A DNA stretch of 64,000 nucleotides from Streptomyces sp. NA02950 (GTDB taxonomy: Bacteria; Actinomycetota; Actinomycetes; Streptomycetales; Streptomycetaceae), in the NCBI RefSeq assembly GCF_013364155.1, contig NZ_CP054916.1, positions 3,902,501-3,966,500 of the forward strand, given 5' to 3'. Positions within the stretch are counted from its first letter, which is position 1. The number at the start of each line of letters is the position of its first letter. This document shows positions 1 through 64,000 of the stretch, piece by piece. The notes below the pieces were generated by a model. That model made no database searches, had not been told where the DNA came from, and saw only the letters and a list, made by a program, of their open reading frames with translations. The position numbers were made by a program, and so were the translations under genes.

Positions 1-50
1 CCCCGCGGCCGCAGAGCGCCCGGGGCCCCGCCCGCCCCCGCCCGAGCCCG

Positions 51-1208
51 TCAGACCCGGACGGTGTCGGGGCGCCGGGGCCGGGCGTCCATCGCGGTCC
101 GCAGCGACGCGAAGTCCTCGACACACCGGCCGGTACCGATGGCCACACAGTCCAGCGGGTCATCGGCGACCAGCACCGGGATGTCCAACTCGCGGCCCAG
201 CCGGGCATCCAGTCCGCGCAGCAGGGCGCCGCCGCCGGTGAGCACGATGCCGCGGTCCATGATGTCGCCCGCCAGCTCCGGCGGGGTCTCGTCCAGTGTG
301 GAGCGGACCGCGGCCACGATGCTGTCCACCGGTTCGCCCAGCGCGTGCCGTACCTCGTCCGCGGTCAGTTCGAGCACCTTGGGCAGCCCGGTGGCCTGGT
401 CGCGGCCGCGGATGGTGCAGCGGTCCGGCGGCAACAGCGCCTGGGTGTCCTCCGGATCACCGCTGTCGCCCGGGAGGACGACCTCCACATTCCGCTCCGG
501 CCGCCGGACGGACGTGCCGGCGCGCGGTGTCGACAGCGAACCGCCCGGTGCCGCGGAGCCGATACTCACCTTGATTTCCTCGGCGGTCCGTTCACCGATC
601 GCGAGTGCGTAATGCTTCTTCACATACGCGCTGATCGCGGTGTCCATCGCGTCGCCCGCCACCCGCACCGAGCGGGCGGTGACGATGCCGCCCAGCGAGA
701 CGACCGCGACCTCCGTCGTTCCGCCGCCGACGTCCACGACCATGCAGCCGGTCGGTTCGCTCACCGGCAGCCCCGCGCCGATCGCCGCCGCGATCGGCTC
801 CTCGACCAGGTGCACTTGGCGCGCTCCGGCCTGGGTGGCGGCCTCCATCACCGCGCGCCGCTCAACGCCGGTGATACCGGACGGCACACAGACGACAACG
901 CGGGGACGGGCGAGGCGGCGGCTGCCCGTGACCTTCTTGATGAAGTACCGCAGCATCCGCTCCGCGATCTCGAAATCGGCGATCACGCCATCGCGCAGCG
1001 GTCGGACGGCGACGATGTTCGTCGGGGTCCGCCCCATGGTCTCCTTCGCCGCCGAACCCACCGACAGCACACTGCCGTCGACCGTGTTGACGGCCACGAC
1101 CGACGGCTCGTTGAGCACGATTCCCTTGCCCCGGACGTACACCAGCGTGTTCGCGGTGCCCAGGTCGATGCCCATGTCTCGTCCTGTGAACGACTTGTTC
1201 TGCGCCAT
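51..1208 (-). CDS. MreB/Mbl-type bacterial actin (rod-shape protein)
   Basis: A 385-residue actin-fold ATPase of the MreB/Mbl family, which polymerises under the membrane and in Streptomyces supports spore-wall synthesis. Visible motifs are phosphate-1 (DLGTANTL, about residue 15), phosphate-2 ([10 protein letters not shown], about 158) and the adenosine motif (GIVLTGGGA, about 322). About 40 residues rich in Pro, Gly and Asp are inserted around residues 213-252, between subdomains, which ordinary MreB lacks. Whether it is MreB, Mbl or a third paralogue cannot be settled by eye; mreC/mreD are not adjacent, which argues against the canonical mre operon. It diverges from the membrane gene at 1302. 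Confidence 0.85.
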
Positions 1209-1301
1209 AAGTTGACATTATTGCTTATGCCGGATTCTGTCCTCCCCCCGGATGTCATCAGCACACCCCCGCGCGGGCCGAAGCGCTGCTACCTTGCCGT
1301 C

Positions 1302-1745
1302 ATGATCACGTCCGCAGCCCCCGCCGTTCCCACGGCACGGCCTGGTCGCGGACTCGCCGCGGGCATCGCGGCCGGACTGCTCGGGGCCCTGGTCTTCGGG
1401 GAGGCGCAGGGGAAAATCGGCCACGGCGGTCAGGAGGTCGGCTACTGGGCCCTGGCCACCGGGCTGTTGATCGGCGCCGCGCTGGGCGGACTGGGCGGCC
1501 GCGCTCCGCTCCTCGCGCTGATCGGCATACCGTTGGCCCTGGTCAGCGTCTTCTTCGCGCAACTGGTCGGCATCGCGGTCCAGATCGGGGACGACAGTTC
1601 CTGGGGCACGGCGGATACCCTGATCGACCACTTCGGCCTGGTGGCCGATCATTGGCGCGGGGAGGTCCTGAGCCGTAACGACATCATGTTCTACGCCGTG
1701 GCGGGGGCGGAAAGTTACCTGGTAGCGAAACGGATCACCGAATAG
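1302..1745 (+). CDS. Small integral membrane protein
   Basis: A 147-residue protein of unknown function with an N-terminal hydrophobic segment (about residues 18-34) and two further hydrophobic stretches (about 48-65 and 70-92), then a soluble tail. The ATG at 1302 was chosen because the open frame upstream lies antisense to the mreB-like gene. A possible promoter, TTGACA at 1212-1217 and TTCTGT at 1235-1240 with a 17-nt spacer, lies about 60 bp upstream. It resembles the next gene in the GG-rich hydrophobic core and the phenylalanine-rich third segment, so the two look like tandem paralogues. The family is not recognised. Confidence 0.7.
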   Translation: MITSAAPAVPTARPGRGLAAGIAAGLLGALVFGEAQGKIGHGGQEVGYWALATGLLIGAALGGLGGRAPLLALIGIPLALVSVFFAQLVGIAVQIGDDSSWGTADTLIDHFGLVADHWRGEVLSRNDIMFYAVAGAESYLVAKRITE

Positions 1746-1951
1746 CACCCGCGATATCCCGATATGCCGGGGCGCCGTGTCTCCGTCCGGTCCCAGCCAT
1801 GTCACGGACGCCAGACACGACTTGTCCCGTTGTCATGCCCTCCTGTTAGTTTAATGGCGCGAACTATTCGTCCGCGTTCCCAGCCCACTGCACCGCAGGT
1901 CAGGGCTGTCCCCGGAACGCGGATTGCCACCTTCATCCCCGGGGGATCTCC

Positions 1952-2620
1952 ATGAGCCAGAACTGGCAGCAGCCACAGCAGCCCCAGCAGCCCTACCCGC
2001 CGCAGCAGCCTCAGCAGCCGGCCGGTTACGGCTACCCGCAGCAGCAGCCGGCGCCGCAGTACGGCGCTCCGCAGCCGCAGTTCGGCGGCGGCTTCCCGCC
2101 GCCCGCGCCGCAGGGCCGCCAGGGCAACGCACTGCTCGCCGTCGGTGCCGCTGTTGTCGCCGCGCTCGTGGGCGGCTTCCTGTACGCCTTCCTGCTGAGC
2201 GCGATGGCGGACACCGACGGCCCGAAGGTGGAGGTGACCCAGTTCGCCTACGCCGGTGTTGCGCTCGGCGGTCTGATCGGCTTTGTCATCGCCAAGCTCG
2301 GTGGCCGTAACCCGGGTCTGTGGGTCGTCGGCGCGGTCCTCGCGCTGGGCGCGGTGTTCTTCGGTGAGCTCTTCGGCTACGCCATGATCACATCCGACCT
2401 CCTGGACCAGCACGCCTCCGAGCTCCAGGCCGCCGGCATGGAGAAGATGTCCGCGATGGAGATCTTCTTCGATCACTTCAACTCGCCGCTGTTCGGCACC
2501 CAGGGCGGTGGCCTGTTCGACGCCTGGAAGGAGGACTCGGACGCGATGACCTACATCTTCATGGCCCTCGCTCCGATCGCCGCCGTCGGCACCGCCTTCC
2601 GCCTCAGCAACAACGACTGA
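1952..2620 (+). CDS. Proline/glutamine-rich membrane protein, paralogue of the preceding gene
   Basis: A 222-residue protein. Residues 1-55 are a Gln/Pro/Tyr-rich low-complexity cytoplasmic tail, as in many Streptomyces membrane proteins. Hydrophobic segments follow at about 60-82, 97-115 and 122-140, then a soluble segment and a last hydrophobic stretch near 200-215. The central region, with two GG motifs followed by an FFGELFGYA-like segment, resembles the gene just upstream. The start is the ATG after a GGGGGATCTCC leader. Function unknown. Its natural terminator downstream appears to have been split by the IS30 element. Confidence 0.75.
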   Translation: MSQNWQQPQQPQQPYPPQQPQQPAGYGYPQQQPAPQYGAPQPQFGGGFPPPAPQGRQGNALLAVGAAVVAALVGGFLYAFLLSAMADTDGPKVEVTQFAYAGVALGGLIGFVIAKLGGRNPGLWVVGAVLALGAVFFGELFGYAMITSDLLDQHASELQAAGMEKMSAMEIFFDHFNSPLFGTQGGGLFDAWKEDSDAMTYIFMALAPIAAVGTAFRLSNND

Positions 2621-2707
2621 CGCCACGGCACACCAGCGAAGGGGAAGGCCCCGACCGCGGATCTTGGGTTCTAGGAGTCGTTGCAACACCCCAGCTCAAG
2701 GGGTGGC

Positions 2708-3922
2708 ATGGACTTCGAGATCCGTGAGGACCGGCAGCCGCAGGGACCCAGGAAGCTCACTCGTGAGCGGGAGGCATACTTCCGGCTCATGCAGCAGGGC
2801 GTGAGCAACACGGAAGCGTGCCGGATTGTCGGGATCAACCGGCGGACCGGGAAACGCTGGCGCTACGGACGCGGCGTGTCCGGCAGCAACAAGGCGGCCC
2901 CACCGATCAACTCGGTGGGGCCGCCTTCTGCGCCGTCGCGGTACCTGTGCGAGGCCGACCGGATCCACATCGCCGACCGGCTGCGTGAGAAGGCGACGGT
3001 CCGGGCGATCGCGGCCGAGCTGGGCCGCAGTCCGTCCACGATCAGCCGGGAGATCCGCCGCAACCGGCACCCGGGCAGCGGTCAGTACCGGCCCTACGCG
3101 GCCCAGGCCCGCGCGGATGCCCGCCGGCCCCGCCCCAAGCGCCGGAAGATCAGCGAGAACCCCGAGCTGCGGGCCGCCGTCCAGGCGATGCTGGACGAGA
3201 AGTGGAGCCCGGAGCAGGTATGCCACGCTCTGCGGGCACAGTTCCCCGACCGGCCGGAGATGCACGTGGTCCACGAGACCGTCTACCAGGCCCTTTACGT
3301 CCAGGGCAGAGGCCGGCTACGGCGCGAGCTCGCCGGCACCCTGCGCTCGGGGCGGGCCCGCCGCAAGCCGCAGAAGCAGGCCAACTGCCGCCAGCCGCGG
3401 TTCACCACCCCGATGGTGATGATCAGCGAACGGCCCGCCGAGGCCGAGGACCGGGCCCTGCCCGGCCACTGGGAAGGCGACCTGATCATCGGCAAGGACG
3501 GGAAGTCCGCGATCGGCACCCTGGTGGAACGCGCGACCCGCTACGCCATGCTCCTGCATCTGCCCGGCGACCACGGCGCCGAGGCCGTCCTGGGAGCGCT
3601 GACAACCACAGTCCAGACCCTGCCCGCCCAGCTGAAACGGTCCCTGACCTGGGACCAGGGCAGCGAGATGGCCCGCCACGGCGAGTTCACCCTCGCCACC
3701 GACATCCCGGTCTACTTCTGCGACCCCGCCAGCCCCTGGCAGCGCGGCTCGAACGAGAACACCAACGGACTGCTCCGTCAGTACTTCCCCAAGGGCACCG
3801 ACCTGTCCGCCCACGGCCCCGAGCACCTGGCCGCCGTCGCCGACCAGCTCAACCGCCGCCCACGCAAAACGCTCGGCTGGGAAACCCCAGCCGAGCGCCT
3901 GCATAAACTGCTCGCGGCCTGA
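2708..3922 (+). CDS. IS30-family transposase
   Basis: A 404-residue transposase. The N-terminal part has two helix-turn-helix regions (about residues 18-45 and 80-120; the second reads AIAAELGRSPSTISREI). The C-terminal catalytic core shows the DDE triad in the IS30 pattern: HWEGDLI, then TWDQGSE, then the GSNENTNG-type segment near the end. The ATG at 2708 follows AAGGGGTGGC; an upstream TTG at 2681 would place coding sequence inside the terminal repeat. Full length and uninterrupted, so probably active. A long hairpin lies inside the gene between the two HTH regions. Confidence 0.93.
   Translation: MDFEIREDRQPQGPRKLTREREAYFRLMQQGVSNTEACRIVGINRRTGKRWRYGRGVSGSNKAAPPINSVGPPSAPSRYLCEADRIHIADRLREKATVRAIAAELGRSPSTISREIRRNRHPGSGQYRPYAAQARADARRPRPKRRKISENPELRAAVQAMLDEKWSPEQVCHALRAQFPDRPEMHVVHETVYQALYVQGRGRLRRELAGTLRSGRARRKPQKQANCRQPRFTTPMVMISERPAEAEDRALPGHWEGDLIIGKDGKSAIGTLVERATRYAMLLHLPGDHGAEAVLGALTTTVQTLPAQLKRSLTWDQGSEMARHGEFTLATDIPVYFCDPASPWQRGSNENTNGLLRQYFPKGTDLSAHGPEHLAAVADQLNRRPRKTLGWETPAERLHKLLAA
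2891..2927 (+). other. 16-bp perfect hairpin inside the transposase gene
   Basis: The arm AAGGCGGCCCCACCGA (2891-2906), a 5-nt loop and its exact reverse complement (2912-2927) lie in frame in the linker between the two HTH domains. A stem this long is unusual in coding sequence. It could damp read-through transcription or shield translation of the transposase; this is inference, as no U-tract follows it. Confidence 0.5.
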
Positions 3923-4014
3923 TCAACACGACCACGTGTTGCAACGACCCCTAGAAACCGCCGATGCGGTCGGGGCCTTCCCCTTCGCTGTGGAGATGTG
4001 CGGTGGAACGCCGC

Positions 4015-5142
4015 TCAGCGGTTGTCGTGCTGCGACGGTGCGACCGTGACCTCGACCCGCTGGAACTCCTTGAGCTCCGAGTACCCGGTGGTGGCCATCG
4101 CCCGGCGCAGCGCGCCGAAGAAGTTCATCGAACCGTCCGGGGTGTGCGAGGGGCCGAGCAGGATCTCCTCGGTGGTGCCCACCGCTCCCAGGTTCATCCG
4201 CTTGCCGCGCGGCACCTCGTCGTGGACGGCCTCCATGCCCCAGTGGTGGCCCCGGCCGGGCGCGTCGGTGGCGCGGGCCAGCGGCGAGCCCATCATCACG
4301 GCGTCCGCACCGCAGGCGATGGCCTTCGGCAGATCGCCGCTCCAGCCGACACCGCCGTCGGCGATCACATGCACATAGCGGCCGCCGGACTCGTCCATGT
4401 AGTCCCGGCGGGCGGCGGCGACATCGGCCACCGCGGTGGCCATCGGCACCTGGATGCCCAGCACGTTGCGGGTGGTGTGCGCGGCACCGCCGCCGAAGCC
4501 GACCAGCACCCCGGCCGCGCCGGTGCGCATCAGATGCAGCGCGGCGGTGTAGGTGGCGCAGCCGCCCACGATCACCGGCACATCGAGCTCATAAATGAAC
4601 TGCTTGAGGTTCAGCGGCTCGGCGGCGCCCGACACATGCTCGGCGGAGACCGTCGTACCGCGGATCACGAAGATGTCGACCCCGGCGTCCACCACGGCCT
4701 TGGAGAACTGCGCGGTGCGCTGCGGCGACAGGGCGGCGGCGGTCACCACGCCCGCATCGCGCACCTCCTTGAGGCGCTGGCCGATCAGGTCCTCCTTGAT
4801 CGGCTCGGCGTAGATCTCCTGCAACCGGCGGGTCGCGGTGCGCTCGTCCAGTTCGGCGACCTCGGCCAGCAGCGGCTCGGGGTCCTCGTAGCGGGTCCAC
4901 AGCCCCTCGAGATTGAGGACGCCGAGACCGCCCAGCTCACCGATGCGGATCGCGGTCTGCGGGGAGACCACCGAGTCCATCGGAGCGGCCAGGAACGGCA
5001 GCTCGAATCGGTAGGCGTCGATCTGCCAGGCGATCGAGACCTCCTTCGGGTCCCGGGTACGACGACTCGGCACAACGGCGATGTCGTCGAACGCATACGC
5101 CCTGCGGCCGCGCTTGCCGCGCCCGATCTCGATCTCAGTCAC
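4015..5142 (-). CDS. guaB3: GuaB3-family IMP dehydrogenase-related protein
   Basis: A 375-residue TIM-barrel protein of the IMPDH/GMP-reductase superfamily, typical of the actinobacterial GuaB3 group that sits beside the true guaB. It starts with the conserved N terminus ending FDDIAVVPS and lacks the CBS domains of full IMPDH. The catalytic loop, where IMPDH reads GxGxGSICTTR, reads GFGGGAAHTTR here, so the catalytic cysteine position is His222. It is therefore unlikely to use the normal covalent IMPDH mechanism. It lies 90 bp downstream of guaB on the same strand and is probably co-transcribed. Its role in guanine nucleotide metabolism is not established. Confidence 0.9.
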   Translation of the reverse strand: MTEIEIGRGKRGRRAYAFDDIAVVPSRRTRDPKEVSIAWQIDAYRFELPFLAAPMDSVVSPQTAIRIGELGGLGVLNLEGLWTRYEDPEPLLAEVAELDERTATRRLQEIYAEPIKEDLIGQRLKEVRDAGVVTAAALSPQRTAQFSKAVVDAGVDIFVIRGTTVSAEHVSGAAEPLNLKQFIYELDVPVIVGGCATYTAALHLMRTGAAGVLVGFGGGAAHTTRNVLGIQVPMATAVADVAAARRDYMDESGGRYVHVIADGGVGWSGDLPKAIACGADAVMMGSPLARATDAPGRGHHWGMEAVHDEVPRGKRMNLGAVGTTEEILLGPSHTPDGSMNFFGALRRAMATTGYSELKEFQRVEVTVAPSQHDNR

Positions 5143-5232
5143 GTGGGTGCCTTTCGCTGCCTGAATCTGCCGTACCAGTATCCCTGCCCCCCGCGCGGTC
5201 CCCGTGGCCCGGGGTCGCGCGGGGCCCTGGGC

Positions 5233-6861
<1,629 letters not shown>

Positions 6862-7473
6862 CTACTGCTCGGCGAGCGCGCGCAGCCTGCTGAGGGCCCG
6901 GTGCTGTGCGACCCGTACCGCTCCGGGCGACATCCCGAGCATCTGTCCGGTCTCCTCCGCGGTCAGCCCGACCGCGACCCGGAGCAGCACCAGCTCGCGC
7001 TGGTTCTCCGGGAGATTGGCGAGCAGCTTTTTGGCCCACTCCGCGTCGCTGCTGAGCAGCGCCCGCTCCTCGGGCCCGAGCGAGTCGTCCGGCTGCTCCG
7101 GCATCTCGTCCGAGGGCACGGCGGTGCTCCCCGGGTGGCGCATGGCCGCCCGCTGGAGATCGGCGACCTTGTGCGCGGCGATCGCCACGACGAACGCCTC
7201 GAAGGGCTTTCCGGTGTCGCGGTAGCGCGGCAGCGCGCACAGCACCGCGAGACAGACCTCCTGCGCGAGGTCGTCCACGAAGTGCCGGGCGTCCCCGGGC
7301 AGCCTGGACAGTCGCGTACGGCAGTAGCGCAGGGCGAGTGGATGCACATGGGCCAGCAGGTCATGGGTGGCCTGCTCGTCCCCTTCGACGGCGCGCCCGA
7401 CCAGGGCGCCGATCGCCCCGGTGGCCCCCGGGGCGCCGCCCTTGGCGGCTCCTGGCCTCTCGTCGTCGCGCAT
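6862..7473 (-). CDS. shbA: ECF-type RNA polymerase sigma factor ShbA (SigD-like)
   Basis: A 203-residue sigma-70 family factor of ECF size. Region 2 is visible as [12 protein letters not shown] with the following [16 protein letters not shown] segment. Region 4 is a C-terminal helix-turn-helix ([25 protein letters not shown]). From memory, the ECF factor at this conserved place between guaB and bldM is ShbA, which drives transcription of the principal sigma gene hrdB in Streptomyces and is related to mycobacterial SigD. The ATG at 7473 fits the conserved MRDDE start. No anti-sigma gene is adjacent. Confidence 0.85.
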
Positions 7474-7761
7474 CCGTCCATGGTGCCTTGGGCCCGGAGG
7501 CTCCGTGGCACCACGTCCTTGGTTGTGCGCTGAAGCGTTATGAGCAGGTGCGCCGGCTGTTGTCACGTCCTGCGCTCTCCCCTCACGCCCGACCGACTCG
7601 TCCCCGAGGAACTCCACACCACCAAGGATGCGGCATCGCGCGGGGAACTGATACAAGCCGCTGCCACAGCGCCTGCCGCACACGCTCTCGCCCCGCCCGC
7701 CATCCGGCGGACGGGGACCGTCGCGCCCCCGCTGCGCAGCACGTCGATACGGGCCGGTCCG

Positions 7762-8373
7762 CTAGCGGACCAGCCCCCAGCGGAACCCGAGGGCCACCGC
7801 ATGGGCCCGGTCCGAGGCACCGAGCTTCTTGAACAGCCGACGGGCGTGCGTCTTGACCGTGTCCTCGGAGAGGAACAGCTCACGGCCGATCTCCGCGTTG
7901 GAGCGGCCGTGGCTCATCCCCTCCAGCACCTGGATCTCCCGGGCGGTGAGTGTGGGGGCCGCGCCCATCTCGGCGGACCGCAGCCGCCTCGGCGCCAGCC
8001 GCCACGTGGGGTCGGCCAGCGCCTGGGTCACGGTGGCCCGCAACTCGGCGCGCGAGGCGTCCTTGTGCAGATAGCCACGGGCGCCGGCGGCCACCGCCAG
8101 CGCCACTCCATCGAGATCCTCGGCCACCGTGAGCATGATGATCCGGGCGCCGGGGTCGGCGGACAGCAGCCGCCGCACGGTCTCGACTCCGCCGAGACCG
8201 GGCATCCGTACGTCCATCAGAATCAGGTCCGAGCGGTCTGCACCCCAGCGGCGGAGGACTTCCTCGCCGTTGGCCGCTGTCGTCACACGCTCGACACCGG
8301 GCACGGTCGCCACCGCGCGGCGCAGTGCCTCTCGGGCAAGCGGGGAGTCGTCGCAGACGAGGACGGATGTCAT
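7762..8373 (-). CDS. bldM: Developmental response-regulator-like transcription factor BldM
   Basis: A 203-residue NarL/FixJ-type regulator, exactly the length of BldM. It has an N-terminal receiver domain with Asp8-Asp9 and the phosphorylation-site equivalent Asp54 (LILMDVRMPG), and a C-terminal LuxR-type HTH (LTAREIQVLEGMSHGRSNAEIG). BldM is an orphan regulator needed for aerial growth and sporulation; it works as a homodimer or as a heterodimer with WhiI and does not depend on phosphorylation. The divergent neighbour is whiD, the classical arrangement. A perfect sigma-BldN promoter lies upstream. Confidence 0.96.
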   Translation of the reverse strand: MTSVLVCDDSPLAREALRRAVATVPGVERVTTAANGEEVLRRWGADRSDLILMDVRMPGLGGVETVRRLLSADPGARIIMLTVAEDLDGVALAVAAGARGYLHKDASRAELRATVTQALADPTWRLAPRRLRSAEMGAAPTLTAREIQVLEGMSHGRSNAEIGRELFLSEDTVKTHARRLFKKLGASDRAHAVALGFRWGLVR

Positions 8374-8781
8374 GGCCGTCCTCCGCAGCTGATGCGCGTC
8401 ACCTTGAGCCTCCAGGCTGGTACATATCGTCACCTGAGCGATTGACAGCCCCGGATATCTGTCCGAGAGCTTTACCCATCAACCGCCTCCGCACTCTCAA
8501 CGACGGTCACCCGAAAGAGTTACGGGGTTCGGCGGGCACCTTCAACACTCTACGTGAGGGGACGGATACAGAGCCGCTGCGTCGCGCCGGTCGCGCTCGG
8601 CCGCCTCTCCCCCATAGGTCCTCCCCAGGTCATCCCCTTCGGTGGCATTTGGCGACCTTGCTTCCAATTTGCTGGCCTGTGTGGCTAGATTCGCAATGAG
8701 TCATATTTACATCTACTTACACCGTAGGTACACAACCCAGGACACAGCGTCCGCAGCCGATCGCTTCGAGGAGATAAGGCA
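8374..8781. promoter_or_regulatory. bldM-whiD divergent control region
   Basis: 408 bp without a gene. The left half holds the BldN-type bldM promoter. The right half (about 8640-8740) is clearly AT-richer than the surroundings and should contain the whiD promoter; I cannot place its hexamers with confidence. A GACAC motif (the WhiA core) occurs near 8743, but a pentamer alone is weak evidence. whiD has a good ribosome site (GAGGAG, 9 nt before its ATG). Confidence 0.6.
8497..8524 (-). promoter_or_regulatory. Sigma-BldN-dependent promoter of bldM
   Basis: On the minus strand: -35 CGTAAC (8524-8519), 16-nt spacer, -10 CGTTGA (8502-8497). This matches exactly the consensus I know for the ECF sigma factor BldN, which transcribes bldM from its p1 promoter. 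The -10 lies about 124 bp upstream of the bldM ATG, so a leader of roughly 120 nt is expected. Confidence 0.88.
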
Positions 8782-9099
8782 ATGGCAGATTTCTCCCGTC
8801 TTCCCGGTCCGAACGCCGACCTGTGGGACTGGCAGCTGCTGGCCGCGTGTCGCGGAGTCGACAGCTCGCTCTTCTTCCATCCGGAGGGGGAGCGCGGAGC
8901 TGCCCGCAGCGCGCGGGAGATGTCGGCGAAAGAGGTGTGCATGCGCTGCCCGGTACGAGCGCAGTGCGCGGCTCACGCCCTCGCCGTACGCGAGCCGTAC
9001 GGCGTCTGGGGCGGGCTGACCGAGGACGAGCGTGAGGAGCTCATGGGGCGGGCCCGCCACCGCGCGGTGGCCACGTCGTCAGGGCCTCCCGGATCCTGA
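8782..9099 (+). CDS. whiD: WhiB-like [4Fe-4S] sporulation protein WhiD
   Basis: A 105-residue Wbl protein with the four cluster-binding cysteines Cys23, Cys53, Cys56 and Cys62 (C-x29-C-x2-C-x5-C), the GVWGG turn (about residues 74-78) and a basic C-terminal tail. WhiD is needed for spore maturation and binds the C-terminal domain of the principal sigma factor. Its position divergent from bldM supports WhiD over other Wbl paralogues. It starts at the ATG preceded by GAGGAGATAAGG. Confidence 0.94.
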   Translation: MADFSRLPGPNADLWDWQLLAACRGVDSSLFFHPEGERGAARSAREMSAKEVCMRCPVRAQCAAHALAVREPYGVWGGLTEDEREELMGRARHRAVATSSGPPGS

Positions 9100-9239
9100 C
9101 AGGATTCCCGGCCCGAAGGACTGAAGAAACGTTCCATCACCCACCCGGCCGTATACGGACATCCCAGCGGCGGATTACCGCGCGCACGGCGCGGTTCTCG
9201 TCCCGCCGCCCGCACCGGCCCCCGGGCCGGGAGCGCCCC

Positions 9240-10160
9240 TCAGCGGCGCGCCGCCCGCTCCAGCCGGTCCAGCGTGGCCGCCACCGCGGGCACCCGTGCC
9301 AGGTCCGGCAGTGTCAGCGCCACCACCTCACGCCGCACGGCGGGCTTGACCTCCAGCGTCACCGCCCCCTTGGCGCGTACCGACTCCAGCGCCAGCTCCG
9401 GCAGCACCGCGACCCCGAGCCCGGCCGCCACCAGGCCGATCACCGCCGGGTAGTCATCCGTCGCGAAGTCGATCCGCGGGGTGAAGCCCTCGGACTCGCA
9501 CACCTCCACCAGATGACGTCGGCAGCGTGGGCACCCCGCGATCCACGGCTCCTCCGCCAGCTCCGCCATCCCCACCGTCCCGGCCCCCGCCAGCCGGTGC
9601 TCCCGCGGGACCACGACCGCCAGCCGGTCGCTCAGCAGCGGCCGGGCCACCAGGTCCTCCCAGCCCGGGCCCGCCTCCGCCGCACCGTCGACCTGTGGAT
9701 AACGGAAGGCCACGGCGATCTCGCAGTCACCCGCCCGGAGCATCTCCACCGAGCGCGGCGGTTCGGCCTCCACCAGCGAGACCCGGGTCCCGGGGTGGGC
9801 GGCGCGCATCTCGGCGAGCGCGGTCGGCACCAGGGTCGAACTGCCGCTGGGGAAGGACACCAGCCGCACCCGGCCCGCCCGCAGCCCGGCTATCGCCGCG
9901 ACCTCCTCCTCGGCGGCGGTCAGCCCGGCCAGGATGCCCGTGGCGTGCCGCACCAGGGCCTCGCCCGCCTCGGTCAGCCGCATCTCCCGTCCGGTGCGGA
10001 TCAGCAGCGGAGTGCCCGCGGCTCCCTCCAGGGCCTTCATCTGCTGGCTGACGGCGGGCTGGGTGCAGCCCAGCTCACGCGCCGCCGCGGAGAAGGAACC
10101 GGTGGCGGCCACCGCACGCAGCACCCTGAGATGACGGGCCTCGATCATGTCTTTGAGCAT
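9240..10160 (-). CDS. LysR-family transcriptional regulator
   Basis: About 306 residues. The N-terminal winged HTH reads SFSAAARELGCTQPAVSQQM, followed by a substrate-binding-protein-like effector domain. The start at 10160 (MLKD) follows AAGGGG at good spacing; ATG 10148 is an alternative. The effector domain contains a CPRC motif (about residues 208-211), a possible thiol pair. The MOSC gene diverges 69 bp away, so it may be the regulated target, but the ligand is unknown. Confidence 0.88.
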   Translation of the reverse strand: MLKDMIEARHLRVLRAVAATGSFSAAARELGCTQPAVSQQMKALEGAAGTPLLIRTGREMRLTEAGEALVRHATGILAGLTAAEEEVAAIAGLRAGRVRLVSFPSGSSTLVPTALAEMRAAHPGTRVSLVEAEPPRSVEMLRAGDCEIAVAFRYPQVDGAAEAGPGWEDLVARPLLSDRLAVVVPREHRLAGAGTVGMAELAEEPWIAGCPRCRRHLVEVCESEGFTPRIDFATDDYPAVIGLVAAGLGVAVLPELALESVRAKGAVTLEVKPAVRREVVALTLPDLARVPAVAATLDRLERAARR

Positions 10161-10229
10161 AAGCGCCCCTTGGACCCGACCGGAGAAATCGCGTCGACGC
10201 TTTGGCCTTGGGTCGTTTAGGTTCGGACC

Positions 10230-10931
10230 ATGGTGCAATCCGCGGGATCCGTGCTCACCGTGAACGTCGGGCGCGCGATGATGGCCGCCTACGCCGACAG
10301 CCCCACCGGCACCGGTATCGACAAGCGGCCGGTCGACGGCCCGGTGCGGGTGACGGCACCGGGTCCGAAGGGCTCCGGCGGCAGCGGTCTGGCCGGAGAC
10401 GCCGTCTGCGACACCCGCTACCACGGCGGCGACGACCAGGCGGTCTATGTCTACGCGCGCGAGGACCTCGACGTCTGGGAGCGCGAACTGCGCCGCGAAC
10501 TGCACAACGGCTCCTTCGGCGAGAACCTCACCACCAGCGGGATCGATATCACCGGCACCCTCGTCGGCGAGCGCTGGCGGATCGGCCGCGACCTGCTGCT
10601 GGAGGTGACCTCGCCGCGCATCCCGTGCCGGACGTTCGCGGGCCGGCTGGGCGAGCGGGGCTGGCTGAAGCGGTTCACCCAGGCGGCCGTCCCCGGCGCC
10701 TATCTGCGGGTGCTGGAACCGGGTGAGGTCCGCTCCGGGGACCGCGTCGAGATCGTGCACCGGCCCGACCACGAGGTGAGCGTCTCCTTCCTGTTCCGCG
10801 CCCAGACCACCGAACGGGTGCTGCTGCCGCGGGTGCTGGCGGCGGGTGAGGCCCTGCACCCCGAGGCGCGCGCCAAGGCTCTCGACTATCTGGCGAAGAC
10901 CGAGCGGCGGGCCGTCGAGGCCGAGCGCTGA
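10230..10931 (+). CDS. MOSC domain-containing protein (YiiM-like)
   Basis: A 233-residue MOSC (Mo-cofactor sulfurase C-terminal) domain protein. The MOSC core spans about residues 45-170 with the conserved cysteine in SPRIPCRTFAGR, the position proposed to carry sulfur or coordinate molybdenum. A YiiM-type C-terminal extension (VSFLFRAQTTER...) follows. YiiM-type proteins help detoxify N-hydroxylated bases with Mo cofactor. It diverges from the LysR gene and the intergenic region of only 69 bp should hold both promoters. Confidence 0.88.
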   Translation: MVQSAGSVLTVNVGRAMMAAYADSPTGTGIDKRPVDGPVRVTAPGPKGSGGSGLAGDAVCDTRYHGGDDQAVYVYAREDLDVWERELRRELHNGSFGENLTTSGIDITGTLVGERWRIGRDLLLEVTSPRIPCRTFAGRLGERGWLKRFTQAAVPGAYLRVLEPGEVRSGDRVEIVHRPDHEVSVSFLFRAQTTERVLLPRVLAAGEALHPEARAKALDYLAKTERRAVEAER

Positions 10932-11149
10932 CCGCCGACCGCTGACCGCCCCGACCGCCTGCGGACGTTCTCGCGGAACCACCGAGGGACCGCTCGGGGA
11001 GCGCCGCCGGAAAGCTGATGGACCGCCGCCGAAGCATTGGTGGAGCGCCGGTGGAACCAGTGCCCCGGCGGAAGCGCTCGCTCCGGTCGCGACCGCCCCA
11101 GATCGCCGCACCGCCCGCCCGGCCGTTCCCCTGCCGATAACGTGCGCCT

Positions 11150-11923
11150 ATGACGACTGCACTGATTACCGGAACCACAGCGGGCATCGGAGCCTCCTTC
11201 GCCAGCCGGCTCGCCGCCGACGGGCACAACCTGGTGCTCGTCGCGCGCGACGAGAAGCGGCTGCACGAGCAGGCGGCGGATCTGCACGACCGGCACGGCG
11301 TGGAGGCCGAGGTCCTGCGGGCCGATCTGTCCGAGGAGGACGGCATCGCGGCGGTCGAGGCCCGGCTCACCGACCGCACGCACCCGGTCGATCTGCTCGT
11401 CAACAACGCCGGGTTCGGCAACCGCGGCCGCTATCTGGAGGTGCCGCTCGCCGATGAACTGCGGATGCTCAGGCTCCACTGCGAGGCGGTGCTCCGGCTC
11501 ACCAGCGCGGCCTGCGAGACGATGGGCGACCGGGGCCGCGGCGGGGTGATCAATGTGTCGTCGATCGCGGCGTTCTTCCCGCGCGGGACGTACGGCGCGA
11601 GCAAGGCGTGGGTCGTGCAGTTCACCCAGGGCGCGGCGAAGGACCTGGCGAGCTCGGGCGTACGGCTGATGGCGCTGTGCCCCGGATTTGTGCGGACGGA
11701 GTTCCACGCGCGGGCGGGGATCAAGCCGGACAGCGTGCCGAACTGGATGTGGCTGGACGCCGACCGGCTGGTCGCGACGGCGCTGAAGGACTTCTCGCGC
11801 GGGAAGTCGCTCTCCATCCCGGACCCGCGCTACAAGACGATGACGGGGCTGGCGAAGCTGGTCCCGCGGGCGGCGGTGTCCGCGGTCTCCTCCCGGGTCG
11901 GCCGCAAGTACGCCCGCCGGTAA
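11150..11923 (+). CDS. Short-chain dehydrogenase/reductase (SDR)
   Basis: A 257-residue classical SDR with Rossmann motif TGTTAGIG near the N terminus, the NNAG motif (about residues 85-88), and catalytic Ser-Tyr-x3-Lys in INVSSI and TYGASK. The pattern resembles the DltE/YqjQ subgroup of NADP-dependent oxidoreductases acting on lipid or hydroxysteroid-like substrates. The substrate is not predictable. Read alone, with about 220 bp upstream and convergent with groEL1. Confidence 0.9.
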   Translation: MTTALITGTTAGIGASFASRLAADGHNLVLVARDEKRLHEQAADLHDRHGVEAEVLRADLSEEDGIAAVEARLTDRTHPVDLLVNNAGFGNRGRYLEVPLADELRMLRLHCEAVLRLTSAACETMGDRGRGGVINVSSIAAFFPRGTYGASKAWVVQFTQGAAKDLASSGVRLMALCPGFVRTEFHARAGIKPDSVPNWMWLDADRLVATALKDFSRGKSLSIPDPRYKTMTGLAKLVPRAAVSAVSSRVGRKYARR

Positions 11924-11951
11924 CCCGCCCGCCGGCAGGCGCCGCTCAGCG

Positions 11952-11991
11952 CGAAGGCGCGGCCGCCCCGCCCGGGGTGACCGCGCCTTCG
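11952..11991. terminator. Bidirectional terminator between the SDR and groEL1
   Basis: Hairpin with an 11-bp perfect stem (CGAAGGCGCGG at 11952-11962, complement at 11981-11991) between the two convergent stop codons. No long U-tract, as is usual in Streptomyces. Confidence 0.7.
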
Positions 11992-12007
11992 TGGCGTGCG
12001 GCTCGCG

Positions 12008-14036
<2,029 letters not shown>

Positions 14037-14138
14037 GATCCGACCTCCCCCTTCGGAGATCTCACGGGGTTAACTGTCTGAGGTGGCGACCAGGTGGATC
14101 CGTCGTCGCGGGTGCCGGACCTGCCCGTCGCTGTGTGG

Positions 14139-14165
14139 CTGGCACTCCGTACTGCCGAGTGCCAG
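14139..14165 (-). promoter_or_regulatory. CIRCE operator 1 (HrcA site) of groES
   Basis: Perfect inverted repeat CTGGCACTC-N9-GAGTGCCAG, matching the CIRCE element (TTAGCACTC-N9-GAGTGCTAA) in spacing and core. It overlaps the predicted transcription start of groES. HrcA is the known repressor of this element; hrcA is not in the window. Confidence 0.92.
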
Positions 14166-14170
14166 CCTCG

Positions 14171-14199
14171 ACATTATGACGCGGTTAGCACTCAGTCAA
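14171..14199 (-). promoter_or_regulatory. groES-groEL1 promoter
   Basis: Minus strand: -35 TTGACT (14199-14194), 17-nt spacer, -10 TAATGT (14176-14171). The -35 lies in the spacer of CIRCE 2 and inside the AICE attachment core (14191-14210); the start point falls in CIRCE 1. Hexamers and spacing fit a principal-sigma promoter. Confidence 0.85.
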
Positions 14200-14211
14200 C
14201 TAGAGTGCCAG
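14185..14211 (-). promoter_or_regulatory. CIRCE operator 2 of groES, overlapping attL
   Basis: On the plus strand TTAGCACTC-N9-GAGTGCCAG. Nineteen of its 27 bp, including the last three bases of the left arm, the whole spacer and most of the right arm, belong to the AICE direct repeat. The outer base at 14211 now comes from the element (G); at attR the chromosomal continuation has A, so the uninterrupted operator would read TTGGCACTC-N9-GAGTGCTAA on the groES strand, closer to consensus. Confidence 0.88.
14191..14210. repeat. attL core (20-bp direct repeat) of the AICE
   Basis: CTCAGTCAACTAGAGTGCCA, identical to 25101-25120 in the same orientation, 10,910 bp apart. It borders the integrase end of the element. 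It contains the groES -35 hexamer, so recombination re-creates the promoter on this side. Confidence 0.93.
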
Positions 14212-14221
14212 GCGAACGGTG

Positions 14222-14259
14222 GGTGCCCCCACCAGCGCACTAGCGCCGGTGGGGGCACC
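14222..14259 (-). terminator. int terminator / insulator of groES
   Basis: Perfect 12-bp stem (GGTGCCCCCACC at 14222-14233, complement at 14248-14259) between the int stop and attL. Since int and groES are read in the same direction, this hairpin should stop int transcription from running into the groES promoter. Confidence 0.75.
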
Positions 14260-14261
14260 GC

Positions 14262-15524
14262 TCATGCTGCCTGGGCCGTCTCTGGGCCGTCTCTGCCCTG
14301 GTCAGGCCACTGGAAGAGCTTATCGACCGCCCGCCGCGTGCGCGCCTGACTGCTCGGCATCAGGTGCGCGTACACCCGGAGGGTGAGCGCGGGATCGGCG
14401 TGCCCCAGGTACTCACTCACGGCCCTGATGCTCTCCCCCGCGTCCAGCAGCACGGAGGCGTAGAAGTGCCTCAGCGCGTGCATGCCGTGTTCGCGGGCCG
14501 AGGCGTACCGCTCCCCCCGCTCCCGCTCCGGGATGACCCCCGCGGCGACCAGAGCGGGTTTCCAGGCGTCCACGTTGAAGTTCTCCCGGCGGACCGCGGT
14601 ACCGCTCGGAGTGGTGAAGATCAGTCGATGCGTGACCGGTGGCCCGTCCGGGCGCAGCCACGGCAGGGTGACGGGGGTCGGAGGATTGACCTCGGCGTGC
14701 TGACGCACGGCGTCAGCCACCGCACGGGGCAGCGGTACGTCCCGAATCTTGTTGCACTTGGGCGGGGCGAACACTGGCTTCCCCCGGACCAGCTTGACCT
14801 GTCGCAGAACGTGCAGGGTCTCGCCCTCGAAGTTCAGGGCGTCCGCGGCCACGCCGAAGACCTCCCCCTGCCGCAGCCCGCATCCGGCGGCAAGGTCGAC
14901 CATGGGCCGGAAGATCTCAGGCAGTCCGTCCCGCACCGCGAAAACCCGATCAGCCTCCCAGGGGACAAGCCGCTTCGGCTCGATCGCTGGCGCCCGGACG
15001 GTTCCGGCGTCGCACGGGTTGCGGTTCAGGTGACCGTCGTCCACAGCGGCCGACAGCAGGGCACGAACGTTCGCGTAGATCGTGCGACCGTAGGAGCCAG
15101 CCACCCCGGCCCGCTCCAAGGCGTGGACCCAATCCCGGATGTGTCCGGGCTGGAACGAACCGAGCGGGCGCGAGCCGAGGTACGGGTAGGCGTGCCGCCG
15201 GAGCCGCATCTCGACCATGTCGCGGGTGCTCACGTTCGTCGTCTGCGAGGCGTGCCACTTCTCCGCGTACTGCCGGAAGGTGATCCGTCCGGCCGTCGGG
15301 TCGATGTACTGCCCGCGCGACATGTCGGCCTCGATGTGGGCAAGCCACTGGTCGGCGAGCCGCTTCTGTTTGTCGGGGAATGACTTGCTCTTCTCGGTGC
15401 CGTCGGGGCCGATGTAGCGGGCGCGGTAGCGCATGCCGGTGCCGTGACGGTCGGTCTTGACGCGGCGGGCTTTGCCGTCGGCTGTCTCGGTCTTGTACCA
15501 GCGGTCTTGGATGTGGCCTGCCAT
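14262..15524 (-). CDS. int: Tyrosine recombinase (AICE integrase)
   Basis: A 420-residue phage-type integrase. Residues about 1-60 form an AP2-like arm-binding segment, about 85-165 a SAM-like core-binding domain, and the rest the catalytic domain. The catalytic residues are visible: Arg218 (CGLRQGE), His349 and Arg352 (HALRHF), the GHADP segment, and nucleophile Tyr385 (LRVYAH). It catalyses recombination between attP and the groES-promoter attB. It lies downstream of xis by 90 bp, with a strong hairpin in between, so its expression may be attenuated. Confidence 0.95.
   Translation of the reverse strand: MAGHIQDRWYKTETADGKARRVKTDRHGTGMRYRARYIGPDGTEKSKSFPDKQKRLADQWLAHIEADMSRGQYIDPTAGRITFRQYAEKWHASQTTNVSTRDMVEMRLRRHAYPYLGSRPLGSFQPGHIRDWVHALERAGVAGSYGRTIYANVRALLSAAVDDGHLNRNPCDAGTVRAPAIEPKRLVPWEADRVFAVRDGLPEIFRPMVDLAAGCGLRQGEVFGVAADALNFEGETLHVLRQVKLVRGKPVFAPPKCNKIRDVPLPRAVADAVRQHAEVNPPTPVTLPWLRPDGPPVTHRLIFTTPSGTAVRRENFNVDAWKPALVAAGVIPERERGERYASAREHGMHALRHFYASVLLDAGESIRAVSEYLGHADPALTLRVYAHLMPSSQARTRRAVDKLFQWPDQGRDGPETAQAA
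14273..14291. repeat. 19-bp repeat near the left end (copy 1)
   Basis: GGGCCGTCTCTGGGCCGTC, itself two copies of an 8-bp GGGCCGTC unit with a 3-bp gap, lies in the last codons of int, 62 bp inside attL. The same 19 bp occur in the same orientation at 24974-24992, 108 bp inside attR. Candidate arm-type binding sites for Int or Xis. Confidence 0.55.
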
Positions 15525-15556
15525 GGAGGCTGTGGTCCCTTCGCGCGTGCATGGGA

Positions 15557-15586
15557 GCGGGGCGGGGCCGTGTGGCCCCGCCCCGC
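15557..15586 (-). terminator. Hairpin between xis and int
   Basis: Perfect 13-bp GC stem (GCGGGGCGGGGCC, loop GTGT, complement) filling the xis-int gap. It could terminate or attenuate transcription from xis into int, or block the int ribosome site. Confidence 0.55.
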
Positions 15587-15614
15587 GGCGTGGGTGGTTG
15601 GGCTGTGTCTGTGG

Positions 15615-15854
15615 TCAGGCAGCGACCGAAGCTGCCTTGCGCTCCCGGACGTAGCGATGGACGTCGGCAGGGTCGTAGCGCAGGTGCTTGCCGATCCGGA
15701 AGCCGGGCGGGCCGAGGCGCTTCTTGCGCCACTGGTAGACGGTCTCCTTGGGCACCTCGAAGATCTCGGCGATGTCGTCGGGGGTGAGGTAGCGGTCCGG
15801 CAACCCGGCGCGGAGCGTGGCGCGCGGGTCCGGCTGTTCACGTGCGGTGCTCAT
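15615..15854 (-). CDS. xis: Excisionase (helix-turn-helix, Xis)
   Basis: A 79-residue small DNA-binding protein with a MerR/excisionase-type winged HTH: YLTPDDIAEIFEVPKETVYQWRK, then the conserved wing (FRIGKHLRY) and DVHRYV helix. Such proteins sit directly upstream of AICE integrases and direct excision by bending DNA near att. Start ATG at 15854; stop 90 bp before int. Confidence 0.9.
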   Translation of the reverse strand: MSTAREQPDPRATLRAGLPDRYLTPDDIAEIFEVPKETVYQWRKKRLGPPGFRIGKHLRYDPADVHRYVRERKAASVAA

Positions 15855-16321
15855 GACGTGTCCTCCGTGCGCGGGCGCGGGTCCTGTTTCGGGGGTCTGC
15901 GCCTGTCCGAGGTGCGGATTTCTGCGTCATCGCGTCACGCACGTCATTTGCGGTTCTGACCTGCGGTTATGCGGTGACGCGGGCAGCTCGGGGCGTGTCA
16001 CAGGGCGGGGCGGGGTTCTGTCACCCGTGACGCGGGTGACGCGGGATGACGCAGGTTTGGCCGTCTGCGTCACCGCTGTAGCCGCTGGTCAGGGACCGGG
16101 TTGGGGTGGCTGGTGACGTGGGTGACGCAGGGTCTCTTCTCTTAGGAAGAGAAGAGGGGGTGGTGTCTGTGGTGGTGCGGTGCTGCTCAGGACGTGAAGA
16201 AGGAGCCGCTTCGCGGCGCGTCTTGTGCAGCGGCGGCAAGCCGCCGGAACAGCAAGAGGAGCACCGCCCAGGCGCGGGGTGCTCCTCTTGCTTGTGCGGT
16301 GTGGCGCCGTGGTGGCGCGGG
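15855..16321. other. Gene-free, repeat-rich region; candidate replication origin
   Basis: 467 bp without a convincing gene. Eight exact copies of TGACGC or its complement lie at 15925, 15933, 15976, 16028, 16037, 16047, 16067 and 16123, with two variants (15942, 16114), three of them spaced 9-10 bp like iterons. Next comes a 9-bp palindrome (CTCTTCTCT-N5-AGAGAAGAG, 16134-16156). Being beside rep, it may be the plasmid-phase origin or a regulatory region for xis; this is inference. Confidence 0.5.
16251..16292 (-). terminator. rep terminator
   Basis: Perfect 15-bp stem (AGCAAGAGGAGCACC at 16251-16265, complement at 16278-16292) 30 bp after the rep stop codon. Confidence 0.8.
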
Positions 16322-17797
16322 TCAGAACGCCGTTTCCTGCTCGTTCGGTGGCGGGAGCGGGGGTCGGGTCATCTCGATGTAGCGGGCGGCGCTGGTGCGG
16401 CCCCAGTCGATGAGGACGCCGCGTGCGGCGAGGGTCGGCTGTAGCCGCTTGAGCCGGTCGGAGAGGACCTTGCCGGTGGTGGGCCAGCCCTTGGGCAGGG
16501 GACGGCACTCCTCGCCGCTGTAGAGGCCGGTGAGGCAGTGCAGCCACTCCGAGGACGACATACGGACTTCCGCGCCCGCATCGAGCCCGGCGGCGTGCTT
16601 CAAGACCGTCTGCGCGAGGAGGTCTCCTTCGATGACGTCGTCGTTGAGGTCATCGAGGCTGGCCCGGTACGCGGCCAGCGAGCCGAACCCGGTAGCCGCA
16701 TCGAGTTGCGCGCACAGGTGGGCGAAGTCGGCCATCCGCAGGTCGGTGGGGGTCTCCGCCTCGGCGGCCCGCACCTTCACTGTCAGGTCCAGCAGGGAGC
16801 CGAGAACTACCGGCAGGATCTCCGCGTACTCGGTCCACAGCTCTGCCTCGGTCCGCCGCACCCGGGGCCGCACGAGACGGAGCGGGAGGAGACGTTCAGC
16901 GAGGTCCGGGCGGATGACGCCGACGTCGATGCCGGTCAGCAGCATGGGCCGTCGGTAGCGGGAGCGGACGACGTCGCCGTCGGTGAAGAGCGCGCGCTTG
17001 ATGCTCTCGGCGCCGGTCACGATGCAGCACATGAGGTCGGACAGGTCCGGGGGCAGGTGGGAGAGGTTGTCCAGGGCGGTGACCCATCCGGCGGCGACGG
17101 CCGTGATCATGTTCTCCTCGTCCTTCGGCGCCCGGCGCAGGTCCCCGCTCATCCCCTCGATGATCCGCACGAGCATCCGGCCGCCGGTGGACTTGCCCGC
17201 CCCCTGGGGGCCGGTGAGGAACGGCGCGGGCACGGGCACGGACGGCTCCAGGCAGCCGATCAGCCAGGCGATGGCCAGGCACTCGGTCTCTGCGCTGGCG
17301 AAGTTGCACAGACGGAGCAGGAGATCGATGCCCTTGCCGTTGGTGTCCTTGTCGGGCAGGGGGAGTTCGCCGGTGAGCTGGGTGCGCCGCCAGCAGACTT
17401 CCCGCGGGTCGGGGGTGAGGATGTCCCAGCCGGTGGGGTGGATGCGGACGGACTTGCCGTCATCGCGGCCCAAGTCGAGCCACGTCGCGCCGTCGAACCC
17501 GGGGGCGACGCGGATGTGGGTGGGCTGTACGTCCTCGGTCAGCGCGAGTGCTTCGATCAAGTCCAACGCCTCCTTGAGTGCCGTGCCGTTGAACACGCCG
17601 ACCCCGTCCCTGAAGAGGCCGACCATGAGTTCCTGCCGGTGGCTCCCCGTCGTGCCCTGGGAGCGGATCGGACGGGCCACGGGGTGATCATTCCTCTGCG
17701 CGTACACGGTGCCGTCGATGGTGCGGAAGTACCGGAAGTGCGCTTGCGCGTAGTCGGTGATGACCTCGCGGGCCGGAGTCTTCTCGTCCTCGGACAT
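16322..17797 (-). CDS. AICE replication protein, P-loop helicase/ATPase type
   Basis: A 491-residue P-loop ATPase. The Walker A is GPQGAGKST with Lys202; a Walker-B-like ALDNLS follows about 50 residues on, and the pattern resembles the helicase of virus or plasmid D5-type primase/helicase pairs. The C terminus looks like a small DNA-binding module. It starts two bases after the prim-pol stop codon (TAG CC ATG), so translation is coupled and both should act together in replication of the excised circle. Similar proteins are called Rep in AICEs; no rolling-circle (RepSA) motifs are seen. Confidence 0.8.
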   Translation of the reverse strand: MSEDEKTPAREVITDYAQAHFRYFRTIDGTVYAQRNDHPVARPIRSQGTTGSHRQELMVGLFRDGVGVFNGTALKEALDLIEALALTEDVQPTHIRVAPGFDGATWLDLGRDDGKSVRIHPTGWDILTPDPREVCWRRTQLTGELPLPDKDTNGKGIDLLLRLCNFASAETECLAIAWLIGCLEPSVPVPAPFLTGPQGAGKSTGGRMLVRIIEGMSGDLRRAPKDEENMITAVAAGWVTALDNLSHLPPDLSDLMCCIVTGAESIKRALFTDGDVVRSRYRRPMLLTGIDVGVIRPDLAERLLPLRLVRPRVRRTEAELWTEYAEILPVVLGSLLDLTVKVRAAEAETPTDLRMADFAHLCAQLDAATGFGSLAAYRASLDDLNDDVIEGDLLAQTVLKHAAGLDAGAEVRMSSSEWLHCLTGLYSGEECRPLPKGWPTTGKVLSDRLKRLQPTLAARGVLIDWGRTSAARYIEMTRPPLPPPNEQETAF

Positions 17798-17799
17798 GG

Positions 17800-18672
17800 C
17801 TACATCCCCAGCGCGGCACGGGCGTTGGCCCACGCGTCGACACAGTGACGGGCGGATTCGCCCTTGGCCTGGGCAGCGCTGAACAGTCGCGCCATGTGGG
17901 CCTCGGTGAGGCAGCCGCACCGGCCGTGCGCAGACAGCACCGCCAGGAACGTGCGGTACACCGTTGCGTGCACCGCGCTGCGGGCCTCCGTGATGCGCTG
18001 CTCCGCCATGGCGATACCGCGTTCCAGGTAGACAGGCGTGCGGTGGCGGCACTCCCCGCCACCGCCCAACGCGGCCACGGTGACGACGTGCGGGCGCCGG
18101 GCCGGGGAGGGTTCTTTCACGGCGAGTGCGCGCACCTCGTCGGGCAGGGTGGTCATGGTGCCGGTGCCGGGGCCGAGCCAGCGGGCGTAGGACATGCGCG
18201 ACTTGATGTCCACCTCGGGCCGGACCTTGTTGGCCGAGGTCATGGCGCCGCGGTAGATCCAGTGTTCACCGCGGGTCGTCGGCACGATCCGGGTGGCGGG
18301 CAGGGTCTGGCGGGCCCAGGCGACGGCTGCTGTGTCGTCGAGGTCCACCACGGTCAGCCGGGCACCGCCGGGGTGGTAGGCGACCGTCACGGCCTCCCGC
18401 CACGCCGACGCCCATGCGGGCGAGGCGATGACGGACGGATCGGTGGTGGCGGCGGCCCACGCGTGACAGGGACCGGGGCACTGGCAGGGACCCGCGTCCT
18501 TCATGTTCGGCCGCCCGCCACAGGCGACGGCCGCGCAGGTGCGGCAATTCCCGAACGGGACCTTGCCGTGCCGGAGGGGCAACACCGGCAGACCGGCCGC
18601 GGCTAGCTCCAGCGCGGTCCGCAGGGGCGACAGGGCGGGAGGGTCTCGCCGGATGACGGCGGGTTGGGTCAT
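17800..18672 (-). CDS. Bifunctional DNA primase/polymerase (prim-pol)
   Basis: A 290-residue protein with the N-terminal prim-pol (AEP) domain. It begins with the ALELAAAGLPVLPL motif, then a Cys-rich segment (about residues 40-70, CRTC...CQCPGPC) that may bind zinc, the catalytic metal motif VDLDD (about 115) and a downstream RGEHWIYRG stretch. AICEs with such a gene replicate with it instead of RepSA. The terminal 80 residues are helical and not recognised. Transcribed with the downstream rep. Confidence 0.87.
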   Translation of the reverse strand: MTQPAVIRRDPPALSPLRTALELAAAGLPVLPLRHGKVPFGNCRTCAAVACGGRPNMKDAGPCQCPGPCHAWAAATTDPSVIASPAWASAWREAVTVAYHPGGARLTVVDLDDTAAVAWARQTLPATRIVPTTRGEHWIYRGAMTSANKVRPEVDIKSRMSYARWLGPGTGTMTTLPDEVRALAVKEPSPARRPHVVTVAALGGGGECRHRTPVYLERGIAMAEQRITEARSAVHATVYRTFLAVLSAHGRCGCLTEAHMARLFSAAQAKGESARHCVDAWANARAALGM

Positions 18673-18711
18673 GCTGGATGTCCTCCAGTTCTGTGGAATG
18701 AGCGGGAGACC

Positions 18712-18747
18712 GGGGCGGCCGTGACTTTGGCGAGAGACGGCCGCCCC
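18712..18747 (-). terminator. Hairpin between tra and prim-pol
   Basis: 11-bp stem (GGGGCGGCCGT at 18712-18722, complement at 18737-18747) in the 257-bp gap between the transfer gene and prim-pol. It is nearly the same sequence as the hairpin before tra (21141-21182), so the element carries a repeated terminator. The rest of the gap (18750-18929) is C/G-rich with no gene seen. Confidence 0.65.
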
Positions 18748-18929
18748 AGCCGTATTCAGGGGCTGAGAGGGGTACGGGTGCGGGGTGCTGAGCCCCCTCT
18801 AGGGGGCGCTACTTCGCAGGTCAGGTCCCTCTACCGGGGGGATCTACTGCCGTAGTGACCCCCCGCTACCCGCGCATGCCGGGTAGACCCTGTTCGGCGG
18901 GGGCCGGGTAGAGGGGGGAGGGTCTACGG

Positions 18930-21098
18930 TCAGACCTCGCGGGCGGCGAGCAGGAGCTCTTCGGGCACTGCGGCTTCGAGGTCGGCGCGCCGGTATCCGG
19001 CGAGGTTCTTGCCCTTGATGTTGACCTGCTTGGTGGTCCGCTTGACCCCGGCGTCTTCCAGCTCACGGGCGAGCCGTTCGAGGTCCCAGTCCCCGTACCG
19101 GTCCTCGTCGGCGTTGACGAGCCGGTTGAGCAGGTCAACGCTGTGGAGCCGGTCGGAGTGACGCATCACGTCCAGGCAGTCCGAGAGCACCGGCGCGATG
19201 GCCAGCCCGGCCTGGCTGGCCGCGGCCGCCACGTCCCCGGCAGCATCTCCGGTGATCTGCCCCAGCGGCTCGCGCAGCGCACGGCCCTTGAGGCACAGGG
19301 CGTTGAACTCGGTTGTGGTGAGCAGGTCGTTCTTCACCGTGGCGTACGAGGCCGGACCGGTGACCAGCACCGTGACGCCTTTGTGTTCCTCCGACAGCAG
19401 CGAGGCATCCGCACCCATGGCGGCCTTTCCCGATCCGAGCACCATGTCCGAGCTGGTCTTGTCGGTGACCTGGGTGCAGCACCGGATGGTGATGATCTCC
19501 CGCAGCTTGGTGGGCACGCTCTTGGCGTCCGGGCGCTGGCTGGCGTAGTTGGAGATGAACCCGGCGGCCGGACCACGCCGCGCGATCCTGCCCAGGTCGT
19601 CCACGACCGCCTCACGGTCCTTGTCGTCCATGGCCAGGAACGCTTCCTGCAGCTCATCGACGGTCAGGAAGATGAACGGCAGCTTGTACTTCTCGATGAT
19701 CTGCGGGGTGAGCTTGCCCTCGGGGCAGATCGAGGTGGGCAGGCCGCGGAAGAGCGCGAAGCGGCGTTCCATCTCCGCGAGGAGTTCGGTGAGCATGGCC
19801 TTGAACGCATCGATCGCGTCCTCCTCGGCACCGAGAACGAGGCGGTGGGCGACGTGCCGCATGCCCATCCAGTCCTGCCCGCCCTTGAAGTCGGCCACGT
19901 AGTGCTTGACCCACGGGTCGAGCAGCCCAGCCGCGGTCATCAGGCGCTGGGTGAAGGTCTTGCCGCGGCGCGGGAGTCCGCCGAAGAACATCGACTGCCA
20001 CACCACTGGCACGCTGATGCGGTTGCCGCGGGCGTCCTGCCCGAACGGCACCGGGTCCCAGATGGAGAACCGGTCCATCCCGGCGAGCGGGGAGGGGTTG
20101 GGGTCGGCCAGGTAGGGGTCGTCATCGGCGACCCACATCGACACGCGCCCGGCGTTGCCGCCCTTGGCCGCGCGGACCCGGGACATGATGACCTGGATCT
20201 CATCCACCCCCAGCTCTTGAGCCAGGACTTCCCGCTTGGCCAGCACGTCCGAGGCGGTTTTGCCGCCCCCGCGAGGGAGGTCGAAGACCACAGCCCAGCC
20301 GCGGCCGTCACGGACCGGCCCCATGACACAGGTGACTTTGGGTCCTTCCTCATCGCCCTTGCCGCTTTTCAGCAGGCCAGCGGCGCGCAGAGCGTCGTTG
20401 AGCTGCTGGGCGGACATGTCCACCCGCAGCGGCGGGGCGCACTGGTCGAGCAGGTGCGTTTCCTGCCCGCGGCCGAGGTAGGCCAGCGGGGTGACGATGG
20501 CCGCGGTCATCCCGGCCTGGACCAGCGGCGGCGCCAGGGCGATGCCGGTTGCGGCGGCGGCCACGGCGACCGCGGCGGCACCGAAGCGCCAACGGCGGGT
20601 ACGGGTCCGCTCCGCGTGCGCGGCCTGAAGCCGGACGGCCAGCTCGACGGCCTCCGGGTGGGCCTTGGACTGCGCTTTGAGCGCCTTCACGGCCGCGGTG
20701 TGGTCCTGCGCGGACAGGGTGGGCCATAGCCCGGCGCAAGCGCGGAAGAAGCCGCGGGCGGCCAGCAGCACAGCTTTCATCAGGTACTTGGGGGTGCGGA
20801 TGCCGTGGAAGCGGGTGTGCCACCACGTCAGCCGCCCCAGCGCGGTGACGTTGGCCAGCACCGAGGCGCGGGAACGGGCCCACACCGGCAGCACCGGCGT
20901 ATCCGGCACGGTCAGCCAGTCCGCAAGCGGGTTGTCCGGCCGGTCCACGGCCTCGCCCGCAGGGGACGATTCCGCCGGCACATTGGCCGGGGAGTCGGCG
21001 GACTTGACCAGCGACACCGGGAGCGCCGTAGCGGCGTCCTTGGCGGCGCGGTGGTCATCGAGGTGGTGCAGGCTTCCCATGTGGGGCGCCTCCGTCAT
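18930..21098 (-). CDS. FtsK/SpoIIIE-type DNA translocase, TraB/TraSA conjugation protein
   Basis: A 722-residue transfer ATPase. Hydrophobic segments around residues 175-205 anchor it in the membrane. The motor domain has Walker A GLPRRGKT (Lys380) and Walker B FIFLTVDE. A C-terminal winged-helix-like region (about 650-715) matches the position of the TRS-recognising gamma domain. Such proteins form a hexameric pore moving double-stranded plasmid DNA between hyphae, alone sufficient for transfer. The ATG at 21098 follows CAGGAG. Expression is expected to be repressed by the KorSA-like gene. Confidence 0.92.
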   Translation of the reverse strand: MTEAPHMGSLHHLDDHRAAKDAATALPVSLVKSADSPANVPAESSPAGEAVDRPDNPLADWLTVPDTPVLPVWARSRASVLANVTALGRLTWWHTRFHGIRTPKYLMKAVLLAARGFFRACAGLWPTLSAQDHTAAVKALKAQSKAHPEAVELAVRLQAAHAERTRTRRWRFGAAAVAVAAAATGIALAPPLVQAGMTAAIVTPLAYLGRGQETHLLDQCAPPLRVDMSAQQLNDALRAAGLLKSGKGDEEGPKVTCVMGPVRDGRGWAVVFDLPRGGGKTASDVLAKREVLAQELGVDEIQVIMSRVRAAKGGNAGRVSMWVADDDPYLADPNPSPLAGMDRFSIWDPVPFGQDARGNRISVPVVWQSMFFGGLPRRGKTFTQRLMTAAGLLDPWVKHYVADFKGGQDWMGMRHVAHRLVLGAEEDAIDAFKAMLTELLAEMERRFALFRGLPTSICPEGKLTPQIIEKYKLPFIFLTVDELQEAFLAMDDKDREAVVDDLGRIARRGPAAGFISNYASQRPDAKSVPTKLREIITIRCCTQVTDKTSSDMVLGSGKAAMGADASLLSEEHKGVTVLVTGPASYATVKNDLLTTTEFNALCLKGRALREPLGQITGDAAGDVAAAASQAGLAIAPVLSDCLDVMRHSDRLHSVDLLNRLVNADEDRYGDWDLERLARELEDAGVKRTTKQVNIKGKNLAGYRRADLEAAVPEELLLAAREV

Positions 21099-21140
21099 GA
21101 TGGTTATCTCCTGCCTGATATCGGATGCGGGCGGGTAGGC

Positions 21141-21182
21141 CCGGGGCGGCCGGTGTCCTTGGCCGGGTGACGGCCGCCCCGG
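21141..21182 (-). terminator. Hairpin upstream of tra
   Basis: 12-bp perfect stem (CCGGGGCGGCCG at 21141-21152, complement at 21171-21182) between the stop of the coiled-coil gene and the tra leader; related in sequence to the hairpin at 18712. Confidence 0.65.
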
Positions 21183-21189
21183 GGCGCGG

Positions 21190-21522
21190 CTACAGACCGG
21201 CGCGGCGGACGGCCTGTTCGGTGGCACGGGCCCGCTTCTCCGCCTGCTTGCGGGCGGCGCGGGCGGCGGTCCGGTCCTGGCCTCGCGCGGCGCGTTCGGC
21301 GGCCTTGGCAGCGGCGAGTGTGGCCTTGGCTTTCTCGTTCTGCCGGTGCAGGGCCGCGGCCTCCAGCTGGCCGCGCTCGGCCGCGCGGGCGTCGATGCGC
21401 TCAATCTGCCGCTCGAGCTTGGGGTCAACGGCATCGGCGGCGGCCTGCTTGGCGCCACGCACGATCAGCCAGGCGCGCTTGCGCTTCTCGGCCGGGGTGT
21501 AGGAGCGGAAAACGTCGGTCAC
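21190..21522 (-). CDS. Ala/Arg/Lys-rich coiled-coil protein of the AICE
   Basis: A 110-residue, highly charged protein that is almost entirely predicted helix with heptad-like Ala/Leu spacing (about residues 25-105). No domain is recognised. Small charged proteins at this place in AICEs are commonly grouped with the plasmid spread (Spd) genes, which move the element between septal compartments. Sixteen bp separate it from the upstream gene. Confidence 0.65.
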   Translation of the reverse strand: MTDVFRSYTPAEKRKRAWLIVRGAKQAAADAVDPKLERQIERIDARAAERGQLEAAALHRQNEKAKATLAAAKAAERAARGQDRTAARAARKQAEKRARATEQAVRRAGL

Positions 21523-21538
21523 AGGGTGTCCTTCCTGG

Positions 21539-22030
21539 TCAGCGGTTGCGGATGGTGGTGGTCGAGCGGCCGAACCAGCGGTTCGACACGTGGTGATGGG
21601 TCACGAACGTGTCGCCCCCGCCGCGGCGGCCGGGGGCCGCGATGGCAACACCGGCGGCGACCCCAGCGGCGATGAGGAACTGCACGAAGGAGTCCACGAC
21701 GATGGCCGCGGCCCCCGCGGCGAAGTACGCGCCCACACCGGCCCCGGCGGCGAACACGCCCTTGGCTGCGAGCCGTTGGGCTTGCGGGTCCACCCCGGCC
21801 GGGGCCGGTGCGGGGGCGGGGGCGGGGGCGGGGGTGCGGACGGTGGGCAGGTCGTCGCGGCGCACGGCCACGAAACCGCCGTGGGCGCCGGGGATGTAGA
21901 CGACCGGGCCACGCTCGGCCGCCAGTTCCACGGCCCCGCTCAGCGGCTGCTGGGCGGGGCCGTAGGGGTCGGGGGTGACCGGGTCGGGGACCGGCTCATC
22001 CGGCGGGCGGTAGGGCAGGGGCGCATTCAT
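21539..22030 (-). CDS. Spd-like membrane protein with proline-alanine linker
   Basis: A 163-residue protein: Pro-rich N terminus, a small soluble segment (PVVYIPGAHGGFVAVRRDDL, about 43-62), an Ala-Pro repeat linker (about 68-78), two hydrophobic helices (about 90-112 and 116-134) and a tail with FVTHHHVSNRWFG. The His/Asn/Trp tail followed by STTT is typical of small AICE proteins of unknown function. Its ATG overlaps the upstream stop as ATGA. Probably part of the pock/spread module. Confidence 0.7.
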   Translation of the reverse strand: MNAPLPYRPPDEPVPDPVTPDPYGPAQQPLSGAVELAAERGPVVYIPGAHGGFVAVRRDDLPTVRTPAPAPAPAPAPAGVDPQAQRLAAKGVFAAGAGVGAYFAAGAAAIVVDSFVQFLIAAGVAAGVAIAAPGRRGGGDTFVTHHHVSNRWFGRSTTTIRNR

Positions 22031-22887
22031 GCTGCCACCTCCTCAGGCTCAGCGGCTGTCTCTGTCCGCTCGGCACGGAGCGTGTCCCGCAGACCGCGCG
22101 CCTTCTCCGCAGACGTCCGGACCGCCTTCCGGATGCGTTCGGCCGTCAGCTCGTCGTCGGTCCAGTCGGCGGTGATCGACCGGGCCTCATCGAGCAGTTC
22201 GGTGGCCGTCCGCTTCGGGCGGGGAGTGCGGGCCGACTGGGGGACTTGACCGGTCGCCCGACGGGGCCGGACCGACTCCGCCGCCAAAGGCGCGGTTGCT
22301 GGTGCCGACGGGTTGGGCTTGGGCTGGTCGACCGGTCCCGGGGCTGGAAGGGGCAGCGGGTCGGCGACCGGCGCGGGCGGCTCCGGTGCCGACTCTCCCT
22401 GCTCAGACGTAGACCGTTTGATACCGCTCTCAGTCGTTTTCTCAGCATTCGTGGTTGGCTGCGGCTGGTGGTGCAGCACCTTGGCGACCAGATCCGACCC
22501 GAAGTAGATCGAGCCGACCGGAAGAGAGGTCGCCAGCAGCACCAGCACCCAACCGGCCTTGTTGAGGTCGCCCAGTCGACCGGGGTCGACCGAACCGCCG
22601 TGCAGCTCCGGCACGAGTCCGTGTACGTAGTTCAGGACGAGTGAGGCGGTGGTGTAGGCGGCCAGCACCCGCAGCGCGAACCTGCGGTCCCGGCCGGTCA
22701 GAACGAGAGCGGCGACCAGCGCCAGGGCCATCAGGCCGTCGACCACGAACGGGTACAGGGTCGCGGCCGTCGCATCGGCGCCTATGGCCGTCGACACATC
22801 CCGCAGCGCGTTCCACGAGACCCGGAACGCCATGCCGACCACGGCCACCAGGGCGAGGACGAGCAGGACCTTGGGATTGCGGTTCAC
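22027..22887 (-). CDS. DUF2637 membrane protein (SpdB2-like)
   Basis: A 286-residue protein with four hydrophobic segments in the first 150 residues (about 5-22, 43-62, 70-90 and 118-137), matching the DUF2637 domain found in plasmid spread proteins. A Pro-rich linker (about 165-225) and a basic C-terminal helical region follow. The GTG start at 22887 overlaps the previous stop (GTGA), the clearest evidence for this start. Presumably forms part of the septal cross-wall transfer complex with TraB. Confidence 0.8.
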   Translation of the reverse strand: MNRNPKVLLVLALVAVVGMAFRVSWNALRDVSTAIGADATAATLYPFVVDGLMALALVAALVLTGRDRRFALRVLAAYTTASLVLNYVHGLVPELHGGSVDPGRLGDLNKAGWVLVLLATSLPVGSIYFGSDLVAKVLHHQPQPTTNAEKTTESGIKRSTSEQGESAPEPPAPVADPLPLPAPGPVDQPKPNPSAPATAPLAAESVRPRRATGQVPQSARTPRPKRTATELLDEARSITADWTDDELTAERIRKAVRTSAEKARGLRDTLRAERTETAAEPEEVAA

Positions 22888-23192
22888 CGGGCGGCCTCCC
22901 CGTCCGGCCGCGGCTGGTCGTCCCAGGCGCGGTAGCCGGTGGGCGGGTGCTCGGCGAGCTTCTTCCGCAGGTAGGCGGCGGCCCACTTTGCGGCACCGAT
23001 CCCGGTGGGACCATCGAGGACGGTCGTGAGCGTGACGACCACACGCATGGCCCGCTCGTCCAGGACCGCGCGGAACCGCTCGGCGTCGCCGACAGTAGCC
23101 GGGGCCGGGATGTCCAGCGCCTCCACAACGGCGCGCAGCAGCGCGGCAACTTCCTCCGGAAGCGGCCCGGGAACTGGAGGGATGGTGCTCAC
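22884..23192 (-). CDS. Small conserved AICE protein
   Basis: A 102-residue soluble protein of unknown function. It is helical, with a basic segment near residue 75 (AAAYLRKKLAEHPPTGY). The GTG start at 23192 overlaps the previous stop (GTGA), and its own stop overlaps the next start, so it is translationally coupled on both sides. Confidence 0.7.
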   Translation of the reverse strand: MSTIPPVPGPLPEEVAALLRAVVEALDIPAPATVGDAERFRAVLDERAMRVVVTLTTVLDGPTGIGAAKWAAAYLRKKLAEHPPTGYRAWDDQPRPDGEAAR

Positions 23193-23458
23193 GCGCCCAC
23201 CCCCGGCACGCTCACCGAGACGGCGCGGTTGGAGAGCTCCCGACGGGCGGCCAGCACCCGGCGACGGGCCCGGCGGATACGGCGCTCATCCAGCTCCGAC
23301 ACCGGCCGGTCAAGCGTCATGATCTGCGCATCCAGCAGCTCAACCTCGGCCGTGATGATGGGCATCTCCAGTTCGATCGCGTCCAGCTCCGCGGCTGTCG
23401 GCTCGCGGTCGGACAGGTCGGCGGTAACAACCGCCTGAAGTGCGGCGATGTGGTTCAT
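23189..23458 (-). CDS. Small AICE protein (DUF6284-like)
   Basis: An 89-residue acidic-then-basic helical protein. The pattern DREPTAAELDAIELEMP followed by an RRIRRARRRVLAARREL helix matches, as far as I remember, the DUF6284 family found in Streptomyces integrative elements. First gene of the transfer/spread operon, behind a leader of more than 550 bp. The ATG at 23458 follows AAGGAA. Confidence 0.7.
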   Translation of the reverse strand: MNHIAALQAVVTADLSDREPTAAELDAIELEMPIITAEVELLDAQIMTLDRPVSELDERRIRRARRRVLAARRELSNRAVSVSVPGVGA

Positions 23459-23726
23459 GGGTCGTGGTTCCTTCCAAGGTGGGACGGCCCGAACAGCGGC
23501 GCCGGTGCTGCAACACCGGCGCCGCCCCACCGCCCGGAGTCCGGTAGGTCCGGCTCCCCCCGACCCCGCCCGTACGGGGCACCGCGCACGGCGGCCCGGA
23601 CGGGCGGAGGAGGCAACCGGCCGCAGCACTGGACGCTGCGAAGCCAGAAGAGGCGTAACCGGGCTTCACCGGTGCGCCGTTGCCACGGAGCACCGGTCCC
23701 GAGCCGGGAAGTCGGGTGCGTCATCG

Positions 23727-23834
23727 TCACTGCTCTGACGCCAGCAGGGCGGCCGTGTGCCAGGTGGAACCCGAGGGGTTGACCTCCAGGAATGAAGGGA
23801 TGATCCACACGGGCGTTCTCCAGAGCTGACACAC
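23727..23834 (-). CDS. Possible 35-residue leader peptide
   Basis: A short open frame from GTG 23834 to TGA 23727. The sequence (MCQLWRTPVWIIPSFLEV, continuing NPSGSTWHTAALLASEQ) has varied, non-repetitive composition with three Trp, unlike the random translations of neighbouring GC-rich frames. No clear ribosome site. It could be a regulatory leader peptide or a real small protein; it may also be chance. Confidence 0.3.
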   Translation of the reverse strand: MCQLWRTPVWIIPSFLEVNPSGSTWHTAALLASEQ

Positions 23835-24031
23835 GAGCAAGGTGTGCCGCCGACGGCCCTTACCCGGCCGCCGCAGGGGCAGGGACTCACACCCCGCCAA
23901 TTCAAAGATCACTGTTGAGTTCTTAAGGAGCGAGCGCTTCCTTTCACCCCCTTGTGAAGGGCTTCCGGGCGCCTCAGGAGCATCCGCGCATGCCGGATAA
24001 GCCCCCTGAAGGGCTCCCGGGCGGCGAACCT

Positions 24032-24071
24032 CCCTAGGGATATTTCTCCCACACATCCCTAGGGAGGTCAA
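24032..24071 (-). promoter_or_regulatory. Candidate KorSA-type operator pair and promoter of the transfer operon
   Basis: Two copies of the palindrome CCCTAGGG (24032-24039 and 24057-24064), 25 bp apart, stand directly downstream of a TTGACC hexamer (24071-24066) on the minus strand. A third copy stands in front of the repressor gene. Shared rare palindromes at both places are the expected signature of a repressor operator. Confidence 0.55.
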
Positions 24072-24083
24072 CGGGATATGCGA

Positions 24084-24110
24084 AAGGGGCCCGCCGATGG
24101 CGGGCCCCTT
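24084..24110 (-). terminator. Terminator of the GntR repressor gene
   Basis: 12-bp stem AAGGGGCCCGCC, 3-nt loop, perfect complement, 22 bp after the stop; on the minus strand it ends in TTTC. Confidence 0.8.
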
Positions 24111-24132
24111 CGGGTTGAAGTTGTGGCTGTGG

Positions 24133-24870
24133 TCAGCCGGTGACGTGGTACTCCATGACGTACACCCCGGCATCCAGCAGCATTCTGTTGACCTCGACCG
24201 GCTTGCCTTCCACGGTGAGCGCCGTGCGGTAGATCTCCACCACGGGAGTCCCCTCAGCCAGGTGCAAACGCTCGGTCTCGTCCTGGCTGGGCATCCGTGC
24301 GCGCAGCTCTTCCACAAAGCGGACTGGTTTGGCGCCCAGCTCGGCGAGACGCGCGTACGTACCTCCGGGCCCGGTGTCCTCCTGGGCGATGGCCGACTCC
24401 CTCACGAGGTCGGCCGGAAGGTACGAGACGGCTGCCTGCACCGGCTCACCTTCGACAACGAACAGCCGATCGCGGATCACCACGGGTGCGCCATCTTCCA
24501 GACCCAGCGCGCGAGCCACGTCGTCCGGCGCCAGAGCCTCATAGACACGCAACCCGGTGACCGTCATGGGCCGCTCACCGATGTCGGCACTCCAGATGGA
24601 GCGGCCTTCGGTCCACCCCTCCTGTGCGAGTCGCCGGTTGGCGACGCGCCGGATGGGCTGGAACTCCCGGACGTACGTGCCACTACCCCGGCGACGGACG
24701 GCCAGCCCCTCGGTCACCAGAAGGGTCAGAGCCCGTCGGGCTGTCTCCTTGGCGACCCCGTACTGCCGCACGAGGGCAGGCTCGCCAGGGAGTCGGGCGC
24801 CGGGCGCCAACGCGCCCGAGCGAATGCGCTCCCGCAGATCGTCGGCGATCTGCTTGGCGGTCTCCGCCAT
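24133..24870 (-). CDS. GntR/UTRA transcriptional regulator, KorSA-like repressor
   Basis: A 245-residue GntR-family protein of the HutC subfamily. The N-terminal winged HTH (about residues 5-70: PGEPALVRQYGVAKETARRAL, then VRRRGSGTYV) is followed by a UTRA ligand-binding domain ending near residue 240. In pSAM2 the homologue KorSA represses the transfer and activator genes (kill override). The ATG at 24870 is preferred over the adjacent TTG; GAGGG lies upstream and a CCCTAGGG palindrome 14 bp upstream, implying autoregulation. Confidence 0.88.
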   Translation of the reverse strand: MAETAKQIADDLRERIRSGALAPGARLPGEPALVRQYGVAKETARRALTLLVTEGLAVRRRGSGTYVREFQPIRRVANRRLAQEGWTEGRSIWSADIGERPMTVTGLRVYEALAPDDVARALGLEDGAPVVIRDRLFVVEGEPVQAAVSYLPADLVRESAIAQEDTGPGGTYARLAELGAKPVRFVEELRARMPSQDETERLHLAEGTPVVEIYRTALTVEGKPVEVNRMLLDAGVYVMEYHVTG

Positions 24871-24883
24871 CAAGCCCTCACTT

Positions 24884-24891
24884 CCCTAGGG
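24884..24891 (-). promoter_or_regulatory. CCCTAGGG palindrome before the repressor gene (copy 3)
   Basis: Third copy of the 8-bp palindrome, within CTTCCCTAGGGTGGTC, 14 bp before the start codon. Candidate autoregulatory operator. Confidence 0.5.
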
Positions 24892-24973
24892 TGGTCTCTC
24901 TACCAGCTTGGCATACGTCCGGCGGCTGGCCCCTGACAGGGGAGTCACCAGAGCGCCACTGGGCCCGCTCCCC

Positions 24974-24992
24974 GGGCCGTCTCTGGGCCGTC
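24974..24992. repeat. 19-bp repeat near the right end (copy 2)
   Basis: GGGCCGTCTCTGGGCCGTC, identical and co-oriented with 14273-14291. Here it lies in non-coding DNA, so its conservation is not explained by the int reading frame. Candidate arm-type recombinase site. Confidence 0.55.
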
Positions 24993-25034
24993 CGAGGGTG
25001 GCCCAGGACGACCAACAACGACCAACAACGACGA

Positions 25035-25087
25035 CACCGCCCCCGCTGAACAGCGAGGGCGGTGCGCCTTTCCCGGCTCGGGGAAAG
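25035..25087. terminator. Terminator-like hairpins at the right end of the AICE
   Basis: Stem CACCGCCC (25035-25042) with GGGCGGTG (25057-25064), with an inner CGCT/AGCG pair, followed at once by a second hairpin CCTTTCCC/GGGAAAGG (25067-25087). Together they would block transcription entering the element from the chromosome or leaving it. A short tandem ACCAACAACG repeat precedes them (25011-25030). Confidence 0.55.
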
Positions 25088-25100
25088 GGAGTCGTCAGTC

Positions 25101-25120
25101 CTCAGTCAACTAGAGTGCCA
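25101..25120. repeat. attR core (20-bp direct repeat) of the AICE
   Basis: CTCAGTCAACTAGAGTGCCA, identical to attL. To the right the chromosome continues AAGCGACG, the former upstream flank of the groES promoter. The left arm of the CIRCE is missing here (preceded by AGTC rather than TTAG), so this copy is not a functional CIRCE. Confidence 0.93.
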
Positions 25121-25196
25121 AGCGACGCGGGGCCGACCTCCGGTCGACACCGCGCCGCCGTACCGCCCGGCCCGCCGGACGCGAGCCTCACAGGGC

Positions 25197-26156
25197 TCAG
25201 ACGTAGTCCTCCAGCCGCGCGACCGTGAACCCCTGCTCCTGGATCGTCCGCACCAGGGACGTGATCATGTCGGTCATGGACTTGCCCTCCAGCTGCTCCG
25301 GGCCGCGGAAGTGCGCGAGCACGATGTCCCCCGGCTGGAGGCTGCCGCCGGACCGGTAGACCAGCCCGCGCGGCTCCATCTCGGCGCGCCACAGCACCAC
25401 CGTCTGCGCCCCGCAGTCGGCCGCCGCGCGCAGCGTCGTCTCGTCGTACTCGCCGTAGGGCGGACGGAACAGCCGCGGCTGGCGGCCGAGGTGGGTGCGG
25501 ACGTTCTCCTGCTGGCCGCAGATCTCCTGCCGCTGGGTGTCGTAGTCGAGACCGGCGAGGCTGGGATGGGTGAGGGTGTGGTTCTCCATCGGGTTGCCCA
25601 GCCGCTGGAGCTGGTCGAAGTAGTCGTAGTGGTCGCCGATCACGTTGTCGGTGAGGAAGCCGGTGAACGGCAGACCGAGATCACGGGCCTCCTCCACGAA
25701 GCGCGGATCCTTCTCGATGCCGTCGTCGATCGTCAGGAAGACCACCCGATCGGTGGTCGGGACGCGCCGGATGACCGGCGGCAGCCCTTCGCCGGTCGGC
25801 TCCTCCGGGGCGAGCTGCGGTTTGGCGGCGGGGGCGGGCGGCGGCCGGTCCAGCGGCCGGTCCAGACCCCACAGGCGGTACGCCTCGGGGTCGCCCGAGG
25901 GGGCCGAGCCCGACGGGCCGGACGTGCCCGAGACCGTTCCCGATCCCGGGGGAACCGGCGGCCGGGAGTGGCCCGGAAGCGGCGGGGTGGGTGAACGCCC
26001 CGCGGTCCGCGGCGCGGATGACGCCGTCGCGGTGTCGCTGTCCACGGTGGTCCGGGCGAGCGGACCGGAGCCCTCGAGGCTTCCACAGCCCGTGAACACG
26101 GCCGCCGCGGCGGCGAGAACCAGATACCTCGAAAGCCCAGATTTGATCATTGTCAT
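25197..26156 (-). CDS. Polysaccharide deacetylase lipoprotein (NodB homology domain)
   Basis: A 319-residue secreted lipoprotein. The N terminus has a signal peptide ending in the lipobox VFTGC (Cys about 25), then a long Pro/Ser/Gly-rich linker and a NodB-type CE4 domain from about residue 125. The motifs are FLTIDDG (catalytic Asp pair), ENHTLTHPSL (metal histidines), FRPPYGEYD and IVLAHF. It should deacetylate peptidoglycan or another extracellular GlcNAc polymer. Start ATG 26156 or 26150, both giving a valid signal peptide. It is the chromosomal neighbour of groES now separated by the AICE. Confidence 0.9.
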   Translation of the reverse strand: MTMIKSGLSRYLVLAAAAAVFTGCGSLEGSGPLARTTVDSDTATASSAPRTAGRSPTPPLPGHSRPPVPPGSGTVSGTSGPSGSAPSGDPEAYRLWGLDRPLDRPPPAPAAKPQLAPEEPTGEGLPPVIRRVPTTDRVVFLTIDDGIEKDPRFVEEARDLGLPFTGFLTDNVIGDHYDYFDQLQRLGNPMENHTLTHPSLAGLDYDTQRQEICGQQENVRTHLGRQPRLFRPPYGEYDETTLRAAADCGAQTVVLWRAEMEPRGLVYRSGGSLQPGDIVLAHFRGPEQLEGKSMTDMITSLVRTIQEQGFTVARLEDYV

Positions 26157-26230
26157 ATAAGCGATCTTGGGGAGAAAAGCATGGAAGCGCGCGCCGCACG
26201 GGTGCGAATACGTCCGCCGGAGCGGAGAGA

Positions 26231-27430
26231 ATGGGCCGTGTGGACGTTGACGCCTTCGATTCACTGCTCGGCGACGAGGGGCAGGCGCTGCTCACCGCGC
26301 TCCGGGACCACGACCCGGCGGACGAGCTCGCCACCGCGACCCGGCTGCGCCGCGACCATCCGGCCGCGCTGGTCTCGGCGGCGCTGACGCAGGCCCAGTT
26401 GCGCCAGCGGGCGGTCGCCAAGTTCGGCGAGGACGCCCACCGGATGTACTTCACGCCGCATGGTGTCGAGCAGTCCACCCGTACCTCCGTGGCCACCTAC
26501 CGCGCCGAGCGGTTCGCCGGGTTCGGGGTGCGGAGTGTCGCCGATCTGTGCTGCGGCATCGGGGGCGACGCCATCGCGCTCGCCCGGGCCGGCATCTCCG
26601 TGCTGGCCGTCGACCGGGATCCGCTGACCTGCGCGGTGGCCCGCGCCAACGCCGGCGCCCTGGAGCTGTCCAACCTCATCGAGGTCCGCCGCGCGGATGT
26701 CACCGAGATCGACACCACCCCCTTCGACGCCGTCTTCGTCGACCCCGCCCGGCGCGGCGGCCGGGGCCGGGTCTTCGACCCCGAGGCGTACTCCCCGCCG
26801 CTCTCCTGGGCCGTCGAGGCCGCCCGCACCACACCGCGCGCCGCCCTCAAGATCGCCCCGGGCATTCCCCACGAGGCCGTGCCGGAGGACGCGGAGGCCG
26901 AGTGGATCTCGGACCACGGGCATGTGAAGGAGGCCGTGCTGTGGTTCGGCACGGCCCGCCCCGGGATGCGCCGCGCCACCCTCCTCCCGGCCGCCCACTC
27001 GCTCCTGGGCACCCGGTTGCTGCCCGATCCGCGGACGGGTCCGGTGGGGCGCTGGCTGTACGAACCGGACGGCGCCGTCATCCGCGCCCATCTGGTGGCG
27101 GACGTCGCGGCCCGGATCGGCGGCCGGCTGATCGACCCGACGATCGCCTACATCACGGCGGACGAGCTGCGCCCGACGCCGTACGCCACGGCGTACGAGA
27201 TCACCGATGTGCTGCCGTTCAACCTGAAGAAGCTCAAGGCGCTGCTGCGGGAGCGCGAGATCGGCATCGCCACGATCAAGAAGCGCGGTTCGGCCGTGGA
27301 GCCGGAGGCACTGCGCAGGAAGCTGCGGCTGGCGGGGCGGAACGCCTGCACCATCCTGCTCACGCGCACCGACGGCGCCCCGGCGATGCTGCTGGGGCAT
27401 CCGGCCGAACCCGCTCCGGTCAGTCCCTGA
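26231..27430 (+). CDS. THUMP-like class I SAM-dependent methyltransferase
   Basis: A 399-residue protein with a Rossmann methyltransferase domain at about residues 100-250. SAM motif I is ADLCCGIGGDAIALA, the acidic motif is VLAVDRDP, and motif IV is VFVDPARRGGRGR. The C-terminal part (about 300-390, TAYEITDVLPFNLKKLKALL) matches the THUMP-like domain of actinobacterial proteins, suggesting an RNA substrate. The ATG at 26231 follows GGAGAGA. Its last 11 bp overlap the convergent ATP-binding gene. Confidence 0.88.
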   Translation: MGRVDVDAFDSLLGDEGQALLTALRDHDPADELATATRLRRDHPAALVSAALTQAQLRQRAVAKFGEDAHRMYFTPHGVEQSTRTSVATYRAERFAGFGVRSVADLCCGIGGDAIALARAGISVLAVDRDPLTCAVARANAGALELSNLIEVRRADVTEIDTTPFDAVFVDPARRGGRGRVFDPEAYSPPLSWAVEAARTTPRAALKIAPGIPHEAVPEDAEAEWISDHGHVKEAVLWFGTARPGMRRATLLPAAHSLLGTRLLPDPRTGPVGRWLYEPDGAVIRAHLVADVAARIGGRLIDPTIAYITADELRPTPYATAYEITDVLPFNLKKLKALLREREIGIATIKKRGSAVEPEALRRKLRLAGRNACTILLTRTDGAPAMLLGHPAEPAPVSP

Positions 27431-27962
27431 GCACGGTTACGCAGGCCGCCCGGCCGGGGGTGCGCAGCTCGAACCAGACGCCCTTGGCGTACACGCCCGC
27501 CGGATCGCCCTGCGCCGTCCCCCACGCCTCGGCGAGCGCGCTGACCACGCGCAGCCCCCGGCCGTGCAGCTGGTCGCCGTCCGGGAGGCGCGAGGGCACC
27601 GGGAGCGCGGCGCAGCCGTCGTAGAGCAGTACGCGCAGCCGCGGGGGCTCGATCACCACGCGCAGCATCAGCGCGTCGCCCTCGGCGTGCAGCCAGGCGT
27701 TGGTGACCAGTTCCGAGGTGCAGAGGGTCGCGGCGTCCACCAGGCCCTCCTGGCCGGTGCAGTTCAGCACGCAGGCGACGAAGTCCCGCAGGAGCTTGGG
27801 GGATGCGGGGCCGCGGTTGCTCCGGAGGGTGTAGACGTACGGGTCGTCGGAGGCGGCAGCCGGGCCGGAACCGGAGCCGGGCCCGGCGGCGCGCGGGGCG
27901 GGCGGTGACGGCGAGGGCGACGAGGACTGCGGGAGGTCCTCGGATTCGTGGTCGGTACCCAT
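27420..27962 (-). CDS. ATP-binding protein, anti-sigma regulatory factor type (HATPase_c)
   Basis: A 180-residue GHKL ATPase-fold protein of the SpoIIAB/RsbW-like group. The N-terminal 40 residues are a Ser/Pro/Gly-rich tail; then the N-box TSELVTNAWLHA and G-boxes around LHGRGLRVVSALAEAWG. In Streptomyces, such genes are often linked to an XRE regulator and a DUF397 protein, as here (next two genes), a group that includes the whiJ/bldB-type developmental loci. Divergent from the XRE gene. Confidence 0.85.
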   Translation of the reverse strand: MGTDHESEDLPQSSSPSPSPPAPRAAGPGSGSGPAAASDDPYVYTLRSNRGPASPKLLRDFVACVLNCTGQEGLVDAATLCTSELVTNAWLHAEGDALMLRVVIEPPRLRVLLYDGCAALPVPSRLPDGDQLHGRGLRVVSALAEAWGTAQGDPAGVYAKGVWFELRTPGRAACVTVLRD

Positions 27963-28129
27963 GGGTCAACTCCCTGCGAGGGGGCCGATGGTGCGCGTAC
28001 CGTTGCGGGTGATCAACGCGTGGTAGCTGTTCCGCCACCCACGGTAGGGCAGATATGGAAACATCTGCTACGGCACCGGTTAATTTCCCCGACATTCGGC
28101 CCGTGAGGGTGAAAGAGCAACGGAGGAGC

Positions 28130-28981
28130 ATGCCCCCCAGAAGCGCCCCCACCGTCCGTCAACTCCGGCTGGGCACCGAGCTGCGGAGGATGCGCGAGAA
28201 GGCCGGGCTCAGCATCCAGGACGCCGCCGACCGGCTGGGCATCAACCGCACCCACGTCACCAACCTGGAGCTGGCGCGCTTCGGGGTGAGCGAGGAGCGG
28301 GTCCGGTCCCTGGCCTCGATCTACGCCTGTCCGGACCGCGCCTACGTCGACGCGCTCGTCGCCATGGCCCGGGAGCGCAAGGGCGGTTGGTGGGAGGAGT
28401 ACCGCGGCCATATCGCCACCGGCGGACTCGACCTCGCCGAGCTGGAGTACTACGCGGAGAGCCTGCGCGTGGTCGAGCTGATGTTTCTGCCCGGTCTGTT
28501 GCAGACGGAGGCGTACGCCACGGCCGTCCTCAACGAGACCGTACCGCCCTGGTCCCCGACCGAGCTGCGGCGCAGACTCTCCCACCGGATGAAGCGCCGG
28601 GACATCCTCGACCGGGACGCCCCGCCGCCGTGCACCTTCATCGTCCACGAGGCGTCCCTGCGGATGCGGTTCGGCGGTCCGCAGCTGATGCGCGCCCAGT
28701 TGGAGAGCCTGTTGGAGGCGTCCACGCGGAAGAACGTCACCGTGCGGGTCATCCCCTTCGAGGCGGGCGGCTTCCCCGTCTCCGGGGTCTCGGTCACCTA
28801 CGCCTCGGGCGCGGTGCCGCAGCTGGACACCGTGCAGCTGGACTCGGCGCACGGGCCCATGTTCCTGCACGCCGAGACCCAACTGACCATCCACCGCGCG
28901 GTGCTGGACCGGACGGCGAAGGTGAGCCTGGCCCCGGCAGCGTCGCGGGACCTGATCCACGGCATCACCCGGCGGCTCTGA
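28130..28981 (+). CDS. XRE-type helix-turn-helix regulator with DUF5753 (Scr1/WhiJ-like)
   Basis: A 283-residue regulator. The N-terminal Cro/CI HTH (about residues 10-65: LRRMREKAGLSIQDAADRLG then INRTHVTNLE) is followed by a DUF5753 domain covering the rest, including the conserved FLPGLLQTEAYA segment. The ATG at 28130 has GGAGGAG; the longer ATG at 28055 is less likely. It pairs with the DUF397 gene 60 bp downstream; in such pairs the small protein is thought to antagonise the DNA-binding partner. Confidence 0.88.
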   Translation: MPPRSAPTVRQLRLGTELRRMREKAGLSIQDAADRLGINRTHVTNLELARFGVSEERVRSLASIYACPDRAYVDALVAMARERKGGWWEEYRGHIATGGLDLAELEYYAESLRVVELMFLPGLLQTEAYATAVLNETVPPWSPTELRRRLSHRMKRRDILDRDAPPPCTFIVHEASLRMRFGGPQLMRAQLESLLEASTRKNVTVRVIPFEAGGFPVSGVSVTYASGAVPQLDTVQLDSAHGPMFLHAETQLTIHRAVLDRTAKVSLAPAASRDLIHGITRRL

Positions 28982-29041
28982 CCGCGCCCCGCCCCTCCCC
29001 CTCGCCCCCGTGACCACCCGAGACCTTTCGAAAGCACGCAC

Positions 29042-29245
29042 ATGCCCGAGATCACCTGGCGGAAGTCCTCCTACTCCACCCAAGGAGACGGCAGTTCCTG
29101 TGTGGAAATCGCCTCCATACCCGGCGGGGTCGCCCTGCGCGAGAGCGACGACCCCGACATCGTCCTGGCCACCACCCCCGCGCGGCTGCGGGCCCTGCTC
29201 GACGCCGTCAAGACAGGCGCGTTCGATCACCTCGCGGCGCCGTGA
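29042..29245 (+). CDS. DUF397 domain protein
   Basis: A 67-residue protein with the typical DUF397 pattern: WRKSSYS at the N terminus, SSCVEIA, VALRESDDPD and a C-terminal helix (ARLRALLDAVKTGAFD). Partner of the upstream XRE/DUF5753 gene. Its 3' end overlaps the convergent MFS gene by 38 bp. Confidence 0.88.
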   Translation: MPEITWRKSSYSTQGDGSSCVEIASIPGGVALRESDDPDIVLATTPARLRALLDAVKTGAFDHLAAP

Positions 29246-30692
29246 CGGATGGCTCCGCCGCCGGTTCCGCGGCCGCCGGTTCCACGGCCGGTTCCGTACG
29301 CCGCGGCAGCAGCAACGCCGCGCTCAGGGCCGCCACCACCAGCAGCGCGCCCGCCACCCCGAAGGCCGTGGCGTAGCCGGATACGAGGGCGGACGGGCCG
29401 GAGGGACCGGTGCCGCCGTCGGCGTCCGTGGTGTGCGAGGCCACCGTCGCGAGGACCGCGAGCCCCAGCGAACCCCCGATCTGCCGCGAGCTGTTGACCA
29501 GACCGGAGGCCATACCGGCCTCCCGCGCCGCGACCCCCGTCGTCGCTGCCGTGCCCATCGGGACAACGCACAGTCCGATGCCGACGCTCGCCAGGAGCGA
29601 GGGGCCGAGGATCGAGTCCGCGAAGCCGCCGTCCACCCCGACCGTCCGCCAGAACCAGCCGAACCCGGCGGCGCCCAGCAGTCCGCCCGCGACCAGCAGC
29701 GTACGCACCCCGAACCGGGCCACCGTGCGGGTCGCGGTGAGCGAGCCGATCACGATGCCGGTGCAGAAGGGCAGAAACGCGGCCCCGGCCCTGACCGGCC
29801 CGTACCCGAGGATCTGCTGCATATAGAGCGAGGTGAAGTAGAAGGCCGCGAACTGGCCGGAGAACAGCAGCAGTACGAAGAGGTTCGCGACCAGCACCGA
29901 CCGCTGACGCAGCAGCCCGATCCGCAGCAGCGGTTGCGCCACCCGCCGTTCCACCACGACGAACGCCACCAGCAGCACGGCCGCGACGGCGAGGGTGGTC
30001 AGGGTGGTCGCCGACCCCCAGGGGTGGGTCTCGGTCCGCACCAGCGCCAGCACCAGGGCCGTCATTCCGCCGGTGACCAGCAGCGCGCCGGCCGCGTCCA
30101 GCCGGGCGGGCGGGCCCTCGCGCCGGTCGGGCGCCACCGAGAAGCGGGCCGCGGCCATCGCGGCGAGCACGATCGGCACATTGATCAGCAGGACCGAGCG
30201 CCAGCCCGCTCCTTCGGTGAGCAGCCCTCCGGCCAGTACCCCGACCGCGCCGCCCGCCGCCGCGGCCATCCCCCACAGCCCCAGCGCCCGGGCCCGCGCG
30301 GGACCGGCCGGGAAGGTGACGGCGATCAGCGTGAACGCCACCGGCGCGAGCGCCGCCGCGCCCACCCCCTGCACCGCCCGCGCGGCGATCAGCCAGCCCG
30401 GCGACCCCACCAGCCCGCCGCCGAGACTGGCGGCGCCGAAGACCGCGAGCCCTGCCATCAGCGTGGTGCGGCGGCCCACGATGTCCGCGAGCCGGCCGCC
30501 GAGCATCAGCAGCCCGCCGAAGGCGAGGGCGTAGGCGTTGACGACCCAGAGCAGGCCGCCGGATCCGAAGCCGAGGTCATCACGGATGTCGGGCAGCGCG
30601 ACGTTCACCACGGACATGTCCAGCGCGACGACGAACTGCACGGTGAGTGCGACGGCCAGCAGCCAACCCGTCCGTTCCGGTTGGTCGTTCAT
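29208..30692 (-). CDS. MFS multidrug efflux transporter (DHA2, 14 TM)
   Basis: A 494-residue proton-driven drug exporter of the EmrB/QacA type. It shows motif C-like VGVLAGGLLTEGAGWR and motif A GGRLADIVGRR after TM2, with many hydrophobic helices and a cytoplasmic C-terminal tail of Glu-Pro-Ala repeats. The ATG at 30692 follows GGAGGAGG. Divergent from a TetR gene, the standard arrangement for a regulated exporter; a 16-bp palindrome in the intergenic region is the likely operator. Confidence 0.93.
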   Translation of the reverse strand: MNDQPERTGWLLAVALTVQFVVALDMSVVNVALPDIRDDLGFGSGGLLWVVNAYALAFGGLLMLGGRLADIVGRRTTLMAGLAVFGAASLGGGLVGSPGWLIAARAVQGVGAAALAPVAFTLIAVTFPAGPARARALGLWGMAAAAGGAVGVLAGGLLTEGAGWRSVLLINVPIVLAAMAAARFSVAPDRREGPPARLDAAGALLVTGGMTALVLALVRTETHPWGSATTLTTLAVAAVLLVAFVVVERRVAQPLLRIGLLRQRSVLVANLFVLLLFSGQFAAFYFTSLYMQQILGYGPVRAGAAFLPFCTGIVIGSLTATRTVARFGVRTLLVAGGLLGAAGFGWFWRTVGVDGGFADSILGPSLLASVGIGLCVVPMGTAATTGVAAREAGMASGLVNSSRQIGGSLGLAVLATVASHTTDADGGTGPSGPSALVSGYATAFGVAGALLVVAALSAALLLPRRTEPAVEPAAAEPAAEPSVTAPRGDRTRLS

Positions 30693-30729
30693 GGTCCTCC
30701 TCCATCGGATCCCCCGGGGCCAGGAGGTT

Positions 30730-30745
30730 AGTATACGCGTATACT
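30730..30745. promoter_or_regulatory. Probable TetR operator in the MFS-tetR intergenic region
   Basis: Perfect 16-bp palindrome AGTATACGCGTATACT, an AT-rich spot in GC-rich DNA, centred between the two divergent starts (30692 and 30787). Position and symmetry are as expected for the operator bound by the adjacent TetR protein, controlling both genes. Confidence 0.8.
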
Positions 30746-30786
30746 CAACCCGTGCACCAACCCGTTCCGTGGACAATGAGGCGGTG

Positions 30787-31494
30787 ATGAAGGAGACCGG
30801 GACGGAGACGAGCGCGGGGGCCGCGAAGGCCCGGCGGACCGGCGGACGACCCCGCCGCCTGGAGCTGGAGACGATCGTCGCCACCGCGCGCCGCATCCTC
30901 GAGGAGGAGGGCGCGGCCGCGTTGAGCATGCGGCGCCTGGCCAAGGAGGTCGGCTCCACGCCGATGGCCCTCTACCGCCACGTCCGCGACAAGGACGAAC
31001 TGCTCCAGCTCGTCCTGTCCGGTATGGCCCGCACGCGGCCCCGCCCCGAGCTGCCCGAGGACCCGCGCGAGCGGGTGTACGCGGTGGCCCTGCACATGCA
31101 CCGCACGCTCCAGGAGCTGCCGTGGGTGGTCGAGGTGCTCAGCCTTGGCGAACTCACCGACCGGGACGCCCTGTGGATGGTCGAGGAGATCATCGACTCG
31201 GCCATGGCCTGCGGGCAGAGCGAGCGCCGGGCGGTGCACACCTACCGCTCGATCTGGCATTACGTCCTCGGCACCCTCGTCTTCCGCGCCGCCCTCGCCC
31301 GCCGCGCCGAGGACCCGGGACGCCGGTCCGCGTTCCCCGCGCTGCTGGCCGACGCGGACCCCTCCGAACTGCCCCGGCTGGCCGCGCTCGCGGGCAGCTG
31401 GAGCGGGATCACGGACGCGTACGACGTCGCGGAGGAGCTGCGGGCGGTCGTGACGGGGCTGCTCGGCGGTGGCCCCGGGCCCGGGAGCGACTGA
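30787..31494 (+). CDS. TetR-family transcriptional regulator
   Basis: A 235-residue TetR regulator. The HTH is at about residues 28-75 (IVATARRILEEEGAAALSMRRLAKEVGSTPMALYRHV), and the C-terminal ligand-binding domain is of the TetR_C (tetracycline-repressor-like) class. The ATG at 30787 follows GAGGCGG; GTG 30784 is possible. Probably represses itself and the divergent exporter. Confidence 0.92.
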   Translation: MKETGTETSAGAAKARRTGGRPRRLELETIVATARRILEEEGAAALSMRRLAKEVGSTPMALYRHVRDKDELLQLVLSGMARTRPRPELPEDPRERVYAVALHMHRTLQELPWVVEVLSLGELTDRDALWMVEEIIDSAMACGQSERRAVHTYRSIWHYVLGTLVFRAALARRAEDPGRRSAFPALLADADPSELPRLAALAGSWSGITDAYDVAEELRAVVTGLLGGGPGPGSD

Positions 31495-31614
31495 TCACGC
31501 CGACGCCCCGGCCCGGAAGCAGGTGATCGTCCCGATGTCCTCGGTCCAGGGGAGGAGCTGAGATCCGCCCCTGGGCATGAGGCCCGCCGCCCCGCGCGGC
31601 GTTACCGTCGGCGT

Positions 31615-32463
31615 ATGAACGACGCACCGAGCGAGACCGCGCCTCAGCTGGACCTCGACGCCTATCTGACCCGTATCGGCTGGACCGGCGCCCGTCCCCC
31701 GGCTCCCACCGCGGAGACCCTGCGCGCGGTGCACCTGGCGCATGTGACCTCCATACCGTTCGAGAACATCCAGCCCCTCCTCGGCTCGGCGCCCTCCCTC
31801 GCCCTGCCCGATCTGGAGGCCAAGCTGGTCCGCAGCCGGCGCGGCGGCTACTGCTACGAACAGAACACCCTGCTGTCCACCGCTCTCGGCGCCCTCGGCT
31901 TCGGCATCACCGGCCTCGCCGCCCGCGTCCGCCTGGGCGCGGCCCCCGGCACCGTCCGCCCGCGCTCCCATATGGTCCTGCTGGTCGAGATCCCGGGCGA
32001 GCCCCAGCGCTGGATCGCCGACGTGGGCTTCGGCGCCATCGGCGGCCTGCACGAGGCCGTGCCGTTCATCACCGACACCGAACTGCCCAACGGCACCCGA
32101 CGCCACCGCTACATCCGTGAGCCCCACCCCGGCGGCCTGGAGGACCTGTGGGTCTTCCAGGCCCTCCACAACGGCGTCTGGGAGGACCAGTACGCCTTCA
32201 GCCGCGAGCCCTTCATCGCGGCGGACTACGCGGTCATCAACTGGCACACGGCCACCAACCCGCGCTCCCCCTTCCAGCACACCCTCCAGGTTCAGCGCAC
32301 CGGCCTCGACCTCCACCTCGAGCTGTCGGCCCGCATCCTCACCGAGACCCACCCCGACGGCACCCGCAAGCGGCGCGAACTGGCGGACAACGACGAGGTG
32401 CTGCGCGTCCTCGCCGCCGACTTCGGCATCGACCTGCCGTCGGACACGGTCCTGCCCCTCTGA
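31615..32463 (+). CDS. nat: Arylamine N-acetyltransferase
   Basis: A 282-residue acetyl-CoA-dependent NAT. The catalytic triad is visible: Cys in RRGGYCYEQN (about residue 80), His in RSHMVLLV (about 119) and Asp in IADVGFG (about 134). The length and the N-terminal LDAYLTRIGWTG segment fit the bacterial family. Substrates may be xenobiotic arylamines or a natural-product amine. Monocistronic. Confidence 0.94.
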   Translation: MNDAPSETAPQLDLDAYLTRIGWTGARPPAPTAETLRAVHLAHVTSIPFENIQPLLGSAPSLALPDLEAKLVRSRRGGYCYEQNTLLSTALGALGFGITGLAARVRLGAAPGTVRPRSHMVLLVEIPGEPQRWIADVGFGAIGGLHEAVPFITDTELPNGTRRHRYIREPHPGGLEDLWVFQALHNGVWEDQYAFSREPFIAADYAVINWHTATNPRSPFQHTLQVQRTGLDLHLELSARILTETHPDGTRKRRELADNDEVLRVLAADFGIDLPSDTVLPL

Positions 32464-32491
32464 GCTCTGAGCCCCCGCGTCCGAGCCACCT

Positions 32492-32518
32492 CCGCCGGAC
32501 CGTACCGCGGTCCGGCGG
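32492..32518 (+). terminator. Terminator downstream of nat
   Basis: 10-bp perfect stem (CCGCCGGACC at 32492-32501, complement at 32509-32518), 29 bp after the stop codon. Confidence 0.7.
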
Positions 32519-32601
32519 GCCACCGCCCCGGACCTTCGGATTCCGCGGATTCCCCGGGTGCCGCTCCGCGCCGCCGGGCCGCATGGCACGATCATCCCCC
32601 T

Positions 32602-32766
32602 AGGCCCTGTCCGGCGGATCTTATCGGGCCCGCGACGCCTGGTACCGCGCCTCGCCGCGTTGTCGGAGTCGCTCGAGTACGCCCAGTACGAGAGCGATCC
32701 TCCGCCTCGCGGTCCACGGCACCAGACGCCGCGGGCTGATCCTCGAAGATCCACCGGACAGGACCT
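32602..32766. mobile_element. MITE-like palindromic repeat (copy A)
   Basis: A 165-bp element with 21-bp imperfect terminal inverted repeats (AGGCCCTGTCCGGCGGATCTT at 32602-32622; matching complement with two mismatches at 32746-32766). Its 97-bp core (32634-32730) is about 85/97 identical by hand alignment to the core at 48157-48253. The core folds into a long imperfect hairpin. No coding capacity. This core is familiar to me from many Streptomyces intergenic regions. Confidence 0.75.
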
Positions 32767-32799
32767 CATGGGCCGATGGAGGGTGGCAGGGACGGGGAC

Positions 32800-33150
32800 A
32801 TGAGCCAAGACAAGCTGTCCGTGTCGGAGCAGGAACTGTCCGATCTCATCAGGGACCTCGAGGAGATGATCAGTTACCTCGAGCGGAAGATCGAGCGCCT
32901 CGATCACCTGGTCCGGTCGCTCGACGCCGACCCGAAGGGCCCCGCCGCCACGGCCCACAAGAAGCTCCAGCGCGACGCCTACATGGACGCGGCCCGCATC
33001 AGACAGCTGATGACCCGCATCGAGGACGCCACCAAGCGGCACGGCGCCAGTCTGAGCCCGGACTTCCTGGAGCTGCGCCACCGCTTCCTGTCCCTCCAGC
33101 GGTCCTCGGCGGACGAGGGGGACGACGGGGACGACGAGAGCGGCACCTGA
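32800..33150 (+). CDS. Small coiled-coil protein
   Basis: A 116-residue charged, fully helical protein with heptad spacing at about residues 8-45 (LSDLIRDLEEMISYLERKIERLDHL) and an acidic tail. No known domain. The ATG at 32800 was chosen over upstream codons because it follows GGACGGGGAC. It lies immediately after the MITE-like repeat, whose right end is only 33 bp from the start, so the promoter may have been supplied or removed by that insertion. Confidence 0.65.
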   Translation: MSQDKLSVSEQELSDLIRDLEEMISYLERKIERLDHLVRSLDADPKGPAATAHKKLQRDAYMDAARIRQLMTRIEDATKRHGASLSPDFLELRHRFLSLQRSSADEGDDGDDESGT

Positions 33151-33160
33151 CCGTGCGCCC

Positions 33161-33796
33161 CTAGTGGTCCTCCGGCCCCTGTTCGGGGGTGGGTTCGGGG
33201 GTGAGTTCGCGGTAGACGAGGCGGTAGTAGTCGATCGTCTTGGCCAGGCCCAGCCCACCGGCGGCCGCGGAGACCGCCGCGATGCCCGTCAGCATGCCGA
33301 AGCCCTCCGGGCTCGGCCCGGAGAACACCGTGGCGGCCCCCAGGGCCAGCCCGAGACTGCACAGCACGACCGACGGCAGAAGCCACAGCAGGGCGCCGCC
33401 CCGGACCCGCCAGAGGGGGAGGGTGCGGGGGTCGCGCTCCACCCGGGCCCAGGCGCGGAGCCGTTGGCCGACCAGGACATCGCGCCGGATGCCGGTGGCC
33501 ACGCCCAGGCTCGACGGAATGGTGGCGCCCAGCGCCAGCCCCAGGAACAGCACACCCAGGACGTGTTCGACGAGCTGGCCCGTCACCAGGAACTGGAAGC
33601 CGGACACGGCCAGCACCCAGCCGAGCGCGAAGACCATGGCCGACAGCCAGAGCAGCAGCGCCCGGTGCGGCGCCAGGTACCAGCGCGCCAGCGCCCCCAT
33701 CGCCCGCGCCCGGTCGTCGAGCAGCCCCGCCCGGTCGGCCCGTTCCCCCCGCTCCGGCGCGGGTGGGGGCGGTAGAGGGGTGGTGGGAGGGAGCAT
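33161..33796 (-). CDS. Integral membrane protein, unknown function
   Basis: A 211-residue protein with a Pro-rich N-terminal tail and five hydrophobic segments: about residues 48-66, 72-92, 130-150, 155-172 and a short one near 178-190. The C terminus is a Pro/Glu-rich tail. No family recognised. The ATG at 33796 follows AAAGGACGCC. Convergent with the coiled-coil gene, 10 bp apart. Confidence 0.65.
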   Translation of the reverse strand: MLPPTTPLPPPPAPERGERADRAGLLDDRARAMGALARWYLAPHRALLLWLSAMVFALGWVLAVSGFQFLVTGQLVEHVLGVLFLGLALGATIPSSLGVATGIRRDVLVGQRLRAWARVERDPRTLPLWRVRGGALLWLLPSVVLCSLGLALGAATVFSGPSPEGFGMLTGIAAVSAAAGGLGLAKTIDYYRLVYRELTPEPTPEQGPEDH

Positions 33797-33914
33797 GGCG
33801 TCCTTTCGCCGGGCACGGCGCATGGCCCGGCGGGCACATGGCACAGCGTCATGGGTCGGACACAGTCTTCCAGGCCCGCGAAGTGCGGCGCGGGGCCGCG
33901 CCGTTGCCCCGCGC

Positions 33915-36038
33915 TCAGCCGGTGCGCAGGGTGCTCAGCAGCTCCGCGCTCGCCCGGGTGAACGGATGGTCCGGGCCCAGATCTCGTTCGCGCCGGGTCA
34001 CCACGTCGGCCATCAGCTCGACCGCCGAGTCATGGTGACCCAGCGCGGACCGGATCCGGGCCAGCAACTGCTGGGCCGCGAGGGCGATCGGGTAGCCGGG
34101 GCCGAAGCGGCGCCGGTACCCCTCGGTGACCAGCCCGATCTCCTCCTCCGCCGCCTCGAACCGACCGAGGACGAAGAGCGCCCGGGCGCGGTTGTGCCGT
34201 GCGCCGAGCGTGACGGTGTGGTCGGCGCCGAGGTGGTGTACGCATTCCTCGGGGAGGGAGAGCAGCGCACCGCCCTCCTCGGTGGTGAGTTCCCCGGCGG
34301 ACAGCATCGTCAGCAGGCTGGCGCGGGAGCGCAGGGTCAGGGGGTGGGCGGGGCCCAGCGCGGACCGTCGGCCGGTGACCACGGCACGGAGGAGCGCGAG
34401 CGCCTCGTCGCGGCGGCCGAGGTTTCCGAGGACCAGCTGAAGGCCGTGGGAGCTGTCCAGGGTGTCCGGGTCACCGGCCCCGAACAGCCGCTCCTGTGCG
34501 GTGCGTACCCCGCGGAGCAGTCGCTCGGCCTGCTGGTACCGGCCCAGGCGGAAGAGGGAGCGTCCCGCCCGGGAGCGGGCCGCCAGGACGAGTCGGTGCT
34601 CCGCGCCGAGGACGGGCTCGGCGGCGTCAGCGGCCGCACGGGCGGTCTCCCAGGCGGACAGATAGTCCCCGGTGCGGTGCAGCGCGGTGGACAGCCGGAT
34701 GGCGACGGCCAGCGCCTCGGAGTCGGTCGCCGGATCGGTGACATGGCGCAGCAGGGCCAGCACATGCGGGACGAACAGCCGCAGCCGCGGGTCGTGCGGG
34801 CCCGCGTCGGGGAGTCCTGGCAGGGCCGCGCCGAGCAGCCCGGCCGCCGTGGTGTCGAGGGCGGTGCGGTCGGCGGGCGGGGTGGCGGCGGCGACGCTGT
34901 CGAGCAGCACGCCGTGGCTCTGGAGACAGCGGACGCCGACGTCCACCAGCTCGGTCAGCGACTGGTCGAGCAGGGCCCTCAGCGCGGTTTCGGTACGGGC
35001 GCGGGGGACGACGGCGCCGATTTCCGGACAGTTCAGCAGGGACAGCGGCAACGGCTCCGGAGCGAGCCGGGCCAGCAGCCTCAACAGCGTGGCCGCCTCG
35101 GGCAGGCCACGGGCCCCGAACGCGTCGAGGGTCAGCTGCCAGGTCCGTCCGACCAGGTGGCGTGGGTCGTCGTCGGACAAGGCGTCAGCTCCTTGGTCGA
35201 TGAGCCCGATGGACTCCCCGTCGTCGAGATGGCGCCCGTAGGCGTCCATCGTCCAGGGGTCGAGCACCTGGTGGGAGAGGAAGCCCCCCGCGAGGGTGAG
35301 CGCGAGCGGCAGCCGGCCGAGCCGGTCGGCGATCGCGGCGGCCTGCTGCATCGTGCCACTGGAGGGGGCGAGGTCGTGGAGGATCCGCGCGGCGTCCTCG
35401 CGCGGCAGTACGCCGATGTGCTGCAACTCCGCCCCGGGCCACCAGCGGGCGGCGGCCCGCCGGGTGGTGATGACGACGGTGCCGCGCGGGCTGGTGCGCA
35501 ACCAGCTTCCGTCGCGAAGGATCTCGGGGTCGTCGGCGTTGTCGAGCACCAGCAGCCACGGCTCGGCGGAGCGGTCCAGATGATCCCAGACGAGGTCGGC
35601 GGCGGGACGGAGCCCGTTGCGGGCCGCCAGCAGTTCGCCGTCACCGGCCCCGCGGTCGGCCGCGACGGCGAGCATGCCGGAACGCAGGCTCGCGCGATCG
35701 GCGGCGTTGACCCACAGTCCGGCCCGGCCGACGGCCTCCGTGGCGTGCTGGAAGAGCGCGCAGGCGACGGCGGTCTTGCCGCAGCCACCCATGCCGTGCA
35801 GGACGAAGACCTCGCCGCCGTGCCCCGGCGCGACCGCCGTGCGCAGCCGCTCCAGGACCTCGGCGCGGTCGCGCAGCACCACCGGTGCCCGGCCGACGGC
35901 CGGGCGGCGGACCGAGTCCGGTCCGGCCGGGCCGGAGCCCTCGGCGCCGTAGTGGTGGTGTTCGTTGATGTGCTGGTCGCCCGACGACTGGTAGACGCGG
36001 CCGCTGTCCTCGGCGCGGCCGTCCATCCCGCCGGTCAT
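33915..36038 (-). CDS. STAND NTPase: NB-ARC ATPase with tetratricopeptide repeats
   Basis: A 707-residue signal-transduction ATPase. Residues 1-35 carry a short motif (VYQSSGDQHINEHHHYG). The NB-ARC domain (about 55-330) has Walker A GMGGCGKT (Lys88), Walker B WLLVLDNADD, sensor-like VVITTRR and a GLPLAL-type LGRLPLALTLAGG. The rest (about 450-700) is a superhelix of TPR-like repeats with AEHRLVLAARSRAGRSLFRLGRYQQAE periodicity. STAND proteins sense a ligand with the repeats and oligomerise via the NTPase. No effector domain is attached, so the partner gene or other proteins must provide it. Coupled by ATGA to the upstream partner. Confidence 0.87.
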   Translation of the reverse strand: MTGGMDGRAEDSGRVYQSSGDQHINEHHHYGAEGSGPAGPDSVRRPAVGRAPVVLRDRAEVLERLRTAVAPGHGGEVFVLHGMGGCGKTAVACALFQHATEAVGRAGLWVNAADRASLRSGMLAVAADRGAGDGELLAARNGLRPAADLVWDHLDRSAEPWLLVLDNADDPEILRDGSWLRTSPRGTVVITTRRAAARWWPGAELQHIGVLPREDAARILHDLAPSSGTMQQAAAIADRLGRLPLALTLAGGFLSHQVLDPWTMDAYGRHLDDGESIGLIDQGADALSDDDPRHLVGRTWQLTLDAFGARGLPEAATLLRLLARLAPEPLPLSLLNCPEIGAVVPRARTETALRALLDQSLTELVDVGVRCLQSHGVLLDSVAAATPPADRTALDTTAAGLLGAALPGLPDAGPHDPRLRLFVPHVLALLRHVTDPATDSEALAVAIRLSTALHRTGDYLSAWETARAAADAAEPVLGAEHRLVLAARSRAGRSLFRLGRYQQAERLLRGVRTAQERLFGAGDPDTLDSSHGLQLVLGNLGRRDEALALLRAVVTGRRSALGPAHPLTLRSRASLLTMLSAGELTTEEGGALLSLPEECVHHLGADHTVTLGARHNRARALFVLGRFEAAEEEIGLVTEGYRRRFGPGYPIALAAQQLLARIRSALGHHDSAVELMADVVTRRERDLGPDHPFTRASAELLSTLRTG

Positions 36039-36448
36039 CGCTCGGTGATGTGCTGGTCTCGTCCGGCCTGGTAGACCCGCGCCTGCCCGGAGGCGGTGGC
36101 GTGCTGGCCGATGGCCGGGCGGCCGGCGGCGTCGGCCGGGCTGAGCTCGTCCAGGAGGCGGCGCAGTTCACCGGCGGCCGCGGGGTGGGCCAGGAACAGC
36201 CGCCGAAGCTGTCCCTCCCACTGCGCCCGCAGCTCGTTCAGCATCTCCTGGTCATCGGATTCCGTGGCCACCAGCACATCTTCGCGGCTGGCCGTCAACT
36301 CGGCGGAAATATTTTCGGCCCGCTGCGGCTGTATTCTCTGCCACAGTCGGGTGATTCCCTCTCGCGTACGCTGCCAGGCATCGGTCGCCATCAATGTGAC
36401 TATTGTGGCTCCAGCGATCTGAGCGGCTGAAGCAAGCTCCGGATCCAT
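36035..36448 (-). CDS. STAND-associated partner protein with hydrophobic N terminus
   Basis: A 137-residue protein. A mildly hydrophobic N-terminal helix (about residues 5-24) is followed by a long helical region, and the C terminus ends in VYQAGRDQHITER, the same motif that opens the NB-ARC protein encoded next. The stop overlaps the ATPase start (ATGA), so they are made together. The shared motif suggests physical pairing or a common binding target. The ATG at 36448 follows AGGGGGAG. Function otherwise unknown. Confidence 0.75.
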   Translation of the reverse strand: MDPELASAAQIAGATIVTLMATDAWQRTREGITRLWQRIQPQRAENISAELTASREDVLVATESDDQEMLNELRAQWEGQLRRLFLAHPAAAGELRRLLDELSPADAAGRPAIGQHATASGQARVYQAGRDQHITER

Positions 36449-36695
36449 GGCTCCCCCTGGCCTGATGTGTGTGACTTTCTCCTGATTTGCGAGGGGCGGA
36501 TCGGATGACCTGCGCCAACGCGTTGCGGCCTCTTTACAGCCCAGCATAACTACACGATTGAGCCGAATGGGGCAAGGGCGGCCCCCGTTCCTCGGGTTCT
36601 CACTTTGGCATATGCCAGGGTCACCCCCCAACCGGCGCGAATCGATGTGCACAACCTGGTCGGCCCGATAGTCCGGCCACTATAGTTTTCGGGTC

Positions 36696-36992
36696 ATGGA
36701 TCAATCGAAGGGAGCGACGACTGTGGCCAGGCCATGGGAAGCCGACCCCACCACGGGGTTCAAGAAGCGCATGGGGAAATCACCTCAGGAATTAGAACTC
36801 ACGACCGACGACCCCGACTGCCCCGACATCTGGGAACTCGACAACGGGGACGTGGCCGTCATCGGCAGGGACCTCACGGATTCGCTCGGGACGTCGCTGC
36901 CCGCCGGTGTATCCATCGGGGCCGATGAACGCCTCGTGGTGATCCCGAGGAGCATGATGGTCGCGGCGAAGCCGGATATCCCTGGTGTTTGA
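36696..36992 (+). CDS. Small protein paired with a DUF6879 gene
   Basis: A 98-residue acidic protein (or 89 from the GTG at 36723, which has AAGGGAG upstream). The central segment, DCPDIWELDNGDVAVIGRDLT, looks like a compact beta-rich domain common in small Streptomyces proteins next to DUF6879 genes. Its stop overlaps the next start by 8 bp. Divergent from the STAND pair across 247 bp. Confidence 0.7.
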   Translation: MDQSKGATTVARPWEADPTTGFKKRMGKSPQELELTTDDPDCPDIWELDNGDVAVIGRDLTDSLGTSLPAGVSIGADERLVVIPRSMMVAAKPDIPGV

Positions 36993-37596
36993 ATCCTTCC
37001 GGCACGGCACCTCGGAGCCCCTGAACCGCCCCGACTACCATGCCGAATTCCGTCGCGTCCAGGAAAGCGGCATTCGCTTCCTGAACAAGCTGGAGCGCGG
37101 ACAGCACTTCAAGGAGCGTGGCTTCGCGAGCTGGGAGGCGTTCGCGGCCGGAGAATGGGAAAAGGCGCTCTCACTTGTGGAGGAGAAGCGCGACACCTAC
37201 ACCCGGCAGTTCCGGAAGGCGGCCGAACTCGGCATCCTCGGGCGACGGCTTCGCGTGGTGGAATTTCCGGTGACGCCCTATGTGCAGTGGGAGTTTTTTG
37301 TACTCAAGCTGCGCGTGGAACTCGGTGACAACATCCGGGTCATGGACGCCCGCAAAATTTCGGACATCGAACAGGAACATCCGGTTCCTGAGGTGGTCAT
37401 CCTCGGGGACGAGATGATGTTCGAGGTGGTCTACGACAGCGACGGAAACGCCGCGGGTGCCAATCAGTTCACCGACCGGTCTCTGATCAGAGAGACATCG
37501 GCCGGGTTCGATGAGCTCTACGACCGCGCGGAGGACTTCTTCGCGTTCTTCGAGCGGGAGATCGCTCCGCTGCCGCCGCCCCCGCCCGGCGGGTGA
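36985..37596 (+). CDS. DUF6879 family protein
   Basis: A 203-residue protein of a family widespread in Streptomyces and of unknown function. Typical features are an N-terminal helical half (FLNKLERGQHFKER), an Arg/Val-rich centre with WEFFVLKLRVELGD, and the VVYDSDGNAAG motif followed by a terminal aromatic helix (AEDFFAFFEREI). The GTG start overlaps the previous gene. Such genes often sit near regulators or conflict genes, here the divergent STAND pair. Confidence 0.78.
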   Translation: MFESFRHGTSEPLNRPDYHAEFRRVQESGIRFLNKLERGQHFKERGFASWEAFAAGEWEKALSLVEEKRDTYTRQFRKAAELGILGRRLRVVEFPVTPYVQWEFFVLKLRVELGDNIRVMDARKISDIEQEHPVPEVVILGDEMMFEVVYDSDGNAAGANQFTDRSLIRETSAGFDELYDRAEDFFAFFEREIAPLPPPPPGG

Positions 37597-37642
37597 GCGT
37601 CCGTGGACGAGGGTGCCCGGGCGCACGCGGTGCGCCGGGGCG

Positions 37643-37906
37643 TCAGCTCCCGTCCGCGACTGCTTCGAAGCGCCACCGGTGGACCGCGCGCCGCACCAAG
37701 TCCTCCCCCGGCTCCGGGAGTTCCGGCAGCCCGGGGGTGTCGTAGCCGGCGTCCCACCAGGTGATGACCAGGACCCGGTCCTCGGGGGCGCGGAAGGTCT
37801 CACGGCGGAGCGGCGGCGGGTCCAGGGGCTGCTGGGCGGCCCAGGTGAGCAGATCGGCTCCACGGCCCTCGACGGCCCGGGCCTCCCACATCAGGGCGAC
37901 GGTCAT
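37643..37906 (-). CDS. Small conserved protein after tsaD
   Basis: An 87-residue protein starting [11 protein letters not shown], with [19 protein letters not shown] and [12 protein letters not shown]. The arrangement looks like a degenerate antibiotic-biosynthesis-monooxygenase (ABM) fold, but I am not certain. The ATG overlaps the tsaD stop (ATGA), so it belongs to the t6A operon. Confidence 0.75.
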
Positions 37907-39036
37907 GCGTAGAGGTTCTTCCGGCTCAGCTCGTGCACATGGTCGTGGGAGTGGGTGTGCGGGTGGGTGTGCGGATCCGCCCCGGGGTCCGGGACATGCG
38001 GGTCCGTGACCGGGAGCGAGGAGTCGGCGGACAGGTCCCAGGCGGAGGCCGAGCGGCCGCGCGCGACCATCTCCGCGCCCAGCGCCGCGACCATCGCGCC
38101 GTTGTCCGTGCACAGCTTGGGGCGCGGGACGCGCAGGGTGATGCCCGCGTCCTCGCAGCGGCGTTCGGCCAGGGCGCGCAGCCGGGAGTTGGCGGCGACC
38201 CCGCCGCCGATCATCAGGTGTTCGACGCCCTCGTCCTTGCAGGCGCGGACGGCCTTGCGGGTCAGCACGTCGACGACCGCCTCCTGGAAGGAGGCCGAGA
38301 CATCGGCGACCGGGACCTCCTCGCCCGCCGCCCGCTTGGCCTCGATCCAGCGGGCCACGGCGGTCTTGAGGCCGGAGAAGGAGAAGTCGTAGACGGCGTC
38401 GCGCGGACCGGTGAGGCCCCGGGGGAAGGCGATGGCGGCGGGGTCGCCGTCCCGTGCGATGCGGTCGATGACCGGGCCGCCCGGGAAGCCGAGGTTCAGC
38501 ACCCGGGCGATCTTGTCGAACGCCTCGCCCGCCGCGTCGTCGATGGTCGAGCCCAGCGGGCGGACATCGGCGGTGATGTCGGGGGCGAGCAGCAGCGAGG
38601 AGTGACCGCCGCTGACCAGGAGGGCCATGGTCGGCTCGGGCAGCGGGCCGTGCTCCAGCTGGTCGACGCAGATGTGCGAGGCGAGGTGGTTGACGCCGTA
38701 GAGCGGCTTGCCGAGGGCGTACGCGTACGCCTTGGCCGCGGAGACGCCCACGAGCAGGGCGCCCGCGAGTCCGGGACCGGCGGTGACGGCGATGCCGTCG
38801 AGGTCGGAGGCGGCCACCCCGGCGTCCTTCAGGGCACGCTGGATGGTGGGGACCATCGCCTCCAGATGGGCACGGCTGGCGACCTCGGGGACCACCCCGC
38901 CGAAGCGGGCGTGCTCGTCCACGCTGGAGGCGACCGCGTCGGCCAGCAGGGTGTGGCCGCGGACGATCCCGACGCCGGTCTCGTCGCAGGAGGTCTCGAT
39001 GCCGAGGACGAGAGGTTCGCTGCGTGAGTCAGCCAT
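37903..39036 (-). CDS. tsaD: tRNA N6-threonylcarbamoyladenosine transferase TsaD
   Basis: A 377-residue Kae1/YgjD-family protein that transfers threonylcarbamoyl to A37 of ANN-decoding tRNAs together with TsaB and TsaE. It shows the N-terminal [13 protein letters not shown] motif, the metal-binding HLASH motif, and the glycine-rich [10 protein letters not shown] and [10 protein letters not shown] loops. An unusual His-rich tail of about 25 residues ([13 protein letters not shown]) lies before the C terminus. Its start overlaps rimI by 8 bp. Confidence 0.96.
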
Positions 39037-39601
39037 GGGTCTTCGTTCCTTGTACTGAGGAGGGCGGCACGACCGCGGCCGCGGAGGTGGTCGTGGGCGC
39101 GGCCGGATCGGTCAGCCGCATGACGAGGGCGTCCACATTGCCCGGCTGGTAGTAGCCCTTGCGGACGCCGATGGGCTCGAACCCGAAGCGCTCGTACAGG
39201 CGCTGTGCGCGGGTGTTGTCGACGCGCACCTCGAGGAGCACCTGCTGGCATTCGAAGGCGGTGGCGGCGCCGAGGAGATCGGTGAGGAGACGGGCGCCGA
39301 GGCCGGTGCCCCAGTGGTCACGGGCGGTGGCGATGGTCTGGACGTCGCCGGTGTGGTCGAAGACCGCGAGCCCGGCGTAGCCGACTATGCCGCCCGGCTC
39401 CATACGCTGATCCGTCCCGGAGCCGCCCGCTTCCGCGACCACGTAGTGGCGGGTGACGTCCCGGCCCCGGGCGTGGGCTAGTTCGGACCAGAACATCCCG
39501 CGCGACCACGCGTCGTCGGGGAACAGGTCCTCCTCGAGCGCCAGCACCGGTTCGATGTCCCACCAGCGCATCTCGCGCAACGTCACGGTCGTGCCGGTCA
39601 C
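39029..39601 (-). CDS. rimI: Ribosomal-protein-S18-alanine N-acetyltransferase RimI
   Basis: A 190-residue GNAT acetyltransferase. The acetyl-CoA motif ([12 protein letters not shown]) and the C-terminal [19 protein letters not shown] are clear. The usual role is acetylation of the N-terminal Ala of S18; between tsaB and tsaD this assignment is standard. The GTG start at 39601 overlaps the tsaB stop as GTGA, which decides the start. An Ala/Thr-rich C-terminal extension is present. Confidence 0.94.
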
Positions 39602-40272
39602 TTCGGGGTGACCACCTTGTAGTTCGCGGGCACCTTGGCGTCGGGGCGGCGCAGATAGAGCGGCCGGGGCGGCAGCAGTTCCGCACCGCGCGCCAGCCTT
39701 TCGGCCGCCAGCGAGGCCAGCGCGCCGGCCGACTGGTGCTCGGGCATACCGGGCGGCACCTCGGCGAAGGCGGCCGGGTAGAGGAGGGCACCCGCGCCGA
39801 CGGCCGGCAGCCCGGCGGCCGGCCCGGCCTCGGTGAGGTCGGCGGGGTGGTCCACGGCGGGCTCGGTCACCCGGGTCCGGGGGTCGTCGTAGCGGGCCCA
39901 GTAGACCTCCTTGCGGCGCGCGTCGGTGGCCACCACGAAAGGCCCGGTGAGACCGGCCTGCCCGGTGGCGTACGCGATGCCGTCCAGCGTGCACAGCCCG
40001 TGGACGGGGATGCCGAGCGCGGCCCCGAAGGTCGCGGCGGTCACCAGCCCGACCCGCAGCCCGGTGTAGGGGCCGGGGCCGACGCCGACGACGATCTCCG
40101 TCACGGCGGCCAGCTCGGTGCCCGCCGCGCGCAGGGTCCGGTGGACGGCGGGGAGCAGCAGCTCGCCATGGCGCCGGGCGTCGATGTCGGCGGACTCGGC
40201 GAGGACTTCGGAACTGTCGTGCAGGGCGACCGTGACGGCGGGGGTGGCGGTATCAAGAGCGAGCAACAGCAC
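39598..40272 (-). CDS. tsaB: tRNA threonylcarbamoyladenosine biosynthesis protein TsaB
   Basis: A 224-residue TsaB, the inactive Kae1-like partner that dimerises with TsaD. It starts with LLALDTATPAVTVAL and contains GVGPGPYTGLRVG and the VATDARRKEVYWARY segment. First gene of the tsaB-rimI-tsaD operon, all with 4-8 bp overlaps. Confidence 0.96.
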   Translation of the reverse strand: MLLLALDTATPAVTVALHDSSEVLAESADIDARRHGELLLPAVHRTLRAAGTELAAVTEIVVGVGPGPYTGLRVGLVTAATFGAALGIPVHGLCTLDGIAYATGQAGLTGPFVVATDARRKEVYWARYDDPRTRVTEPAVDHPADLTEAGPAAGLPAVGAGALLYPAAFAEVPPGMPEHQSAGALASLAAERLARGAELLPPRPLYLRRPDAKVPANYKVVTPK

Positions 40273-40527
40273 GAGGACAGCCTACGGCGCCCGCGGAAGA
40301 TCGTTCTTCGGCGTACGGCGGCGTTCGCCCGTCCCCGCCGCGCCGTTCCGCCCCCGCCGCGCCGTTCCGTCCCCGTCGGCCCCCGTCGCCCGAGACGGCC
40401 GTCCTTCGTACCAAGGGGGCAACAGGGCGGCGGTGGTGCGCGGTGAGGTCATGCCGGTCCGGTGCGCCGGTGCTACCGTCGCCATGACTGTGTACGGGCC
40501 GTGAGCGCGTACTGACCGCAGGAGAGG

Positions 40528-41094
40528 ATGTCCGCCGTGCCGAGGAGCAGCACCGGGCCCGCCGTCGCCGTTCTCACCGCCGCCGCGCTCGGCGCCGTCG
40601 GCTTCCTCGGCTACCGGGCCGCGGCAACCGCGCCCGACCACCCCACCCAGGCCCGGCCCGGCTCGCACTCCAGCGAGTCGAAGGACCGGGCGAAGAAGAC
40701 GAAGAAGAAGTCCACGGCGCTGCCGAAGGGGTCGGGGACGGGCACCCGGATCGTCTACGCGCTCGGTGACCGGCGGGTGTGGCTGGTCGGCGCGGACGGA
40801 CGGGCCACCCGCACCTTCGAGGTCGGCCCCAGCTCGGCCAGCCCGGACCCGGGGACGTACAAGGTCAGCTCGCGGAACCCGGGCGGGGTGGGATCGGACG
40901 GGGTGCAGGTCGAGCACATCGTCGTCTTCCACTCGGAAGGGGGCGTGGTGTTCGGTTTCAGCTCGGCCCTGGACGGCACGATGCCGGACCCGGACGCGCG
41001 GAAGCGGACGGGCGCGGTGCGGGAGTCCCGGGCGGACGGATCGGCGATGTGGGAGTTCGCGCAGGTCGGCACCGCGGTAGTGGTGATCGCGTAG
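40528..41094 (+). CDS. Membrane-anchored protein resembling an L,D-transpeptidase domain without the catalytic Cys
   Basis: A 188-residue protein with an N-terminal signal anchor (about residues 8-30), a Lys/Ser-rich linker (about 45-65) and a C-terminal domain (VWLVGADGRATRTFEVG...SSALDG...RADGSAMWEF) that looks like a YkuD fold. The HG...SxGC catalytic motif is absent, as is any Cys in the domain, so it is probably non-enzymatic. Upstream of it lies a 255-bp gap with C-rich repeats and no gene. Confidence 0.7.
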   Translation: MSAVPRSSTGPAVAVLTAAALGAVGFLGYRAAATAPDHPTQARPGSHSSESKDRAKKTKKKSTALPKGSGTGTRIVYALGDRRVWLVGADGRATRTFEVGPSSASPDPGTYKVSSRNPGGVGSDGVQVEHIVVFHSEGGVVFGFSSALDGTMPDPDARKRTGAVRESRADGSAMWEFAQVGTAVVVIA

Positions 41095-41126
41095 CCGGTC
41101 CGGCCAGGCCACGGCCACGCCTTCGT

Positions 41127-41321
41127 CTACGCGGCGTCGCGGCGCTCGCGCGCGGGCTCGTCCGGCTCGGGCGTCTGCCGCTCACCGGCGCGCCCGGCTT
41201 CCTCCGCCGGGGGTGTGGACACCGCGCTGGCCGCCGCACAGGCCGCCAGCAGCTCCCTCATCGACGGTGAACGGCCATCGCCGCGCAGATCTGTCCCGAC
41301 GACGGGTTCCTGGGCCGGCAT
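41127..41321 (-). CDS. Small conserved hypothetical protein
   Basis: A 64-residue protein beginning MPAQEPVVGTDLRG, with a SMRELLAACAAASAV helix and an acidic-Pro tail; a good ribosome site (CAGGAGG) decides the ATG at 41321. I recognise the pattern as a Streptomyces-specific hypothetical protein but no function. A possible iron-box palindrome stands 54 bp upstream. Confidence 0.68.
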   Translation of the reverse strand: MPAQEPVVGTDLRGDGRSPSMRELLAACAAASAVSTPPAEEAGRAGERQTPEPDEPARERRDAA

Positions 41322-41374
41322 GGATGCCTCCTGAGGGTCCTGGGGCATTCGGACGAACAGGGAAAATCCGAAGG

Positions 41375-41394
41375 TGGTTAGGCACGCCTAACCA
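41375..41394 (-). promoter_or_regulatory. Possible iron box (DmdR/IdeR-type operator)
   Basis: Perfect inverted repeat TGGTTAGGC-AC-GCCTAACCA. The TTAGGC...GCCTAA core resembles the Streptomyces iron-box consensus (TTAGGTTAGGCTCACCTAA). It lies upstream of the 64-residue gene, as an operator would. The full consensus is not matched. Confidence 0.45.
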
Positions 41395-41552
41395 CGCTCC
41401 CCCTCCCATGTCACCACGGCCGATGCCCACAGCGCAACATCATGCCGACGGCTTGTCGGAATGTACCCCGTCAGCCGCCCGTCATCCCCGCTGCCACCCG
41501 GCCGGCAGTCCCGCCGTCGGTCCCGTCCGGCAGAAGAGCTGTTTCCCCGCCG

Positions 41553-42053
41553 TCAGCCGGCCAGCGACGCCAGGTCCTCACCGGCCCACCGCGGACCGAC
41601 CCCGGTGACCACCACTCCGCGGGGGTCGTCCGGGTCGCCGGCCGCGCCGTCGCCCACCGCCCGCTCGATCACCACGTGGAGGCGGTCCTCGGACAGCCCC
41701 TCGACCTTGCCCTCGCCCCACTCGACCGCGATCACCGACTCCGGCAGCGACACATCGAGGTCGAGGTCCTCCATCTCGTCCAGACCGCCGCCCAGCCGGT
41801 AGGCGTCCACATGGACCAGCGGCGGGCCGGAGCCCAGCGAGGGGTGGACACGGGCGATCACGAAGGTCGGCGAGGTCACCGCGCCGCGCACGCCCAGGCC
41901 CTCCCCCAGGCCCCGGGTCAGCGTGGTCTTGCCCGCGCCCAGTTCACCGGTGAGCAGCACCAGATCGCCGGGGCGCAGCAGCTTGGCGAGCCTGCGGCCC
42001 AGATCCCGCATCTGCTCGGGGGAGGTGACGGTGATACGTGTCGCTACGTCCAT
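41553..42053 (-). CDS. tsaE: tRNA threonylcarbamoyladenosine ATPase TsaE
   Basis: A 166-residue P-loop ATPase with Walker A GELGAGKTT, the conserved HVDAYRLGG and VIAVEWGE motifs. It powers turnover of the TsaB-TsaD complex. In the usual actinobacterial order, alr-hydrolase-tsaE are co-directional, with tsaB-rimI-tsaD following; here the block is split by the 40528-41321 genes. Confidence 0.95.
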   Translation of the reverse strand: MDVATRITVTSPEQMRDLGRRLAKLLRPGDLVLLTGELGAGKTTLTRGLGEGLGVRGAVTSPTFVIARVHPSLGSGPPLVHVDAYRLGGGLDEMEDLDLDVSLPESVIAVEWGEGKVEGLSEDRLHVVIERAVGDGAAGDPDDPRGVVVTGVGPRWAGEDLASLAG

Positions 42054-42068
42054 ACCGGCCGATGGTAC

Positions 42069-43283
42069 TCAGCCGGACACCCCGCGCCGGGCCCGTCCAC
42101 CGACCCCGTCCACCACTCTGGCCAGCAGTTCGGTCAGATGTCCGTTGACCACCTCGGGGTGCTCGAGGATCACCAGATGACCGGCCTCCTCGACGATCAC
42201 CAGCTCGGCGCCGGGCAGCAGCTCCGCGATGGCCTCGCTGTGCTCCATGGGCGTGATCAGGTCCTTGTCGCCCGCCAGCACCAGCACCGGCACCCCGTCG
42301 AAGTGCGGCAGCGCCGCGGCCTTGTCATGGGCGACGAACGCCGGATAGAACTCCGCGACCACATCGATCGGGGTGGCCTCGATCAGCCGCTCCGCGAACC
42401 GCGCGACGCCGGGGTCCACGTCCTTCGAGCCGAACGAATAGCGCTTGATCAGCCCGGCGAAGAGATCGGCGGTGGCCCGGCGGCCCCGCTCGACCAGTTC
42501 CACCTGCCAGCCCAACGCCTTCAGCAGCCCCGGCAGCACCCTGCGCACCGCGTTCACCCCGACGACCGGCAGACCGAAGCTGACCTCGCCGAGGCGGCCC
42601 GCCGAGGTGCCGAGGAACGCCACGCCGACCACCCGCTCCCGCACCAGCTCGGGGTACTGCGCGGCCAGCGCCATCATCGTCATGCCGCCCATGGAGTGGC
42701 CGACCAGCACCAGCGGGCCCTCGGGCGCCGCGGCGTCGATGACCGCCTTCAGATCGCGGCCGAGCTGGTCGATGGTGAGCGCGTCACCGTCGGCCTGGGC
42801 GCAGCCGCGCGCCGAGCGGCCGTGGCAGCGCTGGTCCCAGTAGACGGTGCGGGCCACCTCGCGCAGCGCGGAGCGCTGGAAGTGCCAGGAGTCCTGGGCG
42901 AGGCAGTAGCCATGGCTGAAGATCAGGGTGACGGGGGCGGGCGTGGCCTTGCGGCCGAACCGCCGCTTGCGCCGGGACGGTGCGGGCGCGGGGCTCTCCC
43001 GGACCTCTTCGACCTCGTAATACAGCTCGGTGCCGTCGTCGGCGACCGCCGTACCGGGGGTGCCGCGCAGCGTGCCGTACGGGCCCTCGGCGTCCAGCGC
43101 GAGCCGCGCCTTGCGGCGTACGCCGCGGCCGACCGTGAGGCGCTCCACCGCGACGCCCGCCGCCGCTCCGGCCGCGAGGACGCCGATCGCGGCGCCCGCG
43201 AACCCGGCCCCGCGCTTCCAGCTCACGGCTGTGGCCCCCGCCGCGACCCGTGTCGCCATCTGTGCCGTGCTGTCGTCGCCCAT
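42069..43283 (-). CDS. Alpha/beta hydrolase, membrane-anchored
   Basis: A 404-residue hydrolase. A hydrophobic N-terminal segment (about residues 25-45) suggests anchoring or export. The oxyanion region is LIFSHGYCLAQDSW, the nucleophile elbow GHSMGG (Ser about 192), and a late Asp and His (VLAGDKDLIT; EAGHLVILEHP) complete the triad. A member of the conserved gene between alr and tsaE in Streptomyces. Substrate unknown. Only 2 bp separate it from alr. Confidence 0.9.
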   Translation of the reverse strand: MGDDSTAQMATRVAAGATAVSWKRGAGFAGAAIGVLAAGAAAGVAVERLTVGRGVRRKARLALDAEGPYGTLRGTPGTAVADDGTELYYEVEEVRESPAPAPSRRKRRFGRKATPAPVTLIFSHGYCLAQDSWHFQRSALREVARTVYWDQRCHGRSARGCAQADGDALTIDQLGRDLKAVIDAAAPEGPLVLVGHSMGGMTMMALAAQYPELVRERVVGVAFLGTSAGRLGEVSFGLPVVGVNAVRRVLPGLLKALGWQVELVERGRRATADLFAGLIKRYSFGSKDVDPGVARFAERLIEATPIDVVAEFYPAFVAHDKAAALPHFDGVPVLVLAGDKDLITPMEHSEAIAELLPGAELVIVEEAGHLVILEHPEVVNGHLTELLARVVDGVGGRARRGVSG

Positions 43284-43285
43284 GG

Positions 43286-44440
43286 TCAGATCCCTGTGCC
43301 CCCCGAATGACCTACATAAACGCGTGGGACCCGGGAACCCACACGGGTGACGATCTCGTACGCGATCGTGCCCGCGGCACGTGCCCAGTCCTCGGCGGTC
43401 GGCTCGCCCCGGTCGCCGGGCCCGAAGAGCACCGCCTCATCGCCCTCCGCCGCGCTGTCGCCGCCGAGGTCCACCACGAACTGGTCCATGGCCACGGTGC
43501 CCGCGATCGTCCGCCACTTCCCCGCGACCAGCACCGGGCCGGTCCCCGAGGCATGGCGCGGGATGCCGTCCGCGTAGCCGACCGGCACCAGGGCGAGGGT
43601 CGTCGCGCCCGGGGTGACATAGCGGTGGCCGTAGGAGACCCCGTGTCCGCCCGGCACCCGCTTGACCGAGGCGAGCGAGGCGGACAGCGTCATCACCGGC
43701 CGCAGTCCGAAATCGGCGGGCACGCCGAGCTCGGGGCTCGGCGAGATGCCGTAGGTGGCGATGCCGGTCCGGACGAGGTCGAAGTGGGACGCGGGGAGGG
43801 TCAGGGTGGCGGGGGAGTTGGCCAGATGGCGCACCTCCGGCCGCAGCCCGGCCCGCTCGGCGTGCGCGACCATCTCGCGGAAGGAGGTCAGCTGGGCCTC
43901 GATGGAGGGGTGGCCGGGCTCGTCGGCGCAGGCGAAGTGGGACCACAGACCGGTCACCCGCACGGTGCCCTCCGCCTCGGCGGCGCGGGCCGCGGCGACC
44001 AGCTCGGGCCAGTCGGCGGGCTGGCAGCCGCTGCGGCCGAGACCGGTGTCGGCCTTCAGCTGGAGCCGGGCGGTCCGGCCGCAGGCGCGGGCCGCGGCGA
44101 CGGCCTCCCGCAGCGCCCACAGTCCGCTGGCCGAAACGTCGATGTCCGCCTCGATCGCCTCCCGCCAGGGGCCGCCGGGCGTCCACAGCCAGCACATCAG
44201 CCGACCGGTGTCACCCGCCGCGCGCAGGGCGAGCGCCTCCTGGGGCGTGGCGGTGCCCAGCCAGCCGGCACCGGCCTCGCGGGCGGCGCGCGCGCAGGGC
44301 AGCGCGCCGTGGCCGTAGCCGTCCGACTTGACGACGGTCATCAGCCCGGCGGTGGGCGCCGCGGCACGCAGCGCCCGAACGTTGTCCCGCAGGGCGGCCA
44401 GATCGACCACGGCACGGGCGCGCATCGGTGTCTCGTCCAT
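43286..44440 (-). CDS. alr: Alanine racemase
   Basis: A 384-residue fold-type III PLP enzyme making D-alanine for peptidoglycan. The PLP lysine lies in VVKSDGYGHGA (about residue 40), and the second catalytic Tyr in HGVSYGHRYVT (about 280). The barrel and C-terminal beta domain have the usual size. First gene of the alr-hydrolase-tsaE operon; divergent from the nnr fusion (start 44524) across 83 bp. Confidence 0.96.
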   Translation of the reverse strand: MDETPMRARAVVDLAALRDNVRALRAAAPTAGLMTVVKSDGYGHGALPCARAAREAGAGWLGTATPQEALALRAAGDTGRLMCWLWTPGGPWREAIEADIDVSASGLWALREAVAAARACGRTARLQLKADTGLGRSGCQPADWPELVAAARAAEAEGTVRVTGLWSHFACADEPGHPSIEAQLTSFREMVAHAERAGLRPEVRHLANSPATLTLPASHFDLVRTGIATYGISPSPELGVPADFGLRPVMTLSASLASVKRVPGGHGVSYGHRYVTPGATTLALVPVGYADGIPRHASGTGPVLVAGKWRTIAGTVAMDQFVVDLGGDSAAEGDEAVLFGPGDRGEPTAEDWARAAGTIAYEIVTRVGSRVPRVYVGHSGGTGI

Positions 44441-44523
44441 CCCCGTCAGTCTCTCAGGCCGGACGGCCGACCGGGGTGTGTGCTTTCCCGCACGGAGTGC
44501 CTTCCGTTCGGGAGACTGTGACC

Positions 44524-45969
44524 ATGAGGACTGCCTACAGCGTCGAGACCGTACGGGCCGCGGAGCGGGAGTTGATGGCGCGGCTGCCCGACGGAGCGCT
44601 CATGCAGCGCGCCGCGGCCGGACTGGCCGCGGCCTGCGCCGATCTGCTGCGCCGGGTGTCCGGGGCCCGGGTGGCCGTGCTGACCGGAAGCGGGGACAAC
44701 GGAGGCGACGCGCTCTACGCGGGGGCCCGGCTGGCCCGCCGCGGCGCCGGGGTCACGGCGGTGCTGCTGGCCCCGGACCGGGCCCATCCCGGGGGCCTGC
44801 GCGCGCTGCTCGCCGCGGGCGGACGGTCCGTACCGGCCGGCGACGACCGCGCCGAACCGGCCCTGGCCCGCGCCGAACTGGTGCTGGACGGGATCGTGGG
44901 CATCGGCGGCAAGGGCGGGCTGCGGGCCGAGGCGGAACGGCTGACCCGGGCGGTGCGCGGCACGGTCGTCGCCGTGGACCTGCCGAGCGGGGTGGACGCC
45001 GACACCGGGGAGGTGAAGGGCGCGGCGGTGCGCGCCGACGCCACCGTCACCTTCGGTACGTACAAGCCGGGCCTGCTGATCGACCCCGCCCGGACCCACG
45101 CGGGAGCGCTGCGGCTGATCGGCATCGGCCTGGAGCCGCATCTGCCGCCGGTCCCGGACGCGGAGGCGCTCCAGCACGAGGACGTGGCGGCGCTGCTGCC
45201 CCGGCCCTCGGCGGAGAGCGACAAGTACCGGCGCGGGGTGGTCGGCGTCGTGGCGGGCTCCGCCCGCTACCCGGGCGCCGCGGTGCTGGCCGTCGCGGGC
45301 GCGCTGCGCGGAGGTGCGGGGGCGGTGCGCTATGTGGGCCCGGCGGCCGACGCGGTCATCGCGCGCTTCCCCGAGACGCTGGTGCACTCCGGTCCCCCGG
45401 CCAAGGCGGGCCGGGTGCAGGCATGGGCCGTCGGCCCCGGCCTCGGCGATGGCGCGGCCGCCCGGCACTCGCTGGAGGACGTGCTCGCCTCCGACGTCCC
45501 CGTCCTGGTGGACGCCGACGGGCTGCGCCTGCTGCCGCCCGGCGACCTGCGCGGACGCGCGGCGCCCACGGTGCTGACCCCGCACGCGGGCGAGGCCGCG
45601 GCGCTGCTCGGTGTCTCCCGCGAGGAGGTGGAGTCCGGGCGGCTGGCGGCGGTGCGGGAGCTGGCCGCGCGCTACGGCGCGACAGTGCTCCTCAAGGGGT
45701 CCACCACCCTGGTCGCGGGCGAGACGGGGCCGGTGCGGGTCAACCCCACCGGGACCGGCTGGCTGGCCACCGCGGGAAGCGGAGATGTGCTGTCCGGGCT
45801 GACCGGCTCCCTGCTCGCGGCGGGCCTCGCCGCCCCCGACGCGGCCTCGGCCGGCGCCTACCTCCACGGCCTGGCGGCCCGCCGCGCGGCAGGCGCGCAG
45901 GGCGCGCCGATCGCGGCGTACGACGTGGCGACGGCGCTGGCGGAGGCATGGCGGGACGTCACGGCGTGA
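44524..45969 (+). CDS. nnr: Bifunctional NAD(P)H-hydrate epimerase / ADP-dependent dehydratase
   Basis: A 481-residue fusion that repairs damaged NADHX/NADPHX. The N-terminal YjeF_N domain (about residues 1-210) is the epimerase with TGSGDNGGDALY and DLPSGVDADTG. The C-terminal carbohydrate-kinase-like domain (about 225-470) is the dehydratase with VGPGLG, LTPHAGE, and NPTGTGWLATAGSGDVLSG. Start ATG at 44524. Monocistronic as far as seen. Confidence 0.95.
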   Translation: MRTAYSVETVRAAERELMARLPDGALMQRAAAGLAAACADLLRRVSGARVAVLTGSGDNGGDALYAGARLARRGAGVTAVLLAPDRAHPGGLRALLAAGGRSVPAGDDRAEPALARAELVLDGIVGIGGKGGLRAEAERLTRAVRGTVVAVDLPSGVDADTGEVKGAAVRADATVTFGTYKPGLLIDPARTHAGALRLIGIGLEPHLPPVPDAEALQHEDVAALLPRPSAESDKYRRGVVGVVAGSARYPGAAVLAVAGALRGGAGAVRYVGPAADAVIARFPETLVHSGPPAKAGRVQAWAVGPGLGDGAAARHSLEDVLASDVPVLVDADGLRLLPPGDLRGRAAPTVLTPHAGEAAALLGVSREEVESGRLAAVRELAARYGATVLLKGSTTLVAGETGPVRVNPTGTGWLATAGSGDVLSGLTGSLLAAGLAAPDAASAGAYLHGLAARRAAGAQGAPIAAYDVATALAEAWRDVTA

Positions 45970-46321
45970 CGGCGCGGGGCGCGAAGACCGGTGGAGGGCC
46001 CGGCCCCGTACCGTCACGCCTCGCCCCGTGGCCGGAGCCGACCGCCCCGCCGGCCCCGGCCGCCGGAGGCCCGCGCCCCGCGTCGAAGTCCTCGGGGACA
46101 CCGCCCTGCTGGAGCTGTGGCTGACGCGGACCGGCTTCGGGCTGGAGTGACCGGGGCCGCCGCGGCGGGTCTCCACGGCTACCCGGGCCTCCGGTGCGGT
46201 TCGGTTGCGCCCCGATGGGGCGCGGGGCCGTGTCGATGTGCGGCTCCGCCGCGTGGGCGCGACCGGCCACGGCGCGGCCGCGGACGAACGACCGCACCTG
46301 GCGGCACTTCCCGCGGAGCGC
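45970..46321. other. Gene-free gap after nnr
   Basis: 352 bp without a convincing gene. A short plus-strand stretch (about 46080-46150) reads VEVLGDTALLELWLTRTGFGLE before a stop, with protein-like composition, and may be the remnant of a decayed gene. No promoter or terminator is placed with confidence. Confidence 0.3.
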
Positions 46322-47221
46322 TCAGAGCTGGCGCAGATGGTCCCGCAGGGTCCGGGCGACCTGCGCCATCAGGGCCTCGGCGCCGGGCTGCCGGCTGGCG
46401 GGCACGACGGACTCGGTCAGTACGGCGACGGCGAAGCTCTGGCCGTCGGCGTGCTCCACCACACCGATCTCATGGCGCAGGTTGAGGAGGGTGCCGGTCT
46501 TGGAGGACCAGGTGGCGGCGTCCGAACCGAAGTCCGGGGCGAGGCGGTGCCGCATCAGGTTGTGGGCCATCAGACCGCGTACCCGCATCGCCACCTCGGG
46601 GTGGATCGCCGACGGTGTCCACAGGGCTTGCAGCAGATCGGCCCAGGCGCGGGCGCTGCCGGTGTTGGCGCGGGTGGTGTCGAGCTGCGGCACCCGGTGG
46701 CCGCGGCCGGAGGTGCCCGCGTCGATGGCGAGGGCGTGGGCGAGATGGGCCTGTGCGCTGTCGAAGCGCTCCTCCGGGGTGTCGGACAGCTCCCGCATGG
46801 TGTGCCGCACGGTGATGCCGTGCAGACCGAGTTCCTGGAGGATCTCCGCGACCCGGTCGGGCGGGGTGAGGTCGAACAGCGCGTCGGCGGCCGTTCCGTC
46901 GCTGACGCAGGTGCTCAGATAGACCAGGTCGTCCACGGCGATCCGGGCAGGGTGGCGGAACCGGCTCAGCCCGGTCGGACCGGGTGTGGTGATCCGCCCG
47001 GGCCGCACCTCCAGCGTTGCCGCCCCGTCGAGTTCACCGCGCCGGATGCGCTCGGCCGTCGCCAGCGCCAGCGGGACCTTCACCAGGGAGGCGGACGGCA
47101 GTTGGGCGTCCGGTTCGAGGCCCAGCTCCTCGCCGGTGTGCAGATCCCGGACCAGCAGATAGCCGCGCAGACCGCCGTCGCGCAGTTGTCCGCGCATCGC
47201 GCGCAGCAGCGCCTCGGTCAT
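46322..47221 (-). CDS. Serine hydrolase, class A beta-lactamase-like (BlaB-type)
   Basis: A 299-residue penicillin-recognising protein without an evident signal peptide. It shows the SxxK motif Ser45-Lys48 (PSASLVK), SDG in place of SDN (about residue 107) and SSKTGTL (about 235). From memory, in Streptomyces cacaoi a LysR gene blaA and a serine-hydrolase-like blaB are co-transcribed and both needed to express the divergent blaL beta-lactamase. Size, order and orientation here match blaB. The intracellular look fits a regulatory, not secreted, role. Confidence 0.82.
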   Translation of the reverse strand: MTEALLRAMRGQLRDGGLRGYLLVRDLHTGEELGLEPDAQLPSASLVKVPLALATAERIRRGELDGAATLEVRPGRITTPGPTGLSRFRHPARIAVDDLVYLSTCVSDGTAADALFDLTPPDRVAEILQELGLHGITVRHTMRELSDTPEERFDSAQAHLAHALAIDAGTSGRGHRVPQLDTTRANTGSARAWADLLQALWTPSAIHPEVAMRVRGLMAHNLMRHRLAPDFGSDAATWSSKTGTLLNLRHEIGVVEHADGQSFAVAVLTESVVPASRQPGAEALMAQVARTLRDHLRQL

Positions 47222-48120
47222 GCCCCGGCCCCCTCGGTGGACGGTACGGCGCCGAGGCAGCGCGCTATCGCGTCGCCCAGGCGGGCCTGGATGTGCCGGG
47301 GGTTACCTGCCGCGGCGGCGGTGACGGCGTAGCCCCGGGCGATCGTGAGCTCGCCGAGGGGCCGCCAGCTCAGGGCCAGTTCCCGGGCCTGGGCGGGTGA
47401 GCACAGCAGCAGGTCGTCGGAGCACAGGACGTCCGCAGCGGCGGTCGTGAGGTCCTCGGCGACCACGAGCTGGGCGGGCCGCAGCCCGACGGCGTCCCGC
47501 AGCCGGGTCAGCGGATCGCGGATGTGCGGTACGTCGTCCTCCGGCTGGATCCGGATCCGGCGGGGCGGGCCGGGGGCGCCCCGGCCCATCCGCAGGGTCT
47601 CGAGGTAGACGCGCTTCACCCCGGGGTCCCGGACCCCGGCCAGCCCGAGCGGCACCGACCACAGGGCCTCGTCCGGCGGCACCGGCAGCAGGGCGGCCCG
47701 CACCTGCTGGGAGCGGACGAGCTCCTCCCGCCGCCGCGGCGGCGCGGCCCGGAGATCGAGTGTGACACCGTGCCCCCGCGCGTCGGCCACCAGCCGGGCG
47801 AGGTCGACGGTGGAGCAGATCCCGGGCATCGCCAGCCGCCACGGCTTGCGCTTGGCGGCCTCCGCCTCATGGTGCAGCACATCGGCCGCCAGGACGAGCT
47901 GCCGGGCCGCGGGGAGCAGTTCCCGGCCGAAGGGGGTGAGCACGGCCCGCCGCGAGGTGCGCTCGAACAGCCGCTCGCCGAAGTGCGCCTCCAGGGCGGC
48001 GATCCGGCGGCTGGCCACCGGCTGGGACATCCGGGCGGCGGCCGCCCCGACCGTGAAACCGCCGCGCTCGCTCACGCTCACAAACGCGCGGCACGCCCCC
48101 ACCAGATCCACAGCCGCCAT
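47218..48120 (-). CDS. LysR-family regulator, BlaA-type
   Basis: A 300-residue LysR regulator: N-terminal winged HTH (GGFTVGAAAARMSQPVASRRIAALE) and an effector domain. Its stop overlaps the serine-hydrolase start (ATGA). With the divergent class A beta-lactamase at 48642 it forms the blaB-blaA / blaL layout described in S. cacaoi. The start is uncertain: the ATG at 48120 has no ribosome site, because a MITE-like repeat ends only 3 bp upstream of it; the GTG at 48111 is an alternative. The native leader appears lost. Confidence 0.85.
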   Translation of the reverse strand: MAAVDLVGACRAFVSVSERGGFTVGAAAARMSQPVASRRIAALEAHFGERLFERTSRRAVLTPFGRELLPAARQLVLAADVLHHEAEAAKRKPWRLAMPGICSTVDLARLVADARGHGVTLDLRAAPPRRREELVRSQQVRAALLPVPPDEALWSVPLGLAGVRDPGVKRVYLETLRMGRGAPGPPRRIRIQPEDDVPHIRDPLTRLRDAVGLRPAQLVVAEDLTTAAADVLCSDDLLLCSPAQARELALSWRPLGELTIARGYAVTAAAAGNPRHIQARLGDAIARCLGAVPSTEGAGA

Positions 48121-48122
48121 TC

Positions 48123-48290
48123 TAGGGCCCGTCTTCAAAGGGGCCGCCCTGCTCCCGACGCCTGGCACGGCACCTCGCTGCGTTGTCGGAGTCGCCCGAG
48201 TACGCCCAGTACGAGGGCGATCCTTCGCCTTGCGATGTACCGCACCAGACGCCGCTCGCGGCCGGACGCCCCCTTTGAAGACGGGCCCTA
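48123..48290. mobile_element. MITE-like palindromic repeat (copy B)
   Basis: A 168-bp element with perfect 20-bp terminal inverted repeats (TAGGGCCCGTCTTCAAAGGG at 48123-48142; complement at 48271-48290). Its 97-bp core (48157-48253) matches that of copy A at 32634-32730. Non-coding. The left end lies directly before the blaA-type start codon and the right end touches the next repeat element. Confidence 0.82.
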
Positions 48291-48481
48291 GTGCCGCGTC
48301 AGTCAGGGTTGGCCCGGTGGCGAGGCGTCCTGGCGCGTGCGATCGCAAGGCGGCGGGGAAGCCCTCGTAGGGGGCCTGCCCGGGCTTTCGGCCAACGCGG
48401 CGAGAGGGGGCACCTCCCAGCGGTAGCTGGGGGAGCGTGTGCCAGGGCGGCGAGCGGGGCGAACCTGGGCTGACGCGGCAC
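48291..48481. mobile_element. MITE-like repeat with GTGCCGCGTCAG ends
   Basis: About 191 bp with inverted ends: GTGCCGCGTCAG (48291-48302) and its complement (48470-48481), continuing imperfectly (CAGGGTT...AACCTG) for about 15 more bp. Inside is a GCACCTCCCAGCGGTAGC-type hairpin. The same end sequence forms the compact hairpin at 53989-54043. No coding capacity. It abuts copy B, so two elements are nested or adjacent here. Confidence 0.7.
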
Positions 48482-48641
48482 CAGGCCACCGTCATGACGA
48501 ATCGGCATGGAAACCCACAGAACCGCATTGGACCGCATAGCCGCGGACGGCAAGGGTGTTCCACGGAAGTCCTGGAAGTCATCCCATCCGTTCCATCCCC
48601 CTGTGCCCCGTACGACGGGGCCGGTCAGGAGGTCCCGGACC

Positions 48642-49565
48642 ATGCGGCACACCCGCGCCCGACGCGCCCTTCGCGGTGCGCTCGCCACCCTCGTCCTCGT
48701 CGCGCCGACGGCCTGCGGTCAGGACGATTCCCCGGCGCCACCGTCCTCGAAGGCGACCGGACCCACCGGCGCCACGCGGTCGTTCGCCCGCGAATTCAAG
48801 GGCCTGGAGAAGAAGTTCGACGCGCGCCTGGGCGTCTACGCCATCGACACCGGAACCGGGCGGGAGGTGGCGTACCACGACGGCGAACGCTTCGCCTACA
48901 ACTCCACCTTCAAGGCCCTGGCTTGCGGTGTCGTCCTGCGAAAGTACTCGCTCGGCGGGATGGACAAGAAGATCACGTACTCCGAGGACGTTCTGCTCCC
49001 CAACTCGCCCGTGACCGAGAAGCACGTCGCCACCGGGATGACCCTGCGCGAGCTGTGCGACGCCACCATCCGCTACAGCGACAACGCCGCGGCCAACCTG
49101 ATCCTCAGGGAACTCGGCGGACCCAAGGCCCTCGACGCCGCGCTCGAAGACACAGGCGATGATGACGTCACCCGGATGGACCGTCCCGAGCCGTATCTGA
49201 GCCGGTGGGTCCCCGGTGAGACGCGGGACACCACCACTCCTCGGGCGTTCGCCAAGGACCTGCGCGCGTTCGTCCTCGGGGACGTCCTCGGCAAGGACGA
49301 ACGCGCGCAGCTCACCACGTGGCTACGGACCAACAAGACCGGTGACAAGGTCATCAGAGCCGGCGTTCCCAAGGGCTGGGTGGTCGGCGACAAGACCGGA
49401 ACCGGCAGTTACTACGGCGCCCGCAACGACATCGCCGTGGTGTGGCCCCCGGACTCGGCCCCCATCGTGATCGCGATCCTGTCGAACCGCACCGCGAAGG
49501 ACGCCGAGCCCGACGACCGGCTGATCGCGCGGGCGGCCCGGGTGGTGGCCGACACCCTCAGGTAG
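48642..49565 (+). CDS. bla: Class A beta-lactamase, lipoprotein (BlaL-type)
   Basis: A 307-residue serine beta-lactamase. A signal peptide ends in a lipobox-like APTAC motif (Cys about 25). Catalytic motifs: Ser88-x-x-Lys91 (NSTFKAL), SDN (about residue 146), EPYL with the general-base Glu (about 183) and GDKTGTG (about 251). It hydrolyses beta-lactams. The ATG at 48642 follows AGGAGG. Divergent from the blaA-type LysR gene that probably controls it. Confidence 0.95.
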
Positions 49566-49594
49566 CCCACGCCGCCCCGGACCGGCGGCCGGGG

Positions 49595-49963
49595 TCACCC
49601 CTCGGCGATCACCACCGCGGAGGCGACCCCCGCGTCATGGCTCAGCGAGACATGCCAGCCGCTCACGCCCAGCTCCGCCGCCCGCGCCGCGACCGTACCG
49701 CGGACGGCCAGCCGCGGGCGGCCGGAGTCCTCGGTCAGCACCTCGGCGTCCGTCCAGCGCAGCCCGCTCGGTGCGCCCAGCGACTTGGCCAGCGCCTCCT
49801 TGGCGGCGAACCGGGCGGCGAGCGACGCGATCCCGCGCCGCTCACCGCTCGGCAGGGTCAGCTCGTCCGCCACGAACAGCCGCTCCGCCAGGCCCGGCGT
49901 ACGCCGCAGGGCATCGGCGAAACGGTCGATCTCGGCCACGTCGATACCGACACCGATGATCAC
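49595..49963 (-). CDS. acpS: Holo-[acyl-carrier-protein] synthase
   Basis: A 122-residue AcpS-type phosphopantetheinyl transferase that activates ACP from CoA. Magnesium-binding motif [10 protein letters not shown] at the N terminus and [12 protein letters not shown] (about residues 51-62) are diagnostic. Ten bp downstream of glmS, same strand. Confidence 0.96.
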
Positions 49964-49973
49964 GGGATCACGA

Positions 49974-51821
49974 TCACTCGACGGTCACCGACTTGGCCAG
50001 GTTGCGCGGCTGGTCGACCTCGTTGCCGCGCGCGGTCGCCAGCTCGCAGGCGAAGACCTGGAGCGGCACGGTGGCCACCAGCGGCTGGAGCAGGGTCGGG
50101 GTTTCGGGGATCTCGATCAGGTGGTCGGCGTAGGGCACCACCGTCTTGTCGCCGCGCTCGGCGATCACGATCGTGCGGGCACCGCGCGCCCGGATCTCCT
50201 GGATATTGGAGACGATCTTGTCGTGGAGCACCGACCGCCCACGCGGCGACGGCACCACGACGACCACCGGGACGTCCTGCTCGATCAGCGCGATCGGGCC
50301 GTGCTTCAGCTCACCGGCCGCGAAGCCCTCGGCGTGCATGTACGCCAGTTCCTTGAGCTTGAGCGCACCCTCCAGCGCCACGGGGTAGCCCACATGGCGC
50401 CCGAGGAAGAGCACCGTGTTCTTGTCGGCGAGGCCGCGGGCCAGCTCACGCACCGGCTCCATCGTCTCCAGGACCTGTTCCACCTGGGTGGCGATCTCCG
50501 ACAGCTCGCGGATCACCGAGAGGATCTCGTCGCCCCACTTGGTGCCGCGCACCTGCCCCAGGTACAGCGCCACCAGATAGCAGGCCACCAGCTGGGTGAG
50601 GAACGCCTTGGTCGAGGCGACCGCGACCTCCGGTCCGGCGTGGGTGTAGAGCACCGCGTCCGACTCGCGCGGAATCGTCGAGCCGTTGGTGTTGCAGATC
50701 GCCAGCACCTTGGCGCCCTGCTCACGGGCGTGCCGCAGCGCCATCAGGGTGTCCATGGTCTCGCCGGACTGCGAGATGGCGATCACCAGGGTGCGCTGGT
50801 CCAGGATCGGGTCCCGGTAGCGGAACTCGCTCGCCAGCTCCGTCTCGCAGGGGATCCGCGTCCAGTGCTCGATGGCGTACTTCGCGATCATCCCGGCGTG
50901 GTACGCGGTCCCGCACGCGACGATCACGACCTTGCTGACCTCGCGCAGTACGGAGGCGGGGATCCGCACCTCGTCCAGACAGAGGTTGCCGGAGAGGTCG
51001 ATCCGGCCGAGGAGGGTGTCCGCGACGGCCTTCGGCTGCTCGGCGATCTCCTTGAGCATGAAGTAGTCGTAGCCGCCCTTCTCGGCGGCGGAGGCGTCCC
51101 AGTCCACGTGGTACGGCCGGACCTCGGCGGGCGCCCCGTCGAAGTCGGTGACCGTCACCCCGTCGCGGCGGGCCTCCACGACCTGGTCCTGGCCCAGCTC
51201 GATGGCCTCACGGGTGTGCGCGATGAAAGCGGCCACATCGGAGGCGAGGAACGCCTCGTCCTCGCCGACCCCGACCACCAGCGGCGAGTTCCGGCGCGCC
51301 CCGACCACCACATCGGGCGCGTCCGCGTGCACCGCGACCAGGGTGAAGGCGCCCTCCAGCCGACGGCACACCTGGCGCATCGCCTCGGCCAGGTCGCCGC
51401 AGGAGGAGAAGGACTCGGCCAGCAGATGCGCCACGACCTCGGTGTCGGTCTCCGAGGTGAGCTCATGGCCGCGCTCGGCCAACTCGGCGCGCAGCACCGC
51501 GAAGTTCTCGATGATGCCGTTGTGGACGACGGAGACCCGCCCCGCGTTGTCCAGGTGCGGATGGGCGTTGGCGTCGGTCGGACCGCCGTGGGTGGCCCAC
51601 CGGGTGTGGCCGATCCCGGTGCCCCCGCTGGGCAGCGGCCGGTCGGCCAGCTCCTTCTCCAGGTTGGCGAGCTTGCCCGCCTTCTTGGCGGAGGCCAGCC
51701 CGCCGTCGGCGAGCACGGCCACCCCGGCCGAGTCATAGCCGCGGTACTCGAGCCGCTTGAGACCGGCCAGGACGACATCGAGGGCGGACTGCCCTCCCAC
51801 ATAACCAACGATTCCGCACAT
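49974..51821 (-). CDS. glmS: Glutamine-fructose-6-phosphate aminotransferase (isomerising)
   Basis: A 615-residue GlmS that makes glucosamine-6-phosphate, first step to UDP-GlcNAc. The mature N-terminal Cys nucleophile (MCGIVGYVG) is present, followed by a class II glutaminase domain (1-230) and two SIS sugar-isomerase domains. C-terminal [13 protein letters not shown] is canonical. The ATG at 51821 is fixed by the catalytic Cys. Confidence 0.97.
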
Positions 51822-51961
51822 GGAGGCAGCGTACGACCCGCGCCTCCGGTGGCGGACGACGGCCCGCGCGTCGCGTATGCCGTGCCGGTCCCCTGCCGGG
51901 GTGACCGACCCCACGCCTCCTCCCGCCCCACTCTTCCGGGTCCAACCCCGACAATGAGGGT

Positions 51962-52969
51962 GTGATCACGTCAACCGCGCGCGAGGCGCGCACCGTGCGC
52001 GCGCCGCAGCGGCGGGGCGAGGCCAGCCCGTACGTGGATCTCTCGCGCGCGGAGTGGAGCGCGCTGCGGGACAAGACGCCGCTGCCGCTGACCGCCGCGG
52101 AGGTCGAGCGGCTGCGGGGGCTCGGCGACGTCATCGACCTCGACGAGGTGCGGGACGTCTATCTGCCGCTGTCCCGGCTGCTCAACCTCTATGTCGCGGC
52201 CACCGGGCGGCTGCGCGGCGCGCTCAACACCTTCCTCGGCGACACCAAGAAGGGCAGCGGCACCCAGCCCGGCACCCCCTTCGTCATCGGGGTGGCGGGC
52301 AGTGTCGCGGTGGGCAAGTCCACCACCGCCCGGCTGCTCCAGGCGCTGCTGGCCCGCTGGCCCGAGCATCCGCGGGTGGAGCTGATCACCACCGACGGCT
52401 TCCTCCACCCCAACGCCGAGCTGCACCGGCGCGGACTGATGTCCCGCAAGGGGTTCCCCGAGTCGTACGACCGCAGGGCGCTGACCCGCTTCGTCGCCGA
52501 TGTGAAGGCGGGCAAGGCGGAGGTCTCCGCGCCGGTCTACTCGCATCTGATCTACGACATCGTCCCGGACCAGCGGCTGATCGTGCACCGCCCCGACATC
52601 CTGATCGTCGAGGGGCTCAACGTGCTGCAACCGGCGCTGCCGGGTAAGGACGGCCGGACCCGGGTCGGGCTGGCCGACTTCTTCGACTTCAGCGTGTACG
52701 TGGACGCCCGCACCGAGGACATCGAGAAGTGGTACCTCGGCCGCTTCAAGAAGCTGCGCGAGACCGCCTTCCAGGACCCCTCCTCGTACTTCCGCAAGTA
52801 CACCCAGGTCTCCGAGGACGAGGCGCTGGACTACGGCCGGATGATCTGGCGGACCATCAACAAGCCCAACCTCCGGCAGAACGTCCAGCCCACCCGGGGC
52901 CGGGCCACGCTGGTGCTGCGCAAGGGACCGGACCACAAGGTCCAGCGGCTGTCCCTGCGCAAGCTGTGA
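51962..52969 (+). CDS. coaA: Pantothenate kinase (type I)
   Basis: A 335-residue CoaA, first step of CoA synthesis. The P-loop is [12 protein letters not shown] (about residues 104-115), with a TTDGFLHPN motif and [12 protein letters not shown] start at 51962. The DUF389 gene follows after 11 bp, so it is probably in the same operon. Confidence 0.96.
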
Positions 52970-52980
52970 GGAGCCCCTTC

Positions 52981-53943
52981 ATGCTGCATCTGCGGTTGAT
53001 CGCCCCCGCCGACCGCACCGAGGACGTTGTGCGCGCGATCGAGAAGACGGTCGGCACCACCCATCTGGTGGTGCTGCCGGACGCCGCCCGCAACCCGCCG
53101 GGGGATGTCGTCATGTGCGACGTGGCGCGCGAGGCCGCGGACGCCCTGCTGGGCGACCTGCGTGAGCTGGGGCTGGACGAGACCGGTTCGATCGCGGTGG
53201 AGAACATCGACCTGTCGCTGTCCCGGCGCGCCGACAAGGCGGAGGAGGAGGCGCCCGGCGAAGGCGCGGACGCGGTCCTGTGGGAGCACCTGGCGGACGC
53301 CACCCATGAGGAGTCCACCCTCTCGGTCACCTACCTCGCCTTCCTCGTCCTCGCGACGATGATCGCGGCATGCGGTGTGGTACTGGACAACGCGATCCTG
53401 ATCGTCGGTGCGATGGCGGTCGGCCCGGAGTTCGGGCCACTGGCGGGGCTGTGCACCGCGCTGGTGCGGCGTGCGCCGCGGCTGGCCGCCCGCTCGGCGA
53501 TCGCGCTGCTGGTCGGGTTCGCGGCGGCGATGGCACTGACCACGTGCTTCAGCGTCGCGATGGACGCCGTGGGCCTCTTCGGCAAGAACATGCTGGAGCA
53601 CGCCCGGCCGAACACGGACTTCATCTGGAAGCCGGACATGTTCTCGTTCGTGGTCGCCGTGCTCGCGGGGATCGCGGGCACGCTCTCGCTGACCTCGGCG
53701 AAGTCCGGCGCGCTGGTGGGAGTGGCGATCTCGGTGACGACGGTCCCGGCGGCGGCCAACGCGGCGGTGGCGCTCGGCTACGGCGATATCGACCAGATGT
53801 GGGGCTCGACCGAGCAGCTACTGCTGAACCTGGTGGGCATCGTGGTGGCCGGGACCTTGACGCTGATGGTCCAGAAGGTCCTGTGGGAGCGGCAGCGACG
53901 GCGTGCCCTGCCGCGGGATCCGAACGGGCTGAGCGGGGGCTGA
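52981..53943 (+). CDS. DUF389 family membrane protein
   Basis: A 320-residue protein: a soluble ferredoxin-like N-terminal domain (about 1-110) followed by six or more hydrophobic segments (about 112-310). The DUF389 signature NAILIVGAMAVGPEFGPLAGL is clear. The family has no firmly established function. Located downstream of coaA, start ATG at 52981. Confidence 0.87.
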   Translation: MLHLRLIAPADRTEDVVRAIEKTVGTTHLVVLPDAARNPPGDVVMCDVAREAADALLGDLRELGLDETGSIAVENIDLSLSRRADKAEEEAPGEGADAVLWEHLADATHEESTLSVTYLAFLVLATMIAACGVVLDNAILIVGAMAVGPEFGPLAGLCTALVRRAPRLAARSAIALLVGFAAAMALTTCFSVAMDAVGLFGKNMLEHARPNTDFIWKPDMFSFVVAVLAGIAGTLSLTSAKSGALVGVAISVTTVPAAANAAVALGYGDIDQMWGSTEQLLLNLVGIVVAGTLTLMVQKVLWERQRRRALPRDPNGLSGG

Positions 53944-53946
53944 GCG

Positions 53947-53972
53947 GGTCCAGGGGGCGGGCCCCCTGGACC
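53947..53972 (+). terminator. Terminator of the coaA-DUF389 operon
   Basis: 11-bp perfect stem (GGTCCAGGGGG, loop CGGG, complement), 4 bp after the stop codon. Confidence 0.8.
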
Positions 53973-53988
53973 ACGGGGACGGGCTCTG

Positions 53989-54043
53989 GTGCCGCGTCGG
54001 TCAGGGTTCGCCCGAGCGGGGCGAACCCTGACCGACGCGGCAC
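53989..54043. terminator. 25-bp perfect hairpin with MITE-like ends, overlapping the glmM stop
   Basis: Stem GTGCCGCGTCGGTCAGGGTT plus CGCCC (53989-54013), loop GAGCG, perfect complement 54019-54043. The first 20 bp match the end of the element at 48291 except at two or three positions. The right arm overlaps the last base of the glmM stop. It probably works as bidirectional terminator and looks like two MITE ends joined back to back. Confidence 0.75.
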
Positions 54044-55401
54044 TAGCCCAGGGCCGACTTCACGGCGTCGGCCAGGCGGCCGGCCACGGAGCGGGCCTGG
54101 TCGATGTCGGCGGCCTCGACCATGACGCGGACCAGCGGCTCGGTGCCGGAGGGGCGCAGCAGGACGCGGCCGGTCTCGCCGAGTTCGCGCTCGGCGTCGG
54201 CGACCGCGGCGGCGAGGTCGGCGCTGGAGGCGACCCGGGACTTGTCCACGTCCGGGACATTGATCAGCACCTGCGGCAGCCGCTCCATGACGGCCGCGAG
54301 ATCGGCCAGGGTGCGGCCGGTGGCGGCGACGCGGGCGGCCAGCAGCAGGCCGGTGAGGGTGCCGTCACCGGTGGTGGCGTGGTCGAGGACGATCACATGG
54401 CCGGACTGCTCGCCGCCCAGCGCGTGGTCGCCGCTCTTCATCTCCTCCAGCACATAGCGGTCGCCGACCGCCGTCTGGACCAGCTGGAGCCCCTCCCGCC
54501 GCATGGCGAGTTTGAAGCCGAGGTTGGACATCACGGTGCCGACCACCGTGTTGTTGCGCAGGGTGCCCGCCTCGCGCATCGCCAGGGCGAGGACGGCGAG
54601 GATCTGGTCGCCGTCGACCTCGCTGCCCGCGCCGTCCACGGCCAGGCAGCGGTCGGCGTCGCCGTCGTGGGCCACACCGAGGTCGGCGCGGTGCTCGACC
54701 ACGGCGGCCTGGAGCTTCGCCAGGTGGGTGGAGCCGTGGCCGTCGTTGATGTTGAGCCCGTCCGGCTCGGCGCCGATGGTGATGACCTCGGCCCCGGCCT
54801 GGGCGAACGCCTCCGGGGAGACCCGGGAGGCGGCGCCGTGGGCACCGTCGATGACCACCGTGAGCCCGTCGAGCCGGTTGGGCAGCGCGCCGACGAGGTG
54901 GGCGACGTAGTTGTCGAAGCCCTCCTCGTAGCCGCGGACCCGGCCCACCCCTGCGCCGGTCGGCCGGTCCCACGGCTCACCGGAGGCGTGGGCGCGGTAG
55001 GTGGTCTCGATCCGGTCCTCCAGCTCGTCGGCCAGTTTGTGGCCGCCGCGGGCGAAGAACTTGATGCCGTTGTCGGGCATCGGGTTGTGGCTGGCGGAGA
55101 GCATCACACCGAGGTCCGCGTCGAGCGCACCGGTGAGATGGGCGACCGCGGGCGTCGGCAGGACACCCACCCGCAGGACGTCCACCCCCGCGCTGGCCAG
55201 CCCCGCCACCACGGCGGCCTCCAGGAACTCCCCGGACGCGCGCGGATCCCGCCCGACCACGGCCACCGGCCGGTGGCCCTCGAAGGTTCCCGCTTCGGCG
55301 AGCACATGCGCCGCCGCGACCGACAGGCCGAGCGCCATCTCAGCCGTCAGGTCGGCGTTCGCGACGCCGCGCACACCATCCGTACCGAAGAGTCGTCCCA
55401 C
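54043..55401 (-). CDS. glmM: Phosphoglucosamine mutase
   Basis: A 452-residue enzyme converting GlcN-6-P to GlcN-1-P. The phosphoserine motif is [13 protein letters not shown] (about residues 100-112), the metal motif DGDADR (about 247-252) and the sugar motif GEQSGH. GTG start at 55401. It acts in series with GlmS encoded 2.2 kb away. Follows rpsI by 151 bp. Confidence 0.96.
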
Positions 55402-55471
55402 TGGTGTCCTCCGAGATTACGAGCTGGGGGCAGGAGCTTGCTTGTAGGTATACGCCCCCTGGTGGCGATAG

Positions 55472-55513
55472 CCGAACGCCCCGGGGCACTGGTGGTGCCG
55501 CCGGGGCGTTCGG
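55472..55513 (-). terminator. Terminator of rplM-rpsI
   Basis: 13-bp perfect stem (CCGAACGCCCCGG at 55472-55484, complement at 55501-55513), 39 bp after the rpsI stop. Confidence 0.8.
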
Positions 55514-55552
55514 ATGAACAGCGATTCCGCTGGTCCGCTGGGCTCGCGCGGA

Positions 55553-56056
55553 TCAGCGCTTGCTGTACTGCGGCGCCTTGCGGGCCTTCTTCAGACCGGC
55601 CTTCTTACGCTCGGTGGCGCGGTCGTCACGCGTCAGGAAGCCGGCCTTCTTCAGCGGGCCGCGGTTGTTGTCCACGTCCGCCTCGTTCAGCGCACGGGCG
55701 ATGCCCAGGCGCAGCGCACCGGCCTGTCCGGAGACGCCGCCGCCGGAGATACGGGCGATGACGTCGTAGCGGTCGTCGAGCTCGAGCACCTTGAAGGGCT
55801 CGTTGACTTCCTGCTGGTGCACCTTGTTGGGGAAGTACTCCTCAAGGGTGCGACCGTTGATCTTCCACTGGCCGCTGCCCGGCACGATGCGGACGCGCGC
55901 CACGGCGTTCTTGCGGCGCCCGGTGCCGGCGGCCGGCTGCGGGTCGCCGAAGCGGGAGGCGAGCGACTCGGAGGTGTACTCCGACTCGACCGTCTCAACG
56001 CTCTCGGTGGTGTACTCCTCGACCTCGAGGGGGGTCTCGGCGGTGGTCTCGGCCAC
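55553..56056 (-). CDS. rpsI: 30S ribosomal protein S9
   Basis: A 167-residue S9. A Streptomyces-type acidic N-terminal extension of about 40 residues (Glu/Thr-rich) precedes the core ([12 protein letters not shown]...). The C terminus [11 protein letters not shown] is the invariant tail reaching the ribosomal P site. Follows rplM by 41 bp. Confidence 0.97.
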
Positions 56057-56097
56057 GATGCTCCTCAGATTCTTTTCGTCTTAGGGGGTGGCCGGGA

Positions 56098-56541
56098 CTA
56101 CTGCGCGACCTGGGTGATCTCGAACGGGACCGGCTGCTGAGCGGCGTGCGGGTGCTGGTCACCCGAGTACACCTTCAGCTTCGAGAGCATCTGACGGCCC
56201 AGGGTGTTCTTGGGGAGCATGCCCTTGATGGCCTTCTCGACGGCCTTCTCCGGGTTCTTCTCCAGCAGCTCGTCGTAGCGGACGGAGCGCAGACCGCCGG
56301 GGTAGCCGGAGTGGCGGTAGGCCATCTTCTGGGTCCGCTTGTTGCCGGAGAGGTGCACCTTGTCGGCGTTGATGATGATGACGAAGTCACCAGCGTCGAC
56401 ATGCGGCGCGTATACGGGCTTGTGCTTGCCCCGCAGGAGGGTGGCAGCCTGGGTGGCCAGGCGGCCCAGAACGACGTCGGTGGCGTCGATGACGTGCCAC
56501 TGACGCTGAACGTCGCCGGGCTTGGGGCTGTACGTACGCAC
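56098..56541 (-). CDS. rplM: 50S ribosomal protein L13
   Basis: A 147-residue L13 with [16 protein letters not shown] near the N terminus and the [19 protein letters not shown] motif near the C terminus. First gene of the rplM-rpsI pair. Its 278-bp upstream region (56542-56819) holds the leader; I could not assign a specific L13-binding structure. Confidence 0.97.
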
Positions 56542-56819
56542 GGTCGTAGCCTTCGCTTCTTCAGTGAGTGGGGTCTCCCAGATCCGCTAGGACCGAGGGG
56601 ACGGGTCCGGACAAGGCCACCCGGACGATCACGACAGCCATGGCAGCACCTCGGTGACGCATCCGGGTGCTTGCCGCTGGTCATCGGCCCGGTGGACCGG
56701 CGTAACGGCCTCTCACGTGAGAACGAGCAAGCCAATACGCATAACGAACTGGCAGAATACCGGCCCGCCCCCGGACGGGTCAAAACACCCCCGGTACCGC
56801 TCGGGCACATCCCGGCCAC

Positions 56820-58439
56820 TCAGCGTTTACGCGCCACCCGCGCCTCGTCCCAGACCGGCTCCGGGACCTCGCGGACCCGGCCGTCCGCGCCGAAGACCAG
56901 GAAGCGGTCGAAGGAGCGGGCGAACCAGCGGTCGTGGGTGACGGCCAGCACCGTGCCGTCGTAACCCTCCAGACCCTCCTGGAGCGCCTCGGCGCTCTCC
57001 AGGTCCAGATTGTCCGTCGGCTCGTCCAGCAGCAGGGCGGTGGTCCCGGCCAGCTCCAGCAGCAGGATCTGGAAGCGGGCCTGCTGCCCGCCGGAGAGCT
57101 TGTCGAAGGGCTGGTCGCCCTGGCGCTCCAGCTCGTAGCGGCGCAGCGCGCTCATCGCCGCGCCCCGGTCCCGGGCGTGCTCGGTCCACAGGATGTCCAC
57201 CAGGGGGCGCCCGGTCAGCTCGGGGTGCGCGTGGGTCTGGGCGAAGTGGCCGGGGACGACGCGCGCGCCCAGCTTCCACTCCCCGGTGTGGGCCACGTCC
57301 CCGCCCGCCAGCAGCCGCAGGAAGTGCGACTTCCCGGAGCCGTTGCTGCCGAGCACGGCGACCCGCTCGCCGTAGAAGACCTCCAGGTCGAAGGGGTGCA
57401 TCAGCCCGGTCAGCTCCAGCCCGCGGCAGGTGACCGCGCGCACTCCGGTACGGCCGCCCTTCAGCCGCATCCGGATGTCCTGCTCGCGCGGCGGCTCCTG
57501 CGGCGGGCCCGCCTCCTCGAACTTCCGCAGCCGGGTCCTGGCCGCCTGGTAGCGCCCGGCCATGTCCGAGTTGTACGCCGCCTTCTGCTTGAAGGTGAGC
57601 ATCAGCCGGCGCAGTTTGGCGTGCTCCTCGTCCCAGCGGCGCCGCAGCTCCTCGAAGCGGGCGAAGCGTTCCTTGCGGGCCTGGTGGTAGGTGCCGAAGC
57701 CGCCGCCGTGCACCCAGACGTCACTGCCCGCCGGGCCCGGCTCAACGCTGATGATCTTCCCGGCGGCGCGGGCCAGCAGCTCCCGGTCGTGGGAGACGAA
57801 CAGCACGGTCTTCTTGGTCTCCCGCAGCCGCTCCTCCAGCCAGCGCTTGCCGGGGACGTCCAGATAGTTGTCCGGCTCGTCCAGCAGCAGCACCTCGTCG
57901 GTGCCGCGCAGCAGCGACTCCAGGACCAGGCGCTTCTGCTCACCGCCGGAGAGGGTGCGCACCTCGCGCCACTGGGCGCGTTCGTAGGGGACGCCGATCG
58001 CGGCCGCGGTGCACATGTCCCACACCGTCTCGGTCTCGTAGCCCCCGGCCTCGGCCCAGTCGCTGAGCGCCTGGGCGTACGCCATCTGAGCGGGCTCGTC
58101 GTCCCGCGTCATGATCGCGTACTCGGCGTCGTCCACGGCCTTCGCGGCCTGCCGGATCCGCGGGCGGGCGACGGACACCAGCAGGTCGCGCACGGTCCGC
58201 TCGTCCCGTACGGACCCCACGAACTGCGGCATCACCCCGAGGCCGCCGCCGGTCGTCACCGATCCGCCGTGCGGCTGGAGTTCTCCCGCGATCAGTCTCA
58301 GCAGGGTGGTCTTGCCCGCGCCGTTGGCCCCCACGAGCGCGACCGCGGCCCCTTCCCCGACCCGGAACGACACATCGCCGAGCAGGGCCCGTCCGTCGGG
58401 CAGGTAGTACTCCAGATGTGCCGCCTCCAGATGACCCAT
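56820..58439 (-). CDS. ABC-F type ATPase (translation factor / antibiotic-resistance-type)
   Basis: A 539-residue protein with two ABC domains in one chain and no membrane part. Domain 1 has Walker A GANGAGKT, signature LSGGEQ and Walker B EVLLLDEP; domain 2 has GSNGSGKS, LSGGQQ and ALLLDEP. A charged helical linker (about 240-320) joins them. ABC-F proteins act on the ribosomal E site, some giving resistance. Subfamily unclear. Divergent from the 58502 gene. Confidence 0.92.
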   Translation of the reverse strand: MGHLEAAHLEYYLPDGRALLGDVSFRVGEGAAVALVGANGAGKTTLLRLIAGELQPHGGSVTTGGGLGVMPQFVGSVRDERTVRDLLVSVARPRIRQAAKAVDDAEYAIMTRDDEPAQMAYAQALSDWAEAGGYETETVWDMCTAAAIGVPYERAQWREVRTLSGGEQKRLVLESLLRGTDEVLLLDEPDNYLDVPGKRWLEERLRETKKTVLFVSHDRELLARAAGKIISVEPGPAGSDVWVHGGGFGTYHQARKERFARFEELRRRWDEEHAKLRRLMLTFKQKAAYNSDMAGRYQAARTRLRKFEEAGPPQEPPREQDIRMRLKGGRTGVRAVTCRGLELTGLMHPFDLEVFYGERVAVLGSNGSGKSHFLRLLAGGDVAHTGEWKLGARVVPGHFAQTHAHPELTGRPLVDILWTEHARDRGAAMSALRRYELERQGDQPFDKLSGGQQARFQILLLELAGTTALLLDEPTDNLDLESAEALQEGLEGYDGTVLAVTHDRWFARSFDRFLVFGADGRVREVPEPVWDEARVARKR

Positions 58440-58501
58440 GCCCGGATTGTGACCTCGGGTGCCTCCACCGGCCAACCGGTTTATGAGCTGGGCGGATTAA
58501 G

Positions 58502-59359
58502 ATGCGCGCCATGAGCTTTGGGCAAGGGGGACCGTACGGGCCCGGGGGTGGGGCGCCTCAGCCGCCGACCCCGGACTGGAACGCGCTGGCGGACGACACC
58601 GCCGCACGCGGCAGGCGCCGCAAGTGGCTGCTGGCCGGTGGCGGGCTGCTCGCCACGGGCGCCGTGGCCGCGATCGTGGCCGTGGCGGTGACCAGCGACG
58701 ACAACAAGGGCTCGGGCTCCGACGCGTCGGCCGGCCAGTTGCCCACACCGCAGGATCTGCCGAGCGACTCGTCCGCCCCCGAGCCCACCTTCTCCGATGT
58801 GGCCCCACCGGCGCCGCCGAAGCCGCTGGACATCATCTCCAGCGCCGAGCGGGACAAGGCCCCGCTCAGCGCGGGGACCCTGTTCCCGGAAAAGAAGGCC
58901 GTCACCCAGGGGCGCGGCTACACGAAGGCGACGACGTCCGCCACCTCCGGCTGCGCCTCGGTGGCCCAGGGCGGGCTGGGCCCGGCGCTCACCGGCAACG
59001 GCTGCCGCAAGCTCTTCCGCGCGACCTACTCCCAGAACGGGGTCGCGGTCACCGTCGGCATCGCCGTCTTCGACACCAAGGCGGCGGCGGAGAAGGCGAA
59101 GAAGGAGGCCACGGGCGGGGTCGCGGCCCTGTCCGGGGGCGGGGTGAACTTCTGCCACGGCCCGGTGTGCCGCAGGTCCACCAACGCCATCGGCCGCTAC
59201 GCCTACTTCACCATCTCCGGCTACACCTCGGGCAAGTCGGTGACCGCGTCGGACACCAAGGCGCTGCGGGCCGGACGCGATATCGCGGACTACGCCTTCC
59301 GTCGCATCCTGGCCCGTGGCAACGCACAGGCGTCAGCGGCGGCCTCGGGCGGCGGCTGA
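58502..59359 (+). CDS. Membrane-anchored protein with extracytoplasmic domain
   Basis: A 285-residue protein (start ATG 58502 with GGGCGG upstream, or ATG 58511): Gly/Pro-rich cytoplasmic tail, one membrane helix (about residues 42-62), a Ser/Asp/Pro-rich linker and an external domain (about 110-275) containing four Cys that may form disulfides. No catalytic motif recognised. Streptomyces genomes carry many of this design. Convergent with the lipoprotein gene. Confidence 0.72.
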   Translation: MRAMSFGQGGPYGPGGGAPQPPTPDWNALADDTAARGRRRKWLLAGGGLLATGAVAAIVAVAVTSDDNKGSGSDASAGQLPTPQDLPSDSSAPEPTFSDVAPPAPPKPLDIISSAERDKAPLSAGTLFPEKKAVTQGRGYTKATTSATSGCASVAQGGLGPALTGNGCRKLFRATYSQNGVAVTVGIAVFDTKAAAEKAKKEATGGVAALSGGGVNFCHGPVCRRSTNAIGRYAYFTISGYTSGKSVTASDTKALRAGRDIADYAFRRILARGNAQASAAASGGG

Positions 59360-59413
59360 CGCCCGCGCCGTACTGGGGCGGACGGCACGGGTCAGCGGGC
59401 GCGCGTCAGGGGG

Positions 59414-60154
59414 TCAGGAGGCGTTCGCCTTCTCGACCTTGGCGACCTGTGCCTTCACCAGCTCCGCCGGAACATCGGACTTGGTGGGGTCCGTCAGGTT
59501 CACCCCGAAGAACACGCTCAGCTGGGAACCGGTGCGCGCCACGGCGAACTCCACCACGGCCTTGTCCTTGCCCGCGTCGACCAGGCTGAACGACAGCGAC
59601 TCATCGCCCAGCTTCGGGTCGGCCGACGGCGTCACCCTGGCGACGTCGGACTTCTTCCCGGAGCCGTCCTTGGCCGCGAACCCGCCCCCGCAGGCCGACA
59701 CGGCGCCACGCAGGTCCTTGACCGTGCGCTCGGCGTCGCCGTCACCGTAGGAGGAGAGCCGGATCATGCCGGAGCCGCCCAGCTTCGCGCCCTTGGCCTG
59801 GGCGTACGTCCGGTAGACGGACGCCTTCGGCGCCGGGTCGAAGGAGGACCCCATCAGCGAGGCGATCGGCTGGCATTCGGCCTTCTCGGCCTTGGCCGCG
59901 CCGCCGTCGGAGAACTCCTTCTCCGACATCTTCTGGATCTCAAATCCCTTGACGTCGGCCTTGGTCACGGCGGCCCGCTCCAACTGCGCCGCGGACAGCG
60001 ACGTGGCCGCGGCGGACTGCTCGTCCTTGCCGCCACCCCCCTTGCTCTTGGCATCGCCGCTGTCGCTGCCGCCGTCGCCGCCGCACCCCGTCACCAGACC
60101 GAGTGCCGCGACCATCGCCGCCGCCGCGACAGCAACCCGCGTACCAGACTTCAT
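59414..60154 (-). CDS. Secreted lipoprotein of unknown function
   Basis: A 246-residue lipoprotein: Lys/Arg N terminus, hydrophobic core and lipobox LVTGC (Cys about 24), a Gly/Ser/Lys linker, then a domain of about 190 residues with two Cys (CQP, ACGGGF). Streptomyces paralogues are common; no function known. Start ATG at 60154. A tandem repeat lies in its upstream region. Confidence 0.75.
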   Translation of the reverse strand: MKSGTRVAVAAAAMVAALGLVTGCGGDGGSDSGDAKSKGGGGKDEQSAAATSLSAAQLERAAVTKADVKGFEIQKMSEKEFSDGGAAKAEKAECQPIASLMGSSFDPAPKASVYRTYAQAKGAKLGGSGMIRLSSYGDGDAERTVKDLRGAVSACGGGFAAKDGSGKKSDVARVTPSADPKLGDESLSFSLVDAGKDKAVVEFAVARTGSQLSVFFGVNLTDPTKSDVPAELVKAQVAKVEKANAS

Positions 60155-60501
60155 CGATGTTCCGCCCATCCTTGATTGATGCCCCGCCCTGTTGTTCGAA
60201 TCATCCAACAACGGACCGGCGCGGCACACCAAGCGGTTTCCCTCACGATCCGGTATCGCACGATCCGGTATCGCACGATCCGGTATCGCACGATCCGGTA
60301 TCGCACGATCCGGTTCCGCGCCCTCGTGCGCGGACCTCCGGGACGGTCCGACCGTTGTACGGCCCGCCCGCATTGTGGCGCATGCCCCTTCACGACCGGC
60401 AAAAGCAACTTTTCCGGCCAGGGCCTGTCTTACCGACCGACCGGGCTCTTCCGGAAAGGGGGCACGTCGCGGCAGCCGGACCGGGCCGCGCGGCAATCAC
60501 C
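60155..60501. promoter_or_regulatory. Divergent region with a 15-bp tandem repeat
   Basis: 347 bp between the lipoprotein and glycosyltransferase genes. It contains four complete tandem copies of GATCCGGTATCGCAC (60247-60306) and a fifth partial copy (from 60307). The rest shows no gene. The repeat may be a binding array or a slippage product. Confidence 0.5.
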
Positions 60502-62613
60502 ATGAAGATTTCTTTTCTGCTGCACAACGCCTATGGGATCGGCGGCACCATCCGGTCGACCTTCAATGTGGCCGGGGCCCTCGCGGCACGGCACACCGTG
60601 GAGATCGTCTCCGTGATCCGCACCATCGACACCCCGCAGCTCCCCCTCCACCCCGCCGTCCGGCTCAGACCGCTGATCGACCAACGCCCGGACGCCGAGG
60701 GCGGGTCGACCGACCTCGGACATCCGCTGCTGGAGCGGCCCAGCGCCCATGTCCCCGCCGCGGAGGCCAAGGGCACGGTCAACTTCAACGCCCTCACCGA
60801 CGAGCGCATCGCCGACCATCTCGACCGCACCGACGCGGATGTGGTCATCGCCACCCGTCCCGGCCTCGTCATCTGTCTCGCGGCCCTGGGCCGGAAGGGC
60901 CGCTATCTGCGCATCGGCCAGGAGCACCGGCTCTACGGCACCCACCGGGCCGGGATCCGCGCCGCCTGCGACGCCGCGATCCCCCTCCTCGACGCGCACA
61001 CCGCCGTCTCCGAGGCCGACGCGGCCACCCACCGCGCCCGGCTGCCCGGGATCCCCACCCGGCTGACCGCCCTGCCCAACGCGGTGCCCGCCACCGGGGT
61101 CGAACCCTCCGACGGCCGGGCCAGACTGGTCGTGGCCGCCGGGCGGCTGATCCCCGTCAAGCGGTACGACCTGCTGGTCGGCGCATGGGCGACGGTCGCC
61201 GCCGAACACCCCGACTGGCGCCTGCGGATCTACGGCCGCGGCCCGCAACAACCCGCGCTGCGCCGCCAGATCGACGGCCTCGGCCTGGCCGGGCGGATCA
61301 CCCTCATGGGCGCCCACTCCCCCATCGAGACCGAATGGGCCAAAGGCGCGATCGCCGCCGTCACCTCCCGCGAGGAGTCCTTCGGCATGACGATCGTGGA
61401 GGCCATGCACTGCGGAGTGCCCGTCGTCGCCACCGACTGCCCGCACGGACCGGGCGAGATCATCACCGACGGCCGGGACGGCCTGCTCGTCCCGCCCGGG
61501 GACACCGACGGCATCGCCAAGGGGCTGCTCACCCTGATCGAGGACGACGCGCTGCGCCGCACCATGGCCGCCGCCGCGCGCGAGTCCGCCCGGCGTTACG
61601 CACCGGAGCGGGTGGCGGCCGCGTACGAGGAGCTGTTCACCGAACTCCGGGCGGCACGCGGCACACCGTCCCCCGCGGCCGCCGCCACCCGGCACACCAC
61701 CGGCACCTTCCTGCCGGGAGTCTTGGGACAGAGAGCGGCGCACCACGCGACCGGTACCCCGCTCACCGCGCTCAAGGGCGCGGTCAGAGCGCTGATCCGC
61801 AGACCCCTGCGCCCCGTCGCGAGCTGCCGGGTCACCCCCGACGGCCGGCTGTCGCTCCTCGTCGAGCCCGACGGCGTCCACGGCAGCGGTCTCACGCTCA
61901 CCCTCACGCGCCGCCACGCCGACGGCGACGGCGAGCCGGTCCGGGTGCCGCTGCTCCCGCCGGCCGCGCCCGCCGCCCCGTGGACGGCCACCCTCGACCG
62001 CGGCGCCCTGGACCTCGCCGAGGGCCGCTGGGACCTGCACGTCGTGCGCCCCTCCGACGGCGCCCGCCGCCGCGTCGTCTGCCGGTACGCCGAAGGGCGC
62101 GGACTGCTCGGCCTGGAGCCGCTGCCCGGCTCCCCGTTCTGCTGGTGGATCCCCTACCTCACCGTCGACGGCTATCTCGCGCTGCGCACCTGGCGCCGCC
62201 CGTGTCACGCCGAGGCCCGGGAGATCCACGCCGGGGCCGACGGACTGACCGTCGAAGGCACCCTGCACGGTGTGCTCTTCGGCCCCGGCACCTCCCCGCG
62301 CGCCGTCGCCACCCCCCGCGGCGCCTGCCGCGCCGTGTACACGGAGGTCACCGTCCTGGACAGCGGACGGTTCCGCTTCACGCTGCCCTACGAACGCGTC
62401 CACGCCGCACGCGAAGGCCGCGCCGGATCCGCCGTATGGGAGCTGACGCTGCGTAAGTCCCCCGACTCCACCGTCCCGATCCGCCTCGGCCGGATCATCG
62501 GGGACATCCTCGACCGCGACCGGACCGACGTCCACCCGGTGACGCACGGGGTGCGCCCGTACCTCACGCGGGCCGGTGACCTGGTCATCGGATGCCCCAC
62601 CACGGTGAATTGA
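60502..62613 (+). CDS. GT4-family glycosyltransferase with C-terminal extension
   Basis: A 703-residue protein. Residues 1-390 are a GT-B glycosyltransferase of family GT4: N-terminal SFLLHNAYGIGGTIRST, Rossmann linker, then RLIPVKRYDLLVGA and the donor-binding E-x7-E motif in SREESFGMTIVEAMHCG. Residues about 430-700 are an extra beta-rich domain of the kind seen in teichoic-acid or capsule transferases, here not identified. Probably builds a cell-wall glycopolymer. The ATG at 60502 is 5' of the conserved MKISFLLHNA start. Confidence 0.85.
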   Translation: MKISFLLHNAYGIGGTIRSTFNVAGALAARHTVEIVSVIRTIDTPQLPLHPAVRLRPLIDQRPDAEGGSTDLGHPLLERPSAHVPAAEAKGTVNFNALTDERIADHLDRTDADVVIATRPGLVICLAALGRKGRYLRIGQEHRLYGTHRAGIRAACDAAIPLLDAHTAVSEADAATHRARLPGIPTRLTALPNAVPATGVEPSDGRARLVVAAGRLIPVKRYDLLVGAWATVAAEHPDWRLRIYGRGPQQPALRRQIDGLGLAGRITLMGAHSPIETEWAKGAIAAVTSREESFGMTIVEAMHCGVPVVATDCPHGPGEIITDGRDGLLVPPGDTDGIAKGLLTLIEDDALRRTMAAAARESARRYAPERVAAAYEELFTELRAARGTPSPAAAATRHTTGTFLPGVLGQRAAHHATGTPLTALKGAVRALIRRPLRPVASCRVTPDGRLSLLVEPDGVHGSGLTLTLTRRHADGDGEPVRVPLLPPAAPAAPWTATLDRGALDLAEGRWDLHVVRPSDGARRRVVCRYAEGRGLLGLEPLPGSPFCWWIPYLTVDGYLALRTWRRPCHAEAREIHAGADGLTVEGTLHGVLFGPGTSPRAVATPRGACRAVYTEVTVLDSGRFRFTLPYERVHAAREGRAGSAVWELTLRKSPDSTVPIRLGRIIGDILDRDRTDVHPVTHGVRPYLTRAGDLVIGCPTTVN

Positions 62614-62711
62614 GACCGCCAAGCGAACGGAGTGTGTTTGGCCCGGACGGCTCCGGTAACACTCGGTGATGACAGCCTCGAGCGAGGAAACCTCTGCGGA
62701 AGGCATGAGCG

Positions 62712-63368
62712 ATGTCAACAGTTACGCTCGTCATCCTGACGGTGGCCATGGCGGCCATGGCGGCGCTGGTGTTCGCCCCATCGGTCCGCCAGAGCAGCCG
62801 CAGCGGACTCATGAACCGGTTCGGCCCCGAGTACGACCGGGCCGTCTCCCGGCACAACGGCGATGAGAAGGCCGCACAGTGGGAGCTGAGCGAGCGGGTC
62901 CGGCACTACGGCAATCTGCCGATACAGCGCCTGTCACCGGAGGCCCGTGAGAGTTACGCGGCGCGGTGGGCGGGCCTTCAGGAGCAGTTCGTCGACGCCC
63001 CCGCCCACGCGGTGCGGGAAGCCGACCGGCTGCTCGGTGAGTTGGCCGTCGAGCGCGGTTACGCCTCGGAATCCCACGAGGAACAGGTGGACGCAATGTC
63101 CGTCCGCCATGCCTATGCCGTCGACGGCTACCGCCAACTGCATCTGATGGCCGCGCGGACGCGCGGTGGCGGGCAGGTCGAGACGGAGCGGATGCGGGAG
63201 GCGCTGGTCTCCGCCCGCCCCCTGTTCGAGGAGCTGGTCCGCGCCCAGCCCCATGACAAGGGCCTGCGCCGCCGGCGCCCCTCACAGCGGCCGATGCTGC
63301 CGCGGCAGAGCCACGGCGGACAGCGCCACGGCCGGATCCCGGGGCAGCGGCTGGGCCCCGCCCGGTGA
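62712..63368 (+). CDS. Membrane-anchored helical protein
   Basis: A 218-residue protein: N-terminal signal anchor (about residues 4-26), a mostly helical charged domain, and an Arg/Gln/Pro-rich C-terminal tail (about 180-218). No domain recognised. The N-terminal pattern (MNRFGPEYDRAVSRHNGDEKAAQWELSER) is of a widespread actinobacterial secreted-type family. Start ATG at 62712. Confidence 0.7.
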   Translation: MSTVTLVILTVAMAAMAALVFAPSVRQSSRSGLMNRFGPEYDRAVSRHNGDEKAAQWELSERVRHYGNLPIQRLSPEARESYAARWAGLQEQFVDAPAHAVREADRLLGELAVERGYASESHEEQVDAMSVRHAYAVDGYRQLHLMAARTRGGGQVETERMREALVSARPLFEELVRAQPHDKGLRRRRPSQRPMLPRQSHGGQRHGRIPGQRLGPAR

Positions 63369-63403
63369 TCACCCGTCTCGGCCGTCGGCGGCTGATCGGG
63401 CGA

Positions 63404-64000
63404 TCAGCCGCCGGTGAGCCGGACGGCCAGGGCGAGGGTGTCGTCCGGATGGAGGATGACGGTGTGCATATCCCCGGCGATCGCGCCGGGGATGTCCTCC
63501 GTAGGACGGCCCCGGTGCAGCCGCGCGGCCTCGATCAGCCGCTTCTCGCCCTCGATCGGGTTCCTCCGGCTCTCGGTGAGCCCGTCGGTGTAGAGCAGCA
63601 GGAGATCGCCCGGGGCCAGCCGCTCACTGACCAGCCGGTCGCTCCCGGGCATCGGAAAGCCGATGCCCCGCCCACGGGCCTCCAGATAACGGGCCGTTCC
63701 GTCCTCCCGCAGCAGCAGCGCGGGCGGATGGCTGCCGTTGGCCACCCGTAGCTCTCCGGTGGCCGGATGCACCCGGGCCAGCAGTACGGTGGCCATCACG
63801 CTCCGGTCGAACGGCAGCAGGATCTCATCGGTCCGCGCCACGATCGACTGGAGGTGATGGCCCTCCAGGGCCAGGGTGCGCACCGCGTGGGTGACGTTGA
63901 GCGCGCTACGGGTACTGGTCACCCCGTGTCCGAGGGCGTCCACGATGGTGATGTGGACGGTGCCGTCGGGCAGCACGAACCAGTCGTAGAGATCACCGCC
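63404..64000 (-). CDS. PP2C-family protein serine phosphatase (SpoIIE/RsbU type), partial
   Basis: The visible 198 codons are the C-terminal part of an SpoIIE-type phosphatase; the gene continues beyond the window. Metal motifs are GGDLYDW (at the right edge) and VDALGHG, with a later LLLYTDGLTESR. Such enzymes dephosphorylate anti-sigma antagonists, often with an HATPase_c or PAS/GAF sensor. What is fused upstream cannot be seen. Confidence 0.9.
   Translation of the reverse strand, partial: GGDLYDWFVLPDGTVHITIVDALGHGVTSTRSALNVTHAVRTLALEGHHLQSIVARTDEILLPFDRSVMATVLLARVHPATGELRVANGSHPPALLLREDGTARYLEARGRGIGFPMPGSDRLVSERLAPGDLLLLYTDGLTESRRNPIEGEKRLIEAARLHRGRPTEDIPGAIAGDMHTVILHPDDTLALAVRLTGG

Follow-up and report, generated by a model that had tools for sequence, protein, structure and literature searches.

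The window, a stretch of 64,000 nucleotides from Streptomyces sp. NA02950, carries a 10.9-kb element between the groES promoter and a polysaccharide deacetylase-type gene. All element genes listed below lie on the minus strand (positions are those of the window; the source of each assignment is given in brackets).

12008-13633, minus strand: groEL of the groEL1 type with His-rich tail, downstream of groES (NCBIfam GroEL; open frame)
13728-14036, minus strand: groES (NCBIfam GroES)
14139-14165, no strand: CIRCE 1, the groES-proximal operator, outside the repeat (sequence)
14171-14176, minus strand: groES -10 box TAATGT (17 nt from the -35 box)
14185-14211, no strand: CIRCE 2, the distal operator with the whole att core inside (base 14211 from the element)
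14191-14210, plus strand: attL core, 20-bp direct repeat, carrying the minus-strand groES -35 box TTGACT (14199-14194)
14211-14261, minus strand: element end, strong hairpin between the int stop and the core, a probable terminator (RNA fold)
14262-15524, minus strand: int, tyrosine recombinase of 420 aa (Pfam Phage_integrase, 1.2e-12)
15615-15854, minus strand: xis, HTH_17 excisionase-like protein of 79 aa (Pfam HTH_17, 1.5e-12)
16322-17797, minus strand: putative replication-type gene beside Prim-Pol, 491 aa (open frame; start codon chosen by us)
17800-18672, minus strand: Prim-Pol, bifunctional primase/polymerase (Pfam PF09250, 5.6e-10)
18930-21101, minus strand: TraB-like FtsK/SpoIIIE translocase (Pfam PF01580, 1.2e-6; start provisional)
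21190-23458, minus strand: small genes including DUF2637 (22027-22887) and DUF6284 (23189-23458), possibly for spread or transfer (Pfam)
24133-24870, minus strand: GntR/UTRA regulator, possibly with a KorSA-like role (Pfam GntR and UTRA)
25025-25100, no strand: stem-loops closing the element on its attR side (RNA fold)
25101-25120, plus strand: attR core, 20-bp direct repeat, with a minus-strand -35 box but no -10 box
25197-26150, minus strand: polysaccharide deacetylase-type gene, the chromosomal neighbour beyond the empty site (NCBIfam hits that stay under the thresholds of the named models)

A passage of PMC3218068 defines actinomycete integrative and conjugative elements (AICEs) by the modules int, xis, Prim-Pol, FtsK/SpoIIIE-type Tra and a GntR regulator. 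Pfam recovers these module genes between the two exact repeats, which upholds the original prediction of an AICE-type element. The scores exceed the cut-offs for the integrase (PF00589, 48.4 bits; cut-off 27.1), Prim-Pol (PF09250, 40.3 bits; cut-off 22.8) and the FtsK/SpoIIIE-type translocase (PF01580, 28.6 bits; cut-off 24). RepSA, RepAM or Prim-Pol would each have qualified as the replication module. The direct repeats at both ends and the existence of an empty site complete the picture. The 491-aa protein encoded directly behind Prim-Pol has no match in Pfam or NCBIfam, and its designation as replication-type is suggested by its position. No tRNA or tmRNA gene is present in the window, and the attB accordingly does not lie in a tRNA gene. 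As far as the sequence goes, the element is a real AICE type with an unusual attB, and as such would be expected to excise and to transfer by conjugation.

The 20-bp direct repeat CTCAGTCAACTAGAGTGCCA occurs at 14191-14210 and 25101-25120, 10,910 bp apart and with zero mismatches between the copies. The core has no other match in the window (up to three mismatches allowed) and none in 100 dinucleotide shuffles, and the whole genome contains just these two exact copies. The base following the core is G at attL (14211) versus A at attR (25121). The location of the attL core within the groES promoter and a CIRCE operator was borne out: on the minus strand TTGACT (14199-14194) and TAATGT (14176-14171) are separated by 17 nt, and CIRCE 2 reads TTAGCACTC-N9-GAGTGCCAG. 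The 27-bp frame of CIRCE 2 encloses the core completely, with 20 bp rather than the 19 bp stated before. The groES promoter (groESp) of S. chattanoogensis is named as a strong promoter in a passage of PMC7460540.

At attL, the CIRCE 2 arms match at 9/9 and 7/9 positions. This and the following arm scores refer to the CIRCE consensus arm. In the inferred attB, with the attR-side base in place, the right arm of CIRCE 2 reaches 8/9, so that a single operator base (14211) is altered by the insertion. The earlier reading that promoter and operator are almost completely regenerated, with all sequence beyond the -35 box giving way to element DNA, is supported. At attR, CIRCE is broken (left arm 6/9, right arm 8/9) and no TANNNT is present 15-19 nt behind the -35 box of the core. 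The groES promoter moreover faces away from the element, and the suggestion that the element's own regulation responds to heat shock is thus unsupported. An element-borne heat-shock promoter was likewise rejected, as there is nothing -10-like behind the core -35 box at attR.

Our comparison of 392 Streptomyces genomes revealed the exact core in 17 of them. Fifteen of these have it uninterrupted at groES, as an empty site, and the two filled genomes are that of the window (G000) and S. pathocidini NRRL B-24287 (G008). The contiguous attB whose absence from element-free strains would have spoken against the original prediction is thus present in 15 genomes, and the int homologue sought beside the site in relatives was found in S. 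pathocidini. In the empty sites the groES start is located 154-158 bp from the core, nine of the 15 carry the deacetylase motif on its far side, and in two of them (L039 and L040) the next ten bases, AGCGACGCGG, are identical to the attR side of the window. A pattern spanning both core alleles and intermediates matches in 334 of the 392 genomes, and among the rows for all 392 only the two filled genomes harbor two copies. Of the 58 genomes without a match, one (G026) was inspected; its site is empty, and its CIRCE 2 differs by one base. An attR-type junction (up to two mismatches) was detected in one of 394 family genomes, namely that of the window, in a draw that did not include S. pathocidini, and in none of the viral contigs.

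The conservation of the target site is uneven. The spacer of the exact core, TAGTTGACT, is found in four of 30 groES loci, including the window genome and S. pathocidini, and the majority spacer CGCTTGACC in 24. The operator had been called highly conserved, which is only partly right: groES loci do share CIRCE arms and a promoter of this type, but the exact core is a minority allele. The alignment of groES upstream regions retained 46 of 48 loci, leaving out one with a variant arm (L141) and one that is an attR (L047), and its 42 distinct sequences include both filled sites. GCACTC, TTGAC and GAGTGC were fixed by the search expression and are 100% conserved by construction. Among the free positions of the 46 loci, TG directly before the left arm and TAA behind the right arm GAGTGC are 100% conserved, and TANNNT is present 17-18 nt behind the -35 box in 46/46 rows. 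Farther than three bases upstream of GCACTC, conservation stays at or below 67% at every position of the 42 distinct sequences. This upstream sequence is unconserved between species, and the insertion therefore starts at the edge of the conserved block; because conserved positions are lacking upstream of the operator, the element replaces only unconserved DNA.

Taken together, these findings very probably reflect an AICE whose tyrosine integrase uses the distal CIRCE of groES and its -35 box as attB, a reading based on sequence comparison. Int would recombine the attP of the element with this attB, the crossover falling inside the shared 20-bp core. With the int end adjoining groES, attL would retain the native -10 box and the left CIRCE arm and regain the -35 box and nearly the whole right arm, and element DNA would take the place only of sequence upstream of the operator that is unconserved between species. 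Int is expected to act at the groES site, groES expression should be little changed by the insertion, and the element is presumably still mobile. What speaks against this scenario is the small number of filled genomes, two, the distribution of the S. pathocidini element across two unjoined contigs, the missing U-runs of the hairpins and their limited occurrence among the relatives (see below), and the altered operator base 14211. A symmetric reading, in which Int would recognise the CIRCE dyad as its core, is unsupported, given that the arms of the inferred attP, TCAGTCCTC and CTGGCACTC, match each other at only 4/9 positions.

The overlap of core and operator raises the question of whether HrcA on CIRCE 2 gates recombination. 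The heat-shock operator would then serve as a docking site where HrcA governs whether Int can reach attB and attL, and Int would gain the core upon HrcA release, with heat or folding stress promoting integration and excision. The entire core lies within CIRCE 2, and the genome encodes hrcA, with a CIRCE-like match (two mismatches to the search pattern) about 350 bp before the matched hrcA domain. The site at groES, tested as TTAGCACTC-N9-GAGTGCTAA, has arms of 9/9 and 7/9, as expected of an HrcA/CIRCE regulon. However, no more than half of the operator is present in the inferred attP (arms 6/9 and 7/9), and the same overlap is expected of any operator-sited element. We therefore regard both the gating of recombination and the role of the operator as an HrcA-controlled docking site as unlikely. 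If gating were nevertheless true, excision, transfer and capture would be coupled to protein-folding stress without any element-borne heat-shock gene or promoter.

Both ends of the element fold into stable structures. The minus-strand fold at the int end (14195-14275) has -54.1 kcal/mol (z -6.3); at the attR end the minus strand reaches -47.0 kcal/mol (z -5.4) and the plus strand -43.1 kcal/mol (z -3.9). The int end of S. pathocidini folds with -55.9 kcal/mol (z -4.1), an energy to which CIRCE contributes by forming a second stem. None of the end hairpins has a U-run, so that termination is putative, and the hairpin behind the groES-directed int probably keeps element transcription from groES. 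As a family-wide rule the post-int hairpin was rejected: 53 of 110 integrase loci beat all 20 mononucleotide shuffles, and it is therefore claimed for the two groES-site elements only. These structures bear on the proposal that a promoter change or int read-through lets the element make use of groES expression or shift it, with a gain for itself or for the host. Transcription of int towards groES and the changed operator base would fit, but the -35 box, the -10 box and the left CIRCE arm are intact, a strong hairpin separates int from the promoter in both filled genomes, and the replaced DNA is unconserved, which makes such a benefit improbable.

The second filled genome, assigned to S. pathocidini with the help of an identical integrase, sheds light on the history of the insertion. 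In S. pathocidini, int adjoins the core at groES on contig C314, and a second core is located on contig C207, 69 bp from the deacetylase stop codon; the two contigs are unjoined in the assembly. DNA identity with the window genome amounts to 90.9% for groEL, 92.2% for groES and 82.9% for int. In xis it is 80.5% over 190 columns, where the alignment ends, and past xis there is no BLAST match between the window element and the fetched contig C314. On C207, BLAST aligns one 57-bp stretch with the window element (86%), directly inward of attR; the gene at this place is, in our reading, not the GntR gene of the window. In the tree of groES and partial groEL, the window genome and a clade of eight empty genomes are sisters (100/100), and S. 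pathocidini branches elsewhere. A single ancestral insertion, inherited and lost in most lineages, would agree with just two filled genomes, with a comparable divergence of int and groEL (82.9% and 90.9% identity) and with an int never found beyond one clade, but it is very improbable given the eight empty sister genomes, the distant position of S. pathocidini and an element similarity that, except for the 57 bp inside attR, ends within xis. The simplest reading of the sequences is that two AICEs with a common int-xis-att module were inserted separately.

Relatives of the integrase are widespread, with matches of some kind in 389 of the 392 genomes, but among the matches listed only that of S. 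pathocidini (86%) exceeds 70% identity. The 1018 matching phage records each have a best place below 60% identity, and the best of 74 matching plasmid records reaches 63%; no record named pSLS is among the 25 of these that were listed. The 110 integrase rows, which comprise 98 different proteins, were labelled with targets by short motifs, yielding glutamine synthetase (28), rlmN (13), a phosphoglycerate-mutase-like gene (11), miaA (3), nusG (2) and groES (1). Among the 52 loci without a label, L010 and L060 are groES sites by their core, and 50 of the 110 remain unlabelled. In 28 loci (L011-L038), the fetched stretch of about 1.5 kb per side, where the contig allows, contains no core (up to three mismatches), CIRCE or tRNA. 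A Pfam check of one representative each supports all five non-groES classes, the mutase at superfamily level only: L065 matched just the histidine phosphatase superfamily, and its designation as phosphoglycerate mutase comes from our reading of the sequence. The three groES-site rows, from two genomes, form their own clade (100/100), and each target label is confined to one clade with unlabelled rows mixed in. Target choice has therefore changed several times in this protein-gene-using family, whose clades at different housekeeping protein genes make the evolution of site choice testable.

According to a passage of PMC3218068, most tyrosine-integrase AICEs reside in tRNA 3' ends, the pSLS sub-family excepted. 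The tRNA AICEs described there (pSAM2, SLP1 and others) share the modules of the present element, and their core repeats likewise regenerate the target, but their attB is a tRNA 3' end instead of a promoter and operator. The contrast drawn in the original prediction stands insofar as the attB is not a tRNA, but is weakened by integrase relatives at protein genes and by published non-tRNA AICEs. In PMC9513070, tRNA genes account for 36 insertions, protein genes for 14 and an intergenic site for one. AICE03 of strain RLB3-6 sits in rlmN (PMC9513070), also a target for relatives of the window integrase. Like the pSLS sub-family (PMC3218068) it has a non-tRNA target, but in these cases the target is a gene and here it is a -35 box with a repressor operator. 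The main text of PMC9513070 has no word beginning with groE, chaperon or promoter. TnGBS elements, as portrayed in PMC3942029, are also conjugative and located upstream of sigma-A type promoters, but they use a DDE transposase and insert 15-17 bp upstream of the -35 box of many promoters, whereas the window element has one site with the -35 box within its core. The dusA-associated islands share a tyrosine integrase, the 5' end of a conserved gene as target and a function apparently restored by the island, but in PMC4482086 a coding 5' end is swapped for island sequence, whereas promoter and operator bases are restored here.

Titles and abstract starts searched described no AICE at groES, a weak result as most subscription journals lay outside the search. 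Mycobacteriophage Bxb1 reportedly has its attB in groEL1 coding DNA; a chaperonin locus would thus serve as attB in both systems, but only Bxb1 employs a serine integrase and coding DNA. Nature provides filled as well as empty versions of the site, a pair on which the tolerance of such an insertion and repressor gating of a recombinase could be tested. Tyrosine-integrase elements as such are known, and we judge the promoter/operator attB to be the new part. The window element suggests that the attB of a tyrosine integrase can consist of the -35 box and repressor operator of an essential operon, with both rebuilt upon insertion.

The element at the groES site of S. pathocidini has, in a DNA comparison, a backbone past xis (L059, right part) that is unlike that of the window element, and the gene adjoining its attR (L047) is, on a reading of the sequence, not the same one. 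These two differences point to an int-xis module that may have been exchanged between AICEs.

The genome of Streptomyces sp. NA02950 (G000) harbors three more integrases of the window Int family with 60-67% identity, two of them with an in-frame TGA:

G000:C1:6677603-6678859, further integrase of the Int family
G000:C1:2774383-2775645, further integrase of the Int family
G000:C1:4033281-4034525, further integrase of the Int family

The same genome contains a perfect CIRCE apart from groES, groEL2 and hrcA (L001; G000:C1:3610228-3610251), downstream of which lie a putative FmdB-type zinc-ribbon gene and a frame resembling MTA phosphorylase, as judged by eye. Two adjacent CIRCE-like sites, the second imperfect, are located upstream of a second groEL (L003, L004; G000:C1:5311359-5311418).

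Relatives of the window Int are also found at the start of rlmN (L123, L130), where the repeat spans the ATG and about 22 bases preceding it, so that the start codon is retained and the upstream DNA is element-derived.
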